Below the pieces are notes generated by a model that saw only the letters and a list, made by a program, of their open reading frames with translations, searched no databases and was not told the DNA's origin. Both the position numbers and the translations under genes were made by a program. From Alphaproteobacteria bacterium (lineage in GTDB: Bacteria > Pseudomonadota > Alphaproteobacteria > Reyranellales > Reyranellaceae), in NCBI GenBank assembly GCA_019635875.1, contig JAHBYP010000002.1:248001-312000 (forward strand): a stretch of 64,000 nt of DNA, written 5' to 3'. This document shows positions 1-64,000 of the stretch, piece after piece. Every line of letters begins with the position of its first letter. The stretch's first letter is position 1.

Positions 1-2600
1 GTGTAGACCGCAAGCTGTTTCGCGCACGAATGACGTTTCCCGCTCTCGACGAGCAAACCGCCGTCGCGGCTATAACCTACTTCTATGAGCCGTTTCTGGA
101 AGCATTCGACCCTCAGCTCCGAGAAGACCTTGGCGTTTGGTACACGCCACCGGAAATCGTCCAGTATCAGGTTGGCAGGGTTCACTACCTCCTAAAGTCG
201 GAACTCGGCAGACCACTCGGACTTGCTGACCCGGACGTCTACGTACTCGATCCCTGCTGCGGGACCGGAGCCTACTTGCTTGAGGTTGCGCGCTGCATTG
301 CCGCCGAACTTAAGGCATCGGGCGACGAGTCTACCGTCGGGTTGGAACTGACCCGTGCATTCCAGAGTCGAATCATCGGATTTGAGATTCTTACTGCTCC
401 CTTCGCTATTGCACAGTTGCAGCTACACATGTTGCTGCGGTCACTTGGCGCACAGCCCAGAGAGGACAAGCGCCTCGCTGTCTATCTTACTAACGCACTG
501 TCGGGCTGGAACGCAGCGGACGACATAAAGCTGCATTTCCCGGAGATGCGACAGGAATACGATGCCTCGCGTAGCGTCAAGCGCAACGCTCGGATCATCG
601 TGATCTTGGGCAATCCGCCCTACGATCGCTTTGCCGGCGCGGCACAATCCGAAGAGAAGGAGCTAGTTGCCCATTACAAGGGCATCAAGCTTGTGGTCGA
701 CCGGAACAGAAAAGACGGGACAATCAAGCGTGACGAATTCGGCGCGCCGCAGATGAAGCAGCAGGGCAAAGGGTTGTTGTATCTGGAGTATGGCGTGCGA
801 AAAAGTTTGCTCGACGATCTTTATATCCGCTTTCTGCGTCTGGCCGAACAGCGCATTGGCGAAGCTGCCGACTATGGAATTGTGTCCTTCATCAGTAACT
901 CCTCCTACCTAACAGGGCGTTCGCATCCCCTAATGCGTCGATCGCTGTTGTCGAATTTCCACGAGGCATGGATCGATAACCTCAACGGCGACAAATACCG
1001 CACTGGCAAACTGATTCCGCAGGGTTTGCCAGGCGGTGGCTCAGCAGATCAAAGCGTCTTCACGACGGCGCTCGACCCGCGCGGCATCCAGCCGGGCACG
1101 GCCATTGTCACGTGGATCAAACGACCGGCGGCGAAGGTGCACAACGCGCCGACGACGCCAAAGAAGAATGGGATTGCAACACTGCGATACAGAGACTTTT
1201 GGGGCCTTGCCGCGAGTAAGCGTAGACAGTTAGTAACCAGCCTACCAACGGGCGATGGTCCCGCAGGTTCGAGCATCCCGTCGTACTCGCAGATTACTTC
1301 GACAGTTGAAGCGCGCTGGCGGCTGGCACCGAGAACCGTTGAAGGTGGGTTCGAAGCATGGCCCGCCTTAGATGAATTGTTTCCATTGAGTTTGCAGGGG
1401 GTGAATCACAATCGTGGTTACGAGGGAAGCATTGTGGACACCAATGCTGAGGATCTTCGGAAACGTGTCCAAGAGTACTTTTCTGCTGAGACGTTTGACG
1501 AGGCCAAACAGACATCACCCGAGATTGCCACTGAACGTGCTCGATACAATCCCGAGAATGCGTGGCGTAAATTGAAGAGTGAAGGTCACTATCGAGCGGA
1601 ATCGATAGTCTCTTTTCTGACGTTTCCCTTCGATCAGCGATTCATCTACTACGCCGACCAGCATAAATGGCTCAACGAAGCTCGCCCCGATCTGTTCGAT
1701 TGTGTAGGGGAGAATGAGTTCTTTATCACTGTTCCCGAACCGCGGAAGGTGTCTGAAGCACTTCCCGTGTATTCAACTGTTCTCATGAACCACCATGTAC
1801 ATGAGCGAGGGTCGGCGGCGTTTCCTGCCGAGGTTGTCGTGCTGGCGGATCGAAACGCCAACATTCATGAACAGGCTTGGAGAACGCTTCAGCACCACTT
1901 CGGCCTTGAGGGGCTTCGTCGTGATGATGCCGCTCGTCGCCTCGTAAGGCGGTTGTTTCGTCTGGCCTTCGCGGTGATGCACGCTCCTGCGTATCAACGC
2001 GAACATGCCAGCGCATTGGCGTCCGATTGGGCACATCTACCTGTCCCCAAGGAGAAGCCGCTTTTCGACTCACTAGCTGACGCCGGTGAACGTGTGGCCC
2101 GCTTGATCGACGCCAACAGAGATGCCGCCGACATCATTGAAGCTGTGTTGGGCAAGGAGCGAAGCACCGCGCTTGGCGGCCTACACCTCATCGATGGCGG
2201 CCAGGTCAAGCCGACCGACCTACGTGTAACAGTCACTTATTGGGGCGGCGGCAAGGGACGTTGGAAGCCACGGCCATTCCTATCGACCGAACAGGCGCTC
2301 GGTGCGTGGGGTGAACGAACGGGCGATCTGTTCATCAACGAGACGACATTCTTTGCCAACGTTCCCGAGGCAGTATGGACGTATCAGGTCGGCGGATATC
2401 CAGTTCTCAAGAAGTGGCTTGGATACAGGCAGGCTGATCGGCGTGCTGGCGCACCGCTGTCCAACGATGAACGCAGATGGTTCCGCACAATCATTCAAAG
2501 GATCGCTGCGTTGCTTGCGCTCGGCCCCGAGCTCGACAGGCTTTATCAGGATGCCGTCGGCAAAGCGTTTACTGCGGCGGAGTTGGGTATCTCGCGCTAG
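1..2600 (+). CDS. Type ISP restriction-modification enzyme, methyltransferase part (5' end outside window)
   Basis: Adenine-N6 DNA methyltransferase part of a single-chain type ISP restriction-modification enzyme. Counting residues from the ATG at position 30, motif I is DPCCGTGAYL (74-83) and the catalytic motif IV is NPPY (195-198). The stretch FYEPFLEAFDP-GVWYTPPEIV just before motif I is typical of this family, and a target-recognition region fills the C-terminal half. The frame stays open upstream of the ATG to the window edge (VDRKLFRAR), so the gene almost certainly continues upstream, where the nuclease and helicase domains should lie. The ATG at 30 is probably internal. Its base composition is visibly less GC-rich than the surroundings, which suggests horizontal acquisition. 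The stop codon TAG at 2598-2600 is shared with an IS insertion site. Whether the enzyme is active cannot be told from this part. Confidence 0.85.
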   Translation, partial: VDRKLFRARMTFPALDEQTAVAAITYFYEPFLEAFDPQLREDLGVWYTPPEIVQYQVGRVHYLLKSELGRPLGLADPDVYVLDPCCGTGAYLLEVARCIAAELKASGDESTVGLELTRAFQSRIIGFEILTAPFAIAQLQLHMLLRSLGAQPREDKRLAVYLTNALSGWNAADDIKLHFPEMRQEYDASRSVKRNARIIVILGNPPYDRFAGAAQSEEKELVAHYKGIKLVVDRNRKDGTIKRDEFGAPQMKQQGKGLLYLEYGVRKSLLDDLYIRFLRLAEQRIGEAADYGIVSFISNSSYLTGRSHPLMRRSLLSNFHEAWIDNLNGDKYRTGKLIPQGLPGGGSADQSVFTTALDPRGIQPGTAIVTWIKRPAAKVHNAPTTPKKNGIATLRYRDFWGLAASKRRQLVTSLPTGDGPAGSSIPSYSQITSTVEARWRLAPRTVEGGFEAWPALDELFPLSLQGVNHNRGYEGSIVDTNAEDLRKRVQEYFSAETFDEAKQTSPEIATERARYNPENAWRKLKSEGHYRAESIVSFLTFPFDQRFIYYADQHKWLNEARPDLFDCVGENEFFITVPEPRKVSEALPVYSTVLMNHHVHERGSAAFPAEVVVLADRNANIHEQAWRTLQHHFGLEGLRRDDAARRLVRRLFRLAFAVMHAPAYQREHASALASDWAHLPVPKEKPLFDSLADAGERVARLIDANRDAADIIEAVLGKERSTALGGLHLIDGGQVKPTDLRVTVTYWGGGKGRWKPRPFLSTEQALGAWGERTGDLFINETTFFANVPEAVWTYQVGGYPVLKKWLGYRQADRRAGAPLSNDERRWFRTIIQRIAALLALGPELDRLYQDAVGKAFTAAELGISR

Positions 2601-3366
2601 GCGCTGTTTACAAACCGCAACAAGCGGCGGATGAGAGCCAAGTGTAGCGTGTCGAGGAAGGAGCGGGCGAGCTTGTCGTAGCGGGTGGCGACGGCGCGGT
2701 TGATCTTGAGATGGCCGAAGGTCCGCTCGATGCGATTGCGCTGCTTGTAGTCGCGTTTGTTCCAACGGATCGTGGTGACGCGGTTGGAGCGCGGCGGGAT
2801 GACGGCGCGGATGCCGCGGTGCTTGAGATCGTCGCGGACGAGATTGGTGTCGTAGCCCTTGTCGGCGAGCAGCGCCTCGGACGCCTGCTCGGGCAGCTCG
2901 ATCAGGACTTCGTACGCCTTGCAGTCGGCGGCCTCGCCGGGCGTGAGATGGAAGCCGAGCGGGATGCCGCCGGCGTCACAGATACAGTGAACCTTACTGG
3001 TGAACCCGCCCCGCGACTGGCCAAAAGCCTGTTCGCGAGTCCCCCTTTTGCGCCGGCGGCCGACACATGCCCCCGTACCGTCGTGCTGTCGATGCTGTGA
3101 TGGCGGTTGTCGGCCATCGCCTGGGCCAGCGTGGTGGCGATCGCCTCCCACACGCCGGTCCGGCTCCAGCGTCGGAAGCGCTGGTAGACAGTCATCCACT
3201 TGCCGTACTTCTCCGGCACGTCGCGCCACGGCGTGCCGGTGCGGATGCGCCACAGGATGCCGTTGATTGTTCGCCGCAAATCTTCCGGAGGCCGGCCAGT
3301 CCGGACCATCGGCAGCGCCACCTGCAACGTGCGCCACTCGCCTTCGCTCAGATCACCACGGCTCAC
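2597..3366 (-). CDS. IS5-family transposase, two frames joined by a -1 frameshift
   Basis: DDE transposase of the IS5/IS427 type. Frame A starts at 3366 (MSRGDLSEGEWRTLQ) and runs to a stop at 2902. Frame B carries the C-terminal catalytic part and ends at 2597. The frames meet at an A4G5 run on the minus strand (3041-3049), where a -1 slip would give a protein of about 256 residues. Catalytic residues are visible: the first Asp in IDSTTV (frame A), the second in ADKGYD and the Glu in RNRIERTFGHLK (frame B). The transposase stop TAG at 2597-2599 uses the TA target dinucleotide outside the element. Frameshifting is known for this IS group. The exact slip site is inferred. Confidence 0.85.
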
Positions 3367-3437
3367 GCTTCCCTCCTACAGAGGGAATCCTTGAATCAAT
3401 CTACGATTCAGCCGTCAATACCTTTGTAAACAGCACC
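2600..3437 (-). mobile_element. IS5-family (IS427-like) insertion sequence
   Basis: An 838-bp insertion sequence. The ends are 15-bp inverted repeats: GGCGCTGTTTACAAA at 2600-2614 and the complement of TTTGTAAACAGCACC at 3423-3437 (14 of 15 match). A TA dinucleotide flanks both ends (2598-2599 and 3438-3439), matching the 2-3 bp TA/TNA target duplication usual for the IS427 group of IS5. It carries one transposase in two overlapping frames. The element looks intact and recent because both ends and both frames are preserved. Confidence 0.9.
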
Positions 3438-3452
3438 TAAGTCTTCGCGCCA

Positions 3453-4340
3453 TCAGGATCCTCTCCCGCTGCCGCCGAAGAACTCCATCATCAGCCGATT
3501 AAGAACCCCGGGCTGCTCCTCCGGAACGAAGTGCCCGCACTCCTCGATCACCGCGCCGCGCACATCCGTCGCGACGCGCCGCATGCTCTCCTCCACCTCC
3601 TTCCCCCGCCCCCGCGCGTGCGGGTAGCTGTTGGCGCCGCCGATCGCCAGCACCGGCATCGGCAGGCGGAAGCCGGTCGCCAGTTGCGTCGCGTTGGCTT
3701 TGGCGTCCTGCGGGATCGCGCGGTAGAGGTTGAAGCCGGCGCGCATCGCGCCCGGCTGGCTGTAGGTGCGGACATACTCGTCGAGGTCGGCCTCGGTGAT
3801 GGCGCCCGGGAAGTAGGCGAAGGTCTGGTAGAACCACTGGAGATAGAGGCGTTCGCGTCCCTGGACCAGCGCCTCCGGCAGGTCGGGCGTGACGTGGAAC
3901 TGGTGGTGCCAGCGCCGGCCGCCCTGGCTGAAATCGCCGCCGCAGCCGGGAATGACGACATCGACGACGACGAGCTGCTCGATCGCCTCGGGGTGATCGG
4001 CCGCGATCGCATAGGCCGTCGGCCCGCCCCAGTCGTGGCCGACCAGGCGGAAGCGCTGGTGCCCGAGCGTCTCGCTGACGAGGCGCCAGATGTCGTTGCC
4101 GATGGTGCGCTTGTCGTAGCCGCCGAGCGGCCGCGAGGAATCGCCCAGCCCGCGCATGTCGGGGGCGATCACGGTGTAGCGGGGCGACAGGGCGGCGATG
4201 GTGTGGCGCCACTCGTACCAGGTCTGCGGCCAGCCATGGATCAGCACCACCGGCGGCCCGCTGCCGGCGATCACGTAGTGCAGCATCACCTCGCCGATCT
4301 CGGCGTAGCGGTGCTGCAGGGTCGGCGGGGTGGTGGTCAT
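3453..4340 (-). CDS. Alpha/beta hydrolase, epoxide hydrolase / haloacetate dehalogenase type
   Basis: Soluble alpha/beta-hydrolase of 295 residues. HGWPQT (35-40) forms the oxyanion region, DMRG (61-64) follows, the nucleophile elbow is GHDWGG with Asp103, and the catalytic His lies in ECGHFVPEEQP near the C-terminus. An Asp nucleophile followed by Trp is typical of epoxide hydrolases and haloalkane/haloacetate dehalogenases, so it probably hydrolyses an epoxide or C-halogen bond. The substrate is unknown. The start MTTTPPTLQHRYAEI at 4340 is chosen because the frame upstream of it translates a palindromic repeat. The gene lies directly downstream of the IS and convergent to the restriction gene. 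Confidence 0.85.
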   Translation of the reverse strand: MTTTPPTLQHRYAEIGEVMLHYVIAGSGPPVVLIHGWPQTWYEWRHTIAALSPRYTVIAPDMRGLGDSSRPLGGYDKRTIGNDIWRLVSETLGHQRFRLVGHDWGGPTAYAIAADHPEAIEQLVVVDVVIPGCGGDFSQGGRRWHHQFHVTPDLPEALVQGRERLYLQWFYQTFAYFPGAITEADLDEYVRTYSQPGAMRAGFNLYRAIPQDAKANATQLATGFRLPMPVLAIGGANSYPHARGRGKEVEESMRRVATDVRGAVIEECGHFVPEEQPGVLNRLMMEFFGGSGRGS

Positions 4341-4348
4341 CGGCACTC

Positions 4349-4450
4349 CTGTCATCCCGAGCGCAGCGAGGGATCTCATTGGAAGCGCCGGCGAGACGCC
4401 GGCACTCCCGGGAAGACACCCTGGATCCCTCGCTGCGCTCGGGATGACAG
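4349..4450. repeat. Palindromic repeat family A, copy 1, with a nested family C element
   Basis: Arms CTGTCATCCCGAGCGCAGCG... and its reverse complement ...CGCTGCGCTCGGGATGACAG bracket a longer spacer than in the other copies. The spacer contains GCCGGCGAGACGCCGGC (about 4387-4403), the core of family C. Other copies lie at 36038, 37287 and 49823. Translated, the arms give spurious peptides of the VIPSAARDP / CHPERSEGS kind. Confidence 0.9.
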
Positions 4451-4464
4451 TAATAGTCGCACAC

Positions 4465-4668
4465 TCAGCGGCGCGCCGGGCGATCGTCGGCTCCGGCGTT
4501 CTCCAGCACATCGGCCTCGCGATCCCACTCATCCGCCAGCTGGCGATAGAGCTGCAGGTCCTCCGCGTCGGTGACACTGGCCGCGTGCATGCGCGCACGT
4601 CTTGCGTCGTGGCGCAGGCGCAGCACCTGCGCGGCGCGGTCGCGCTCGCGGCGGCTAAGGCGTGTCAC
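4465..4668 (-). CDS. Small hypothetical protein (67 aa), charged and helical
   Basis: A 67-residue reading frame rich in Arg, Glu, Asp and Ala, likely one or two amphipathic helices, with no recognised domain. It starts at GTG 4668-4666, which overlaps the TGA (4667-4665) of a hydrolase remnant in the GTGA fashion of translationally coupled genes. That overlap is the main support for its being real. It is short and could be fortuitous. No function can be assigned. Confidence 0.4.
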   Translation of the reverse strand: MTRLSRRERDRAAQVLRLRHDARRARMHAASVTDAEDLQLYRQLADEWDREADVLENAGADDRPARR

Positions 4669-4717
4669 AGCATCGTCGCGAAGAACGTCCGGATTTCGGC
4701 CACGAGCGCGCGCCTCA
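4665..4717 (-). pseudogene. C-terminal remnant of a second epoxide hydrolase
   Basis: The minus strand encodes ALVAEIRTFFATML and a stop. This closely matches AFVGEVRTFFATVR and a stop, the last residues of the intact epoxide hydrolase at 4978-6123. A shared run of 17 bases (gtcgcgaagaacgtccg) is visible on the plus strand. Only about 16 codons remain, squeezed between the DUF2283 gene and the 67-aa frame. The reading is a leftover of a duplicated or deleted hydrolase gene. Confidence 0.5.
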
Positions 4718-4930
4718 CGCCGCCTTGCTCGACTTGAAGGGCAGCGCCACCGTTTCCAGCGTCGTCAGATCGAGGCGCGTCGAGGCGCGGTCAATATCGA
4801 GGCCGACGACATCGCCCCGCGCGTCGAGGTCGGCCACCAGACCGCTGGCTATCTCGCGCGTGGACGCGCCCGGCCCGGCCCGCAGCTCGATGTATAGCGA
4901 GTCGGTCTCCGGATAGTAGTGCAGCTTCAT
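4715..4930 (-). CDS. DUF2283 domain-containing protein
   Basis: A 71-residue protein starting MKLHYYPETDSLYIEL, with the strand pattern of DUF2283: an N-terminal Y-x-x-E-x-D-x-L-Y-I motif, then a V-x-D-x-D-x-x-G-x-V-V-G-L-D-I-D segment. DUF2283 proteins are small cytosolic beta proteins of unknown function, often found near toxin-antitoxin or mobile genes. The ATG at 4930 is the family start. It lies 47 bp downstream of the epoxide hydrolase in the same direction and could be cotranscribed. Confidence 0.8.
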   Translation of the reverse strand: MKLHYYPETDSLYIELRAGPGASTREIASGLVADLDARGDVVGLDIDRASTRLDLTTLETVALPFKSSKAA

Positions 4931-4977
4931 GGCTCCAAGGATGCCGGGGAAACCGCCGGCGACGCAAGCGGCGAACC

Positions 4978-6123
4978 TCACCGCACGGTCGCGAAGAACG
5001 TCCGCACCTCGCCGACGAACGCCGCCGGCTGCTCGAAGGCCGCGAAGTGCCCGCCCTTCGCCATCTCGCTCCAGTGCGTGATGTTGGGAAAGCTGCCGGC
5101 CGCCATCCACTTGCGCACCGGGGCGACGATCTCCCTGGGGAACACCGCGACGCCGGTCGGCACCGTGACCGTGACCGGCGCGCGGCTCTCCGGCCGGAAG
5201 CTCTCCCAGTAGAGCCGCGCCGACGACGTGGCCGTCGCCGTCGTCCAGTAGAGCATCAGATTGTCGAGCAGCTCGTCGCGGCCGAGGATGTTTTCCGGGT
5301 GCCCGTCGCAATCGGTCCAGGCCCAGAACTTCTCGAGGATCCACGCCGCCTGGCCGGCGGGCGAGTCGGTCAGCCCGTAGCCCAGGGTCTGCGGCCGCGT
5401 CGATTGCTGCTTGGAGTAGCCTGAATCCCAGTCGGCGTAGTGCTTGATGCCCTCAAGCGCGCGCGCCTCCTCTGGCGACGGCTCGCCCTCGACCCTGGGC
5501 CGCGTGCCCATCGCCAGGGTGACGTGGATGGCGGCGCAGTGCTGGGCGTCGAGCGCGCCCAGCGCCGTGGTCACCGCCGAGCCCCAGTCGCCGCCCTGCG
5601 CGCCGTAGCGCGCGTAGCCCAGGCGCGCCATCAGGCTGGCGAAGGCGCGCGCGATGCGCGCGACGCCCCAGCCGGTGGTCGTCGGCTTGCCGGAGAAGGC
5701 GAAGCCGGGCAGCGACGGGCAGACGACGTGGAAGGCGTCCTCGGCGCGGCCGCCGTGCTTCGTCGGATCGGTCAGCGGCTCGATGACCTTGTGGAACTCC
5801 ACGAAGGAGCCCGGCCAGCCATGGGTGATGATCAGCGGCAGGGCGTCCGCGTGCGGCGAGCGCACGTGCAGGAAATGGATGTCGAGCCCGTCGATTTCGG
5901 TGACGAACTGCGCGAAGCGGTTGAGCAGCGCCTCGCGCGCGCGCCAGTCGTAGGTCTCGGCCCAGTAGCGGCAGATGTCCTGGATCCAGGCCAGCGGCGC
6001 GCCCTGGCTCCAGTCGGCCACCAGCTCGGCCTCCGGCCAGCGCGTGTTGCGCAGCCGTGTCCTGAGATCGGCGAGCACGGCATCGGGGACGGCGATGGTG
6101 AAGGGGCGGATGGCTGCGGTCAT
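4978..6123 (-). CDS. Epoxide hydrolase with N-terminal EHN domain
   Basis: A 381-residue epoxide hydrolase that would open epoxides to diols through an Asp-ester intermediate. The N-terminal EHN cap region occupies about residues 5-110, with HGWPGS at 101-106. The nucleophile elbow GGDWGS carries Asp179, and the catalytic His sits in KGGHFAAFEQP near the end. Length matches the microsomal-type bacterial family. The ATG at 6123 (MTAAIRPFTIAVPD) is chosen because the upstream frame is a palindromic repeat. A remnant of a related gene lies at 4665-4717. The natural substrate is unknown. Confidence 0.9.
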   Translation of the reverse strand: MTAAIRPFTIAVPDAVLADLRTRLRNTRWPEAELVADWSQGAPLAWIQDICRYWAETYDWRAREALLNRFAQFVTEIDGLDIHFLHVRSPHADALPLIITHGWPGSFVEFHKVIEPLTDPTKHGGRAEDAFHVVCPSLPGFAFSGKPTTTGWGVARIARAFASLMARLGYARYGAQGGDWGSAVTTALGALDAQHCAAIHVTLAMGTRPRVEGEPSPEEARALEGIKHYADWDSGYSKQQSTRPQTLGYGLTDSPAGQAAWILEKFWAWTDCDGHPENILGRDELLDNLMLYWTTATATSSARLYWESFRPESRAPVTVTVPTGVAVFPREIVAPVRKWMAAGSFPNITHWSEMAKGGHFAAFEQPAAFVGEVRTFFATVR

Positions 6124-6487
6124 GCGCGCACTATACCGAAGGGCGGAAGGAGCAGGAGCCTTATGCTCCCTCTCCCCGCAAGCGGGGAGAGGGAGTGACG
6201 GCGATCGCTGAATCATGGTCACACCGAATTTCATTGCGTTCCCTCCGTTCCTGCCCGTAACGTCCCTGACAAGGTCCCATGAGGACCATCGCCCCGCGGC
6301 GAAGCGGGCGACAGAGGACAGGGAAGCGCCGAATGACCAGACGGAAGGATCCAGCGCCGTCCTGGACGGCCTGAAGGAGTCACGGAACCCCAGTCGGCAG
6401 CGGCCCTGGGCGTGCGCCATCGTTGGCGACGCCAATGCCTTGAGTGCGAGCGCGTAGTCCCCGAGTGCGTGTCAACGGGAGGCGACG
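6124..6487. other. Intergenic region with palindromic repeat D
   Basis: A 364-bp spacer between divergent genes. The only clear structure is the perfect palindrome CTCCCTCTCCCCGC-AA-GCGGGGAGAGGGAG at 6166-6195 (repeat D). The promoters of the epoxide hydrolase and of the ABC operon must lie here, but no convincing -35/-10 pair was found. Confidence 0.6.
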
Positions 6488-8068
6488 ATGGCGAGGAAGA
6501 CAAAGGGCAATGCGTTGGGGCGGCAGGACGGCGGGCTCACCCGCCGCGAGATGACGCTGGCGCTGTCGGCGCTGGGCATCGCGAGTTTGGGCCAGCGCTC
6601 GGCGATGGCGGCGGGGCCCGAGGGGCAGCTGACCTGGGCGGTGCACGTTTCGCTGGCGCCGACCTGGTTCGATCCGGCCGAGACGCCGGGCATCATCACG
6701 CCCTTCATGCTGATGTACGCGCTGCACGACGCCCTGGTGAAGCCGATGCCGGGCAGCGCCGCGGCGCCCTGCCTCGCCGAGAGCTGGAAGCAGGCGCCGG
6801 ACGGGCTGAGCTACACCTTCACCCTGCGCGCCGGCGTGAAGTTCCACAACGGCGAGCCGGTGACGGCGGAGGACGTGAAGTTCTCCTTCGAGCGCTACAA
6901 GGGCACCTCGGCGGCGCTGATGAAGGAACGGGTGAAGGCGGTGGAAACGCCGGACGCGCGCACCGTGCGCTTCGTGCTCAACGCGCCGTGGCCGGATTTC
7001 CTGACCTTCTACAGCTCGGCCACCGGCGCGGGCTGGATCGTGCCCAAGGCGCAGGTCGAGAAGGTCGGCGCCGAGGAGTTCAAGAAGGCGCCGGTCGGCG
7101 CCGGACCGTTCAAGTTCGTGTCCTTCACGCCCGGCGTCGAGCTGGTGTTCGAGGCCTTCGACGGCTACTGGAGCAAGAAGCCGACGGTCAAGCGGCTGGT
7201 CTTCAAGGTGATCCCGGAAGAGGCGACGCGGCTGGCGGCGCTGACGCGCGGCGAGGTCGACGTCGCCTACTCGATCCGCGGCGAGCTGGCCGAGCAGCTG
7301 CGCAAGACGCAGGGGCTGACCCTGAAGGCGGTCGTGCTGCAGGCGCCGTTCTGGCTCTACTTCGCCGACCAGTGGGATGCCAAGTCGCCGTGGCACGACA
7401 AGCGCGTGCGCGAGGCGGCGCGCATGGCGATCGACTACAAGGCGGTCTCGGAGGCGCTGACGCTCGGCTACTCGCCGATCACCAACAGCATCATCCCCGA
7501 CAATTTCGAGTTCTACTGGAAGCCGCCGCCGGCGGTGTACGACCCGAAGAAGGCCAAGGAACTGCTGGCCGCGGCGGGGCACCGCGCCGGCTTCGACGCC
7601 GGCGACTACTATTGCGACACGTCCTACGCCAACATCGGCGAGGCGATCATCAACTATCTCCAGGAGGCCGGCATCCGCGTGAAGCTGCGGCCGCTGGAGC
7701 GCGCGGCGTTCTTCAGCTCCTACTCGCAGAAGAAGCTGAAGAACCTGATCCAGGGCGCGTCCGGCGCGTTCGGCAACGCCGCGACGCGGCTGGCGGCCTT
7801 CGCCGTCAAGGGCGGCGCCTACGCCTACGGCAACTACCCCGAGCTCGACGAGCTGTTCGCCAAGCAGGAATCCGAGATCGACGTCGCCAAGCGCACCGAG
7901 CTGTTGCACAAGGCGCAGCAGTTCATCCACGAGAACAGCGTCTACGCGCCGATCTGGCAGCTGGCCTTCCTCAACGGCCACGGCAAGCGCGTCGGCGAGT
8001 CCGGGCTCGGCCTGATCAAGGGCTATGCCTATTCGGCGCCGTACGAGGACGTGACGATCAAGAAGTAG
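6488..8068 (+). CDS. Dipeptide/oligopeptide-type ABC transporter substrate-binding protein
   Basis: Periplasmic solute receptor of the SBP_bac_5 (peptide/nickel) family, 526 residues. The N-terminus carries a Tat-like signal (LTRREMTLALSALG) with a cleavage region near AMA-AGPEG. The segment YTFTLRAGVKFHNGEPVTAEDVKFS is diagnostic of the family. It heads an operon with two permeases and two ATPases. The family binds di/oligopeptides, but also opines, glutathione or nickel, so the ligand is not determined. RBS-like GGGAGGCGACG lies directly upstream of the ATG. Confidence 0.92.
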   Translation: MARKTKGNALGRQDGGLTRREMTLALSALGIASLGQRSAMAAGPEGQLTWAVHVSLAPTWFDPAETPGIITPFMLMYALHDALVKPMPGSAAAPCLAESWKQAPDGLSYTFTLRAGVKFHNGEPVTAEDVKFSFERYKGTSAALMKERVKAVETPDARTVRFVLNAPWPDFLTFYSSATGAGWIVPKAQVEKVGAEEFKKAPVGAGPFKFVSFTPGVELVFEAFDGYWSKKPTVKRLVFKVIPEEATRLAALTRGEVDVAYSIRGELAEQLRKTQGLTLKAVVLQAPFWLYFADQWDAKSPWHDKRVREAARMAIDYKAVSEALTLGYSPITNSIIPDNFEFYWKPPPAVYDPKKAKELLAAAGHRAGFDAGDYYCDTSYANIGEAIINYLQEAGIRVKLRPLERAAFFSSYSQKKLKNLIQGASGAFGNAATRLAAFAVKGGAYAYGNYPELDELFAKQESEIDVAKRTELLHKAQQFIHENSVYAPIWQLAFLNGHGKRVGESGLGLIKGYAYSAPYEDVTIKK

Positions 8069-8094
8069 ATCACCCGTCGCAGGAACAGCGTGCC

Positions 8095-9015
8095 ATGAAG
8101 CATTACATCGTTCGCCGCGTCGGCTACTCGCTGCTCTCGCTGTTCCTGCTGTCGCTGACCATCTTCCTGTTCGTGCGGGTGACCGGCGACCCGGCCGCCC
8201 TGCTGGTCGAGCCGGGCGCCAGCCAGGCCGACATCGACAGCCTGCGCCGCCAGTTCGGTCTCGATCAGCCGCTGTGGGTGCAGTACTGGCTGTTCGTGCG
8301 CAGCTTCTTCACCGGCGAGCTCGGCGTGTCGTTCTACTACCGCACGCCGGTGCTGGACCTGTACTTCGACCGGCTGCCCAACTCGCTGCTGCTCGCCGCC
8401 GTGGCGATGGTGATGTCGCTGGTCATCGGCATCCCCAGCGGCGTGCTGGCGGCGGTCCGCGTCGGCGGCTTCTGGGACAGCGCCGGCAAGCTCTTCACCC
8501 TGCTCGGCCTGTCGCTGCCCTCGTTCTTCATCGGCCTGGTGCTGATCCTGGTCTTCACCGTCTATCTCGGCTGGCTGCCGTCCTCCGGCGCGGGCACCAC
8601 CGCGCATCTGCTGATGCCGGCCTTCACGCTGGGCTGGTACTTCGCCGCCGCGCACATGCGGCTGACGCGCTCCTCGATGCTCGAGGTGCTGGGCTCGGAG
8701 TACGTCAAGCTGGCCCGGCTCAAGGGCCTGCCCGAGGCGCTGGTCATCGGCAAGCACGCCTTCAAGAACGCGCTGATCCCGGTGATCACCCTGGCCGGCA
8801 TCAACCTCGTGGTGATGATCAACGTCGCGGTGGTGGTCGAGACCATCTTCGCCTGGCCCGGCATCGGCCGGCTGCTCTACGAGGGCGTCACCTTCCGCGA
8901 CTTCCCCGTCGTGCAGACCGTGGTGGTGATCGGCGGCAGCATGATCATCGTGGTCAACCTGCTGATCGACATCCTCTACGCGCTGATCGATCCGCGCATC
9001 CGCCTGGAGAGCTGA
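8095..9015 (+). CDS. ABC transporter permease, DppB type
   Basis: Inner-membrane permease of 306 residues with six predicted membrane segments. The start MKHYIVRRVGYSLLSLFLLS and the first segment are typical of DppB/OppB. The EAA loop is KLARLKGLPEALVIGKHAFKN-ALIP, which contacts the ATPase. It lies 26 bp after the binding-protein gene and 6 bp before the second permease, and belongs to the same operon. Confidence 0.92.
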   Translation: MKHYIVRRVGYSLLSLFLLSLTIFLFVRVTGDPAALLVEPGASQADIDSLRRQFGLDQPLWVQYWLFVRSFFTGELGVSFYYRTPVLDLYFDRLPNSLLLAAVAMVMSLVIGIPSGVLAAVRVGGFWDSAGKLFTLLGLSLPSFFIGLVLILVFTVYLGWLPSSGAGTTAHLLMPAFTLGWYFAAAHMRLTRSSMLEVLGSEYVKLARLKGLPEALVIGKHAFKNALIPVITLAGINLVVMINVAVVVETIFAWPGIGRLLYEGVTFRDFPVVQTVVVIGGSMIIVVNLLIDILYALIDPRIRLES

Positions 9016-9021
9016 CGTTCC

Positions 9022-9912
9022 ATGGCCGTCACATCCGCCCCGATCGACGTCGCCGCGCTGCCCGCGCGCCCCTCCTTCAAGTGGCTGGAAGGCTTTCCGC
9101 TGATCCCGGTGCTGATCCTGCTGGTGATCGTCGTGGTCGCCATCCTCGCCGACGTGCTGGCGCCCTACGATCCGCAGATCGGCAGCCTGTCGCGCCGCTT
9201 CCGCCCGCCGTTCTGGCAGGAGGGCGGCAGCATGGCCCATCTGCTCGGCACCGACCATGTCGGCCGCGATGTGCTGTCGCGGCTGATCTTCGGCGCGCGC
9301 GTGTCGATGATCGTCGGCGTCACCGCCGTGCTGTTCGCCGGCGCCGTCGGCACGCTGCTCGGCATCCTCTCGGGCTATCTCGGCGGCTGGGTCGACCAGG
9401 TGATCATGCGCGTCTCCGACGCCTGGCTGGCGCTGCCGGCGCTGACCTTCGCCATCTTCCTCACCGCCATCGTCGGCCCCAGCGAGATGAACATCGTCAT
9501 CATCCTGGGCCTGGTCTACTGGACGCGCTACGCCCGCGTCATCCGCGGCGAGGTGCTGTCGCTCAAGCAGCGCGAGTTCGTGCGCCTGGCCGTCGTCGCC
9601 GGCTGTCCCCACCGCGTCATCATGTGGCGCCACATCCTGCCCAACGTGGTCAATTCGGCGGTGGTGATCGGCACCCTCATGCTCGGTGTCGTGATCGTCA
9701 CCGAGGCGGCGCTGTCCTTCCTCGGCGTCGGCGTGCCGCCGCCCAAGCCGGCCTGGGGGCTGATGATGGCGGACGGCAAGCAGGGCCTGATGGTCGGCCA
9801 TTGGTGGCTCACCGTGCTGCCCGGCATCTGCATCATGCTGATGGTCCTGTCGGCCAACCTGCTGGGCGACTGGCTGCGGGTGAAGCTCGACCCGCAACTG
9901 CGCCAGCTGTGA
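9022..9912 (+). CDS. ABC transporter permease, DppC type
   Basis: Second inner-membrane permease, 296 residues. The N-terminal cytosolic stretch and first membrane helix precede the family motif LAPYDPQIGSL and GTDHVGRDVLSRLIFGAR, both characteristic of DppC/OppC. The EAA loop is REFVRLAVVAGCPHRVIMWRHILPN. It pairs with the DppB-type protein to form the translocation channel. The stop lies 8 bp before the next ATG, so coupling is likely. Confidence 0.92.
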   Translation: MAVTSAPIDVAALPARPSFKWLEGFPLIPVLILLVIVVVAILADVLAPYDPQIGSLSRRFRPPFWQEGGSMAHLLGTDHVGRDVLSRLIFGARVSMIVGVTAVLFAGAVGTLLGILSGYLGGWVDQVIMRVSDAWLALPALTFAIFLTAIVGPSEMNIVIILGLVYWTRYARVIRGEVLSLKQREFVRLAVVAGCPHRVIMWRHILPNVVNSAVVIGTLMLGVVIVTEAALSFLGVGVPPPKPAWGLMMADGKQGLMVGHWWLTVLPGICIMLMVLSANLLGDWLRVKLDPQLRQL

Positions 9913-9920
9913 TCGCCGCC

Positions 9921-10936
9921 ATGCCGAACGCGCCGCTGCTGTCGCTCGAGAACCTGTCCGCCCATTACGTCTCCCAGCAGGGCACGCGCGTCGTGCGTGC
10001 CGTCGACGACGTGACGCTGAGCCTGGGCGCCGGCGAGACCCTGGGCATCGTCGGCGAATCGGGCTCGGGCAAGAGCACGCTGGCGCTGACCATCATGCGC
10101 CTGCTGCCGCCGGCGGCGCGCATCGTCAGCGGGCGCATGATGTTCGAGGGCGAGAACCTGCTCGACAAGTCGGACGCCGAGATGCGCCGCGTGCGCGGCA
10201 AGCGCATCGCCATGATCCTGCAGGACCCCATGGCCTCGCTCAATCCGCTGTTCTCCATCGGCAACCAGGTCGGCGAGCCGATCCGCGTGCACGAGGGCGC
10301 CAGCGCCCCCAGCGCCTGGAAGCGTGCCATCGACCTGCTGAAGTCGGTGCGCATCGCCTCGCCCACGACCCGCGTGACGCAGTTCCCGCACGAGATGTCG
10401 GGCGGCATGCGCCAGCGCATCGTCGGTGCGATCGGCATCTCCTGCGAGCCGCGCCTGCTGATCGCCGACGAGCCGACCACCAGCCTCGACCTCACCATCC
10501 AGGCGCAGTACCTCGCCCTGCTGCGCGACCTGCAGCGCGAGCACGGGCTGGCGCTGATCTTCATCACGCACAATCTCGGCATCGTCGCCAAGATGTGCGA
10601 CCAGCTCGCCGTGATGTACGCCGGGCGGATGGTCGAGAAGGGGCCGGTGTCGCGGGTCTTTTCCGAGCCGGTGCATCCCTACACCAAGGCGCTGCTCGGC
10701 TCGATCCCGCGCATGACCGACAGCCGCGCGCGTCTCACCGCCATCGACGGCCAGCCGCCCGATCTCTCCGCCATGCCGCCCGGCTGCGCCTTCGCGCCGC
10801 GCTGCCCGGCGGCGATGGCCCGCTGCCGCGACGAGGCGCCGCCGGAGTTCGACGTCGGCACGGGGCACAGTGCGCGCTGCTGGCTGGCAGCAGAGGGCGC
10901 CGAAGCCCGGGCCGCGCCGGCGACGGAGGCCGTGGC

Positions 10937-10940
<4 letters not shown>
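9921..10940 (+). CDS. ABC transporter ATP-binding protein, DppD type
   Basis: Cytosolic ATPase of 339 residues. Walker A is GESGSGKST, the signature SGGMRQR, Walker B LLIADEPTT, followed by the H-loop FITHN. The C-terminal oligopeptide/dipeptide extension has the four-Cys-type segment GCAFAPRCPAAMARC, known in some members to bind an Fe-S cluster. ATG 9921 is used. A GTG at 9909 in the same frame overlaps the previous stop and is an alternative start. The gene overlaps the next one by ATGA. Confidence 0.92.
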
Positions 10941-11899
<959 letters not shown>

Positions 11900-11921
11900 A
11901 GGGCACGCGTCGATTGTTCTT

Positions 11922-12044
11922 GCCTTCCCCCGGAGGGGGAAGGTGCCCGAAGGGCGGAAGGGGGATGTCGAAGACGGACACCGGTTTCGTTGAGCCGTCC
12001 CCCTTCCGGCGCTGCGCGCCACCTTTCCCCTCCGGGGGAAGGTA
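11922..12044. repeat. Palindromic repeat family B, copy 1
   Basis: About 123 bp. Outer arms CCTTCCCCCGGAGGGGGAAGG and CCTTTCCCCTCCGGGGGAAGG flank an inner part containing GAAGGGCGGAAGGGGGATG, GTCGAAGACGGACACCGG, then CCCCCTTCCGGCGCTGCGCGCC. It lies between the importer operon and the next binding protein. Four further copies lie at 14169, 17437, 19056 and 44954. Confidence 0.9.
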
Positions 12045-12173
12045 GGAAATGACGGCGCGGTATACGGTGGCTCGCCACGCGCGATCATCGATCACATCAA
12101 CCACCTGCCCGCACAATCCTGTTGTCAACGCTTCACCCGGGCGATCCAATGGCGGCGGGGAGCGAAACAACGC

Positions 12174-13148
12174 ATGATCCCGCGCCGCGTCTTCGCGCTG
12201 GGCACCGGTGCCGGGCTGCTCGCGCTGTCGCGCGCCGGTCTGGCGCAGCCGGCCGGCAGGATGCCGATCATCGGCGTGCTGCGGCCGCACACGCTGGACC
12301 GGACCTTTTCCGCCTTCATCGACAGGCTCGCCGAGCTGGGCCACGAGGACGGACGCTCCGCCCGCATCGTCATCAAGTCGGCCGACCGGCAGCTCGATCG
12401 ACTGCCGGCGCTGGCGGCGGAGCTGGTGCAGATGAAGCCGGCGGTCATCCTGACGATCAACACGCCGCCCACGCGCGCGGCGATCAACGCTACCAAGGAG
12501 ATTCCGATCGTGATGACCCTGGTCGGCGATCCGATCGGCCAGGGCTTCGTGAAGAACCTCTCGCGGCCGGGCGGCAATGTCACCGGGCGGGCCAATCTCG
12601 GCACCGACCTCACCGCCAAGCGACTGCAGCTGCTGAAGGAGATCGTCGCGCACGCCAGGCGGATTGCCGTGCTGTTCAATCCCGACGATCCCAACACCAC
12701 GCCGCAGCGCCGGCAGGTCGAGCGCGCGGTCACGCAGATCGGCGTCGAGGTCCGCTTCATCGCGGTGCGCAGCCCCGAGGGCGTGGCCGCGGCGTTCGCC
12801 GAGCTGACGCACTGGCGCGCCGACGCCGCGTGGTGGCTCGCCGGCCAGGAGACCGCGCTCGTGCCGCCGTCCATCGCGCTCGCCGCCGAGCGGCGCCTGC
12901 CGATGATGGTGTCGCAACGCCAGCAGGTCGAGGCCGGCGGCCTGCTGTCCTACATCGCCGACGCCGCGGCCAACTACCGTGCCGCGGCGGACTACGTCGA
13001 CAGGATCCTGAAAGGCGCCAGGCCCGGCGACCTGCCGGTCGACCAGCCGACCGAGATCGCCCTGTCGATCAACCTGAAGACCGCGCGGGCGCTGGGCCTG
13101 ACCCTGCCGCCCTCGATCCTCGTGCGCGCCAACGATCTCTTCGAGTGA
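12174..13148 (+). CDS. TrpX-like ABC substrate-binding protein
   Basis: Periplasmic binding protein of the TrpX/PF04392 type (tryptophan/tyrosine-like or of unknown ligand), 324 residues. A signal peptide (MIPRRVFALGTGAGLLALSRAGLAQ) is evident. The family pattern includes PIVMTLVGDPIGQGFVKNLSRPGGNVTG, then KRLQLLKE and the C-terminal INLKTARALGLTLPP. No permease or ATPase lies next to it, so it is an orphan receptor. A second homologue lies immediately downstream in the opposite direction. Confidence 0.85.
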   Translation: MIPRRVFALGTGAGLLALSRAGLAQPAGRMPIIGVLRPHTLDRTFSAFIDRLAELGHEDGRSARIVIKSADRQLDRLPALAAELVQMKPAVILTINTPPTRAAINATKEIPIVMTLVGDPIGQGFVKNLSRPGGNVTGRANLGTDLTAKRLQLLKEIVAHARRIAVLFNPDDPNTTPQRRQVERAVTQIGVEVRFIAVRSPEGVAAAFAELTHWRADAAWWLAGQETALVPPSIALAAERRLPMMVSQRQQVEAGGLLSYIADAAANYRAAADYVDRILKGARPGDLPVDQPTEIALSINLKTARALGLTLPPSILVRANDLFE

Positions 13149-13154
13149 AACGGC

Positions 13155-14159
13155 CTACTCGATCACCCGGTCGGCGCGGGCGATCGCCATCGGCGGGATG
13201 TCGAGGCCGATCAGCCGCGCGGTCTTCAGGTTGATCGCGAACTCCAGCCGCGTCGGACGCTCGACCGGCAGGTCGCCGGCCTTGGCGCCCTTCAGCACCT
13301 TGTCGAGCAGGCGCGCCGCCTCGCGCGCGATGTCGAGGTCGTCGGCGCCGTAAGTCGCCAGCGCCTCGGACGTCGCGCCGGTGCGCGCGTGGAAGAAGGT
13401 CGGCAGGCGCCTGGCATTGGCGGCGGCGACGATCTCGCGGTAGTGCGCCGGGGTGCCACCGCCGGGAATCGCCAGCAGCGCATCGGCGGCGCCCAGCGCC
13501 TCGACCACGCGCGCGACATCGGCGGCGGCGCGCAGCGGCGCATCGAGCAGCGTCAGGCCGAGCTGCGCCGATGCGCGGCGGGCCGCGGCGAGGCCCTGGC
13601 GCGGCGAGGCGTCGGCCGGATCGTGCAGCACCAGCACGCGACGCGCGCCGGGCGCGATCGTCTTCAACAGCTCCAGGCGCTTGCCGGAGAGCTCGGGGTA
13701 CTCGAACGTCATCGCCGTGGTGTTGCCGCCGGGCCGCGCCAGGCTGGCGACGAGCCCCGCGGCCACCGGATCGCCCGGCGTGATGAAGACGATCGGCAGG
13801 TCGGCGGATACGCGCCGCGCCACCCGCACCAGTTCCGAGCCGATGACGAAGAGCACGGCGACGCCGCGCTCGATCGCCCGCGCGACGGCGGCGGCGGCGG
13901 CCGCGCCATCGCCGCGCGTCACCCTGTACTCGAGGACCGCCAGCGCAGCATCGGCGTGGCCGTGCTCGCGCAGCCCGCGTCGCAGCCCGTCGACCACCTG
14001 CGAGAAGCGCGGCTCCTCGGCCGGCCCCAGCACCGCGATGCGCCGCGCGGCCGTCTGCGCCCGGGCCGGCGCCGTCAGCGCCAGCGCGCCGCCGCCCATA
14101 AGGCCGATGAACCAGCGCCGTCCTCTCAAGTGGTCCCCCGCCCTGCAGGGCTTTCGCAT
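13155..14159 (-). CDS. TrpX-like ABC substrate-binding protein (second copy)
   Basis: Another PF04392-type periplasmic receptor, 334 residues, convergent with the previous gene (6 bp between stops). The signal peptide is about residues 1-35 (RRWFIGLMGGGALALTAPARA), with Arg-Arg before the hydrophobic part. Family segments LPIVFITPGDPVAAGLVASL and INLKTARLIGLDIPP are present. ATG 14159 is used; a TTG 15 codons downstream (LRGRRWF) is possible. It shares the family with 12174-13148 but they are diverged, so it is not a recent duplicate. Confidence 0.83.
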   Translation of the reverse strand: MRKPCRAGDHLRGRRWFIGLMGGGALALTAPARAQTAARRIAVLGPAEEPRFSQVVDGLRRGLREHGHADAALAVLEYRVTRGDGAAAAAAVARAIERGVAVLFVIGSELVRVARRVSADLPIVFITPGDPVAAGLVASLARPGGNTTAMTFEYPELSGKRLELLKTIAPGARRVLVLHDPADASPRQGLAAARRASAQLGLTLLDAPLRAAADVARVVEALGAADALLAIPGGGTPAHYREIVAAANARRLPTFFHARTGATSEALATYGADDLDIAREAARLLDKVLKGAKAGDLPVERPTRLEFAINLKTARLIGLDIPPMAIARADRVIE

Positions 14160-14168
14160 CTGGATTTC

Positions 14169-14290
14169 CCTTCCCCCGGAGGGGGAAGGTGGCGCGCAGC
14201 GCCGGATGGGGGATGTCTCAACGAAACCGGTGTCCGTCTTCGACATCCCCCTTCCGCCCTTCGGGCACCTTCCCCCCTCCGGGGGAAGGC
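14169..14290. repeat. Palindromic repeat family B, copy 2 (inverted)
   Basis: Same element as at 11922 but in the opposite orientation: the GGCGCGCAGCGCCGGA arm comes first and the CCGCCCTTCGGGCACC arm last. It lies between the second TrpX-like gene and the SDR gene. Confidence 0.9.
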
Positions 14291-14329
14291 AAGACCAAGG
14301 CACATCGACACCAATCGCAGCGTAGCAGA

Positions 14330-15106
14330 TCAGGTATTGCGCCGCTCGGCACGCAAGGTCGGCAGGCCGACGCCCGATGCGTCGAAGCCGCCGTCGACCG
14401 CCAGCTCCTGGCCGGTGATGTAGGCCGCCTGCTCGCCGCAGAGGAACAGGATCGCGTTCGCGAGCTCGGCCTCCAGGCCGTAGCGGTTGAGCGGGATGTG
14501 GTCGTGGTAGTCGGCGCGGATCGCCTGGGTGTGCACCGCCTTCGCCATGGCGGTGTCGACCGGCCCCGGCGCCACCGCGTTGACGCGGATGCCGTACTCG
14601 CCCAGCTCCGCCGCCTGCTGGCGCGTGAGATGCGCCAGCGCCGCCTTGCTGGTGCCGTAGGCGACGCGCAGGGTCGAGGCACGCAGGCCCGAGATCGAGG
14701 TGACGTTGACGATCGCGCCGCCGCCCTGCTCGCGCATGATCGGCGCCACCGCCTGGCTCATCAGGAACGGGCCGGTCAGGTTCACCGCCAGCACGCGCTG
14801 CCATTCCTCGAGGCTGACGTCGAGGATCGGCTTGAAGATCGCGATGCCGGCGTTGTTGACCAGCGCATCGATGCGGCCGAAGCGGCTCAACGTGCGCTGC
14901 ACGGCGAACAGCACCGCATCGGGGTGCGATACATCGGCGGGCAGCGCCAGCGTGTCGCCCGCGCGGTCGAGCGCCGCGACGGCTTCGCCCAGCGCATCGC
15001 CCAGCACGTCGAGCATCGCCACCCGCCAGCCCTCGTCGAGGAAGCGGCGCGCCGTGGCGAGACCGATGCCGCGCGCCGCGCCGGTGACCAGGACGACTTT
15101 GTTCAT
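14330..15106 (-). CDS. SDR-family NAD(P)-dependent oxidoreductase
   Basis: Classical short-chain dehydrogenase/reductase of 258 residues. The cofactor motif is TGAARGIG near the N-terminus, followed by NNAG, catalytic Ser in NVTSISG, and YGTSK with the catalytic Tyr and Lys. The C-terminal GQELAVDGGFD is typical of 3-oxoacyl-ACP-reductase-like SDRs. The substrate is not predictable. ATG 15106 gives the family length. It lies next to the tRNA-Sec gene, pointing away from it. Confidence 0.9.
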   Translation of the reverse strand: MNKVVLVTGAARGIGLATARRFLDEGWRVAMLDVLGDALGEAVAALDRAGDTLALPADVSHPDAVLFAVQRTLSRFGRIDALVNNAGIAIFKPILDVSLEEWQRVLAVNLTGPFLMSQAVAPIMREQGGGAIVNVTSISGLRASTLRVAYGTSKAALAHLTRQQAAELGEYGIRVNAVAPGPVDTAMAKAVHTQAIRADYHDHIPLNRYGLEAELANAILFLCGEQAAYITGQELAVDGGFDASGVGLPTLRAERRNT

Positions 15107-15158
15107 GACTTTCCCCGCCGCGTCGAACGTCGTAGTGTCACCCACGACACGATCGCGG

Positions 15159-15254
15159 GGAAGGGAATCGCTCCCGGTGGGGCGGCCGGACTTCAAACCC
15201 GGTAAGGGCCGTCGGACGGTTCTTCGTGGGTTCGACTCCCACTCTCTTCCGCCA
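15159..15254 (+). tRNA. selC: tRNA-Sec (anticodon UCA)
   Basis: A 96-base selenocysteine tRNA with encoded GCCA end. The 8-bp acceptor stem is GGAAGGGA paired with TCTCTTCC (one G-U), longer than in normal tRNAs. The anticodon loop is CTTCAAA in the context GGACTTCAAACC, reading UGA. A long variable arm (AAGGGCCGTCGGACGGTTCTT) and the T arm GTGGG-TTCGACT-CCCAC are clear. The overall pattern follows E. coli selC closely. It sits convergent with selB. Confidence 0.96.
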
Positions 15255-15431
15255 CCCCGCTTCGCGCTCCGCTGGACGGGTCTCGTCGCTCATGTGCCAA
15301 GCCGTGCCCTGCGAAGCCCTGGCGAAGGAGGGCGCTTCGCCAAGGCATCGAGCGGAAAGCTGGAGACGCCTGCCCTCCCGAGCGGCAGCCGCATGCTGTC
15401 CTTGGCCACGGCCACCCATTCCGGATCGTGA

Positions 15432-17375
15432 TCAAGCACCGACCCGGCTGACGAAGCGGTCCAGCTTCACCTTGTCGATGGTGCGCCGCTCGTTCTTCAG
15501 CGCGGTCAGCCCGGCGCGGTCGAAGAACTCCAGGATCTGGATCGCCACCTTGCGACCGCCGCCGATGCGATCGCGGAACTCCGCCGCCTTGAAGGTGGCG
15601 TCGGGCGCCGTGGTCGCCAGCTCCTCGACGATGCGCGCCATCTCGGCCACCGCGTCGCGCAGGAAGAAGTGATCGGGCGCCACCTGCCAGACCACGGCCA
15701 TGCGGCTCAGCCGGCGCATCAGATCGCGCACCTGGTTCTCGGCGAAGTCGAATTCCTGGGCGAAGTCGCGCACGCGCGGCGGGCCGAAGCGCGCCGCCTT
15801 CAGCACCGGCTCGATCCGCGCCCATAGCCGTTCGTCCTGCGGCGAGAGCCGCACGCTGTGTCCCGGCAGGCGCAGCCATGGGCCGTCGGCCTCGACCTTC
15901 CGGCTCTTGAGCAGCGCCGTGCAGACGGCGCTGAACGGCGCCGGCGGCACGCGGGTCGGCAATGCCAGCCGCAACTTCGCGGGCTCCATGCCGGCGCTGT
16001 TGGGGTTCTTCTCGTGATGCGCCTTCAGTGCGGCCAGGCTCGCGGCCTCGAGCTCGGCGAAGCGCGCCGCGGCGAAGGCGAATGGCCCGCCCTCGACTCC
16101 CGGCGCCGGCAGCGCCACCGCGCCGGCATGCGCCACGACATCGTCGAGCGCCTCGCGCCTGAGGTTGCGCGCGATGCCGAACAGGCCGAGATCGACGACC
16201 TGCGGCGCCAGCTCGGTCAGCGCCTTCAGCGCCGTGACCGGATCGATGTCGGATTGCGCGTTCAGGGCGGCCAGCCGTTCGGGCCGGCGGCGATAGCGTG
16301 CCGGCCCCCAGGGATCGAGCACCATGCCGCCGGCCATGGTGCGCCGGGCCGACTGGTCGCGCAGGATCAGCCGGTCGCCGTGCAGCGCGCCGATCGGCGC
16401 CTCGAGCACGAGCTGCACCAGCGCGCGCTGGCCGGGCTCGATGGCGTCGGTGTCGAGCGGCACGACCCGCGCCATGGCGTGCGCGGCGCCGAGATGCAGA
16501 TGCACCGGCGTCCACGAGCGCAGGGGCCGCGGCTCGTCCTTCAGCAGCCGGATGCGCGCATCGATGCGATCGGCGGGCTTGCGCAGCGCCGCCGCCAGCA
16601 GCCAGTCGCCGCGATGGATCGAGTCCTTGGCGATCTGCGGGCCGGCGATGTTGATGGCGCAGCGTTGGCCGGCCGTACCGACCTCGGCCGCGCGGTTCTG
16701 CGCATGCAGCGAGCGCACGCGCGCCGCCGCGCCCGACGAGGCGATCACCAGCTGGTCGCCCTCGCGCACCTCGCCGGCGAACACCGTGCCGGTGACCACG
16801 GTGCCGGCGCCGCTGAGCGTGAAGCAGCGATCGATCGGCAGCCGGAAGCGTCCCGCCGTGGCGCGTTCCTGCGTCGCCTCGGCCTCCAGCTCGAGCCGCG
16901 CGCGCAGGTCGTCGAGCCCCTGCCCGCTCTGCGCCGAGACGGTGGTGATCTCCGCCTCGGCCAGGCTGGTGTCCAAGAGCAGAATGCGGATCTCGTCCTC
17001 GAGCGCCGCCAGCCGCTCGGCGCCGGCGAGATCGGCCTTGGTGATCACGACGGCGCCGCGGTCGACGCCCAGCAGGTCGAGGATCGCCAGATGCTCGCGC
17101 GTCTGCGGCATCACGCCGTCGTCGGCGGCGACGACGAGCAGCGCGAAGTCGATGCCGCCGATGCCGGCCAGCATGTTGTGGATGAAGCGCTCGTGGCCCG
17201 GCACGTCGACGAAGCCGACGACGCGGCCGTCGGCGAGCGGCAGATAGGCGAAGCCGAGATCGATGGTGATGCCGCGCGCCTTTTCCTCCGGCAGCCGATC
17301 GGTATCGATGCCGGTCAGCGCCCGCACCAAGGTCGTCTTGCCGTGATCGATATGCCCCGCGGTGCCGACGATCAT
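15432..17375 (-). CDS. selB: Selenocysteine-specific translation elongation factor SelB
   Basis: SelB, 647 residues, delivers Sec-tRNA to UGA codons marked by a SECIS hairpin. The N-terminal GTPase has [11 protein letters not shown] (G1), DVPGHERF (G3) and ITKADL (G4), followed by EF-Tu-like barrels. The C-terminal part is a set of winged-helix domains (for example [13 protein letters not shown] and [16 protein letters not shown]) that bind the mRNA hairpin. ATG 17375 ([15 protein letters not shown]) is the family start. It lies downstream of selA, with repeat B3 between them, and points toward selC. Confidence 0.97.
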
Positions 17376-17392
17376 GACGCACCTGCCTTCCC

Positions 17393-17406
17393 CCGGAGGG
17401 GCGGGG
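17393..17406. repeat. Stub of palindromic repeat family B
   Basis: GCCTTCCCCCGGAGGGGC matches one outer arm of family B and then stops. It lies 30 bp before the full copy B3 and looks like a truncated element. Confidence 0.55.
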
Positions 17407-17436
17407 CGATCGCAAAAGGCCGATGTGCCTCGGTCC

Positions 17437-17560
17437 TACCTTCCCCCGGAGGGGGAAGGTGCCCGAAGGGCGGAAGGGGGATGTCGAAGACGGACACCGG
17501 CCTTGTTGAGACATCCCCCATTCGGCGCTGCGCGCCACCTTCCCCCTCCGGGGGAAGGTA
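17437..17560. repeat. Palindromic repeat family B, copy 3
   Basis: A full-length copy, same orientation as copy 1, between selA and selB. Both outer arms are perfect (CCTTCCCCCGGAGGGGGAAGG and CCTTCCCCCTCCGGGGGAAGG). Confidence 0.9.
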
Positions 17561-17577
17561 AAGACCAACGACTCTTC

Positions 17578-18969
17578 TCACGTCAAACCCGCCAGCTGCG
17601 CGGCGAAGCCGGCCTCGTCCTCGAGGCAGCGCAGGTCGAGCTTCAGGCTGCCGTCCTCGATGCGACCGATCACCGGCACGGGCAAGGCGCGGAAGGCGGC
17701 GGCGAGCTGGTCGACCACGCCGCCGCTCACCTTGCCGACGGGCGTCAGCGACAGCGCGACGCTGGCCAGCCGGTCGACGGGCAGCGAGCCGCTGCCGATC
17801 TGGCTGCGGCACGGCTCGATGCTGACCGTCGCGCGGCCGGCGAGCACCTGCGTCACGACCGGCAGCAGGCGCGTGGCGAGCGCCGCGATGTCGGCGGTGG
17901 CGCGCGTCAGCAGGCGCAGGGTCGGCAGCCTCTCGGGCAGGCGATCGGGATCGGCGTACAGACGCAAGGTCGCTTCGAGCGCCGCGAGCCGTCCCTTGTC
18001 GAGGCGCAGCGCGCGCTTCAGCGGATTCTTCGCCAGCCTGCGCACCAGCTCGCTTCTGCCGACGACGATGCCGCATTGCGGCCCGCCCAGCAGCTTGTCG
18101 CCGCTGAAGGTCACGAGATCGGCGCCGGCCTCGATCGCCTCGCGCACCGTGGGCTCGTGCGGCAGGCCCCAGCGCTCGAGATCGACCAGCTGGCCGCTGC
18201 CCAGATCGTTGACGAAGGGCAGGCCCTTCGCCCGCGCCAGCGCGGCGATCTCCTTCTCCGGCACGGCCGTGGTGAAGCCGACGACGGCGTAGTTCGAGGG
18301 ATGCACCTTCATCAGCATCGCCGTGCGTTCGCCGATCGCGCCCTCGTAGTCCCTGAGATGCGTGCGGTTGGTGGTGCCGATCTCGACCAGCACGCAGCCG
18401 GCGCGCGCCATGATGTCGGGCATGCGAAACGCGCCGCCGATCTCGATCAGCTCGCCGCGCGACACCGGCACTTCCCTGCCGAGCGCCAGCGTGTTGAGCA
18501 CCAGCACCACGGCGGCGGCGTTGTTGTTGACGACGACCGCGTCCTCGGCGCCGGTCAGCCTGCGCAGCCAGCCCCTGACGTGATCGTCGCGCTCGCCGCG
18601 CGCGCCCTTCTCGACGACGTATTCGAGATTGGACGGCGCGCCGAGCACGGCGTCGCTGGCCTCCAGCGCCTCGCGCGCCAGAACCGCGCGGCCGAGATTG
18701 GTGTGCAGCACCGTGCCGGTGAGGTTGAAGACGCGGCGCTGCGAGGGCGCCATCTCGGCGGCCAGGCGGCGGGCGGCCATGGCGGCGACGCCGGCCTCGT
18801 CGGCGACGGCCCTGGCGGCGCGCAGATCGGCCAGCGCCCAGCGCACCGCTTCGGTCGCGGGCAGGCGGCCGTGGCGCTCGATCAGCGGCGCGGTATCGGC
18901 ATGGCGCAGGACGCGGTCGACGGCGGGAAGGCGGGAAGCGGTTGGGCTGGTCAAAGACGGGGCTCGCAC
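17578..18969 (-). CDS. selA: L-seryl-tRNA(Sec) selenium transferase SelA
   Basis: PLP enzyme of 463 residues that turns seryl-tRNA(Sec) into selenocysteyl-tRNA(Sec) using selenophosphate. Conserved motifs are NLTGTVLHTNLGRA (82-95), VVVNNNAAAV and the PLP-binding lysine in FSGDKLLGGPQCG (Lys292). The N-terminal LPAVDRVLR segment matches bacterial SelA. The start at 18969 is GTG; no better ATG precedes the conserved N-terminus. It is followed by selB in the same direction. Confidence 0.96.
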   Translation of the reverse strand: MRAPSLTSPTASRLPAVDRVLRHADTAPLIERHGRLPATEAVRWALADLRAARAVADEAGVAAMAARRLAAEMAPSQRRVFNLTGTVLHTNLGRAVLAREALEASDAVLGAPSNLEYVVEKGARGERDDHVRGWLRRLTGAEDAVVVNNNAAAVVLVLNTLALGREVPVSRGELIEIGGAFRMPDIMARAGCVLVEIGTTNRTHLRDYEGAIGERTAMLMKVHPSNYAVVGFTTAVPEKEIAALARAKGLPFVNDLGSGQLVDLERWGLPHEPTVREAIEAGADLVTFSGDKLLGGPQCGIVVGRSELVRRLAKNPLKRALRLDKGRLAALEATLRLYADPDRLPERLPTLRLLTRATADIAALATRLLPVVTQVLAGRATVSIEPCRSQIGSGSLPVDRLASVALSLTPVGKVSGGVVDQLAAAFRALPVPVIGRIEDGSLKLDLRCLEDEAGFAAQLAGLT

Positions 18970-19055
18970 GCGAGACGGGCCGATTCCCTACCGCCTTTCG
19001 CCCCGGCGGGGCAACCTCCCACGCCGCCCGCCCCTCGGCGCCAGCCTTGATCCTG

Positions 19056-19177
19056 CCTTCCCCCGGAGGGAGAAGGTGCCCGAAGGGCGGAAGGGGGATG
19101 TCGAAGACGAACACCGGATTTGTTGCGGCATCCCCCTTCCGGCGCTGTGCGCCGCCTTCCCCCTCCGGGGGAAGGTA
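19056..19177. repeat. Palindromic repeat family B, copy 4
   Basis: Copy in the same orientation as copy 1, with small changes (GGAGGGAGAAGG in the left arm, GCTGTGCGCC near the right). It fills the space between selA and the next gene. Confidence 0.9.
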
Positions 19178-19208
19178 ATTCCTCATCCTCCCGCGAGAGG
19201 CGCGATGA

Positions 19209-19877
19209 TCAGTCGGGCAGCAGCAGCTCGAGGGTGACCCTGTCGCCGGCCTGGGCCGGACGGGTGCCGCAGCCTCGGGCCTTGCCCCAGGCCTCGACCG
19301 CCGAGCCGGCGACCGATGCCGGCAGGGGCGCCGGGCCGCTCACCGCCAACGCCGCCGGGGCGCCGTCCTCGCCGTCGAGGTATTCGATGCGCACCGGGGC
19401 CTTGGCATCGCCGGCCGCCCGCTCGCGATCTCCCCAGGCCGAGATCAGCTCGATCATCGCCAGCTGCAGCAGCCATTCGTCGATGACGCCGCAGCGCCGG
19501 TCCTCGGCGACGACGACCTCGAGCTCGACGCCCAGCAGCTTGGCTTCCTTGGCGAACAGGCGCTGGAAACGGTCCATCAGGCGGGTCACGTCGCTCGGCC
19601 CGGCGACACGGCCGGCCTGGGCGGGACCGAACTCGCGGAAGCCGCGGATGATCTCGGCCGCGAGCTGCACCTGATCGGCGATGGCCTCGAGCCGCTGCGC
19701 CAGCGACAGCACCTCGGTGTCGCGATCGCCGGCGCCGAAATCGTTGAGCTCGTCCAACGCATTGTCGGCGAGCAGCTGGATCGCGTTCAGCGGCTGGTTG
19801 AGTTCGTGGGCGGATGCAGCAATGACGCGCCGCAGCGAGTTCATCACGCCGGTATGCGCGGGTGACGTCTCGGTCAT
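19209..19877 (-). CDS. Histidine-kinase-like / histidine phosphotransferase protein with degenerate ATPase domain
   Basis: A 222-residue cytosolic protein. Residues 14-75 form a dimerisation/phosphoacceptor helix pair with the H-box ASAHELNQPLNAIQLL (His24), as in sensor kinases. The rest has the length of a HATPase domain but lacks clear N, G1 and G2 boxes: where the N-box would be it reads LQLAMIELISAWG. It may therefore be a phosphotransfer protein in the manner of ChpT or Spo0B rather than a kinase. ATG 19877 has GGGAG about 8 bases upstream. It is divergent from the receiver/winged-helix regulator at 20064. The function is inferred. Confidence 0.7.
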   Translation of the reverse strand: MTETSPAHTGVMNSLRRVIAASAHELNQPLNAIQLLADNALDELNDFGAGDRDTEVLSLAQRLEAIADQVQLAAEIIRGFREFGPAQAGRVAGPSDVTRLMDRFQRLFAKEAKLLGVELEVVVAEDRRCGVIDEWLLQLAMIELISAWGDRERAAGDAKAPVRIEYLDGEDGAPAALAVSGPAPLPASVAGSAVEAWGKARGCGTRPAQAGDRVTLELLLPD

Positions 19878-19931
19878 GTCCGGGTCTCCCATCCAGCCTG
19901 GCATGGTTGCACCGCAGCGCGGTGTCTCACC

Positions 19932-19994
19932 ATTTGTGGTCGAACAATATACATGCGGCACGACAAATAGAGTTCAGATTGGACATAACTGAAC
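19932..19994. promoter_or_regulatory. Divergent control region with two inverted repeats
   Basis: An AT-richer stretch between divergent genes at 19877 and 20064. It holds ATTTGT (19932-19937) ... ACAAAT (19963-19968) and the tighter GTTCAG-N11-CTGAAC (19972-19994). Inside the second is GTTCAGATTGGACAT, which resembles the GTCCAGAATGGACAT element upstream of the paralogous regulator at 30892. It is likely an operator or promoter region. This is inference from symmetry and recurrence. Confidence 0.5.
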
Positions 19995-20063
19995 CTTAGC
20001 CTGACGTGTCGTGGTAGATTCGGCGTCACTGTAGAGGTTTCGAAGCTACGCCGGGTGTGACGA

Positions 20064-20864
20064 ATGGCGGAGCCTAACACGAGCGATCTGACGCGTCCCA
20101 TCGCCATCGTGGTCGACGACGACGAGACGGCGGCGCGTGCGCTGGCCGACGTGATGGGACGTTCGGGGCTGCCCTCGCTGCACTTCACGCGTGTGGCGCC
20201 GGCGCTGGCGACGCTCGACCGGCAGCCCTCGATCAAGGTCGTGGTCTCCGACGTGGCGATGCCGGAACTCAGCGGCCTGGACCTCGCGGCGGCGATCCGC
20301 CAGCGCGACGGCGAGGCGCCGCACGTGCTGTTCATGTCGGGCCGCTCGGAGATGGCGATGCCGGTGGCGGCGCTGGGCCTGGGGGTGGTCGACTTCTTCC
20401 CCAAGCCGGTGCGCACGGCGCAGCTGGTGGCGCGGATTCGGACGCTGCTGGGCCTGCAGACGCCGGCCAGGGTCGAGGCGGCGCAGGACAGCTGGAAGCG
20501 GCGCGACGCGGATCTGCGCAACCGCATCTGGTTGCAGAAGGAACGTCTGTCGCTGGCGCAGCGACGCAAGGTGATGCCCGGCCTGCTCGATCCCGACGCG
20601 GCCTGGGTGATGCTGGTGGAGCTGCTGCACGCCGAGCAGCAGAAGCGGCCCTATCACGTGTCGGCGCTGTGCGCCGCGTCGGGCGCGCCGACGAGCACCG
20701 CGTTGCGGCGCCTGTCGGAGCTGGTCGACCAGGGGCTGGTGCAGCGGGTCGCCGACGGCGCCGACGCACGGCGGTCGTGGGTCAGCCTGACGGAGAAGGG
20801 CCAGGGTGTGCTGCGCGCCTGCATGGACGGCGGCGAGCAAGAGATGAGCAGGCAGAACGATTAG
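20064..20864 (+). CDS. Response regulator: receiver domain plus MarR-like winged helix
   Basis: A 266-residue protein. The receiver (about 12-130) has the acidic VVDDD, phospho-acceptor Asp63 in VVSDVAMPELSG and Lys114 in FFPKPV. After a linker, residues about 165-255 form a winged helix with HVSALCAASGAPTSTALRRL, resembling MarR/PadR-type DNA-binding domains. It is a clear paralogue of the protein at 30892-31701, sharing the ALCAASG-P-TALRRL-EL recognition helix. It probably controls transcription when phosphorylated by a neighbouring kinase. Confidence 0.85.
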   Translation: MAEPNTSDLTRPIAIVVDDDETAARALADVMGRSGLPSLHFTRVAPALATLDRQPSIKVVVSDVAMPELSGLDLAAAIRQRDGEAPHVLFMSGRSEMAMPVAALGLGVVDFFPKPVRTAQLVARIRTLLGLQTPARVEAAQDSWKRRDADLRNRIWLQKERLSLAQRRKVMPGLLDPDAAWVMLVELLHAEQQKRPYHVSALCAASGAPTSTALRRLSELVDQGLVQRVADGADARRSWVSLTEKGQGVLRACMDGGEQEMSRQND

Positions 20865-20892
20865 GCGGCCGGGTCGCCGCCGCGGAGACGGA

Positions 20893-21288
20893 ATGATGAG
20901 CGCACAAGTTCAGGAAGCGCCCAGGCGCCTGATCCTCGTCGTCGACGACGAGGATCTGGTGCGGCGCATCGCCTGCCAGGGTCTGCAGCGCCTGGGCTAC
21001 GACGTGATCGACGCGCATGACGGCGACTCCGCGCTCAAGCTGCTGGAGAGCGACGGGCGCAAGATCGACCTGCTGTTCGCCGACGTGCGCATGCCCGGGC
21101 GGCTGAGCGGCCCGGCGCTGGCCGACATCGCCCTGCGCCAGCGGCCCGACATGAAGGTGCTGCTGACCTCCGGCCACGCCCGCACCGAGGATTTCGCCAG
21201 CGTCGGCAGCTCCTACCCGGTGCTGCCCAAGCCCTATCGCCGCGCCGAGCTGGCCGAGGCGATCGCCTCGGCGCTGTCGCGGCCCTGA
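20893..21288 (+). CDS. Single-domain response regulator (CheY-like)
   Basis: A stand-alone receiver of 131 residues with all active residues: acidic VVDDED, Asp64 in LFADVRMPG, Thr/Ser in LLTSGHA and Lys113 in LPKPYR. It sits 28 bp after the winged-helix regulator and 13 bp before the large kinase, so it is probably cotranscribed and a phosphorelay partner. It starts at ATG 20893; a second ATG follows immediately. Confidence 0.88.
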   Translation: MMSAQVQEAPRRLILVVDDEDLVRRIACQGLQRLGYDVIDAHDGDSALKLLESDGRKIDLLFADVRMPGRLSGPALADIALRQRPDMKVLLTSGHARTEDFASVGSSYPVLPKPYRRAELAEAIASALSRP

Positions 21289-21301
21289 GGAAATCGTCCG
21301 C

Positions 21302-23662
21302 TTGACCACCACACCCGGCTCGGATCCGTTCGAGCGTCTCGCCGAGCTGGCGACGACGATCAATGCCGTCGTCGATCCGGCGCAGGCCCTGCCGCTGCTG
21401 GCGCGCTTCGCCGCCGAGCAGAGCGGCGCTGCGGCGGCCGTGATCGTGCCGCGCCAGCCCTGGCCGGGCGAACGCGCGCCACGCCAGACGAGCTGGAGCG
21501 ACGATCGCCTGACCGTCTCGCCGGCCGACGCGCGACGGCTGCTCGGCGCCATCGGCGCCCAGCCCGCCCTCGCCCAGCTGACGCGCGATGCGCATTCCGG
21601 CAGCGATGCCGCGGCGTGGCCGCCGGGCGTCGTCGCGCTCACCGTGCTGTCCGGCGATCCGGTCGTCGATATCGTCTGCCTGCACACCGGGGCGCCGGCG
21701 CCGCGGCCGGCGCGCGACGCCTTGCGCCACGCGGCGCCGCTGGCCGCCGGCCTGGTCGAGCGCATGCATCGCCGCAACGCCGCCATCCTCAGCCTGCGCC
21801 GCTTCCGCGACTTCACCGAGATCGCCGGCGACTGGCTGTGGGAGACCGACGCCGAGCACCGCTTCACCTTGCTCGAGAACCCGGCCAGCGGCGCACGCGG
21901 CGAGCGGCCCGACCAGGTGCTGGGCATGACGCGCTGGCAGCTCGCCGGCTCCTCGCTCGAGGAGCACCGCTGGCGCGAGCACAAGGCCGACCTCGACGCG
22001 CGCCGGCCGTTCTCCGGGCTCGAGTACACCTCGGGCCGCGCCGGCAAGGGTCGCGTCTTCGAATCCAGTGGTCGGCCGCGCTTCGCCGCCGACGGCACCT
22101 TCCTCGGCTATCGTGGCGTCTCGCGCGACATCTCGGCGTTGCGCGCCGCCGAAACCCGCGCCGCGCGCCAGGAAGGGCGCTTCCGCTCGATCGTGCGCAC
22201 CACGGCCGAGGGCGTCGTCGTGCTCGATGCCGAAGGCCGCATCGGCTACGCCAACCAGCGCTTCGCCGAGATGGTCGGCCGCACCGTCGAGGAGCTCGGC
22301 GGCGTGGCGATGGGCCCCTTCGTCGAAGACGGCCCGGCCTTCGTCGCGATCATCGCCGAGCCGCCGCTGCGGCCGGTCGAGCTCGTCCTGCGGCGCGCCG
22401 ACGGCACTGCGCTCAGCGTCATGGTCAGCATGCGGCCGATGCGGGCGGAGGGCTACGACACCGACGGCACGCTGGTGATGCTGAGTGACATCTCGGCGCA
22501 CAAGCAGGCCGAGGCCAGCCTGAGCGAGACGCGCGACAATCTGCGCTATCTCTTCGCCAACAACCCCAACCCGATGTGGGTGGTCGACGAGACGAGCCTG
22601 CGCTTCGTGTCGGTCAACGGTGCGGCGATCGCCGCCTACGGCTACAGCCGCGAGGAGTTCCTCGCCATGCGCCTGCCCGACATCCGCCCGCCGGAGGATG
22701 TCGCGCGCGTCGCCGACGCCATGGCCGCCGGCCGCTCGCCGCGCGGCGGCGTCGAGTTCTGGCGCCACCGCACGCGCGACGGCGACATCCGCGACGTCGA
22801 GGTGATGCCCTATCGCATCACCTTCGAGGGCCGGCCGGCCTGGCTGTCGCTGGTGCGCGACGTCACCGAGAAGCGGCGCGCCGAGGCGCGGCTGGCGGAG
22901 ACCGAGGAGAAGCTGCGCCGCGCCCAGCGGCTCGAAGCCATCGGCCAGCTCGCCGATGGCATCGCGCACGAATTCAACAACGCGCTGGCCGTGATCCTCG
23001 GCAACACCGAGATCCTGGCCGAGGAGGTCGGCGCCGTCGCCGCCGCGCGCGAGCCGCTGGCGGCGATCGGCGAGGCCAGCCAGCGCGGCGCCGAGCTGAT
23101 CGGCCATCTGCTGTCGTTCTCGCGCAGCGGCTCGTCGGCGCCGCGCACCCTGTCGGTCGAGGGGGCCATGGCGGCGATCGAGCCGATCCTGCGCCGCTTC
23201 CTGCCCAAGAACATCGAGCTCGAGGTGACGAGCGTCGAGGAGGCCTGGCCGATCCATGTCGACCAGGGCCAGCTCGAGACGGCGATGCTCAACCTGGTGT
23301 CCAACGCCCGCGACGCCATGCCCGAGGGCGGCCAGATCCTGATCGACATCGACAATCACGGCGCGGGAGAGGCCGCCGCCGACGATCTGGAGACGACGGT
23401 GGTGGGCGACCACGTGCGCATCCGCGTCACCGACACCGGCGGCGGCATGACGCCCGAGGTGCTGCGCCGCGCCTTCGAGCCGTTCTTCACCACCAAGCGG
23501 GTCGGCCGCGGCAGTGGCCTGGGGCTCAGCATGGTCTACGGCTTCGCCCGCCAATCGGGCGGCTCGATCGATCTCGCCAGCAATCCCGAGACCGGCACCA
23601 CGGTGACCCTGCTGTTGCCGCGCGCGCGACCCAGCCGCGCCAGCGCCGTCCAGGCGGCCTGA
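21302..23662 (+). CDS. Multi-PAS sensor histidine kinase (cytosolic)
   Basis: A 786-residue sensor kinase. Residues about 10-160 resemble a GAF-like region, followed by three PAS domains (about 168-285, 292-405 and 412-527), a phosphoacceptor segment ADGIAHEFNNAL with His556, and an ATPase domain with NLVSNARDAM, DTGGGM and SGLGLSMV. The HEFNN type H-box is that of large soluble alphaproteobacterial kinases. No membrane segments are visible. The start is TTG 21302, supported by GAGGAAA 9 bases upstream. It is likely the main kinase for the adjacent receivers. Confidence 0.88.
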   Translation: MTTTPGSDPFERLAELATTINAVVDPAQALPLLARFAAEQSGAAAAVIVPRQPWPGERAPRQTSWSDDRLTVSPADARRLLGAIGAQPALAQLTRDAHSGSDAAAWPPGVVALTVLSGDPVVDIVCLHTGAPAPRPARDALRHAAPLAAGLVERMHRRNAAILSLRRFRDFTEIAGDWLWETDAEHRFTLLENPASGARGERPDQVLGMTRWQLAGSSLEEHRWREHKADLDARRPFSGLEYTSGRAGKGRVFESSGRPRFAADGTFLGYRGVSRDISALRAAETRAARQEGRFRSIVRTTAEGVVVLDAEGRIGYANQRFAEMVGRTVEELGGVAMGPFVEDGPAFVAIIAEPPLRPVELVLRRADGTALSVMVSMRPMRAEGYDTDGTLVMLSDISAHKQAEASLSETRDNLRYLFANNPNPMWVVDETSLRFVSVNGAAIAAYGYSREEFLAMRLPDIRPPEDVARVADAMAAGRSPRGGVEFWRHRTRDGDIRDVEVMPYRITFEGRPAWLSLVRDVTEKRRAEARLAETEEKLRRAQRLEAIGQLADGIAHEFNNALAVILGNTEILAEEVGAVAAAREPLAAIGEASQRGAELIGHLLSFSRSGSSAPRTLSVEGAMAAIEPILRRFLPKNIELEVTSVEEAWPIHVDQGQLETAMLNLVSNARDAMPEGGQILIDIDNHGAGEAAADDLETTVVGDHVRIRVTDTGGGMTPEVLRRAFEPFFTTKRVGRGSGLGLSMVYGFARQSGGSIDLASNPETGTTVTLLLPRARPSRASAVQAA

Positions 23663-23711
23663 TTCAGCCTCGCTGCACCGTTCCGACCCGGATCGATCGC
23701 GCCGCGGACCC

Positions 23712-23724
23712 GTCCAAGACGGAC
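23712..23724 (+). promoter_or_regulatory. GTCCA-N3-GGAC palindrome upstream of the pseudo-receiver gene
   Basis: GTCCAAGACGGAC followed by CGATCGCAC. It ends 67 bases before the ATG at 23791. The paralogous gene at 28431-28889 has GTCCAACTTGGAC at the same distance, followed by CCTTCGCGC. A CTAA-containing sequence follows about 30 bases later in both. Probable operator or promoter element. Confidence 0.45.
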
Positions 23725-23790
23725 CGATCGCACATGGCCGCCGCACCCGGTGCTGGCTAATCCTGAGCCATCGAGTTTGCGAGGTTCAGG

Positions 23791-24240
23791 ATGGATCGGG
23801 ACGCGGTACTGGTGGTCGACGACGACGCCCTGGGCGAGCGGCAGATCGCCCATTGGCTGGGCGCGCAGGACGTCTTCCCCTATCTGTCGTCGGAGACGTC
23901 GCTGGCCGCGCTCAACGGCGAGAGGGCGCCGCGCATCGTCATCTGCAAGCCCGGCTCCAGTGGCGTCGCGGTGTTCCACTGGCTGCAGAACCTCAAGGAC
24001 CAGCCGATCGTGCTGATCCTCAGCGACGAGCCGGCGCAGCCCGGCAAGGTGCACGGCGACGGCAAGTCGCTCACTGCCGTGATGCACGCGCCGGTCGACG
24101 GCGCCGGCATGGCCCGACTCGTCAAGCTGCTGCTCGACGTCAGCGGCCGCATCGTCCAGGCGCCGGCCGAGGACGAGCCCCGGTCCGACCGCCCGCGCCA
24201 TGTCAGCCTCGACGACCTGCCGCCGGCCGGAAGGGCTTGA
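23791..24240 (+). CDS. Pseudo-receiver protein (atypical response regulator)
   Basis: A 149-residue protein with the receiver fold start VLVVDDDALGERQIAHWLGAQDV. Its phospho-acceptor position carries Lys in RIVICKPGSSG instead of Asp, and the conserved C-terminal Lys-Pro is also missing (AVMHAPV). It therefore probably signals without phosphorylation. A disordered acidic/proline tail follows residue 120. A paralogue with the same losses lies at 28431-28889; both share WLGAQDV. It follows the PAS kinase gene by 128 bp with its own putative control element. Confidence 0.78.
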   Translation: MDRDAVLVVDDDALGERQIAHWLGAQDVFPYLSSETSLAALNGERAPRIVICKPGSSGVAVFHWLQNLKDQPIVLILSDEPAQPGKVHGDGKSLTAVMHAPVDGAGMARLVKLLLDVSGRIVQAPAEDEPRSDRPRHVSLDDLPPAGRA

Positions 24241-24243
24241 GCC

Positions 24244-25554
24244 TCAGCGCAGGGCGAACACCTCGACGGCGCTCTCGCGGCCGCGTACCTGCACCGTCCC
24301 CATGCGCTCGGCGGTGAGCTCCATCGCGTTCGCGCCGGCGAAGGTCGCGCCGCAGACCAGGGTGTGCGTCTCGAAATCCTTGTTCAGCCGCTCCAGGCGC
24401 TGCGCCAGGTTCACCGTATCGCCGTAGATCGTGTAGGTCTGCCGCCGGGCATCGCCCACGGCGCCGGCCGCAACCGGGCCGGTGGCAACGCCGATGCGCA
24501 AGCGCAGTCGATGTCCCTCGAAGTCGCGCGCCGCCATCAGCGCCTGCAGCGCGCAGGCGGCATCGATCGCCCGCGCGCCATGCCCGGCAACGGCGATCGG
24601 CGTGTTGAAGGCGGCGATGAGCGCGTCGCCGACATGGTTCACGACGATGCCGCCGCGTTCGTCGACGATCGCGGTGGCGGCGCCGAAGAAGCTGTTGAGC
24701 ACCGCGATCAGCTCGTGCGGCGAGAGGCGCTCGGACAGCCCGGTGAAGCCCTCGATATCGGCGAACAGCACGCTGGCCTCGCGCAGCTGCGGCGCCAGCT
24801 GGCCGCTGTCGACGAGCTGCTCGGCCACCTGCTCGGGCACGTAGCGTCCGAGCAGCCGCTGCACGCGGTTGCGCTTTTCCTCGACGGCGGCGTGGTCGCG
24901 CACCATGTTGCGCGCGCGATGCACGGCGAGCGCGGCGATGCCGGTGGACAGCGCCATCACCAGCGCCTCGGCGACGCGCGTTGGCAGGGCGAGGAAGTTC
25001 AAGTTCAGCACGACGGCGAGATACTGATCGCGCGTCGGCGAGGCCGGCAGGCCGCCATAGCTGACGACTTGCTCCATGCCGGACATGATCCAGGCCGTGG
25101 CGCCGGTCATGCCGAGCACCGCGCACAAGCCCGTCCACAACACGAGCGCCGGCGAGAGCGACAGGATCGAAACCGCCAGCACGACGTAGTAGTAGGCAGG
25201 CCGGCTGGTCAGGAAGACGAAGTTCTGCGGAACGTCGCCGCCGGTGCTGATCGGCGCGAAGGCCAGAACAGCGCTGATCGCCGCCATGTCGCAGGCGAAG
25301 ATGACGAAGCGCGCGGCGCGCTCGTAGCGCCCGCCGACCAGTACCAGGGGCACCAGCCCGATGCCCGCGACCGCCAGCAACGCGGCGGCCGGGAGCAGAT
25401 TGTTGGGCCACGAGATGGCGATCAGATAGAAGGCGGCGATAGCGACAAGTGCGCAGGTCCGGCCGATAACGCCGAGCCGAAATCCCCGGCGCTCCGCCGC
25501 CGCGAGCGCCAGGTCCACCGCACCGGGATTATCGTCGGCCGTACTGCTCGTCAC
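24244..25554 (-). CDS. Membrane-bound class III adenylate/guanylate cyclase
   Basis: A 436-residue cyclase with about six N-terminal membrane helices (residues 30-215), a short linker, then a class III catalytic domain. Metal-binding Asp266 is in [14 protein letters not shown] and Asp310 in [13 protein letters not shown]. The transition-state residues are in [11 protein letters not shown]. Activity on ATP rather than GTP is likely but not proven. The start at 25554 is GTG. It overlaps the 3' end of the cupin gene by 26 bases, so cotranscription with the cupins is likely. It ends 4 bp from the convergent pseudo-receiver gene. Confidence 0.88.
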
Positions 25555-26002
25555 TGACCTTTTCCATCCAGTCGACGACCTTGCCGTCGAGGTGTTCCTG
25601 AATGGCGATGTGGGTCATGGCCGTCGTCGCCGCAGCGCCGTGCCAGTGCTTCACGCCAGGTGGAATCCATACCACGTCGCCGGGCCGGATCTCCTGGATC
25701 GGGCCACCCCAGCGTTGCACCAGGCCGACGCCCGCCGTCACGACGAGGATCTGGCCCAGCGGGTGCGTGTGCCAGGCGCTGCGCGCGCCGGGCTCGAAGG
25801 TCACCACGCCGGCGCGCGTGCGCGACGGCGCGGGCATCTGGAACAGAGGATCGACGCGCACCGCGCCGGTGAAATAGTCCGCCGGGCCCTTGGCCGAGGG
25901 CAGCGAGCCGTTGCGCTGGATGTCGAGTCCCGGCCCTTGGGCCGCTGCCGACAGCGACGCTGTCACGAGAAACGACGCGAGGGTCGCAGTCCACATGTTC
26001 AT
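25529..26002 (-). CDS. Secreted cupin-domain protein
   Basis: A 157-residue cupin with a signal peptide ([23 protein letters not shown]). Metal-binding motif 1 is [13 protein letters not shown] and motif 2 [17 protein letters not shown], giving the usual His-rich site. It resembles (R)-mandelonitrile-lyase-like or quercetinase-like small cupins, and the reaction is unknown. The neighbouring cupin is about equally long without the signal peptide, so the pair are tandem duplicates, one exported and one cytosolic. Confidence 0.85.
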
Positions 26003-26016
26003 GCCAGCCCTTCCCC

Positions 26017-26415
26017 TCAGAAGCTCGGGTACTGGTCGTCGCCGACCTTCTCGAGCCAATCGACCGCCTTGCCGCCCAGCGCCTCCTGAATGGCGATGTG
26101 AGTCATGGCGGTGGTCGCCTTGGCGCCGTGCCAGTGCTTCTCGCCCGGCGCTGTCCAGATCACGTCGCCCGGCCGAATTTCCTCGACCGGCCCGCCCCAG
26201 CACTGCACCCAGCCGCAGCCCGATGTGACGATCAGCGTCTGGCCCAGCGGGTGGGTGTGCCAGTTGCTGCGCGCGCCGGGCTCGAAGGTGACGTAGGCGC
26301 ACGACACACGCGCAGGATCGCCCGCCTGGAACAGCGGATCGACGCGCACCGTGCCGGTGAAGAAACTCGTCGGCCCCTTGGCGGATGGTTGCGAGCCGCC
26401 GCGCCTGATTTCCAT
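26017..26415 (-). CDS. Cytosolic cupin-domain protein
   Basis: A 132-residue cupin, highly similar to the secreted one immediately downstream (shared [25 protein letters not shown] and KHWHGA motifs). ATG 26415 ([15 protein letters not shown]) has GGGAGG 8 bases upstream. There is no signal peptide. It is divergent from the LysR gene at 26513, the usual arrangement for a LysR-controlled target. The enzymatic role is unknown. Confidence 0.85.
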
Positions 26416-26512
26416 GATCGGCCTCCCTGATGCCTGCGCCTGATGATTTAGCGCGCGCACCCGGCGCAACTAGCCGGCATAATCCGCATGGACTGATGAG
26501 TGGCGGCGATAA

Positions 26513-27406
26513 ATGCAGCGCGGCGATTTGGACGACATTCTTGCCTTCCTCGTGGTGGCGCGGGAGCGCAGCTTCACCAGGGCGGCGGCCCAGCTGGGCG
26601 TGTCGCAGTCGGCGCTCAGCCATACGATCCGCGGCCTCGAGACGCGCCTGGGCGTGCGGCTGCTGACCCGCACCACGCGCAGCGTGTCGCCGACCGAAGC
26701 CGGCGAGCGCCTGCTGCAGACCGTCGGTCCGCGCGTCGAGGAGATCGAAGGCGAGATCGAGGCGCTGAGCGACTTCCGCGACAAGCCGGCCGGCACCATC
26801 CGGATCACGACGGTGGAGTACGCGGTCGACACGATCCTGTGGCCGAAGCTGGCGCCGCTGCTGCGCGACCATCCCGGCATCAAGCTCGAGATCATCATCG
26901 ACTACGGCCTGACCGACATCGTCGCCGAACGCTTCGACGCCGGGGTGCGATCCGGCGAGCAGATCGCCAAGGACATGATCGCGGTGCGCATCGGGCCGGA
27001 CCTGCGCATGGCCGTAGTCGGCTCGCCTTCCTACTTCGCGCGCAAGGCAGAGCCGACGCGGCCGCAAGACCTGATCGGCCACAGCTGCATCAATCTGCGA
27101 CTGCCGACCCACGGCGGCATCTACGCCTGGGAATTCGAGCGCAACAGACGCGAGTTGAGGGTGCGGGTCGACGGGCAGATCGTCTGCAACAACACGGCAC
27201 AGATGCTCACCGCCGCGCTGGCCGGGCTCGGCCTGGCTTATGTTCCGGAGGAACAGGCGCTGCCCCACATCGCTGGCGGACGATTGCGACGCGTGCTGGA
27301 GGAGTGGTGTCCGCCCTATGCAGGCTATCACCTCTACTATCCCAGCCGCCGCCAGTCGTCCGCCGCGTTCAAGCTGCTGGTCGAGGCGCTGCGCTATCGC
27401 GCCTGA
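26513..27406 (+). CDS. LysR-family transcriptional regulator
   Basis: LysR-type activator/repressor of 297 residues. The N-terminal HTH is [31 protein letters not shown], and the effector-binding domain covers about 90-297. It is divergent from the cupin genes (98 bp apart) and so probably controls them. Its stop is overlapped by 13 bases by the convergent carboxymuconolactone-decarboxylase-like gene. The ligand is unknown. Confidence 0.92.
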
Positions 27407-28191
27407 CGCTTCTCGAACACGTCCTTTGCGACGGGCAACGCCGAGAAGGCGTTGGGCCAGCCGGCATAGAACGCGAGATGGGTGATGATTTCGGCCGCTT
27501 GGGCCTGTGTCAGGCCGTAATCCATCGCGCGGTTGAGATGGTAGGGGATCTGTCCGACGTGGCCGGCGGAGATCAGGGCGCTCACGGTCACCAGGCTGCG
27601 GTCGCGCGGCGCCAGATCGGACCGCAGCCACAGATCGCGGAACAGGATGTCGGTCGTGTACTGTACGATGCCGGGCGCGACCGTGCCGAACTGCTGGCCG
27701 ACGCGCTCGGCGCGCTGCGCCTCGGCCGCCGCATCGAGCGGCAGGAGCGGCGGCGACACGGCGGCCAACTGATCGGTGCCGATCCCACGCCGGGTGAAGA
27801 CCTCCTTCGCCGCCGCGACTGCCGTCATAGCGTTCGGCCAGCCGGAATAGAACGCGAGGTGGGTGATGAGCTCCGAAATCTCCTTCGGTGCGACGCCGTG
27901 ATCGAGGGCGAGGTTCAGGTAGTACGGCATCTCGATCGCCTGTTCGCGCGCGATGAGCGCCGCGAGCGTGACGAGGCTGCGGTCGCGCGGCGACAGGTCA
28001 GGGCGCTTCCACAGGTCGCCAAACAGGCGGGTTTGCGCGTAGCGTTCGAGACCCGGTGCGACCTGACGTATGTCGTCAAGGGTACGCGCGAGCTGGGCAC
28101 TGGTGTTCGGCATGGGATTGGCTTTCTCCGCTTGGGCCGACAGCGGCGCCAGCAGCGAAAGCGATGTGACGATCATCGCGAGACGTTTCAT
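27394..28191 (-). CDS. Periplasmic protein with two carboxymuconolactone decarboxylase-like domains
   Basis: A 265-residue protein with a signal peptide ([21 protein letters not shown]) and two tandem CMD domains (about 40-130 and 160-260). Each contains RDRSLVT and a [14 protein letters not shown]-type helix. A His is present in LDHGV but there is no CXXC, so it is of the decarboxylase-like and not the peroxidase (AhpD) type. Export to the periplasm, like the secreted cupin, suggests joint action, but this is inference. ATG 28191 is chosen for the signal peptide. Confidence 0.85.
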
Positions 28192-28370
28192 GTGGACCCC
28201 TATCGGCGATTGCGCAGGCGCGCTCACCGAAGATGGGTCGAGTGCCGCCCTCCCATAACGGCCGCCAGTCGATAGGGCTTATCGGCGTGGCTCACGAGTT
28301 GGCGACGGGGCGCACTCAGCCGTCGCCCGTGTGACTTGATCGCACGGAGTCATGTAGGCGACCGGCGGCC

Positions 28371-28401
28371 AAAGAAAGAGCGCCGGCCCTGCGGCCGGCG
28401 C
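28371..28401 (-). terminator. Rho-independent terminator after the second pseudo-receiver
   Basis: On the minus strand CGCCGGCC-GCAG-GGCCGGCG is followed by CTCTTTCTTT. It lies about 30 bp downstream of the stop at 28431. Confidence 0.75.
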
Positions 28402-28430
28402 GTCGAGTCGCTCTGGGGGAGGAAAGAGGC

Positions 28431-28889
28431 TCAGTGCACCGCGCGCGAGGCGGCGACGGTGGGCTCGGGAAGACGGCTGGCGCGGCTGGCGGCCCTGGCG
28501 CGCCGCGTGCCCTTGCGGCCTGAATCGAGGCGGGCGGCGGCGCCCAAGGCGGTGTCGATGAAGCGGGCGAGCGCGCCGGTCTCGACCAGGGCGCCGACCA
28601 CGGCGACCACCGCGCGGCCGTCGAAGTAGACATGCTCCTCGGTCGCCGGATCGTCGGAGACGACGACGAACATCGGCGGCTCGGGCAGCTCGCGCAGCGA
28701 ATGGCACAGCGAGATGCCGACCGGGTCGTGGCGGCAGACGACGAGGCGCGGCGTGAGTTCGCGGCCAAGCCCTTCGGCGTCATCATCCGACGCGGCGATC
28801 GCGCTGACATCCTGCGCGCCGAGCCAGACCATCAGACGATCGCGACGGATCGTGTCGGCGTCGGCCACGAGAACTGAATTCCTGCGCAT
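28431..28889 (-). CDS. Pseudo-receiver protein, second copy
   Basis: A 152-residue paralogue of the pseudo-receiver at 23791. The receiver start is SVLVADADTIRRDRLMVWLGAQDV, and the phospho-acceptor position is Arg in RLVVCRHDPVG. The switch Lys is absent (VVAVVGALV). It has a basic, alanine-rich tail. ATG 28889 has GGGAG 9 bases upstream; the ATG at 28898 is too close to it. It is preceded by the same GTCCA palindrome as its paralogue at an identical distance, and ended by a terminator, so it is probably monocistronic. Confidence 0.75.
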   Translation of the reverse strand: MRRNSVLVADADTIRRDRLMVWLGAQDVSAIAASDDDAEGLGRELTPRLVVCRHDPVGISLCHSLRELPEPPMFVVVSDDPATEEHVYFDGRAVVAVVGALVETGALARFIDTALGAAARLDSGRKGTRRARAASRASRLPEPTVAASRAVH

Positions 28890-28956
28890 CGCTTCCATCT
28901 CCCGTTGATGCACTTCCGGTTTAGGCGCCTGGCTCGCTGCACTCAACGCGCGAAGG

Positions 28957-28969
28957 GTCCAAGTTGGAC
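28957..28969 (-). promoter_or_regulatory. GTCCA-N3-TGGAC palindrome upstream of the second pseudo-receiver
   Basis: Minus strand: GTCCAACTTGGAC then CCTTCGCGCG, ending about 67 bases before the ATG at 28889, with CCTAAA about 31 bases after it. Same layout as at 23712. Confidence 0.45.
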
Positions 28970-29003
28970 GAATCGTCGAACAGCCTGCATTTCACGTGCG
29001 ATG

Positions 29004-29046
29004 AAAAAAGCGCCCGGCACGCGCGGGGGCAGCCGCGGGCCGGGCA
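29004..29046 (-). terminator. Terminator after the C13 protease gene
   Basis: On the minus strand an imperfect GC-rich hairpin (GCCCGGCCCGCGGC ... GCGCGTGCCGGGC) is followed by six T's (complement of 29004-29009). Confidence 0.65.
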
Positions 29047-29123
29047 AGTGTGACCATGCGTGGGACGCCGATGCACACGGAGCCTGCGCGGGGACGTCCC
29101 CACCCGCGGCAGATTCGTCGAGA

Positions 29124-29933
29124 TCAACGGCCGGGCAGGCGAAGCTGGGCGACGTCGCGACCGAAGTGAGCCTGCGGGTCGGAGGCGGCGACGCCCAGCC
29201 AGGCCTCGCGCTCGGCGGCACAGGCTCTGGCGCGGGCGAAGACATCGGCCCAGGTGGTCGCGCCCTCGTTCATCGCCTTGAGGATGCAGCGATCGAAGTT
29301 GACGTGACGCTCGCTCAGCTTGGCGCCGTAGGAGACGCGGCTGCGCGACGACGCGGTGATGACGATACGGTTGCGCGTCGTCAGGCGCGAGGTGACGTAG
29401 GTGCCGCTGTTGCAACCCGACAGGATCAGCACCGTCGGCGCGTCGCCGCACTCGGCATCGACCATGCTGTCTAGGTCGGAGGGACTGAGCGCGCGGCCGC
29501 CCTCGGTCTGGAACAGCAGGCCGCGGGTGTTGCCGTGCGAGGTGACGAACACCAGGCAGGCCTCGCCGTTGCGACGACCCAGGCCGCGCAGCGCGCCCTG
29601 GATGTTGGCGCGACGCGCCGAGCCGTTGGCGGCATGCAGCACGGCGACGCGCGCGCCGCTGGCCTGCAGCTGCGAAGCCATGTCGCTGGCGGCGTTGTCG
29701 TAGAGCAACAGCGAGCGGTCGGCGCCGACGGTGACCGCCTTCCACGAGGTCGGCGCCAGCATCGACATCGAGGGGACATTCGCGGCAGAGGGCTGCGCGG
29801 CGTAGGACATCGTGTCGAACTGGCCGAGGCCCAGGGTGGGGCGGTCAGGCGCCTGTCCGCAGGCGCCGAGCAGAAGTCCGAAGCAAACCGGGATCAATCC
29901 GAACGCGCTGCGCGCCCTGGCGAGAATCCGCAT
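29124..29933 (-). CDS. C13-family (legumain/caspase-fold) lipoprotein protease
   Basis: A 269-residue lipoprotein: the signal peptide ends in the lipobox LLGAC (Cys25). The fold is peptidase C13, with the catalytic dyad His133 in VFVTSHGN and Cys174 in LILSGCNSG, and the C-terminal family segment ACAAEREAWLG...SDPQAHFG. It would cut peptide bonds after a specific residue (Asn or Asp in known relatives) in the periplasm. It lies between the second pseudo-receiver and a small periplasmic protein, surrounded by signalling genes. Substrates are unknown. Identification rests on motif reading. Confidence 0.8.
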   Translation of the reverse strand: MRILARARSAFGLIPVCFGLLLGACGQAPDRPTLGLGQFDTMSYAAQPSAANVPSMSMLAPTSWKAVTVGADRSLLLYDNAASDMASQLQASGARVAVLHAANGSARRANIQGALRGLGRRNGEACLVFVTSHGNTRGLLFQTEGGRALSPSDLDSMVDAECGDAPTVLILSGCNSGTYVTSRLTTRNRIVITASSRSRVSYGAKLSERHVNFDRCILKAMNEGATTWADVFARARACAAEREAWLGVAASDPQAHFGRDVAQLRLPGR

Positions 29934-30107
29934 GACAATTATTCCTTTGCTTGAATGTCAGACCGGCGCTCCTCGCCGCCGAAGCGCGAGGACGGACGCG
30001 GCAATTGCGTCTGCACCCGACCGGAGGCCGGTGAGCGGCGGGAGAAATGCGCCGCTCATCGTCTCCGGATCGCGGCCGCCGCTTATGGTGACGGCCGCGG
30101 CTTCACA

Positions 30108-30413
30108 TCAGCGGCGGGCCACTCCGTCGAGCTTGATGTCGATGGTGCGCACGAGCGAGCCGCCGACATTGTGGCTGCTCTCGCGCACGATGGCGTAGCC
30201 GGCGGCGCCCATCGCCGCCGCGAGCTTCTGCGCGTCGCGCATGATCCTGGCGCGGTCGGCGTCGACCTGGCCGTCGGCCGGCGTCGCGACGCTGTAATGG
30301 AAGGTGTCGCCGCTCACCTGCTTGACGACGAGATCGCCGGCGATCGCCGAGGTGGCGGCGAGCGACAGCGCGAGCGCCGCGGCGATTCGACGGGCGAAAG
30401 ATCTGAAGGACAT
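30108..30413 (-). CDS. Small secreted protein, unknown function
   Basis: A 101-residue protein with a signal peptide (MSFRSFARRIAAALALSLAATSAIA). The mature part (GDLVVKQVSGDTFHYSV... to VRTIDIKLDGVARR) looks like a small beta-alpha-beta domain of unknown family. It lies downstream of a 478-bp spacer and in the same direction as the C13 protease gene, 174 bp upstream of it. No function can be assigned. Confidence 0.7.
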   Translation of the reverse strand: MSFRSFARRIAAALALSLAATSAIAGDLVVKQVSGDTFHYSVATPADGQVDADRARIMRDAQKLAAAMGAAGYAIVRESSHNVGGSLVRTIDIKLDGVARR

Positions 30414-30579
30414 CGGCGTGCAGCTCCGTGTGCGTTGGGCTGCAGACGATCTATGCCTCGGCACGCCGGCACTCAATTCGAGTACGGTCCGACGCGGGGT
30501 GAAGCCACCGCCAACACGGACCGAACGCACCGATCCCGCTCCGCATCGGTGCGAACGAGCGCGCTCGTGGTGCCGAAAG

Positions 30580-30591
30580 GTCCAGTTTGGC
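30580..30591 (-). promoter_or_regulatory. GCCAAACTGGAC element upstream of the small secreted protein
   Basis: The minus strand reads GCCAAACTGGACCTTTCGGC, very close to CCAACTTGGACCCTTCGCGC before the second pseudo-receiver. It lies 167 bases before the ATG at 30413. Confidence 0.4.
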
Positions 30592-30790
30592 TGTGTTCGC
30601 ACCGCTCGGTGGCGCTGCAGCGACACCGCAGGAAAGTCACTTCAAGGTTGGTCGATTCTCCCAACGACTCGAAGCCTTTGGAAGGCGTCGCTTACTTACA
30701 CTTGGGATGATTCGGGTGGTCTGCCGCAGCAAGTTCCACGCATCGCGAAGGCTCCGATTCGACTGTGAATCAAGGGTCCGCGAGCGTCCC

Positions 30791-30803
30791 GTCCAGAATG
30801 GAC
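30791..30803 (+). promoter_or_regulatory. GTCCA-N3-TGGAC palindrome upstream of the second receiver/winged-helix regulator
   Basis: GTCCAGAATGGAC followed by ATTTCTCGCGT, 88 bases before the ATG at 30892. The nearest relative is GTTCAGATTGGACAT before the paralogue at 20064. Confidence 0.45.
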
Positions 30804-30891
30804 ATTTCTCGCGTAGCGTGCAGTCGCGGGCGATTCCATCTTGCCGTTCGTCCAGTCGACATTCCTTTTCTTGATCAGTGGGGCACAAGTC

Positions 30892-31701
30892 ATGTCGATG
30901 CACAGCGAAACAGAACCCGCGAACCCGGTGGCTCTGGTCCTCGACGACGATCCGGTCTGCGCCCAGGAACTCGCGCGCTATCTCACCCGCAACTTCATCC
31001 CGGCCGTCCCGGCCACCAACGTCGCCGCCGCGCGCGAGGCGCTTGATCGGCACGAGACCATCAAGGTGCTGATCAGCGACATCCGCATGCCCGACATGTC
31101 CGGCATCGAGTTCGCCATCGATCTCGCCAACTCGCACGCCGCCGAGCAGCCGCTGAAGGTGCTGTTCATGACCGGCCAGGCGACCATCGATCTGGCCGTC
31201 GCCGCGCTGCGCATCGGCGCCAGCGACTTCCTCACCAAGCCGGTGCGCCCGCGCCAGGTGGCCGAGCGCGTCACCAAGCTGCTGGCCGAGCCGGTGCCGA
31301 ACCGTGCCGTCGTGCCGGTGGCGACGCCGGAGCCCGAAGTGCCGACCGCGACGGTCGCCAGCCAGGCCCATTGGCTGCTGCGCGAGCGCAAGGGGCGCGC
31401 GGCGCGCGAGAAGATCATGGGTGAAGGCTTCAAGGACGAGCCCGGCTGGAACATGATCATGGAGCTGATGCATGCCCGGCTGAGCGGCCAGAAGGTTCCG
31501 GTGTCGGCGCTGTGCGCGGCCTCCGGCGTGCCGCAGACCACGGCACTGCGCCGACTGGGCGAGCTGATGGGCGACGGCTACATCGCCAAGGAGCGCGATC
31601 CCGGCGACGCGCGGCGTCTGTGGGTTCGACCGACAGAGCGCACCGTCGAGCTGGTGCAGAAGTACATGGCGCACGAGACCACCACCCGCGCCGCCGCCTG
31701 A
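30892..31701 (+). CDS. Response regulator: receiver domain plus MarR-like winged helix (paralogue)
   Basis: A 269-residue paralogue of the regulator at 20064. Receiver: VLDDD, phospho-Asp63 in LISDIRMPDMSG, Thr in LFMTGQA and Lys116 in FLTKPVRP. A proline-rich linker (about 130-150) leads to a winged helix (about 165-255) with VSALCAASGVPQTTALRRLGEL. It starts at ATG 30892 preceded by GTGGGGCACAAG. It is convergent with the kinase at 31864, the likely partner. Confidence 0.85.
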   Translation: MSMHSETEPANPVALVLDDDPVCAQELARYLTRNFIPAVPATNVAAAREALDRHETIKVLISDIRMPDMSGIEFAIDLANSHAAEQPLKVLFMTGQATIDLAVAALRIGASDFLTKPVRPRQVAERVTKLLAEPVPNRAVVPVATPEPEVPTATVASQAHWLLRERKGRAAREKIMGEGFKDEPGWNMIMELMHARLSGQKVPVSALCAASGVPQTTALRRLGELMGDGYIAKERDPGDARRLWVRPTERTVELVQKYMAHETTTRAAA

Positions 31702-31863
31702 TTCGGCGAATCTCCCCATAGACAAGCCAGAGATTTGCGGCCCGCTCCCTCTCCGGGCCAGCTGTTAGGAAATTTGAGCAGCGCGCGACAAATTTGAGTC
31801 GCCTTGTCATCCTCGGGGCCGTCCGCGGCCCCTGTAGCGCAGCGAGCAAGGGCGCAGACGAGA

Positions 31864-33099
31864 TCACTCGTCGGCGACCGGCAGCGGCAGATAGAGCCGC
31901 ACCGTCGTGCCGGTACCGACCGCGCTTTCCACCCGCATGCAGCCCGCGCTGTGGCGCACGAAGCGCGCCACCATCGGCACGCCCAGCCCGGTGCCCTTGT
32001 CGGCCTTGGTGGTGAAGAACGGCTCGTAGATCCGCGACAGCACGTCAGGCGGCATGCCGTGACCGGTGTCGGCGAGCGCGATCTCGACATAGGCGCCCGG
32101 CGCCTCGCCGCGCTCGACATCAACGTCGCTTGCCTGCAGCCACGCCTGCCGCGTCGACAGCGCCAGCGTGCCGCCCGCCGGCATCGCGTCGCGCGCGTTG
32201 ATCGCGAGGTTGATGATCGCGTTCTCGAACTCGCGCGTATCGACGCTCACGGCCGCGCCGCGCGCCGCGAGATTCATGTGCAGCGCCACCGTGCCGCCCA
32301 GCGTATGGGCAAGCAGCGGCAGCAGGCCGCGCAGCAGCCGGTCGGGATTGAACACCGTCTTCGCCGGCAGGTCGGAGCGGGCGAAGCGCAGCAGCCGGCG
32401 CGTCACCGCCGCGCCGCGATCGACCACGGCGCTGATCTCGCTGAGGATCGCGGCGCTGGCGGCGTCGTCGCCGAGATCGTCGTGCAGCAGGTCGACGTTG
32501 CCCTGGATCACCGTCAGCAGATTGTTGAAGTCATGCGCCAGGCCGCCGGTGAGCTGGCCCACCGCCTCCAGGCGATCGATCTGATGGCGATGCTCCAGCG
32601 CCTCGCGCTCGGCCGTGATCTCGACCAGGACGCCGATGACGGACCCGCCCGCACCGCGCGGCCCGGGCATCATGCGACCCTTGCCGCGCTGCCAGGCGAA
32701 CGAGCCATCCGGGCGGCGGACGCGAAACTCGGCCTGCTGCGGCACGCCGGCGCCGTTGGCGAGGCTGGCGAGAAAGCGCTCGCAGGTCGGCCGGTCCTCG
32801 ACATGGACGAGCTGAAGCCACTGGTCGAGGCTGATCGATCCGGCCTGCTGGCCGACGGACCCCTCCTCGTGCCAATGGTCGGAGATCCTGAAGAGCCCGG
32901 CGCGGGTGTCCCATTCCCACAGGACGATCCCGGCCGACTGCCGCGCGAGCTCGAGCCACTCCTGCAGGCGTTGCAGTTCACTGCCGCCCGTTCCGGAGGG
33001 ACTGCGCCGAGAGGAGATGGGAGCGTCTCGCAAGCGGATTGAATCCTGCAATGACTTCAAGAAATTGGTGGCGAATGGCGGTCGCCGCCGGGCTACCAT
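31864..33099 (-). CDS. PAS sensor histidine kinase (cytosolic)
   Basis: Kinase of 411 residues from the ATG at 33099. It has one PAS domain (about 50-165, with VLWEWDTRAGLFRISDHW and HVEDR), a phosphoacceptor segment TGGLAHDFNNLLTVIQGN with His189, and an ATPase domain with NLAINARDAMPAGG, DTGHGM and KGTGLGVPM. It is of the same H-box class (HDFNN/HEFNN) as the kinase at 21302. A GTG at 33267 would add 56 residues of poorly coding-like sequence and is less likely. It faces the receiver/winged-helix regulator at 30892. Confidence 0.85.
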   Translation of the reverse strand: MVARRRPPFATNFLKSLQDSIRLRDAPISSRRSPSGTGGSELQRLQEWLELARQSAGIVLWEWDTRAGLFRISDHWHEEGSVGQQAGSISLDQWLQLVHVEDRPTCERFLASLANGAGVPQQAEFRVRRPDGSFAWQRGKGRMMPGPRGAGGSVIGVLVEITAEREALEHRHQIDRLEAVGQLTGGLAHDFNNLLTVIQGNVDLLHDDLGDDAASAAILSEISAVVDRGAAVTRRLLRFARSDLPAKTVFNPDRLLRGLLPLLAHTLGGTVALHMNLAARGAAVSVDTREFENAIINLAINARDAMPAGGTLALSTRQAWLQASDVDVERGEAPGAYVEIALADTGHGMPPDVLSRIYEPFFTTKADKGTGLGVPMVARFVRHSAGCMRVESAVGTGTTVRLYLPLPVADE

Positions 33100-33306
33100 C
33101 CGCTCCGTGTCGGCGTCTCCACCTCTGGATGAGACCGACGGTTCACAACCAGCAATGGCTCTAAATGTGCATTCGACTGGATAGTTCCGGGTTGCCGAAA
33201 AGAAATCACTCCGACGCGGCGGGAAATCGGCCCCTGCCTCGGGCCGCAGCGCCGTGCTCCCCGACACCTAAGCACAATCGAGGTTCGAAGAAAGGCCCAA
33301 TCGCCA

Positions 33307-35532
33307 ATGGCTGACGCGAGCGTGGTGCGCCGCGACGTCGTCCTGGTGGGCGGTGGACATGCGCATGTCGAGGTGCTGCGCCGGGCGGCGATGAAGCGCT
33401 CGCCTGAAGTGCGCCTGACCGTCATCGCGCGCGAGCTCGACACGCCGTATTCGGGCATGCTGCCGGGCCTCGTCGCCGATCACTACCGCTTCGAGGAGGC
33501 GCATATCGACCTGCGGCCGCTGTGCCGCGCCGCGGGCGCGCGGCTTTACCATGATACGGCGATCGGCCTCGATCTCGCCGCGCAGCGCGTGATCTGCGGC
33601 AGCCGCCCGCCGGTGGCCTTCGACACCGTAGCGCTCGATATCGGCTCGTCGCCGTCGATGCTCAACATCCCCGGCGCCGATCGTCATGCGCTGCCGGTCA
33701 AGCCCGTGGCGGCCTTCCTGGCGCGCTGGCGTGCGATCAGGGAGGGCGCGTCGCGGCCCGAGCGCATTATCGTGGTCGGCGCCGGCGCGGGCGGCGTCGA
33801 GCTTTGCCTGTCGATGCAATGGGCGCTGAAGACGGCGGGCGACGCGCAGCCGCATTTCACCCTGGTCTCGGCCGACGCCGAGATCCTGCCGACGCATCCG
33901 CGGGCCGTGCGCCGCAGCTTCATGCGCACGCTGAAGGCACGCGGCGTCGATGTCGTGCTCGGCAAGCCGGTCACCCGGGTCGACGCCGACGCGGTGACGC
34001 TGCAGGGCGGCGCGACGATCCGCAGTGCGTTGACCGTCTGGGTCACGCAGGCCGCGCCGGCCGCCTGGCTCGCCGATACCGGCCTGGCGCTCGACGAGCG
34101 CGGCTTCGTGCGCGTCAACGAGAGCCTGCAATCGGTCTCGCACGCCAACGTCTTCGCCACCGGCGACGTCGCCGCCTTCGACGCCTCGCCGCTGCCCAAG
34201 GCCGGCGTCTTCGCGGTGCGCGAAGGGCCGATCCTGGCGCACAACCTGCTGGCGTCCGAGGATCGGCCGCTCGAGCGCTACAGGCCGCAGCGCCGCTTCC
34301 TCAGCATGATCACGACCGGCGACAGGCATGCCGTGGCCTCGCGCGGCGGGCTGTCGATCGAGGGCGACTGGGTGTGGCGCTGGAAGCGGCGCATCGACAC
34401 GCGCTGGATGGCGATGTACCAGCGCCTGCGTCCCGGCGGACGCATGGCCGCGCATGGCGATCTGCCGGAGAAGACCATGCCCGATATGGCGGCGATGGCG
34501 GCGCCGATGCTGATGCGCTGCGCCGGCTGCGGCGCCAAGATCGGTGCGGACACGCTGCGGCGCGCGCTGGCCGATCTCGACATCCCGGCGCGCCACGACA
34601 TTCCGCTGGGCGTGCGCGACGGCGAGGACACCAGCGCCATCCTCGTGCCGCCGGGCCGCGCCCTGCTGCAGAGCGTCGACCACTTCCCGGCGCTGTTCGA
34701 CGATCCGCTGCGTCTGGGCCGCGTTGCCACCCTGCACGCGCTGTCCGACCTCTTCGCCAAGGGCGCGCGGGCGCACAGCGCGCTGATGACCGCGGTGATC
34801 CCCTATGCCGGCGGCGCGCTGCAGGAACGCGATCTCGGCGAGTTGCTGCGCGGCGTGGTCGAGGAGCTCAACCGCGCCGGCGCCGTGCTGATCGGCGGCC
34901 ATACCATCGAGGGTCCCGACATGGCGATCGGCCTGACGGTCAACGGCACGGCCGAGATCACGGCGCTGATGCGCAAGGGTGGCCTGCGTGCGGACGACGC
35001 GCTGATCCTCACCAAGCCGGTGGGGACCGGAGTCCTGTTCGCCGCCGACATGACCGGCGATTCGCGCGGCACCGATATCGAGGCGGCGATCCGCTCGATG
35101 CTGGTGTCCAACGCCGGCGCCGCCGCGATGGCCCGCGAGGCCGGCGCCACGGCCTGCACCGACATCACCGGCTTCGGCCTGGGCGGGCATCTGGTCGAGA
35201 TGCTGCGCGCCTCCAGCCTCGACGCCGAGATCTCGCTGTCGGCGCTTCCGGCGCTGCCCGGCACCCTCGCCGCCTTGGCGCGCGGCACACGCAGCACGCT
35301 GGCGCCCCAGAACGTCGCCATGGTCGGCGCCGTCGATCGCCGCGAGACGTCGACCGGTTACGACCTGCTGTTCGATCCGCAGACATCCGGCGGCCTGCTG
35401 ATCGGCATCGCCGCGGATCGCGCCGGAGCACTGGTCGACAGGCTGCGCGCCGGCGGCACGCCGGATGCGGCGCTCATCGGCCGCGCCGTCGCGCGCGCCG
35501 GCAATTCGGCCCAACTCGTCACGGTGGAATGA
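33307..35532 (+). CDS. selD: NADH-dehydrogenase-like / selenophosphate synthetase fusion
   Basis: A 741-residue fusion. Residues 1-390 are an FAD/NAD(P)-linked pyridine-nucleotide oxidoreductase of the NDH-2 type (VVLVGGGHAHVEVL, GAGAGGVE, VFATGDVA). Residues 402-741 are SelD, which makes selenophosphate from selenide and ATP. The SelD nucleophile loop is CAGCGAKIG: Cys408 matches E. coli Cys17 and Lys411 matches Lys20, both essential, while the nonessential second Cys is Ala. Further SelD parts are GHTIEGPDMAIGLTVNG and DPQTSGGLL. NDH-SelD fusions are known elsewhere. The oxidoreductase may handle selenium or sulfur redox state, which is inference. It overlaps the next gene. Confidence 0.93.
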   Translation: MADASVVRRDVVLVGGGHAHVEVLRRAAMKRSPEVRLTVIARELDTPYSGMLPGLVADHYRFEEAHIDLRPLCRAAGARLYHDTAIGLDLAAQRVICGSRPPVAFDTVALDIGSSPSMLNIPGADRHALPVKPVAAFLARWRAIREGASRPERIIVVGAGAGGVELCLSMQWALKTAGDAQPHFTLVSADAEILPTHPRAVRRSFMRTLKARGVDVVLGKPVTRVDADAVTLQGGATIRSALTVWVTQAAPAAWLADTGLALDERGFVRVNESLQSVSHANVFATGDVAAFDASPLPKAGVFAVREGPILAHNLLASEDRPLERYRPQRRFLSMITTGDRHAVASRGGLSIEGDWVWRWKRRIDTRWMAMYQRLRPGGRMAAHGDLPEKTMPDMAAMAAPMLMRCAGCGAKIGADTLRRALADLDIPARHDIPLGVRDGEDTSAILVPPGRALLQSVDHFPALFDDPLRLGRVATLHALSDLFAKGARAHSALMTAVIPYAGGALQERDLGELLRGVVEELNRAGAVLIGGHTIEGPDMAIGLTVNGTAEITALMRKGGLRADDALILTKPVGTGVLFAADMTGDSRGTDIEAAIRSMLVSNAGAAAMAREAGATACTDITGFGLGGHLVEMLRASSLDAEISLSALPALPGTLAALARGTRSTLAPQNVAMVGAVDRRETSTGYDLLFDPQTSGGLLIGIAADRAGALVDRLRAGGTPDAALIGRAVARAGNSAQLVTVE

Positions 35533-36032
35533 TGCACCTCCTGGGAATCGTCGGCTGGAGCGGCAGCGGCAAGACCACGCTGGTGGAGAAGCTGCTCCCC
35601 CTGCTCGCCGGGCACGGGCTCACGGTCTCGACCATCAAGCGCTCGCATCACGGTTTCGACGTCGACAAGCCCGGCAAGGATTCATGGCGCCACCGCAAGG
35701 CCGGTGCGCACGAGGTGCTGGTCGCCTCCGACCTGCGCTGGGCGCTGATGCGCGAGAACCGCTCCGGCGCCGAGACCACGCTCGACGAACTCGTGGCGCG
35801 GCTCGAACCGGTCGACCTGGTGCTGGTCGAGGGCTTCACCAACCATCCGCACGCGCGCATCGAGGTCTGGCGCGCCGCCGAGGGCAAGGCGCTGCGCTCG
35901 GGCGACGATGCCGGCCTGCTGGCCATCGCCGCGCCGCGCCCGGACTGGAAGGACGGCGACGGCCATCGCTGGCTCGACCTCGATGACGCCGCCGCCGTGG
36001 CGGCGTTCATCGTGCAATGGGCGAAAGGCTAA
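35532..36032 (+). CDS. mobB: Molybdopterin-guanine dinucleotide biosynthesis protein MobB
   Basis: A 166-residue P-loop GTPase-like adaptor. Walker A is GWSGSGKTTLVEKL, followed by STIKRSHHGFDVDKPGKDSWRHR and VEGFTNHPHARIEVWR, all diagnostic of MobB. It assists MobA in forming the guanine dinucleotide form of the molybdenum cofactor, as used by formate dehydrogenases. The start overlaps the selD stop (ATGATG around TGA), so translation is coupled. The tie with selenium genes points to a selenium/molybdenum enzyme such as formate dehydrogenase, not present in this window. Confidence 0.93.
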   Translation: MHLLGIVGWSGSGKTTLVEKLLPLLAGHGLTVSTIKRSHHGFDVDKPGKDSWRHRKAGAHEVLVASDLRWALMRENRSGAETTLDELVARLEPVDLVLVEGFTNHPHARIEVWRAAEGKALRSGDDAGLLAIAAPRPDWKDGDGHRWLDLDDAAAVAAFIVQWAKG

Positions 36033-36037
36033 GCAAC

Positions 36038-36104
36038 CTGTCATCCCGAGCGCAGCGAGGGATCCAGTGTCAGCCTGGATCCCTCGCTGCGCTCGGGATG
36101 ACAG
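36038..36104. repeat. Palindromic repeat family A, copy 2
   Basis: About 67 bp: CTGTCATCCCGAGCGCAGCGAGGGATCC, a short spacer, and the reverse complement ending GGGATGACAG. It lies between convergent mobB and the acyl-CoA dehydrogenase gene and could act as a bidirectional terminator-like hairpin. Confidence 0.9.
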
Positions 36105-36111
36105 CTGTACT

Positions 36112-37257
36112 TCACCGCCCGAACAGGCTGCGCGCGATGATGGTCTTCATCACCTCGATCGAGCCGCCGGCGATGCGGGCGTAGCGCGCGTCGACGAAGG
36201 CGCGGGCGATCGGGAACTCGCTCATGTAGCCGTAGCCGCCGTGCAATTGCAGGCACTCGTCGACGACGCGCGCCTGCAGCTCGGTGGTCGTCATCTTGGC
36301 CATCGCCGCGTCGACCGAGTCGAACGCACGCTTCAGATGCAGCTCGATGCAGCGGTCGACCAGCACCCGCTGGGCCACGATCTCCGCCTTCAGCCCGGCG
36401 AGCTTGAACTGGGTGTTCTGGAAGGCGGCGATCGGCTTGCCGAAGGCCTGGCGCTGCTGGACGTAGTCGATCGTCCAGCGCAATGCCGCCTCCGACGCGG
36501 TGATGGCGCGCACCGCCTGGGTCAGGCGCTCCTGAGAGAGCTCGTTCATCAGAAGCGTGAAGCCCTGGCCTTCGTTGCCGAGGATGTTCGCCGCCGGCAC
36601 GCGCACGTCCTCGAAGAACAGTTCGGAGGTATCCTGCGAGTGAATCCCGAGCTTCTTGAGCTGACGGCCGCGACGGAACCCCGGCCGGTCGCCCTCGACG
36701 ACGATCAGGCTCATGCCCTTGGCGCCCTTGGTGGCGTCGGTCTTGCAGGCGACGATCACCAGGTCTGCCTGCTGCCCATTCGAGATGAACACCTTCTGTC
36801 CGTTGATGACGTAGTCGTCGCCGTCGCGCCGCGCCGTGGTACGGATCGCCTGCAGGTCCGAGCCGGCCGAGGGCTCGGTCATGGCGATGGCGCCGATCGC
36901 CTCGCCCGAGGCCATGCGCGTGAGCCACTGTGTCTTCTGCTGCGGCGAGCCGTACTTCAGGATGTAGGGCGCGACGATGTCCGAATGCAGGCCGAAGAAC
37001 ACGCCGGTGGCGCCGGCGTCGGCCAGCTCCTCCATCACCACGACGCTGTGCAGGAAGTCGCCGCCCGGCCCGCCATATTCCTCCGGCACCTCGCAGCACA
37101 GCAGGCCCGCCGCGCCGCCCTTGCGCCAGACCTCGCGCGGCACGCGCGCGTCCTTCTCCCACTGCACATAGTGCGGCGTGATCTCCTCGGCGACGAAGCG
37201 GCGCACGGAGTCACGGAAGATCTCGTAGTCGGCGGGAAACAGCGTGCGCGGGATCAT
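36112..37257 (-). CDS. Acyl-CoA dehydrogenase
   Basis: FAD acyl-CoA dehydrogenase of 381 residues. The FAD/substrate motifs AIAMTEPSAGSDL and VFISNGQQAD occur in the middle domain, and the C-terminal helical domain ends with QLHGGYGYMSEFPIAR, typical of the family. It oxidises the alpha-beta bond of an acyl-CoA; chain length is unpredictable. It starts at ATG 37257 (MIPRTLFPADYEIFRDSVRR). Repeats A lie on both sides, so it is probably a single-gene unit. Confidence 0.93.
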   Translation of the reverse strand: MIPRTLFPADYEIFRDSVRRFVAEEITPHYVQWEKDARVPREVWRKGGAAGLLCCEVPEEYGGPGGDFLHSVVVMEELADAGATGVFFGLHSDIVAPYILKYGSPQQKTQWLTRMASGEAIGAIAMTEPSAGSDLQAIRTTARRDGDDYVINGQKVFISNGQQADLVIVACKTDATKGAKGMSLIVVEGDRPGFRRGRQLKKLGIHSQDTSELFFEDVRVPAANILGNEGQGFTLLMNELSQERLTQAVRAITASEAALRWTIDYVQQRQAFGKPIAAFQNTQFKLAGLKAEIVAQRVLVDRCIELHLKRAFDSVDAAMAKMTTTELQARVVDECLQLHGGYGYMSEFPIARAFVDARYARIAGGSIEVMKTIIARSLFGR

Positions 37258-37286
37258 GGCCCGTTCCTGGAGCGTAGTTCAGCCTG

Positions 37287-37354
37287 CTGTCATCCCGAGC
37301 GCAGCGAGGGATCCAGTCAGCGCCCTAGATCCCTCGCTGCGCTCGGGATGACAG
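37287..37354. repeat. Palindromic repeat family A, copy 3
   Basis: Same arms as copy 2 with a spacer TCAGCGCCCTAG. It lies upstream of the acyl-CoA dehydrogenase gene and downstream of the next gene. Confidence 0.9.
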
Positions 37355-37364
37355 GATTGCTCTA

Positions 37365-38456
37365 TCACGACAGCGGCGGCAGGAGTTTCAGCCGGCGGAA
37401 TTCCTCGAACCAATCGGCCAGCATGTCCTCGGTGTCGATGACGTGGTGAAAGCCAGCCTGCATCGACTTCACCGAGCTCACGATCACCGGCGGCCCGGGC
37501 CGCTCGCGACCGTACGCGAACTGCCAATCGGCATAGACGAACGAGTCGCCGACGAACTCCTGCAAGGTCCAGGGCCGCAGCCCGTGGCGCCGCGCCAGCG
37601 CCGCCCACTGTGCCTCGCGCGTCGGCATCTCGTCCGACAGCTTCATCGGCCGCGGCTCGCCCTCCTCCATGCCCAGCGCCTGGGCGATCGCAGGCCACAA
37701 ATTGCGCCAGACATAGACGTCGCCGTTGGTGATGTTGAAGGTCTCGTTGGCCGCCGCCGGGCTGGTGCCCGCCCACTCGATGGCGCGCGCCAGCAGGTTG
37801 GCGCAGGTGCCCGAGGCGACGTAGGGCGGGCCGCCCGGCCAGTGCAGCTTCTCGCCGCGCGCCTTCGACAGCGCGCCATAGGCGCCGATCGCCGCCAGCA
37901 TGTTCATCGGGCTGCCCAGCCCGTGGCCGAAGACGATCTGCGGCCTGAGGATACTGAAGCTCCAGTCGCGGCCCTTCTGCGCCGCACGCAGCCAGTCCTC
38001 CTGCAGCCAGTAGAAGTTGGCGTGCCGGTGCCGCGGCCAGCGCTCGCGCGCCGGCACCTTGATCGGCGCAATATGCGCGCCATAGGCCTTGGTGCCCTGC
38101 AGCAAGGTGACGTGCCGGAGATCTTTCGTCACGCGCAGGAGCGGCGTCATCAGGTTCGTCAGGAACGCGAGGTTCATCTCCATCTGCGTCGTCTCGCGCC
38201 AGCCCGCCACCAGGCCGGGCAGTTCGTGGAGCGCGGCGAAGACGACATGCGTCACGCCCGCGAGCTTGGCCGATGCCGCCTCGCAGGCGGCGGCGTCGGA
38301 AAGATCGAGCGCGAGATGCTCGTGCGGTCCCTCGAGATCGGGCGCGCGGCGCGATACCGAGATCACCGTCCAGCCCGGCAGCGCATTGAACCGCGCCACG
38401 GCGGCACGGCCGACGATGCCGGATGCGCCGGCGATCAGGATCGTGTTGCCCGCCAT
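37365..38456 (-). CDS. NAD(P)-dependent reductase of the PRISE-like SDR group
   Basis: Extended SDR of 363 residues resembling progesterone-5beta-reductase/iridoid-synthase-like proteins. The N-terminal cofactor motif is ILIAGASGIVGRAAV, and the catalytic segment is NFYWLQEDWL, matching the NFYxxxED pattern. Relatives reduce activated C=C bonds of enones. The substrate is unknown. ATG 38456 is chosen over a GTG at 38474 that overlaps the stop of the upstream fusion gene. The close spacing suggests cotranscription with it. Confidence 0.85.
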   Translation of the reverse strand: MAGNTILIAGASGIVGRAAVARFNALPGWTVISVSRRAPDLEGPHEHLALDLSDAAACEAASAKLAGVTHVVFAALHELPGLVAGWRETTQMEMNLAFLTNLMTPLLRVTKDLRHVTLLQGTKAYGAHIAPIKVPARERWPRHRHANFYWLQEDWLRAAQKGRDWSFSILRPQIVFGHGLGSPMNMLAAIGAYGALSKARGEKLHWPGGPPYVASGTCANLLARAIEWAGTSPAAANETFNITNGDVYVWRNLWPAIAQALGMEEGEPRPMKLSDEMPTREAQWAALARRHGLRPWTLQEFVGDSFVYADWQFAYGRERPGPPVIVSSVKSMQAGFHHVIDTEDMLADWFEEFRRLKLLPPLS

Positions 38457-38464
38457 CGCCGCGC

Positions 38465-40210
38465 TCAGCCGCACGAGGCGAAGACGCGCGCGATGCCTGA
38501 GCGATCGACGCCGGCACGCAGCAGCAGCTCGAGCAGCAGGCGGGACTTCAGCGGATGCAGGCGGCCGCAGAAGATCATCCCCGCCTGGCGCAGTCCGATC
38601 TCCGAGCCCGGACCTTCGTAGGTCGCCGCCAGCAGCGGTCCGGCGCCGGTGCGCGGCGCGATCAGCACCGGGATCGAGCGGTTCAGCCTGACCAGGCGCT
38701 CGACCAAGACTTCAGGCACATGGCCGCCGCCCGTGCCGGCGAATACGATACCCGCGTAGCCCAGGTGTCCGGGATCGGCGAGCAGCGCATCGAGCAGGCC
38801 GCCGGTATCGTCCATCGCCGCCCATAGCAGCGCCACTGGCTTGCGCCCGGCGGCGAGCAGGCGCGTCGAGGGCTTCGGCCCCAGCGCCGCGTCGACGGCG
38901 CGCTTCCAGTCGCGCACCGGCAGCGACAGCGGGATGACGCGATCCTCGACCAGGGTCGCCAGCGGGCCCGTCGCCGGGCTGCGGAAGGTGTCGATGCGGC
39001 TGGTCTCGCTCTTCACCACATCGAACGGCGCATAGACATGATCGAGGAAGGTGACCACGACACCGATCTCCCCGACATGCTGGCGCATCCACGCCGACGA
39101 GGCCACGCGCACCGAGGCCAGCAGGTTGCCCGCGCCGTCGGCCGAGGTCAGCCGCGGGTTGCGCATCGCCGCGGTGAGGCTCACCGGCAAGCCCGCATCG
39201 AGCACGCAGTCGAGGATGAAGCTGGTCTCCTCCAGCGTGTCGGTGCCCTGCGAGACCACCACGCCCACCGGCGCATCGGCGCCCGCGCGCGGCAGCGCCT
39301 CGATGCGCTGCGCCAGCTTCAGCGTCAGATCGACCGTAAGATTGCTGCTGCCGACGCGCTCGATCGTCTCGCCGCGCACGTCGGCGACCTCGGCCAGGGC
39401 CGGCACCATGCGGATCAGGTCATCGGCGCCCAGCCCCTGCTTCATCGCCCCGGACTCGGCCGGCATCGTCGCGATCGTGCCGCCAAGGGCGAAGTATTCG
39501 ACACGCGGGTGATGCGGGCGATCCGCAACCCATGCGAGGCGGAGCTCGACACCCTCGATCGTCTTCGACGATGAGATTCGATTGGCACCCGCGCCGGAAA
39601 CGCCGAGCTTTTGCGCAAAGGTTTCGAAGTCGGAGCGTCCTGCCTGGCCCACGTCGAACGAATGAACCAGCATCATGGCATGCCGGGCCTTGATGCGTTG
39701 TGCCTCTATGACGGCCGATGCAGTGCGATGGAGTAGCTGGTACCGGAGGCTGCCGGCATCGGCGATAGAAATTCCCAGCATGCCGCATAGATCGGCCGCG
39801 CGCGCTTTCTGCCCTTTCGACATGCCGGTATCGTCGACCCGCTGCCCGAAGGTCTCGGTCACCTTGCCCTCGATGGCGAGGATTCCGGGTCCATCGGCCA
39901 AGCTCATATAGGCCATCAGATCGGTCTGGCTGGCTGCGCCTCTCGTGCGCAGCTCGACCTGCTTTTCGAATGCCGCCTCGTTCAGCGAGGCCGAGCGCCA
40001 CTCAGGCGCCTGGTCGAGGACGGCGCGGACGACCGTCGGCACACCGTCAGCCGCCAACCAGCTCGTCGCAAGTTCGTAGGCCGAGCGCCCAACCTTCCAA
40101 TGGAGATCAGGCTTGCCAAGAAACGGCTTCACGTCGATGGGTGCGCGCACGGGCAGACGCTCCGCTCCACGCATCGCGTAGAATCTGCCCCCTCCGGCCG
40201 ATAGCGTCAT
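38465..40210 (-). CDS. DUF6946 domain fused to an asparaginase
   Basis: A 581-residue two-domain protein. Residues about 24-231 match DUF6946-type proteins: KPDLHWKVGRSAYELA, then AIEGKVTETFG, then RYQLLHRTASAVIEAQR and ARHAMMLVHSF. An E-x-K (114-116) after an upstream Asp could fit a nuclease-like fold. Residues 235-581 are an asparaginase/glutaminase: FALGGTIATMP (Thr245) and VVSQGTDTLEET (Thr323-Asp324). The start at ATG 40210 has an ideal AGGAGGTGA about 7 bases upstream. No stop or frameshift separates the parts. Either a real fusion or the product of a small deletion that joined two genes. Confidence 0.8.
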   Translation of the reverse strand: MTLSAGGGRFYAMRGAERLPVRAPIDVKPFLGKPDLHWKVGRSAYELATSWLAADGVPTVVRAVLDQAPEWRSASLNEAAFEKQVELRTRGAASQTDLMAYMSLADGPGILAIEGKVTETFGQRVDDTGMSKGQKARAADLCGMLGISIADAGSLRYQLLHRTASAVIEAQRIKARHAMMLVHSFDVGQAGRSDFETFAQKLGVSGAGANRISSSKTIEGVELRLAWVADRPHHPRVEYFALGGTIATMPAESGAMKQGLGADDLIRMVPALAEVADVRGETIERVGSSNLTVDLTLKLAQRIEALPRAGADAPVGVVVSQGTDTLEETSFILDCVLDAGLPVSLTAAMRNPRLTSADGAGNLLASVRVASSAWMRQHVGEIGVVVTFLDHVYAPFDVVKSETSRIDTFRSPATGPLATLVEDRVIPLSLPVRDWKRAVDAALGPKPSTRLLAAGRKPVALLWAAMDDTGGLLDALLADPGHLGYAGIVFAGTGGGHVPEVLVERLVRLNRSIPVLIAPRTGAGPLLAATYEGPGSEIGLRQAGMIFCGRLHPLKSRLLLELLLRAGVDRSGIARVFASCG

Positions 40211-40380
40211 CGCCGTCACCTCCTGTCGCGGGCGCGACGCTATCACGGGCGGCCCCGACTTTCGCCCCGCGATAGGCGCCAGCGCGGTGCGCAAATCGGC
40301 CATGACGAGATTGCGCGATCCCTGCGGGCATGTCCGTCGTAGTGTCGGTCCGCCGCACAGCGTTGGTCGTGCGGCGTGCG

Positions 40381-40533
40381 TTCTCAGGGCGGGGTGGAAG
40401 TCCCCACCGGCGGTAAGCGCTGAGTGAGTTGAGCGCAAGCCCGCGAGCGCCTGCCAGCGTGGCGTACGGCAGGGTCAGCAGATCCGGTGCGATTCCGGGG
40501 CCGACGGTCACAGTCCGGATGGAAGAGAACGAA
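40381..40533 (+). promoter_or_regulatory. FMN riboswitch (RFN element)
   Basis: The conserved RFN core is clear: GGGCGGGGTGGAAGTCCCC-ACCGGCGGTAAG, then AAGCCCGCGAGCG, then GATCCGGTGCGATTCCGG-GGCCGACGGTCACAGTCCGGATGGAAGAGAAC. It lies about 90 bases upstream of the ribH2 start. The RBS AGGAGA sits within GTCTC-CAG-GAGAC, a small hairpin that could hide it, so translational control by FMN is plausible. Confidence 0.95.
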
Positions 40534-40596
40534 GTGGCGTAGACGCGTCGATTCGCGCAGGCGAGTCGCGCGTTTTCGTCGACTCGTGCGCCCTGA

Positions 40597-41118
<522 letters not shown>

Positions 41119-41126
41119 GTCTTCCT

Positions 41127-41186
41127 GGGACCGCCGCCGTCCCGCCGGCTCTTCCGCCATGAGCCGGCGAGACGCCGGCGGCCCCA
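41127..41186. repeat. Palindromic repeat family C, copy 2
   Basis: GGGACCGCCGCCGTCCCGCCGGCTC, a spacer, then GAGCCGGCGAGACGCCGGCGGCCCC. It lies between convergent ribH2 and hydantoinase B genes. Related copies lie at 54240 and inside repeat A1. Confidence 0.85.
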
Positions 41187-41187
41187 A

Positions 41188-42894
41188 TTACTCTGCGGCT
41201 CTTGGCATGGTCTGCACGCCGAACAGCGTGCGCACCTGCTCGGGCGTGTAGTAGCCGCGCCGCAGATCGCGCTCGATCAGCGCCGGCGAGCGCTTGGCGG
41301 GATCGCCGTAGCCGCCGCCGCCCGGCGTCGAGACGCGCACGACGTCGCCCGGGCCGACCTCGATGTCCTGGTCCTTCGACAGGTGCGGCGGGCGATAGGC
41401 CTTGCCGCCCTGCTCGACCAGCACGGTGTTGACGCCGCCGTCGCGTCCGCCCAGCGCGCCCTGCGGACCGACGCGGCCGTGATCCATCACCATCGACACG
41501 CGCGCCTCGCCGCGACGGATCCTGATGGCGTAGCGGATGCCGAAGCCGCCGCGATGCGCGCCGGCGCCGCCCGAGCCTTCGGCCAGCGCGAACTCCTCGA
41601 ACAGGATCGGGTAGTACTGCTCCAGCACCTCGACCGGCGGCATCTTGGAGATGCCGATGGTCGAGCAGCCATTCGACAGCCCGTCGCCCTCGTACGAGCC
41701 GCCGTACCCGCCGCCGGTGAAGAGATACATGATGTAGTGCCGATCGCGCGCCGGATCATAGCCGCCGACGCCGAGATTGCCCGACGTGCCGGCCGGTGCG
41801 GCGAACAGCCGATCGGGGATCGCCTTGGTGAGCGCGGCGAACACCGCCTCGGCGATGCGCTGGCTGACCTCGGCGGCGCAGCCCGACACCGGCCGCGGGT
41901 ACTTCGCGTAAAGGAACGTGCCCTCGGGCTCGACGATGTCGAGCGGCTCGAAGGTGCCGGCGTTGATCGGCACGTCGGGGAAGACGTGCTTGATGGCGAG
42001 ATAGATCGCCGACTTGGTGGTGGCGATCACGCTGTTCATCGGCCCGCGGCAGGGCGGGCTCGAGCCCGACATGTCGAAGGCCAGCCGCTCGCCCGCCTTG
42101 GTGATCTTCATGCGGATATGCAGCGGCTGGTCGACCACGCCGTCGGAATCGACCACCGAGGCGCCCTCGTACACGCCGTCGGGAATCGTCGCGATCTTCG
42201 CCCGCATCTGCCGCGCCGAGCGTTCGCGCAGCTCGGCGATGGCGCTCTTGACCGTGTCCTCGCCGTAGCGGTCGATCAGCGCCGTGAGCCGCTTCTCGCC
42301 GGTGTCGAGCGCGGCGGCCTGGGCCTTGATGTCGCCGATGCGCTGGTCGGCAATGCGCATGTTGCTCATCAGGATCGCGAGGATCTCGCGGTCCATCACG
42401 CCCTTCTTGAAGAACTTGATCGGCGGCAGGCGGAGTCCCTCCTGCTCGACCTCGGTGGCGCTGGCCGAGAAGCCGCCCGGCACCATGCCGCCGATATCCG
42501 GCCAGTGCCCGGTGTTGGCCAGCCAGGCGAAGAGCCTGCCGCGATAGAAGAACGGCTTCACGAAGCGCACGTCCATCAGGTGCGTGCCGCCGAGATAGGG
42601 GTCGTTGACGATGAAGACGTCGCCGGGATCGACATGGCCGTCGTAATGCGTCTTCACCCGGTCGATCACCGCCCGGGTCGAGAACTGCATGGTGCCGACG
42701 AACACCGGCAGGCCGAGCTCGCCCTGGGCGATCAGCGCGCCGTCGACGGCGTCGTAGATGCCGTCGGAGCGGTCCATGCCCTCGGAGATCACCGGCGAGA
42801 AGGCGCTGCGCACAAAGGCGAGGTCCATCTCGTTGCAGACCTGGTCGAGACCGTTCTGGATCACGGCCAAGGTGACGGGATCGATGGCGCTCAT
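41188..42894 (-). CDS. Hydantoinase B / oxoprolinase family protein, beta subunit
   Basis: A 568-residue HyuB-type subunit. Family segments include GDVFIVNDPYLGGTHLMDVR, FAWLANTGHWPDIGG, and the C-terminal TPGGGGYGDPAKR. With HyuA it hydrolyses cyclic amides such as hydantoins or 5-oxoproline using ATP, or forms part of an acetone-carboxylase-like enzyme. It overlaps the HyuA gene by four bases, so the two are coupled. Confidence 0.92.
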   Translation of the reverse strand: MSAIDPVTLAVIQNGLDQVCNEMDLAFVRSAFSPVISEGMDRSDGIYDAVDGALIAQGELGLPVFVGTMQFSTRAVIDRVKTHYDGHVDPGDVFIVNDPYLGGTHLMDVRFVKPFFYRGRLFAWLANTGHWPDIGGMVPGGFSASATEVEQEGLRLPPIKFFKKGVMDREILAILMSNMRIADQRIGDIKAQAAALDTGEKRLTALIDRYGEDTVKSAIAELRERSARQMRAKIATIPDGVYEGASVVDSDGVVDQPLHIRMKITKAGERLAFDMSGSSPPCRGPMNSVIATTKSAIYLAIKHVFPDVPINAGTFEPLDIVEPEGTFLYAKYPRPVSGCAAEVSQRIAEAVFAALTKAIPDRLFAAPAGTSGNLGVGGYDPARDRHYIMYLFTGGGYGGSYEGDGLSNGCSTIGISKMPPVEVLEQYYPILFEEFALAEGSGGAGAHRGGFGIRYAIRIRRGEARVSMVMDHGRVGPQGALGGRDGGVNTVLVEQGGKAYRPPHLSKDQDIEVGPGDVVRVSTPGGGGYGDPAKRSPALIERDLRRGYYTPEQVRTLFGVQTMPRAAE

Positions 42895-44942
42895 GGCGCG
42901 ACCTCCACGACGAGGTTGCCGATCGCATCGCAGCTTACCCGATCGCCGGGCTCGACCACGATGGTTGTATCGAGTTGCTCGAGAATCGCCGGGCCGACCA
43001 GCTGCTGGTCGAGCGGCAGGCGGTCGCGGGCGTAGATCGGCGTCGCGGTCCAGCCGCCGCGCTCGAACCACACCTCGCGCGTGCCGGTCCGGGCGGCGGC
43101 TGCGTCCTTCGCCTTTTCGCCGCGCATCAGGGCGGCGAGGTCGATGCCGGGGCGCCTGCCGATCACCGCAGTGTGCAGGTTGACCAGCACGGCGCGGATC
43201 TCCGGCAGCTCGACGCCGAAGCGGCGCCAGTAGGCTTCCTCGAAGATCGTGCGCAGCTCGGCGACGCTGACGTCGATGCGCGGCAGCGCCACCTGCAGCA
43301 TGTGGCTCTGGCCCTGGAACTGCATGTCGGCGAGATGCAGGCGGTCGACGCGGTCGACCGCCACGCCGTCCTTCGCCAGCATCGCCTCGCCCTCGGCGAT
43401 CTGCGCCTCCAGGGTCGCGCGCACCTCGGCGGCGTCGAGCACCGGCAGCGGCTTGTTGATGGTGCGCACGAAGTCGCGGCGCAGATCGGCGACGACACAG
43501 CCCAGCGCGTTGGTGATGCCCGGCCGCGCCGGCACCAGCACCCTGGGCAGCGCCAGCTCGCGCGCCAGCGCCGTGGCGTGCAGCGGGCCGGCGCCGCCGA
43601 AGGCGAACAGCGCGAAGTCGCGCGGGTCGTGACCGCGCGCCATCGACACCAGCCGGATCGCACCGGCCATGCGATCGTTGGCGATGCGCAGGATCGCCGC
43701 CGCCGCCTGGTCCCAGTCGAGGCCCAGGGGCTTGCCGACCTCATCGGCGATGCGCCCGCGCACGTGCTCGAGCGACACGGGATTGTCGACGGCAAGAAGC
43801 CGGTCGGGATTGAGCCGGCCGAGCACGAGATTGGCGTCGGTGATGGTCGGCTTCTCGCCGCCGCGGCCGTAGCAGATCGGGCCCGGCGTCGCGCCGGCGC
43901 TCTGCGGCCCCACACGCAGCATGCCGGATGGATCGACATGGGCGATCGAGCCGCCGCCGGCGCCGATGGTGTGCACGTCGACCATCGGCACGTGGATCGG
44001 CATGCCGTACTCGAGGTCGAGCTCGCTCGACACCTGCGGCACGCCCTCGCGGATCAGGCCGACATCGGTCGAGGTGCCGCCCATGTCGTAGGTGATCAGG
44101 TCCGGCTGGCCGCAGGCGCGACCGGTATAGGCGGCGGCCATCACGCCCGAGGCCGGCCCGGACATCACGGTGTGCGCCGCCGCCTCGGCCGCCGCGCGCG
44201 CCGACACCGTGCCGCCATTGCCCTGCATCACCAGCAGGTCGCGCGCGAAGCCCAGCGCTTTCAGCTCCGCTTCGAGGCGGCCGAGATAACGGTCGAGCAC
44301 CGGCTGGATCGCAGCGTTCACGGCCGCCGTCGTGCCGCGCTCGAACTCGCGATACTCCGACACGACGCGATGGCCCGCGGTGACGTAGTCGTTGGGCCAT
44401 GCCTCGCGAACGATCGCCTCGGCGCGCCGTTCGTGCGTGGGGTTGATGTAGCTGTGCAGGAAGTGGATCACCACCGCCTCGCAACCGTCGGCCAGCAGGC
44501 GGCGCGTCGCCTCGCGCACGGCGGCTTCGTCGAGCGGCGTGACGATGCCACCCTCGGCGTCCATGCGCTCGGGCACCTCGATGCGCAGCTCGCGCGGGAT
44601 CAGCGGCTCGAACGAGCCGGTCAGGCCGTACGATTTCGGCCGCGTGCGGCGGCCGAGCTCCAGCACGTCGCGGAAGCCCAGCGTGGTGATCAGCCCGACG
44701 CGCGCCACCTTGCGCTCGAGCAGCGCGTTGGTGGTGGTGGTCGTGCCGTGCACGATGGCCTGCAGCGCGCGCGCATCGAGATGGGCCGCCGCCATCGCCG
44801 AGACGAATCCGACGGCCTGGTTGTCGGTCGTCGTCGGCACCTTGGCCAGCGACACCGCGCCCGACGCCGTGTCGAGCGCCAGCAGGTCGGTGAAGGTGCC
44901 GCCGACATCGATGCCGACGATGGTGGTGGGATTCGTGCTCAT
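42891..44942 (-). CDS. Hydantoinase A / oxoprolinase family protein, alpha subunit
   Basis: A 683-residue ATP-binding HyuA-type subunit of the actin-like fold: VGIDVGGTFTDLLALD and ITYDMGGTSTDVGLIREG hold the nucleotide site, and AHVDPSGMLRVGPQSAGA the metal/phosphate region. It pairs with the HyuB subunit directly downstream. The start is ATG 44942, 10 bp from repeat B5. It is probably cotranscribed with the Liv-type importer upstream, suggesting that the importer brings in the cyclic amide or a related compound. Confidence 0.92.
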   Translation of the reverse strand: MSTNPTTIVGIDVGGTFTDLLALDTASGAVSLAKVPTTTDNQAVGFVSAMAAAHLDARALQAIVHGTTTTTNALLERKVARVGLITTLGFRDVLELGRRTRPKSYGLTGSFEPLIPRELRIEVPERMDAEGGIVTPLDEAAVREATRRLLADGCEAVVIHFLHSYINPTHERRAEAIVREAWPNDYVTAGHRVVSEYREFERGTTAAVNAAIQPVLDRYLGRLEAELKALGFARDLLVMQGNGGTVSARAAAEAAAHTVMSGPASGVMAAAYTGRACGQPDLITYDMGGTSTDVGLIREGVPQVSSELDLEYGMPIHVPMVDVHTIGAGGGSIAHVDPSGMLRVGPQSAGATPGPICYGRGGEKPTITDANLVLGRLNPDRLLAVDNPVSLEHVRGRIADEVGKPLGLDWDQAAAAILRIANDRMAGAIRLVSMARGHDPRDFALFAFGGAGPLHATALARELALPRVLVPARPGITNALGCVVADLRRDFVRTINKPLPVLDAAEVRATLEAQIAEGEAMLAKDGVAVDRVDRLHLADMQFQGQSHMLQVALPRIDVSVAELRTIFEEAYWRRFGVELPEIRAVLVNLHTAVIGRRPGIDLAALMRGEKAKDAAAARTGTREVWFERGGWTATPIYARDRLPLDQQLVGPAILEQLDTTIVVEPGDRVSCDAIGNLVVEVAP

Positions 44943-44953
44943 GTCGGGCTCCC

Positions 44954-45083
44954 TACCTTCCCCCGGAGGGGGAAGGTGGCAGCGCATAGCGCTGACGGAT
45001 GGGGGATGTCGAAGACGAACGCAGGAGTCCGTCTTCGACATCCCCCATCCGCCTTCGGCACCTTCCCCCTCCGGGGGAAGGTA
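44954..45083. repeat. Palindromic repeat family B, copy 5
   Basis: Variant copy: outer arms as in copy 1, but both inner halves contain the GGGGGATGTCGAAGACG segment in opposite orientations. It lies between livF and the hydantoinase A gene. Confidence 0.88.
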
Positions 45084-45105
45084 AGAGCAAATCGTTTGAT
45101 CACGT

Positions 45106-45810
45106 TCACACGCTCAGATACTGGGTGCGCGCGCTCTCGTCGGCGCGCAGCTCGTCCATGGTGCCGGTGAAGCGCACGCGGCCCTTCTCGATGATCACGG
45201 CGCGGTCGGCGACCATGGCCGAGAAATGCAGATTCTGCTCCGACAGCACGACGCTCAGCCCCTCGGCCTTGAGCGTGCGGATCGTCCTCGCCATCTGCTC
45301 GACGATCAGCGGCGCGAGGCCCTCGGACGGCTCGTCGAGCAGCACGCAGCGCGGATTGCCCATCAGGGTGCGCGCGATGGTCAGCATCTGCTGCTCGCCG
45401 CCGGACATGCGCCCGCCCGGCCGGTCGCGCATGCGGCCGAGATTGGGGAAGAGCTCGAACAGCCGATCCGGAGTCCAGGTCGGCGCCCCCGCGCGCGGCG
45501 CCTGGCGACCGACCTCGAGATTCTCCATCACCGAGAGGTCGGTGAAGATGCGGCGATCCTCGGGCACGAAGCCCAGCCCGAGCCGCGCGATACGGAAGGG
45601 CGACAGCCCGTCGATGCGGGTCCCGGCGAAGGTGATGGTGCCGGCGCTGGGCCGCACCAGGCCGATCACTGACTTCAGCGTCGTCGACTTGCCCGCGCCG
45701 TTGCGGCCGAGCAGCGCCAGCACCTCGCCTTCGCGCGCGTCGAGCCCGACATCGGCCAAGATGTGGGCGCGGCCGTAGTGGCTGTGCAGGCCCTCGACAT
45801 GCAGCATCAT
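45106..45810 (-). CDS. livF: Branched-chain-type ABC transporter ATP-binding protein LivF
   Basis: A 234-residue ATPase. Walker A GRNGAGKST, signature MSGGEQQML, Walker B CVLLDEPSEGLAP, and the LivF-type C-terminus. It overlaps livG by four bases. In this operon it energises a HAAT-family importer with the fused permease; the ligand may be a branched amino acid, an amide or an aromatic acid. Confidence 0.92.
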   Translation of the reverse strand: MMLHVEGLHSHYGRAHILADVGLDAREGEVLALLGRNGAGKSTTLKSVIGLVRPSAGTITFAGTRIDGLSPFRIARLGLGFVPEDRRIFTDLSVMENLEVGRQAPRAGAPTWTPDRLFELFPNLGRMRDRPGGRMSGGEQQMLTIARTLMGNPRCVLLDEPSEGLAPLIVEQMARTIRTLKAEGLSVVLSEQNLHFSAMVADRAVIIEKGRVRFTGTMDELRADESARTQYLSV

Positions 45811-46595
45811 GCCTGCACCTCGTGAGCGAACATGGCGCCGCTGCCGAGATAAACCGCCTGCACCTGCGGATCGGCGCGCACCACCTCGGGCCTGCCCTGG
45901 GCGATCAGCCGGCCGCGGTCGAGCACGATGATGCGATCGGCGTGGGCGAAGACGACATCCATGTCATGCTCGGTGAAGAGCACCGCGACCGAGCGCTCGC
46001 GCGCCAGCGAGGCGGCCAGCGCCATCAGATCGATGCGCTCCTTGGGCGCCATGCCGGCGGTGGGCTCGTCCATCAGCAGCAGCTTCGGATCGTTGGCCAG
46101 CGCCACCGCCAGCTCGACGCGCTTGAGGTCGCCATAGGCCAGCACGCCGCAGACCCGGTCACCCTGCTCGCGCATGCCGACGCGCTCGAGCAGCGCGTCG
46201 GCCTCCTCGACATGCCGCGCCGAGGCACGCGACAGCAATGAGCCGATGCCGCGGCGGTGCGAGAGCAGCGCCATCTGCACGTTCTCGCGCACCGTCATGG
46301 ACGTGAAGGTCGCGGTGATCTGGAAGGTGCGGCCCACGCCCAGCCGCCAGATCGCGCGCGGTTTCAGGCCCAGGATATCGCGGCCCAGCAGGTGCACGCT
46401 GCCGGCATCGGCCGGCAGCTGGCCGTTGAGCATGTTGAAGCAGGTCGACTTGCCGGCGCCGTTGGGCCCGATCATCGCCAGCAGTTCGCCGGCGGAGACG
46501 GCGAACGACACGTCGTCGACCGCGCGCACGCCGCCGAAGGACTTGAAGAGGCCGGCGACCTCGAGGACGGGTGCAATGGGGACCGGCGCACTCAT
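45807..46595 (-). CDS. livG: Branched-chain-type ABC transporter ATP-binding protein LivG
   Basis: A 262-residue ATPase. Walker A GPNGAGKST, signature-like LAYGDLKRVE, Walker B LLLMDEPTAGMAP and FTEHDMD follow. The start at ATG 46595 overlaps the permease stop by four bases. The longer insertion between Walker A and the signature (HRRGIGSLLSRAS) is usual for LivG. Confidence 0.92.
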   Translation of the reverse strand: MSAPVPIAPVLEVAGLFKSFGGVRAVDDVSFAVSAGELLAMIGPNGAGKSTCFNMLNGQLPADAGSVHLLGRDILGLKPRAIWRLGVGRTFQITATFTSMTVRENVQMALLSHRRGIGSLLSRASARHVEEADALLERVGMREQGDRVCGVLAYGDLKRVELAVALANDPKLLLMDEPTAGMAPKERIDLMALAASLARERSVAVLFTEHDMDVVFAHADRIIVLDRGRLIAQGRPEVVRADPQVQAVYLGSGAMFAHEVQA

Positions 46596-48472
46596 GCCGC
46601 CTGCCTCACGCGGCGCCACAGCAGCGCCAGACCGCCGACCACGCCCTGCGGGAAGAGCAGCACCAGGGCCAGGATCACCAGGCCGAAGACGCTGCGCCAG
46701 TACTGCGTGTTGCGCGCCAGCTCGTCCTTCAGCCAGGTGAAGATCGCCGCGCCGGCGATCGGACCGGTGATGGTCTCGACGCCGCCCAGCAGCACCATGA
46801 CCAGCGCGTCCGTGGACTGCGCGATCGACGCCAGCTCGGGCGAGATGCTGCCCTTGGAGAACGCGAAGAGCGCGCCGGCAAGCCCGGCGAAGGCGCCGGC
46901 CAGCGCGAAGGCGAACCACCGCAGGCGACGCACGTCGATGCCGATCGCCTCGGCGCGCAGCGGCGAGTCACGACCGGCGCGCAGCGCGTAGCCGAAGGGC
47001 GAGAACAGCATGCGCCACAGCAGGCCGATGCCCAATGCGCAGAGCGTCAGCGAGAGCCAGAAATAGTCGCTCTTGGCGCCGAGCCACGATGGCGGCCAGA
47101 CCCCGGTGAGGCCATTGCTGCCGCCGGTCAGCGAGTCCCACTGGTAGATCACCGACCAGGTGATCTGCGCGAACGCCAGGGTCAGCATCGCGAGATAGAC
47201 GCCCGACAGCCGCACGCAGAACCAGCCGTAGACCAGCGCGACCGCGCCGGCGACGAACGGGGCCGACAGCACCGCGACCTCCATCGGCAGCTGGGCCTTA
47301 CGCAACAGGATCGCGGCGGCATAGGCGGCGACGCCGAAATAGGCGGCGTGGCCGAACGAGACCATGCCCGAGGGGCCCATCAGCACGTGCAGGCTGACGG
47401 CGAAGAGCGAGAGGATGGCGATGTCGGTGAGCAGCACCAGCAGGTAGCGATCGTCGGGCGCGGCGAAGGGGACCAGCGCCAGCAGCGCGACGAAGGGCAG
47501 CCAACGCCGCCAGTCCGGCATGCCGGGCAGCGTGGTGATCTCGCCGACGGCGCGCTGCTGCGCCGGCGGCCGTCCGAGCAGGCCGTAGGGCCGGATCACC
47601 AGCACGACGGCCATGACCAGGAACTCGACCACCAGGGTCAGCTTGGAGAACGAGACCTCGAAACCGAAGAAGCTCTGGGTGCCCAGTGCGATGCAGAACG
47701 CCTTGACCACGCCGATCAGGATGGCGGCGAGGAAGGCGCCGGGAATGCTGCCCAGGCCGCCGACCACCGTCACCACGAAGGCGTCGGCGATCACCGACAG
47801 GTCGAGCCCGAGATTGGCCGGCTCGCGCGGCAGCTGCAGCGCGCCGCCCAGCCCGGCCAGCGCCGCGCCGACGAAGAACACGCCGGTGAAGAGCTTGCGC
47901 TCGTCGACGCCCAGGGCGCCCACCATCTCGCGGTCCTGGGTCGCCGCCCGCACCAGCGCCCCCCAGCGGGTGCGGGCGAGCGCCAGCCACAGGCCCAGCA
48001 GCAAGAGCGGCGCGATGGCGATCAGCGCCAGGTCGTATTGCGGCACGCGGCGGCCCATGATCTCGACCGTGCGCGACAGGCCGGGCGCGCGCGGCCCCAC
48101 CAGCTCCTCGGCGCCCCAGATCGCCAGCGCCACGTCCTTCACCACCAGCACGACGGCGAAGGTGGCGAGCAGCTGGAACAGCTCAGGCGCACGGTAGATG
48201 CGGCGCAGGATGCCGATCTCGATCAGCGCGCCCAGCGCGCCGATCGCGATCGTGGCGACGACGATGCCGCCCCAGAAGCCCAGGGGCGTGCGGCCGAGGA
48301 ACTCAACCGCCGAGTAGGCGACGTAGAGCCCCAGCATGTAGAGCGAGCCGTGCGCGAAGTTGACGACGCGCGTGACGCCGAAGATCAGCGACAGGCCGGC
48401 AGCCACCATGAACAGCGATGACGCGCCGGCCAGCCCATTGAGCAATTGCGCGATGATAGAGGCGAACGACAC
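46592..48472 (-). CDS. Fused branched-chain-type ABC permease (LivH-LivM)
   Basis: A 626-residue membrane protein joining both permeases. Residues 1-300 are LivH-like (GLSLIFGVTRVVNFAHGSLYMLG; LAAILIGVVKAF), and residues about 325-626 are LivM-like (DIAILSLFAVSLHVLMGPSGMVSFGHAAYFGVAAY; GGSNGLTGV). About 16-18 membrane segments are expected. Separate livH and livM genes are the rule; fused forms are known in some lineages. Its product makes the whole channel. ATG 48472 is the start. Confidence 0.9.
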   Translation of the reverse strand: MSFASIIAQLLNGLAGASSLFMVAAGLSLIFGVTRVVNFAHGSLYMLGLYVAYSAVEFLGRTPLGFWGGIVVATIAIGALGALIEIGILRRIYRAPELFQLLATFAVVLVVKDVALAIWGAEELVGPRAPGLSRTVEIMGRRVPQYDLALIAIAPLLLLGLWLALARTRWGALVRAATQDREMVGALGVDERKLFTGVFFVGAALAGLGGALQLPREPANLGLDLSVIADAFVVTVVGGLGSIPGAFLAAILIGVVKAFCIALGTQSFFGFEVSFSKLTLVVEFLVMAVVLVIRPYGLLGRPPAQQRAVGEITTLPGMPDWRRWLPFVALLALVPFAAPDDRYLLVLLTDIAILSLFAVSLHVLMGPSGMVSFGHAAYFGVAAYAAAILLRKAQLPMEVAVLSAPFVAGAVALVYGWFCVRLSGVYLAMLTLAFAQITWSVIYQWDSLTGGSNGLTGVWPPSWLGAKSDYFWLSLTLCALGIGLLWRMLFSPFGYALRAGRDSPLRAEAIGIDVRRLRWFAFALAGAFAGLAGALFAFSKGSISPELASIAQSTDALVMVLLGGVETITGPIAGAAIFTWLKDELARNTQYWRSVFGLVILALVLLFPQGVVGGLALLWRRVRQAA

Positions 48473-48487
48473 CGATCAGTTGGCCAG

Positions 48488-49690
48488 TCAGTTGGCGGGC
48501 CGCATCTTCCTGACTTCGTCGTCCGGCGGCAGCGCGTCCTTGCCGTCGACGTAGCGCCAGTTGACCATCACGCCCTTGCCGCCCTTTGCCTCGATCTGCC
48601 CGACATAGGCGCCCATGGTCGATTGATGGTCGAGCGCACGGTAGGTGATCGGCCCGAATGGCGTGTCGTGCGTCAGCCCGGCCATGGCGTCGACCAGCTT
48701 CTCCTGGTCGAGCGAACCGGCCTTCCTGATCGCCGCCACCGCCGACTGCACGGTCGCATAACCCACCACCGAGCCCAGGCGCGGGTAGTCCTTGAACTTC
48801 GCCTGGTAGGCGTCGAGGAATTTCTTGTGCGAGGGCGTGGTGATCTCGTTCCACGGATAGCCGGTGACGTACCAGCCCTTGGGCGTCTCGTCCTTCAGCG
48901 GATCGAGATACTCGGGCTCGCCGGCCAGCAGGTTGAACACCTCGCGGCCCTTGAACAGCTCGCGGCTGTTGCCCTCGCGCACGAACTTCGCGAGGTCGGG
49001 ACCGAACAGCGAGCTGAAGATCGCGTCCGGCTTGGCGTCGGCGATCGCCTGCGCCACGGCGCCGGCCTCGATGCGGCCCAGCGGCGAGGCCTGCTCGGTG
49101 ACGAACTCGACGTCCGGCTGCTGCGCCTTCAGGAGCTTCTTGAACGCCGCGGTCGCCGACTGGCCGTATTCGTAGTTGGGGTAGACGATCGCCCAGCGCT
49201 TCTTCTTCAGCTTGACTGCGTCGGGAATCAGCATCGCCGTCTGCATGTAGGTCGAAGCGCGCAGACGGTAGGTGTAGCGATGGCCCGAGTCCCAGACCAG
49301 CTTGTCGGTCAGCGGCTCGGCGGCGATGAACAGCGTCTTGCGCTGCTTGGCGAAGTCGGAGACCGCCAGCCCGACATGCGAGGGGAAGGTGCCGATCAGG
49401 AAGGCGACCTTCTCGCGGCTCAGCAGCTCTTCGGCGACGCGCACCGCGTCGGCCGGCGTGCCGCTGTCATCGCGCGAGACGATCTCGATCTGCCGGCCGA
49501 GCACGCCGCCGGCCTTGTTGAACTCCTCGACCGCCAGCTCCCAGCCCTTCTTGTAGGGTTCGAGGAAGGCCGGGAAGTTCTTGTAGCTGTTGAGCTCGCC
49601 GATGCGGATCGGCCCTTGCTGCGCCAATGCCGGAAGGGCACCGGACACGCCCGCGCCGGCGGCCAGGGCGAGGATGGTTCTGCGTTTCAT
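48488..49690 (-). CDS. Branched-chain-type ABC substrate-binding protein
   Basis: Periplasmic receptor of 400 residues (type I periplasmic binding protein, LivK group). The signal peptide MKRRTILALAAGAGVSGALPALAQ is clear. The family N-terminus IRIGELNSYKNFPAFLEPYKKG-WELAVEEFN and VGYATVQSAVAAI near the end are typical. It heads the operon with the fused permease, livG, livF and the hydantoinase genes. The ligand is probably a substrate related to the hydantoinase pair, which is inference from context. Confidence 0.92.
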   Translation of the reverse strand: MKRRTILALAAGAGVSGALPALAQQGPIRIGELNSYKNFPAFLEPYKKGWELAVEEFNKAGGVLGRQIEIVSRDDSGTPADAVRVAEELLSREKVAFLIGTFPSHVGLAVSDFAKQRKTLFIAAEPLTDKLVWDSGHRYTYRLRASTYMQTAMLIPDAVKLKKKRWAIVYPNYEYGQSATAAFKKLLKAQQPDVEFVTEQASPLGRIEAGAVAQAIADAKPDAIFSSLFGPDLAKFVREGNSRELFKGREVFNLLAGEPEYLDPLKDETPKGWYVTGYPWNEITTPSHKKFLDAYQAKFKDYPRLGSVVGYATVQSAVAAIRKAGSLDQEKLVDAMAGLTHDTPFGPITYRALDHQSTMGAYVGQIEAKGGKGVMVNWRYVDGKDALPPDDEVRKMRPAN

Positions 49691-49822
49691 GACGACGGTC
49701 TCCCCAACAGGATCGCTGAGCATGATGAGAACTTGGTGCGCCGCACAAGGGCACCAACACGCAACTCGTTCGTACGCAAACGATATGCCAATCGCGGCTG
49801 ATTGCAAGCCGCTCGGAGTCCC

Positions 49823-49890
49823 CTGTCATCCCGAGCGCAGCGAGCGATCCAGGCGGCTTCCCTGGATCCCTCGCTGCGCTCGGGATGACA
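49823..49890. repeat. Palindromic repeat family A, copy 4
   Basis: CTGTCATCCCGAGCGCAGCGAGCGATCC, spacer, then GGATCCCTCGCTGCGCTCGGGATGACA. One base in the left arm differs (GAGCGATC). It lies upstream of the importer operon. Confidence 0.9.
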
Positions 49891-49904
49891 TTGCGTTCGA
49901 TCGC

Positions 49905-50489
49905 TCAGCGCTGGCCGTCCCACAATTTGATCTCGTCGGCCTTCAGGCCGCCGACGCGCGGATGCGGCCGGCCGCCGATCGCCAGCGCCACGACGAAGAC
50001 GATCTCCTCGGGTCGCGGCCCGTCGGGCACCGCGAACTCGATGGCGTCGAAATGGCTGCGCACATAGGCGGCGTGCGCGTGATGCAGCGGCACGTCAATG
50101 CGCGCGCCGGCGGCCGCGACCTTCACCGTTGAGGGCACGATCGACTTCGCGCCGCCCATTGCCTCGCGGATGCCCCAGCCGCTGGGCTGATGCCACAGCG
50201 CGGCGTGCTCCAGCTCGCCGGCGATGCCGACGATCACCGCCTTGCCGTAGCCGTCGACCTCCCTGCCCGCGACGCCCAGCGTCGCCAGCAGGCGCGTCGT
50301 CAGGTCGAAGGCCAGCGGCCTGAGCGCCTCCATCATCGGCGCGATGTCCTCGACATGGCGCCCGGCATAGGGGTTGCGCACCACGCCGCCGATCGCGCCC
50401 TTGCGCACCGGCATCGCCAGAGGCGCGCCGCCGTCGTGCGTCGTCTCCTCGATCGAGGTGACGATCTTGCGCAACGCCACCACCGACAT
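49905..50489 (-). CDS. DUF1185 (amino acid synthesis) family protein
   Basis: A 194-residue protein matching the DUF1185 group by VALRKIVTSIEETTHDGG, GGVVRNPYAGRHVEDI, and EHAALWHQPSGWGIREAMGGAKSIVPST. The family is named for amino acid synthesis but its reaction is unsettled. It overlaps the FAD oxidoreductase by one base and is last in a tightly packed operon with it. Confidence 0.85.
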   Translation of the reverse strand: MSVVALRKIVTSIEETTHDGGAPLAMPVRKGAIGGVVRNPYAGRHVEDIAPMMEALRPLAFDLTTRLLATLGVAGREVDGYGKAVIVGIAGELEHAALWHQPSGWGIREAMGGAKSIVPSTVKVAAAGARIDVPLHHAHAAYVRSHFDAIEFAVPDGPRPEEIVFVVALAIGGRPHPRVGGLKADEIKLWDGQR

Positions 50490-51622
50490 CAGGCCGCCTC
50501 CCCGGCGACGTAGCGCGTGAACGCCTCGGCCGAGCGCCGGCCGGCGGCCATGTCGGCGAAGGCCTCGCCCAGGCAGGCGCCGAACTTGAAGCCATGCCCG
50601 GAACAGTTCGACATCGCCCAGGCCGCCTTGCCGATCGGCAGGGAGCGGAACGTCTCGCGGCCGGCGCGGCGATCGACGGTGTAGTAGCAGACCTTGCCCT
50701 CGGCGAGGCGATAACGATCGAGGTTGCGCAGCCGGCCGCGCGCCTGCGCCCACACGCGGCGCACCTCGTCGAAGGCGGCGATGCGCGGATCGCTGGCGGC
50801 GTCGCCCTCCCGGCTGAACAGGTGATCGCCGATCTTCAGCCGCGTGCGGCTGCCGTCGGGCCGCACCACCGGCGGCACGAGGTAGAAGCCGCGATCCTCG
50901 CCGACCGACAGCAGCGAAGGATGGCTCGCCCAGGCCGTCGCCAGGTCGTCGGGCAGGTCGACATAGGCCAGGACCTGGCGCGACGGCTCGACGTACTCGC
51001 CCATGCCGGGCACCAGCTCGCGCACCCAGGCGCCGGCCGCCACCAGCACCAGATCGCCGGCCACGCGCTCGCCGCCGGCCAGGGTCACGGCGCCGCCATC
51101 GGCGTCGACCGCCTGCACGCGCGACATCGGCCGCAGCCGGGCGCCCTTCTCGCCGAGCCATTTCGCCAGCGCCGCGACGATGCGATCGGCCAGCAGCACG
51201 CCGCCTTCGGGCGACAGGAACGCCGTCTTCACGCCATCGGGATCGATCAGCGGATAGCGCCGGGCCAGCTCGGCGGCGTCCATCTCGACCACCGGAAAGC
51301 CGTCGGCCTTGATCAGCCGCAGCGACTGGGCCTGGCGGTCGCCATCTTCGGTGGTGAGCGAGAGCGAGCCGGTGTCGACGCACAGCTTGACGCCAAGATC
51401 AGCCCACAGCCGGTTCCACGCGGCATAGGCATCGGTGATCATGCGCATGTAGCCGACCTCGGTGCCGTAGGGCCTGCGGATCAGGCGATGCGAATCGACC
51501 GAGGTGCCGAGCGGATTGGGAATCGGCCCCTGCTCCAGCACGGTGACGTGATGGCCCTGGCGCGTGAGCGCCCAGGCCGCGCCCAGGCCGGCGATGCCGG
51601 CGCCGACGATTACGACGTACAT
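50489..51622 (-). CDS. FAD-dependent oxidoreductase (DAO / sarcosine-oxidase type)
   Basis: A 377-residue amine/amino-acid oxidoreductase. The FAD-binding start is MYVVIVGAGIAGLGAAWALTR, followed by VTVLEQG, and the C-terminal NCSGHGFKFGACLGEAFADM is typical of sarcosine oxidase and N-methyltryptophan oxidase relatives. It probably oxidises a secondary or N-methyl amine. It overlaps GNAT by 13 bases upstream and DUF1185 by one base downstream. Confidence 0.88.
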   Translation of the reverse strand: MYVVIVGAGIAGLGAAWALTRQGHHVTVLEQGPIPNPLGTSVDSHRLIRRPYGTEVGYMRMITDAYAAWNRLWADLGVKLCVDTGSLSLTTEDGDRQAQSLRLIKADGFPVVEMDAAELARRYPLIDPDGVKTAFLSPEGGVLLADRIVAALAKWLGEKGARLRPMSRVQAVDADGGAVTLAGGERVAGDLVLVAAGAWVRELVPGMGEYVEPSRQVLAYVDLPDDLATAWASHPSLLSVGEDRGFYLVPPVVRPDGSRTRLKIGDHLFSREGDAASDPRIAAFDEVRRVWAQARGRLRNLDRYRLAEGKVCYYTVDRRAGRETFRSLPIGKAAWAMSNCSGHGFKFGACLGEAFADMAAGRRSAEAFTRYVAGEAA

Positions 51623-52074
51623 GGCGCGGACCATATCATGCGCACGTCGGGCTCGTGCTCTTCGTTGCCGGCGCCGTCGGTGAGTTCTTCCTCGATGAAG
51701 CCATGACGCCGGTAGAAGGCACGCGCCGCATGATTGCGCTGGAACGCCCAGAGCCGCAGAGGCACGCCGCCGATGCGTCTGGCCTCGGCCAGCAATCGCG
51801 TACCCAGCCCCGCACGCTGATGCGCCGGTGCGATATAGAGATGGTCGAGCCAGCCCGGCCGGATCGCAGCGAAGCCGGCGATGCGCTGATCCAGCGTCGC
51901 CACGCGCACGCTGAGATCGCGCAGCACGACGTTGGCCATCCACCAATGGGTTTCGGTCTCGCCATGCACCTCGCGCAGCCACGGCATCGCCTGCCGCCGC
52001 GACGCGAGGAACAGATCGGTCAGCGTCGCGGCGTCCTCGCGCACCGCGTCGCGCAGGCCGGGCTCGCCGCTCAC
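51610..52074 (-). CDS. GNAT-family N-acetyltransferase
   Basis: A 154-residue acetyltransferase. The acetyl-CoA-binding motif is LYIAPAHQRAGLGTRLLAEARR, with RAFYRRHGF in motif B. The start at GTG 52074 overlaps the upstream stop by GTGA. The substrate is unknown. It is translationally coupled at both ends. Confidence 0.85.
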   Translation of the reverse strand: MSGEPGLRDAVREDAATLTDLFLASRRQAMPWLREVHGETETHWWMANVVLRDLSVRVATLDQRIAGFAAIRPGWLDHLYIAPAHQRAGLGTRLLAEARRIGGVPLRLWAFQRNHAARAFYRRHGFIEEELTDGAGNEEHEPDVRMIWSAPCTS

Positions 52075-52805
52075 GCCCAGCCCGTCAGCAGGCGCTGCGC
52101 CCAATCCTCGCGACCATGCCCGGCCGCCTGCCGCGCGGCGGCCTGCCAGTCGTAGTCGACCTCGACATGCAGGGCCCGCCAGCCATGCCGACGCTTCTCG
52201 ATCACGGCGTACCGCGCGTGCGGCGAGCCGACCTCGACGCAATGCGGTGACGGCTCGAGGTCGTCATAGGCCTGCAGCCCGACGCTCCCGGGGTTCACCA
52301 CCAGGCGGCCGTCCGACAGGTACAGGCTGCGCGGCACATGGGTGTGGCCACACAGGATCAGCGCCGCGCGACAATCGCCGGCGTGGCGCTCGACCGTCGC
52401 CAGATCGGCCGGCCGGGTGCGATCGCCGTCGATGCGTTCCATGAAATAGACCAGGTCGCTGGTGGGCGTGCCGTGGCAGAGGAACACCTCGTCGGACACC
52501 GGCAACGTCTGCGGCAACGAGGCGATCCAGTCGCGCTCCTTCGCCGTGAGCACGCCGCGGGTGAAGGCATCGGTCCTGCCCAGCTTCTCCGCCGGATCGT
52601 CGAGCACCTGCCGCTCGTGATTGCCGCGTATGGTCGGCAGGTTCAGCGGCATCAGCACGGCGGCCGCGCCGAGCGGGTCGAGCGGCCCCGAGAGGATGTC
52701 GCCGAGATTGACCGTGACGTCGACATCGCGCGTCGCGATGTCCTCGAGCACCGCCTCGAGCGCGAAGCGGTTGCCGTGGATGTCGGAGACCGCGGCGATC
52801 CTCAT
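52071..52805 (-). CDS. Metallophosphoesterase (calcineurin-like, YfcE group)
   Basis: A 244-residue phosphoesterase with the full metal site: VSDIHGN, NLGDILSG, IRGNHERQ, LCHGTP and CGHTHVPR. Proteins of this group cleave phosphodiesters or phosphomonoesters, and physiological substrates are often unknown. It overlaps neighbours by four bases on each side. Confidence 0.9.
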   Translation of the reverse strand: MRIAAVSDIHGNRFALEAVLEDIATRDVDVTVNLGDILSGPLDPLGAAAVLMPLNLPTIRGNHERQVLDDPAEKLGRTDAFTRGVLTAKERDWIASLPQTLPVSDEVFLCHGTPTSDLVYFMERIDGDRTRPADLATVERHAGDCRAALILCGHTHVPRSLYLSDGRLVVNPGSVGLQAYDDLEPSPHCVEVGSPHARYAVIEKRRHGWRALHVEVDYDWQAAARQAAGHGREDWAQRLLTGWA

Positions 52806-53785
52806 GCCCGCTCCACCGCGAGCTCCGCCGCGGCGAGATCCTCGAGCGCCGCGCCGACCGACTTGAAGAGCGTGATCGACTGCGTATCGCCCTTGCTGCG
52901 GCCGTCGTGATGACCGCGGGTCAGGTCGTAGAGGTCGGCCAGCACGTCGTCCTCGCCGATCTCGCCGGCGCGCAGCGGCAGGACGATGTCGCCGGCCTCC
53001 TTCATCGCGCCGGCCCTGGTGTCGACGAAGATGCGGGCGGCGCGGGCGGCGGCATCGTCGCTCTCGCGCATCTCGGGCGTATAGGCGCCGACCAGATCGA
53101 CGTGCTGGCCCGGCCTGAGCCAGGCGCCCTCGACCAGCGGCGTCTTCGACAGCGTGGCGCAGGAGATGATGTCGGCCTCGCGTGCGGCGGCGGCGCGGTC
53201 GCTGACGGCGGTGACCGCGACGGCGCGGCCCAGCGCCTGGGGCAGGCTGTCGGCCAGCTGGCGGGCGAGGGACTGCGCGTGCGCGGCGGTGCGGCCCCAG
53301 ATCGCCACGCGCTCGATCGGCCGGATTCTGCAGTGGACGCGAATGAGCTGCGGCGCCAGCGCGCCGGTGCCGATCATCAGCAGCGAACGGGAGTCGGGGC
53401 GCGAGAGATAGCGCGAGGCCAGGCCCGAGGCGCAGGCGGTGCGGCGCTTGGTCAGCATGGCGCCGTCGAGCAGGGCCAGCGGCTCACCGGTCTCGCCGGA
53501 CAGCAGGAGATACTGGCCATAGATCGCCGGCAGCGATCTCAGGCCGTTGTCCGGGAACACCGTGACGATCTTCACGCCGATATGGCGCCGCGTGGCGCCG
53601 GCCGAGTTCCACGCCGGCATCAGCAGCAGCATGGCATCGGACGAGCCCGGGCCGGTCGGCGCCTTGATCGGGTGATGGTGGCGGACGGGCATCTCGCAGC
53701 CGATGCGGAACAGCGCTTCCAGGCGATCGACCAGGGCGATGTCGTCCAGGGCGGCGTCCACGGCCGCCGCATCGAGCAAGCGCAT
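52802..53785 (-). CDS. Ornithine cyclodeaminase / mu-crystallin family protein
   Basis: A 327-residue NAD(P)-binding protein. Key segments are RRHIGVKIVTVFPDN, LDGAMLTKRRTACASGLASRYLS and the dinucleotide motif LLMIGTGALAPQLI, as in ornithine cyclodeaminase, alanine dehydrogenase and ketimine reductases. The likely substrate is an amino acid or its imine. Together with the FAD oxidase and DUF1185 genes it points to catabolism of an N-substituted amino acid. Confidence 0.9.
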   Translation of the reverse strand: MRLLDAAAVDAALDDIALVDRLEALFRIGCEMPVRHHHPIKAPTGPGSSDAMLLLMPAWNSAGATRRHIGVKIVTVFPDNGLRSLPAIYGQYLLLSGETGEPLALLDGAMLTKRRTACASGLASRYLSRPDSRSLLMIGTGALAPQLIRVHCRIRPIERVAIWGRTAAHAQSLARQLADSLPQALGRAVAVTAVSDRAAAAREADIISCATLSKTPLVEGAWLRPGQHVDLVGAYTPEMRESDDAAARAARIFVDTRAGAMKEAGDIVLPLRAGEIGEDDVLADLYDLTRGHHDGRSKGDTQSITLFKSVGAALEDLAAAELAVERA

Positions 53786-54186
53786 CAGCGCGCCCTCGTG
53801 ATCGGCACCACGGAATCGGGATCGACCAGCGCCTGCTGGCGCGCCAGCGCGCGGCTGTCGGCCGGCTTGGGCGGCTCGACGGTCTCGGCCCGCGCCGTGT
53901 AGGTCGAGAGCTCGCCCTTCAGCCTGGCGACCTCGCGCTCCAGGCGCTCGACCTCGGCGCCGCGGTGGCGCGCCCGGGTGCGGTGACGGCGGTTGGAGAA
54001 CCAGCCCATCAGCAGCCCGACCAGCACGCCGACCAGCAGCAGGAAGACGATCAGGATGAAGAGCGGCGCCACCAGCCGCTCGCGCAGCGGCCACAGGGCA
54101 AGCTCGACCGGCTCGCGGTTGCTGACCGCCACCAGCACGCCGATGGCGAGGAACAGCCCGAGAAGGATACGCGACAGCGTCTTCAT
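53785..54186 (-). CDS. LapA-domain membrane protein
   Basis: A 133-residue inner-membrane protein with two helices (about 5-22 and 41-65), the LapA (DUF1049) segment NREPVELALWPLRERLVAPLFILIV, and a coiled-coil tail (EVERLEREVARLKGEL). LapA-like proteins affect lipopolysaccharide assembly. The gene commonly lies downstream of ihfB, as here. Its stop overlaps the start of the ornithine-cyclodeaminase-like gene. Confidence 0.85.
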   Translation of the reverse strand: MKTLSRILLGLFLAIGVLVAVSNREPVELALWPLRERLVAPLFILIVFLLLVGVLVGLLMGWFSNRRHRTRARHRGAEVERLEREVARLKGELSTYTARAETVEPPKPADSRALARQQALVDPDSVVPITRAR

Positions 54187-54239
54187 CGATCCACCCTACG
54201 CGAGGCCCGCCCCTGGCGACAACGCCCAGCGTCTTCGGT

Positions 54240-54309
54240 GGGACCGCCGTCGTCTCGCCGGCGCTCTGTCGGTGAGTCAACGGCAATGCCGGCGGGACGC
54301 CGGTGGTCC
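54240..54309. repeat. Palindromic repeat family C, copy 3
   Basis: GGGACCGCCGTCGTCTCGCCGGCGCTC, spacer, GCCGGCGGGACGCCGGTGGTCC. It lies between ihfB and the lapA-like gene. Confidence 0.8.
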
Positions 54310-54316
54310 GCGAAGA

Positions 54317-54349
54317 CCTGGATCCCTTGCTTCGCGCGGGATGTCAGGT
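54317..54349. repeat. Degenerate half copy of repeat family A
   Basis: CCTGGATCCCTTGCTTCGCGCGGGATGTCAGG matches the right half of family A with several changes. No left arm is present. Confidence 0.55.
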
Positions 54350-54363
54350 GCGCGCCATCCCCT

Positions 54364-54392
54364 TGAAACGAAACGGCCCGCCGAAGCGGGCC
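54364..54392 (-). terminator. Terminator after ihfB
   Basis: On the minus strand GGCCCGC-TTCG-GCGGGCC is followed by GTTTCGTTTC. It lies about 25 bp after the ihfB stop. Confidence 0.7.
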
Positions 54393-54416
54393 ATCCTCGC
54401 GGCGGGCGCGGTCGCC

Positions 54417-54758
54417 TCAGTCCGCCGGCTTGCGCGGCGCCTGGGCGCCGGCACCAGAGGCACCAGCGCCGCCCTGAATGCTCTTGTTCAGCCGGTCGCG
54501 CAGGTCCTTGCCGGTCTTGAAATAGGGCACGCGCTTCTGCGACACGGCCACCGTCTCGCCGGTGCGTGGATTGCGGCCGGTGCGCGACTCGCGTTGTTTC
54601 ACCGAGAATGCGCCGAAGCCGCGCAACTCGACGCGGTCGCCGCGCGCCAGGGCCACGGCGATCTCGTCAAAGATCGTCGCGACAATGCGCTCGACGTCCC
54701 GCTGGTACAGATGCGGGTTGAGCGCCGCCAGCTTGGCGATCAGTTCCGACTTGGTCAT
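54417..54758 (-). CDS. ihfB: Integration host factor subunit beta
   Basis: A 113-residue HU/IHF-family DNA-bending protein. It has the usual [17 protein letters not shown] start, the FGAFSVKQR beta-arm, GRNPRTGE and [15 protein letters not shown]. The alanine/glycine-rich tail of about 20 residues is longer than in E. coli. ATG 54758 is the family start. Downstream of rpsA, as is usual. Confidence 0.95.
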
Positions 54759-54886
54759 GCGACGGGATCGGTTCCGTTCGATGGACAATTCAACAGGTTG
54801 TCGCAGTATGCCGACGCAACCCCCCAGCGTCAACCCTAAGTCATTTGGAACATTGGCGTTTTTGCCGCCGGCCCGATGCGGGGACT

Positions 54887-54923
54887 GGAAACGACAACCG
54901 GCCCGTCCTGGAGGACGGGCCGG
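54887..54923 (-). terminator. Terminator after rpsA
   Basis: On the minus strand CCGGCCCGTCC-TCCA-GGACGGGCCGG is followed by TTGTCGTTTCC. An 11-bp GC stem. Confidence 0.8.
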
Positions 54924-54959
54924 CCATCGGTATCGAATGACGATGAACGTCAGTGGCGA

Positions 54960-56687
54960 CTACTTGGCGTCGTCTTCCTCCGACGGCTTGCGCGCCCGGC
55001 TCAGCGCGGCGCCCAGGATGTCGCCGAGGCTGGCGCCGGAGTCGGACGAGCCGTAATCGGCCATCGCCTGCTTCTCCTCGTCGGCCTCGCGCGCCTTGAC
55101 CGACAGCACGACGCGGCGCGCGGCGCGGTCGATGTTGGTCACCTTGGCGTCGATCTTGTCGCCCACCGCATAGCGGTCCGGGCGCTGCTCGGAGCGGTCG
55201 CGGCTGAGCTCGGTCTTGCGGATGAAGCCCGGGATGCCGTCGGCAACCGTGACGTCGAGGCCGCCTTCCTGGATGGCCGAAACCACCGCGGTGACCACCT
55301 CGCCCTTCTTGATGGCGTTGACCTTCTCGAAGGGGTCGTTGAGCAGCTGCTTGATGCCCAGCGAGATGCGCTCCTTGTCGGTGTCGACGTCGAGCACCTT
55401 GACCTTGACGACGTCGCCCTTCTTGAAGTTGCGGATCGCCTCCTCGCCCGCCTGGTCCCACGACAGGTCGCTGAGATGGACCATGCCGTCGATGTCGCCG
55501 GGCAGGCCGACGAACAGGCCGAACTCGGTGATGTTGCGCACCTCGCCCTCGAGCTCGGTGCCCGCCGGGTACTTGTCGGAGAACGTGTCCCACGGATTGT
55601 CGAGGCACTGCTTCAGACCCAGCGAAATGCGCCGCTTGGTCATGTCGACGTCCAGCACCATCACCTCGACCTCCTGGCTGGTCGAGACGATCTTGCCGGG
55701 GTGCACGTTCTTCTTGGTCCAGCTCATCTCCGAGACATGGACCAGACCCTCGACACCCGGCTCCAGCTCCACGAAGGCGCCGTAGTCGGTGATGTTGGTG
55801 ACGCGACCCTTGACCCGAGCCTGGGCCGGGTACTTGGCCGCTGCGCCGTCCCACGGATCGCTCATCAGCTGCTTCATGCCCAGCGAGATGCGCTGCGTCT
55901 CGGGGTTGAAGCGCACGACCTGCACCTTGACCTGCTGGCCGATGGTGAGCGCCTCGCTCGGGTGGTTGATGCGCTTCCAGGCGATGTCGGTGACGTGCAG
56001 CAGGCCGTCGACGCCGCCCAGATCGACGAACGCGCCGTAGTCGGTGATGTTCTTGACCACGCCGTCGAGCACCTGGCCTTCGCTCAGCTGGCCCATCAGG
56101 CGGTTGCGGTCCTCGGCGCGGCTCTCCTCGAGCACGGCACGGCGCGAGACCACGATGTTGCCGCGGCGGCGATCCATCTTGAGGATCTGGAACGGCTGCG
56201 GCGTGCCCATCAGCGGCGTCACATCGCGCACCGGGCGAACATCGACCTGGCTGCCCGGCAGGAAGGCCACGGCGCCCGAGAGGTCGACGGTGAAGCCGCC
56301 CTTGACGCGGCCGAAGATCACGCCGTTGACCCGCTGCTGGTCGTTGAAGGATTTCTCGAGGATGGTCCAGGCTTCCTCGCGCCGCGCCTTGTCGCGCGAC
56401 AGCATCGCCTCGCCGTCCTTGTTCTCCATGCGGTCGACGAAGACGTCGACGAAATCGCCGGTCTTGATCTCGGGCGCGCCGCCGCCATTGGCGAACTCGC
56501 GAAGCGCGATGCGGCCTTCCGACTTCAGGCCGACGTCGACGATGGCGAAATCGCCGACGATGTTGACGACCTGGCCGCGCACGACCTGGCCTTCGAATCC
56601 AGAAGAGTTGCCGAGTGCGTCATCGAGCATCGCCGCGAAATCGGCGGTCGCGGGATCGGCTTCCCGCAAGGCGGTACGTTTGGCCAT
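54960..56687 (-). CDS. rpsA: 30S ribosomal protein S1
   Basis: Ribosomal protein S1, 575 residues, with six S1 RNA-binding repeats (for example [40 protein letters not shown]). It binds mRNA on the 30S subunit and promotes initiation. The start at ATG 56687 ([20 protein letters not shown]) has GGAG upstream; the longer frame upstream is not S1-like. Confidence 0.97.
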
Positions 56688-56854
56688 TTCATCTCCTTCA
56701 CAACGATCCCGGACCAGGTTGCTGTCCGTCGGCCAGCCGATTGATTCGGCGGATCCACTGCCTGTTGACGCCGCCGGCCCGCGACATGCGCTCTCTCCAC
56801 GCACATCCGGCCGCAGCCTTCGGTACCCAACTCCCGCTCGCGCTGCCGAAGGCT

Positions 56855-57502
56855 TCAGGCCCGGCGCGAACGAGTCCTTTCGGAGATGTGCCCGACGACG
56901 GCGGCGAAAACCGCATCGGCGTCGAGATCGCTCGTATCGAGCACGAACGCGTCGTGGGCCGGCTTCAGCGGCGCCGCTTGGCGTTCGCTGTCGCGGCGGT
57001 CCCGCAACGTCATCTCTTCCAGAACGGCGCGCTTTATAGGCGCCGCCCCGGCCGCTTGCAACTCACGGAATCGCCGCTCGGCGCGTGCCTCGAGGCTCGC
57101 CGTGAGGAACAGTTTCACATCGGCATCCGGGCAAATCACCGTGCCAATGTCGCGCCCGTCGAGCACCGCGCCGGCCCGGCCACCGGGTGGGTTTCGGGCA
57201 AAATTGCGCTGGAAATCCAGCAGCTTGGCCCTCACGCCGGGGATCACCGCGACCTTCGAGGCGGCCTGCCCGACGGCTTCGCTGCGCAGATCGCCGGCCA
57301 GGCGGTCGGCCTCGGTCAGCGCCGCAGCAGCGGCTACCGCCCGCGCGACGTCGGCCGGATCGCCGCCCTCGCGCAGCACCCGCCCGCCGACGGCGCGGTA
57401 GAGGGAGCCGGTGTCGAGATGGGCGAGGTCGTAGTGCGCCGCCAGGCGACGGGCCAGGGTGCCCTTGCCGGCCGCCGACGGCCCGTCGAGTGCTATGATC
57501 AT
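56855..57502 (-). CDS. cmk: Cytidylate kinase
   Basis: CMP/dCMP kinase of 215 residues. The P-loop is DGPSAAGKGTLARRL, followed by YDLAHLDTGSLYRAV and VLDGRDIGTVICPDADVKLFL, all diagnostic. ATG 57502 (MIIALDGPSA) is used, with AAAGGA about 8 bases upstream; an ATG at 57511 would add three residues. It lies upstream of rpsA as usual and divergent from a FecR-like gene. Confidence 0.95.
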   Translation of the reverse strand: MIIALDGPSAAGKGTLARRLAAHYDLAHLDTGSLYRAVGGRVLREGGDPADVARAVAAAAALTEADRLAGDLRSEAVGQAASKVAVIPGVRAKLLDFQRNFARNPPGGRAGAVLDGRDIGTVICPDADVKLFLTASLEARAERRFRELQAAGAAPIKRAVLEEMTLRDRRDSERQAAPLKPAHDAFVLDTSDLDADAVFAAVVGHISERTRSRRA

Positions 57503-57586
57503 CCGCGCCATCCTTTGGTCACGGTCTGCGCCTAAGTCAAACAAGCGTTGCGAGCGTTTGCTCACTTTATCGAATGAGGGGACACC

Positions 57587-58222
57587 ATGGCCCGCTGGAG
57601 CAGCATGGCGGCCGCGATGGGAATCGCGGCGCTTCTGGCCCTGACCGCACCATTGGCGGCGGCACAGCAGCCGGTCGTCGGCACGGTCGAGTCGTTGCAG
57701 GGCAAGGCAACGGTGGAGTCCGCCGGCGCCAGGCAGGCGCTGGGTACCGGCGCTGTGATCCGCCTGGCGGACGTCATCGAGACGGCGGCCGACGCCACGC
57801 TCGCGGTGCGCCTCAACGACGGCACGGCGCTCAACCTCGGCCCCAATGCCCGCTTCGCCGTCGACCGCTTCGCCTTCGACCCGGCTTCGAGCAAGGGCGA
57901 GTTCCTGGGACGCGCGCTGCAGGGCGGCTTCTTCTTCGTCGGCGGGCGCACCGAGTCGATGCCCAACGCCCGGGTCGAGATCCGCTCGCCGCACGCGCTG
58001 CTCGGCGTGCGCGGCACCGCCTTCTTCGCCGGGCCGATCGACGGCGAGTACGGCGTCTTCGTACGCGAGGGCCGCGTCGCCGTGGCCGCGGGCGGCGAAA
58101 CCCTGCCGCTCGCGGCGACTGAAGGCACCATGATCAAGGCGCCCGGCGACAAGCCGCAACCCAAGCGCGTCTGGGGCCAGCCCAAGATCGACCGCGCCCT
58201 GGCCAGCGTCGGCGCGCGCTAG
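57587..58222 (+). CDS. FecR-domain periplasmic protein
   Basis: A 211-residue exported protein with a signal peptide (SMAAAMGIAALLALTAPLAAAQQ). The FecR-like beta domain shows VGTVESLQGKATVE, then LGTGAVIRLADVIETAADATLAVRLNDGT with its conserved GDxIxT-like turn, and RSPHALLGVRGTAFF. FecR domains are often paired with CHASE2-cyclase proteins, and such a gene lies next to it in the opposite direction. Its partner may be that sensor, which is inference. Confidence 0.88.
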   Translation: MARWSSMAAAMGIAALLALTAPLAAAQQPVVGTVESLQGKATVESAGARQALGTGAVIRLADVIETAADATLAVRLNDGTALNLGPNARFAVDRFAFDPASSKGEFLGRALQGGFFFVGGRTESMPNARVEIRSPHALLGVRGTAFFAGPIDGEYGVFVREGRVAVAAGGETLPLAATEGTMIKAPGDKPQPKRVWGQPKIDRALASVGAR

Positions 58223-58797
58223 AAACCCCTCTGGCAATAGATACTTTCGTCTTTACAGAAATTGCGAACTATGCACAGACTGAATCCGCCTCGTCAGCAC
58301 GGCCGCGCCGTGCATATACCGGCCAAGCACACCGCCGCCGTGGCTCTGATCGAGAGGGCGCACGGCGGGCGAGCCGGGGACCGCATCGCCAGTGGCGCCG
58401 ATGCGGGGCCGATGGAGCCGGATCACGGTCCGTGAAGTCGCAGGATAGGCCGTCGCCGCCGTTCATCGTGGGCGTCGACGGTATGGGCGTTGAAGACCAT
58501 GCCCAGGCCGTCCCCCAAAAAGACGGTGCGCCGACAGCCCAACCCCGGTGCCGAGCCTCGCTCGCTGGCCACGATGAAGCTCGATCGCCATCAACTCGGC
58601 GGGCTGTGTAGCCCGCATTGCGTCGACCCCGTTTCGCCGGTCGCGCTCAGGTCAAGCGCGTAGCCCCAGCGGAGCGTCTTGACCTCCCTTCCAACCCCCG
58701 ACCTCCCGTTGGCGGGAGGTGGGGGGTTGAAAGTGAGGCACCGGGGGGGGGTTGGAAGGGGATCGGAAGCACAGGATGGCGCGCCAGGGATCGGGCT
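58223..58797. other. Intergenic region with palindromic repeat E
   Basis: A 575-bp region between convergent FecR and CHASE2-cyclase genes. It holds repeat E at about 58687-58761: outer arms CCCTTCCAACCCCC and GGGGGGTTGGAAGGGG, with inner ACCTCCCGTTGGCGGGAGGT. No convincing gene was found in the rest. Confidence 0.65.
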
Positions 58798-60969
58798 TCA
58801 GCCGCGCAGATCGATGACGGCATCGCGGGCACCGGCGTCGAGGCGCTTGAGGTGCAGGGTGACCAGCGGATCGTTCGGCTGGCTGGCGTCCAGCGCCACC
58901 AGCATGGCGCGCGCCTCGGGTTCGCCGGTCGCGAGCGCGATGTAGGCCTGGCTCCAGGCTTCGGCGAAGGAGTCGGGCGCGCCCGTCGGCATCGTCGTGA
59001 AGACATCGACCGGATCGGCGTGGCCGCGCACCATCAGGCGGGCGGCCGGTCGCAGCATCTCGCCCTCGACGCGCTCGCGCGTCGCCCCGGAAACGCAGAT
59101 CGTCGTGCCCAGCGCCTTGTTGGCCGCCTCCAGGCGCGAGGCGAGGTTCACCGCCGTGCCGTGCGCGGTATAGTCCAGCCGCCGCCGTCCGCCGACGTCG
59201 CCCACCACGGCAGTGCCGCTGCTGACACCGATGCGCGTGGCGCCGAAGATCTCGCCCTGCTGCTCCATGTCGCGCGCGAAGGCCTGCGCCACGACATCCA
59301 TCTCGCGTGCGCAGGCCAGCGCGCGGTCGGCATGGTCGGGCTGGTCGAGCGGCGCGTTGAACATCACGTGCACCGCGTCGCCGACGATCTTGTCGATCGT
59401 GCCACCATGGCGCACGCCGATCTCGCACAGCGTGTCGAGATAGCGGTCGAGCAGCGCGATCAGCCGGCGCGGACCGACGCGCTCGGTGAGCGAGGTGAAG
59501 CCGGCGATGTCGGTGAAGACGAAGGACATGTCGCGCTGCTCGCCGTCGAGACGCAACAGGCCGGGCTGACGCACCAGGCGACGCACGACGTCGGGCGAGA
59601 GATACTGGCTGAAGCGCGCGCGCAGCCTTCGCTGCTGCACCTCGACGCCGACATAGCGGCCCAGCGCCGCCAGCGAGAAGCCGACCACCGCCGCCAGCAG
59701 TGGCGCCGTCACGTCGAGCAGCAGGCGCGGACCGGTGAAGGCCCACCACGCCGCGCCGATCAGCACGGCGTCGAGCGCGATGGCGGCCAGCAGCGCGCGC
59801 ATGGCGCGCAGGCGCGCCGCCGCCCAGGTCGCCAGCAGGCCGACCGCCAGCAGAGCGGCAAGCTCCGCGCCGTCGGCCCAGAACGGCCGCTCGAGATGCC
59901 AGCCCGCGAGCATCTGCTCGATCGCCTGGGCATGGATCGACACGCCGGGCACATAGGGCGCCATCGCCGTCGCGCGCAGATCGCCCAGTCCCGCGGCGCT
60001 GGCGCCGACCAGCACGATGCGGCCCTTGACCAGCGCGGCGAGCTCGGCCCGCGTGCGGTCGTCGGGCTGCTCGCCCGCCAGCACGCGCCAGGCCGACAGC
60101 CAGCGCGCGCGATCGGCGGCAGGATCGACGCCGTGCAGCCAGATGTGGCCATCGGGCGCGGTCGGCACCACGAGCTGGCCGATGCGCAGCGCGCGCACGC
60201 CGTCGCGGCCGCCGCCGACCGGCGCGACGCGCACGCCGATGGTCGTCTCACCCAATGCGACACGCAGTGCCTCGACGGCGAAGCCCGGCACCGGCGTGTC
60301 GCCCGCGGTCTGCAGGAGCGGCACCTGGCGCACGATCGCGGTATCGGATTCGCCGATGCTGATGCTGCCCAGGCCGCGCGCGGCCGCGCGCAGCGCCGGC
60401 AGCGGCGGCAGCGCGCCGCCGAAGCGATCGACGTGCCCCGCCAGCGGCGGGCCGATCACCGCCAGCGACGCCTTGGGCTGCACCGGCGCGCCCCGTCCTG
60501 CGGTCAGCAGCATGCCGAGCACGACCGGCGCCTCGCCGATCGCGGCGGCGAACAGCGCGTCGTTGTCGGGCAGGCGGCCCATCGCCTCGACCAGGGAGGG
60601 ATCGCCGCCGCGCCGCGCCAGCTCGCCGACGATGCGCGCCGGCGACAGGCGGTCGGGCTCGGCAAAGACGATGTCGAGCGCGATGGCGGCGGCGCCGGCC
60701 TCGTGCAGGCGTGTCACCAGCGTGGCCAGCCGATCGCGCGGCCAGGGCCATTGGCCGATGCGCGCCAGCGAAGCGTCGTCGATGTCGACGACGCGCACCG
60801 GCAGGTCGGCGAGCGGGCGCGGCATCAGGCGCTGCGCGGCGTCGAACTGCGCCAGCCGCAATTCGCGCAGCGGCGCCGGGTCGACCAGCCGCGCCGCGGC
60901 CAGCGCCAGCACGGCGACGATGCCCAGCGCCAGCGGCGGCAGCCGGAGCAGCCGGGTGCGCCAATCCAC
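58798..60969 (-). CDS. CHASE2-domain adenylate/guanylate cyclase
   Basis: A 723-residue sensor cyclase. One N-terminal membrane helix is followed by a CHASE2 extracytoplasmic domain (about 30-330, with PVRVVDIDDASLARIGQWPWPRDRLA and VPGVSIHAQAIEQML). Three membrane helices (about 345-430) lead to a class III cyclase domain with FVFTDIAGFTSLTERVG and KIVGDAVHVMFNAP carrying the metal-binding Asp residues. It is located 3 bp downstream of a Crp-family gene, a plausible cAMP-binding effector. Confidence 0.9.
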   Translation of the reverse strand: MDWRTRLLRLPPLALGIVAVLALAAARLVDPAPLRELRLAQFDAAQRLMPRPLADLPVRVVDIDDASLARIGQWPWPRDRLATLVTRLHEAGAAAIALDIVFAEPDRLSPARIVGELARRGGDPSLVEAMGRLPDNDALFAAAIGEAPVVLGMLLTAGRGAPVQPKASLAVIGPPLAGHVDRFGGALPPLPALRAAARGLGSISIGESDTAIVRQVPLLQTAGDTPVPGFAVEALRVALGETTIGVRVAPVGGGRDGVRALRIGQLVVPTAPDGHIWLHGVDPAADRARWLSAWRVLAGEQPDDRTRAELAALVKGRIVLVGASAAGLGDLRATAMAPYVPGVSIHAQAIEQMLAGWHLERPFWADGAELAALLAVGLLATWAAARLRAMRALLAAIALDAVLIGAAWWAFTGPRLLLDVTAPLLAAVVGFSLAALGRYVGVEVQQRRLRARFSQYLSPDVVRRLVRQPGLLRLDGEQRDMSFVFTDIAGFTSLTERVGPRRLIALLDRYLDTLCEIGVRHGGTIDKIVGDAVHVMFNAPLDQPDHADRALACAREMDVVAQAFARDMEQQGEIFGATRIGVSSGTAVVGDVGGRRRLDYTAHGTAVNLASRLEAANKALGTTICVSGATRERVEGEMLRPAARLMVRGHADPVDVFTTMPTGAPDSFAEAWSQAYIALATGEPEARAMLVALDASQPNDPLVTLHLKRLDAGARDAVIDLRG

Positions 60970-60972
60970 GGC

Positions 60973-61683
60973 TCAGTCCTTCAGCGCCGCGGCGATGTCC
61001 TCGAGCGCGTCGCGGTCGCGCACCACGATGAAGCCGCCGTCGCGCGCCAGCACGCCGCTGGCCTGCCAGTCCATCAGGTGGCGGTTGACCTTGGAACGGC
61101 TGCCGGCGACCAGCTGGCCCAGCTCGCTCTGCGACAGCCGCAGGCGCAGCCTGGTCCCTGCCTTGGTGGCCTCGCCCACGGTGTCGGCGAGCGACAGCAG
61201 CAGGCGCGCCAGCCGGGCGCCGAGCTCGAGCAGCGCCACCGATTCGAGCTGGGTGCTGGTGCGCCGCAGCCGGCCACACAAGACCCGCATGATGGCCGCC
61301 GCCAGATCGGGGTTGCGCGCCAGCAGCGGCATGAACTCGGCATGCGAGATCGACAGGATCACGCTGTCGGCGTGCGCCACGGCGTCGGCGCTGCGCTTCT
61401 CGCCATCGAGCAGCGCCAGCTCGCCGAACTCCTGTCCGGGCTCGATGATGTTGAGGATGATCTCGCGGCCCTCGGCCGAGGACACGACGATGTGCACCTG
61501 GCCGGAGACCACGAACAGCATGCCCGAGCCGTCGTCGCCGCGCTGGAAGATGGTCTGGCCGGCGGCGTAGCGCCTCTCGCGCAAGAGCGCGGCGACGCGA
61601 TCGAGCTCGGCCGGCGCGCAGCTTCGGAACAGGTCGGTGCCGGCGACGAAGCGGCGGCGGTCGGCGGGGCTGAGCGGCGACAT
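60973..61683 (-). CDS. Crp/Fnr-family transcriptional regulator
   Basis: A 236-residue regulator. The cNMP-binding domain (about 15-130) has GQTIFQRGDDGSGMLFVVSG and EPGQEFGELALLDGEKRSADA, including the Gly-Glu-Leu-Ala-Leu segment and Arg used to bind the cyclic nucleotide. The HTH is LSQSELGQLVAGSRSKVNRHLMDWQASGVL. It is cotranscribed with the CHASE2-cyclase gene downstream, suggesting an enzyme-effector pair. Confidence 0.9.
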   Translation of the reverse strand: MSPLSPADRRRFVAGTDLFRSCAPAELDRVAALLRERRYAAGQTIFQRGDDGSGMLFVVSGQVHIVVSSAEGREIILNIIEPGQEFGELALLDGEKRSADAVAHADSVILSISHAEFMPLLARNPDLAAAIMRVLCGRLRRTSTQLESVALLELGARLARLLLSLADTVGEATKAGTRLRLRLSQSELGQLVAGSRSKVNRHLMDWQASGVLARDGGFIVVRDRDALEDIAAALKD

Positions 61684-61745
61684 GGCGGCGATGTTGGCAT
61701 CGCCGGCGGAGGCGACCAAGGGCATTCCGAGCCGGGCGCCGCCGC

Positions 61746-63086
61746 TCAGGCGTCGCCGATGCGGGCGCCCAGGCCGTTCATCATGGTGATGAAGCCGGGA
61801 AAGCCGATGTCGATCTGCGTGGCGTCGTCGATCGACACCGGTGCGCGGGCGGCCATGCCGAGCACCAGGAAGGCCATGGCCACGCGGTGATCGAAGCCGG
61901 TCTTCACCAGGCCGCCGCCGGGCACGGTGCCGGCCATGCCATGGACATGCAGGAAGTCGGCGCCCAGCTCGGTCTGCACGCCGTTGGCCGCGAGGCCGGC
62001 GGCGACGCCGGCCAGGCTGTCGCCATCCTCGCCGCGCAGATCGGCGAGGCCCTCCATCCGGCTGGTGCCGGCGGCGCAGGCGGCGGCCATGGCGAGCGCC
62101 GGGTACTCGTCGATCATGGTCGGCGCCCGGCTCGCCGGCACGTCGACGTGGCGCAGCTCGCCGCCCTTCACCCGGATGTCGGCGACCGGCTCGCCGCCCA
62201 TGCTGCGGCGGTTGGTGAAGGTCAGGTCGGCGCCCATCTCGCCCAGCGTCTCGAACAGGCCGGCGCGCAGCGGATTGACGCCGACATTCATGACGGTGAC
62301 ATCGCTGCCCTTGACCATCGCCGCCGCGACCACGGCGAAGGCGCCGATCGAGGGGTCGCCGGGCACGACCAGGGCGCGGCCCTTCAGCTCGGGCTGGCCG
62401 ACCACGGTGATGGCGAGCGCGCCGCCCTCGAGGCGCTGGCGGCGCAAGGTGGCGCCGAAGCCCTCCATCAGCAGCTCGGTGTGGTCGCGTGTCGGCTCGG
62501 GCTCGATCACCGTGGTCTCGCCGGGCGCGTTGAGCGCGGCCATCAGGATCGCCGACTTCACCTGGGAGGACGTCGCCGACATGCGGTGCTCGATCGGCAT
62601 CGCCATCTGCGGCCCGACGATCGCCATCGGCAGGCGCCCGCCGCTGCGGCTGACGAAGCGCGCGCCCATGCGCGTCAGCGGCTCGATCACCCGGGCCATG
62701 GAGCGCCGCTGCAGATAGGGCCCGCCGGTGACGAAGCTGGTGAAGTCGTGCGTGGCCAGCAGGCCGCTCAGCATGCGCGCCGGGGTGCCCGAATCGCCGA
62801 GATGGACGATGTCGTCGGGCTCGTGCAGGCCGCCGACGCCCACGCCATGGATCCGCCATTCACCGCCGCCCCTGTGCTCCAGGCTGGCGCCGAGCTGGCG
62901 CAGCGCCGTCGCGGTCGCGACCACGTCGTGACCCTCCCTGGTGCCCTGGATGGTGGTCTCGCCGACCGCCAGCGCCCCCAGCATCAGGGCGCGATGCGAG
63001 ATCGCCTTGTCGCCGGGCAGCCGCGCGCGCCCCTCGAGCCGGGGCACGGGCGAGGACTTCAGCTTGTGCGCGGCGGCGGCACGCAT
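61746..63086 (-). CDS. aroA: 3-phosphoshikimate 1-carboxyvinyltransferase (EPSP synthase)
   Basis: EPSP synthase of 446 residues, sixth step of the shikimate pathway. Key motifs are RLEGRARLPGDKAISHRALMLGALA, GNS-like region LGDSGTPARMLSGLLA, and MSATSSQVKSAILMAALNAPG; the C-terminus has FDHRVAMAFLVLG. Ala in the PGDKAISHR loop replaces the usual Ser (class II-like alphaproteobacterial form). ATG 63086 is chosen; longer starts upstream are possible. In many alphaproteobacteria it lies immediately before cmk, but here three signalling genes intervene. Confidence 0.95.
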   Translation of the reverse strand: MRAAAAHKLKSSPVPRLEGRARLPGDKAISHRALMLGALAVGETTIQGTREGHDVVATATALRQLGASLEHRGGGEWRIHGVGVGGLHEPDDIVHLGDSGTPARMLSGLLATHDFTSFVTGGPYLQRRSMARVIEPLTRMGARFVSRSGGRLPMAIVGPQMAMPIEHRMSATSSQVKSAILMAALNAPGETTVIEPEPTRDHTELLMEGFGATLRRQRLEGGALAITVVGQPELKGRALVVPGDPSIGAFAVVAAAMVKGSDVTVMNVGVNPLRAGLFETLGEMGADLTFTNRRSMGGEPVADIRVKGGELRHVDVPASRAPTMIDEYPALAMAAACAAGTSRMEGLADLRGEDGDSLAGVAAGLAANGVQTELGADFLHVHGMAGTVPGGGLVKTGFDHRVAMAFLVLGMAARAPVSIDDATQIDIGFPGFITMMNGLGARIGDA

Positions 63087-63259
63087 CGCGTCGATGACTC
63101 CCTTCGCCGAGGCGTTTCCGCCGGCCGGGCGGGCGGAAGGGCGCGGCAATTTGCTTTTGACAGGGACCGGCACGCATGGCAAACGCGCGGACCTGCCGCC
63201 GGGAGCCATGCTGCCGCTCCGGGCGAGCCATCCAATTCCGCATCGAGCAAGAGGCCGAG

Positions 63260-63628
63260 ATGGTCAAAGCCGCGTGGGGAACCAAGCGCACCTGCCAGAG
63301 CTGCGGTGCTCGGTTCTACGACCTGAACAATTCACCGATCGTCTGCCCGAAGTGCCATCATGCGCACGATCCGGAGGATTTCGTGAAGACGCGCCGCAGC
63401 CGGGCCGCCGCCGGCGCCGCCGCGGCAGCCGCCGCCAAGGCCGCCGCGGCCAAGAGCAAGGTCAAGGAGGTCGTGGACGGCGTCGCGCTCGACGGCGGCG
63501 ATCTGCCCGAGGTCGAGGGCGACGAGGCGGCGGATGACGCCGCGCTGGAGGATACCGACGACCTGGCCGAGGAGGATGCGGCGCTCGAGGTCGACATCGA
63601 GGAGAAGCAGAGCGACGAGGAGACCTGA
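63260..63628 (+). CDS. TIGR02300 / FYDLN-acid zinc-ribbon protein
   Basis: A 122-residue protein. A zinc-ribbon head has CQSC-GARFYDLN-NSPIVCPKCH, the FYDLN motif that names the family, followed by an Ala/Lys-rich stretch and a highly acidic tail (EVEGDEAADDAALED...). The family is confined to alphaproteobacteria and its function is unknown. It starts at ATG 63260 and lies divergent from aroA and upstream of tRNA-Ala, an arrangement common in the group. Confidence 0.93.
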   Translation: MVKAAWGTKRTCQSCGARFYDLNNSPIVCPKCHHAHDPEDFVKTRRSRAAAGAAAAAAAKAAAAKSKVKEVVDGVALDGGDLPEVEGDEAADDAALEDTDDLAEEDAALEVDIEEKQSDEET

Positions 63629-63714
63629 TCGGTCGCCGAATCCGCTTGCGCGCCGCGCGGACGCTTCATATCTAGTCGCGCATCGTCGGCGCCCCAGCGC
63701 CGGCCGGGAGTTTC

Positions 63715-63790
<76 letters not shown>

Positions 63791-64000
63791 ATTGAAACAA
63801 GGGCTTAGCGGGCGACCGCTAGCCCGGATATCTCACAGGGAAGAAGTGAGAGAGTGGAGTGATGGGCGCAGGGTGTGTGGCGTGATGGTCTGAGTGATAT
63901 CGGTGATTTTGGCCGGATCGCGAGCGCGGATGAAGGCCGCCGGAAGCGGTGAGCGGAAGGTATGTCGGCTGTGCGGTGTCTGGTTCGTGTCAGGCGTCGG
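63791..64000. other. Region after tRNA-Ala, no gene seen
   Basis: A 210-bp stretch. The inverted repeat GGGCTTAGCGG-GCGA-CCGCTAGCCC (about 63801-63826) follows the tRNA and may end its transcript, though no T run follows. The rest shows no convincing gene. Confidence 0.5.

Follow-up and report, generated by a model that had tools for sequence, protein, structure and literature searches.

An in-frame DUF6946-asparaginase fusion gene found in a single alphaproteobacterial genome

Gene content of the locus

The window (the whole stretch of 64,000 nucleotides that was analysed) carried a minus-strand open frame of 581 codons which ran from an ATG at 40210 to a stop ending at 38465 with zero internal stops. 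An earlier note on this DNA had described a DUF6946 domain joined in frame to an asparaginase with neither a stop nor a start codon between them, without giving the strand; the join is true in the assembly and its coordinates were exact. The features of the locus are listed below.

38465..40210, minus strand: fusion CDS, DUF6946 (PD-(D/E)XK-like) and asparaginase, 581 aa (open frame and Pfam)
39518..40150, minus strand: DUF6946 domain PF22187, residues 21-231 (Pfam, aligned family and structural model)
39922-39920, 39871-39869 and 39865-39863, minus strand: candidate catalytic residues D97, E114 and K116, respectively (aligned family)
39509..39517, minus strand: joint, residues P232-H233-H234, neither stop nor start codon (comparison with a solo DUF6946 gene and sister asparaginases)
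38468..39508, minus strand: asparaginase part, residues 235-581, with Asparaginase N (PF00710) at 239-425 and Asparaginase_C (PF17763) at 459-577 (79-89% identity to solo genes)
40218..40224, minus strand: Shine-Dalgarno sequence AGGAGGT, 8 nt from AGGAGG to the ATG (read from the sequence)
37365..38474, minus strand: downstream neighbour, NAD-dependent epimerase/PRISE-like gene (Pfam, BLASTN)
40376..40534, plus strand: divergent neighbour, FMN riboswitch (Rfam RF00050, 107 bits)
40621-41118, plus strand: lumazine-synthase gene (DMRL_synthase, ribH) behind the FMN riboswitch (Pfam)

The three Pfam matches followed one another along the protein in the order DUF6946, Asparaginase N and Asparaginase_C, all of them above the curated cut-offs. 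The Shine-Dalgarno sequence ahead of the DUF6946 part had been called ideal and was located as such at 40224-40218. An upstream TTG start at 40438, which would give a protein of 657 aa, was rejected because its position is antisense within the region of the riboswitch and the Shine-Dalgarno sequence of the ATG at 40210 is the better one.

The DUF6946 match stopped at residue 231 (39518) and likeness to the sister asparaginases restarted at residue 235 (39508), which placed the joint at 39517-39509. The residues across the joint were R231-P-H-H-P235 and homology to the sisters resumed at PRVEYF. No in-frame ATG, GTG or TTG was found between codons 187 and 249 of the fusion frame, and codon 249, the next possible start, was already beyond the GGTIA threonine. 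A solo DUF6946 relative terminated as LRLGWVSDKPSS followed by a stop, while the fusion read LRLAWVADRPHH at the matching place. Judged from these alignments, the DUF6946 part has lost its stop and perhaps one or two residues, and the asparaginase lacks approximately its first 3-4 codons (native M-S/P-x-K), with 234 residues in their stead.

Upstream of the fusion, DNA was shared with the sister genomes as far as approximately 25 nt from the ATG (in two of the sisters, 23-24 nt) and, with downstream homology restarting at PRVEYF, the insert would therefore be about 0.7 kb and essentially one gene. The ATG and Shine-Dalgarno sequence may either have come from the asparaginase gene or have been brought by DUF6946. 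A search for direct or inverted repeats at the insert ends produced just a 7-bp CGCCCGC and a 6-bp match, which is about chance level at this GC content, and no transposon or target site is therefore claimed.

Other repeats in the window

Two families of repeats were observed elsewhere in the window. A REP-like dispersed inverted repeat, TGTCATCCCGAGCGCAGCGAGGGATC, was found at 4350-4449, 36039-36103, 37288-37353 and 49824-49890, with two inverted arms approximately 40-85 bp apart at each of the four places; these arms produced false ORF ends, e.g. CHPERSEGS. A second palindromic family, CCTTCCCCCGGAGGGGGAAGG, occurred as inverted pairs at five places (11921-12043, 14169-14289, 17384-17560, 19054-19177 and 44954-45083).

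The DUF6946 part

The domain was complete, as the earlier note had held, and matched PF22187 from profile position 2 to 213 of 214 with 215.2 bits against a cut-off of 27 (E 9e-64). D97 and E114-G-K116 were intact and in register with the motif (D ... E-x-K) of DUF6946 relatives. PF22187 was described as "component 6,732" by Durairaj et al. 2023 and put in the nuclease clan CL0236 because the motif pattern aligned with the active site of EndoMS (PMC10584680).

The structural model covered the DUF6946 domain and had a mean pLDDT of 66, with 75-90 in the core helices and strands. The best VIA-align matches were nearly all PD-(D/E)XK enzymes (NucS, Can2, PaqCI, SfsA, McrC and EndoMS) with Z below the safe value of 8, the top match being NucS (2vld) at Z 7.2 over 107 residues with 3.0 A. 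A Foldseek search with the same model gave nothing at E <= 0.001, and the PADLOC defence models gave no match at E <= 0.1. Overall, the model is in line with the published proposal of a PD-(D/E)XK nuclease.

The asparaginase part

PF00710 was matched with 139.1 bits (cut-off 22.5) and PF17763 with 55.5 bits (cut-off 34.6). Residues T245, T323-D324 and K400 aligned with the catalytic positions of solved asparaginases, i.e. GGTIA, GTDT and the lysine. The NCBIfam cut-offs were missed for both type II (TIGR00520, 169.6 against 314.3 bits) and type I (97.2 against 260.5 bits), which suggests a divergent branch of the asparaginase family. Asparaginases of the PF00710 type are metabolic enzymes, and the fusion was the one PF00710 gene in the genome.

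The dN/dS of the asparaginase part was 0.13 to either close sister, compared with 0.127 between the sisters, and its terminal-branch dN was approximately 0.033, the same as that of the sisters; these values may be uninformative on selection after the fusion if the insertion is too recent.

Relatives and the ancestral state

In three other genomes of the same genus (G001-G003) the asparaginase was stand-alone with 79-89% identity, and the alignments began at query residue 224-234. The sister proteins started as MSGKPRVQYFALGGTIA, MPAKPLVQYFALGGTIA and MSAKPLVQYFALGGTIA, and the sister starts compared at the joint read MSGKPRVQYF and MPAKPLVQYF; all started at the same place a few residues before FALGGTIA, where the earlier note had expected an asparaginase to begin. 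A profile search of these three genomes found DUF6946 absent; G001 is rated 100% complete and the other two are incomplete or somewhat contaminated.

The surroundings of the gene were also conserved. In two relatives (L003 and L004) the solo asparaginase lay between the riboswitch with ribH and the epimerase-like gene, and in another (L005) the conserved stretch just upstream of the asparaginase was present too. Both flanks of the insert ran on into syntenic DNA.

At the family level an asparaginase match was present in 74 of 75 genomes, and only in the genome of the window (G000) did a match span both parts. Since neither the sisters nor the 75 family genomes showed another fusion, the asparaginase without DUF6946 is the ancestral state and the fusion, on these comparisons, is not an old two-domain enzyme. 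With the asparaginase alone in all close relatives, it has the look of a gene fusion that happened only once. Profile searches for DUF6946 in approximately 860 genomes found the same pairing nowhere else, and the pairing had no mention in the literature found that names DUF6946.

Distribution and origin of the DUF6946 part

DUF6946 was sporadic, in approximately 1-5% of the genomes sampled: 4 of 75 in the family, 9 of 385 in the class and 6 of 398 in the phylum (5 above the cut-off). All other genomes in which it was found carried it as a gene without asparaginase, mostly of 220-250 aa and ending a few residues past the domain, and plasmids of Mesorhizobium, Salipiger, Paracoccus and others bear it as a hypothetical protein of approximately 220 aa. 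Compared with the neighbouring genes (GC3 of 0.91-0.94) and the asparaginase part (0.90), the GC3 of the DUF6946 part was far lower at 0.74.

It is therefore probable that a foreign DUF6946 gene arrived at the 5' end of the asparaginase gene, given that the domain is sporadic, stand-alone elsewhere, sometimes plasmid-borne and low in GC3. The closest DUF6946 relatives found had 48-50% identity at best and, with the best donor candidate this distant, it is the patchy distribution and the composition that argue for a recent horizontal arrival. Close relatives of this DUF6946 were absent from viral contigs and phage records, which thus gave no sign of a phage carrier; the asparaginase gave no match in viral contigs.

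Among the DUF6946 relatives, two nearly identical loci (L009 5031-6643 and L010 4956-6574) carried DUF6946 with a C-terminal extension that overlapped the beginning of an HNH endonuclease gene by 4 nt. This pair forms a conserved, putative two-nuclease operon and is a candidate restriction or defence module. The records assign the two loci to a Marinimicrobia MAG and to a Proteobacteria MAG, probably through a binning error in the first. Another genome, G437, had three DUF6946 matches (L019, L024 and L025) that were decayed copies: two were fragments and the third contained an internal TGA.

Interpretation of the fusion

The reading best suited to these results, with a probability of roughly three in four, is that an imported solo DUF6946 gene was inserted, in the lineage of the window only, where a conserved asparaginase gene of the host begins. 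The horizontally acquired DUF6946 would have landed at the very start of the host gene, and the insertion would have removed the DUF6946 stop and approximately 3-4 of the first asparaginase codons with the frame kept, so that a protein of 581 residues is encoded. Translation would most likely start at the ATG at 40210 and yield one polypeptide. With no start codon left for its separate production, the asparaginase core probably continues to be produced and to fold as the C-terminal part; it very likely folds, as the extension is N-terminal, where related proteins (GatD) tolerate extra domains. The DUF6946 part most likely forms a PD-(D/E)XK-like domain that folds independently, and it is expected to be an autonomous or passenger domain rather than a partner of the asparaginase in asparagine metabolism.

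The earlier note had left a choice between a genuine new two-domain enzyme and a small deletion that joined neighbouring genes, and had named relatives with two genes split by a stop codon as the result that would speak against the fusion. No such relatives were found; the close relatives had the asparaginase and no DUF6946. The deletion is at most half right, since DUF6946 is a newcomer of foreign composition and not an old neighbour, while the architecture of the two-domain enzyme was borne out as encoded.

It is improbable that the fusion is broken in practice, with DUF6946 a decaying passenger, the fused asparaginase inactive or unstable and the mutation on its way out. Such a fate would fit the occurrence in one genome only, the DUF6946 of G437 with its stop codon and fragments, and dN/dS values that may say little about selection since the fusion, but neither part has a stop or frameshift, the substitution rate of the asparaginase matches that of the sisters, and the genome has no other PF00710 gene.

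An assembly or sequencing error, in which a missing base or a chimeric join merged two genes, is likewise unlikely to lie behind the fusion. An out-of-frame ATG (in GCATGG) just ahead of the joint means that a one-base error could give overlapping genes. However, the other two frames stay open for approximately 25-30 codons into the asparaginase past the joint, so one missing base would not yield a normally ending DUF6946 gene. The insert also takes the place of the native asparaginase start with syntenic DNA on both sides, and the contig is 1.06 Mb long in a genome of 17 contigs with 100% completeness and 0.43% contamination.

Finally, a useful bifunctional enzyme is possible but unsupported. 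Such a selected protein, with a PD-(D/E)XK nuclease and an asparaginase working jointly in a pairing new to description (for instance as a defence or stress effector coupling DNA cleavage to asparagine depletion), would agree with two complete domains, intact catalytic motifs, an open frame, an ideal Shine-Dalgarno sequence and the nuclease operons of some DUF6946 relatives (HNH overlap in L009 and L010), but is improbable for a fusion in one genome only whose asparaginase is a conserved core gene and of the metabolic type, with no PADLOC match and no link between nuclease and asparaginase functions among the relatives.

Both parts belong to known families and DUF6946 had already been proposed as a nuclease; what is new is an apparently private architecture from a single event. 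The fusion is no new class of enzyme and by itself shows no new enzyme type. It would be a clean, relative-dated example of the way in which a single step can turn a mobile, sporadic gene of a nuclease family into the N-terminal half of a housekeeping enzyme, while sister genomes retain the unoccupied locus. A fused protein that proved to be made and active would offer an easy handle on DUF6946, a putative nuclease family.

Comparison with known proteins

The DUF6946 part resembles its family in having the complete domain with the motif in place, and its model shows a tentative likeness to NucS/EndoMS and other PD-(D/E)XK nucleases, which Durairaj et al. report for the family. The family is normally stand-alone at approximately 220-250 aa, whereas the copy in the window has no stop and continues into the asparaginase. 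The second part resembles bacterial L-asparaginases (type I/II fold) in both domains, the GGTIA threonine, the GTD and the lysine after the central strand, and differs in that the native first codons are replaced by the 234 residues. Archaeal GatD (Glu-tRNA(Gln) amidotransferase subunit D), a conserved tRNA-dependent enzyme, is similar in that it naturally has an additional N-terminal part ahead of an asparaginase-like domain, and in the GatD structures 2d6f and 1zq1 the asparaginase match starts at chain residue 77-83. However, the N-terminal part of GatD is another, short domain, and the fusion scores far below the GatD cut-off.
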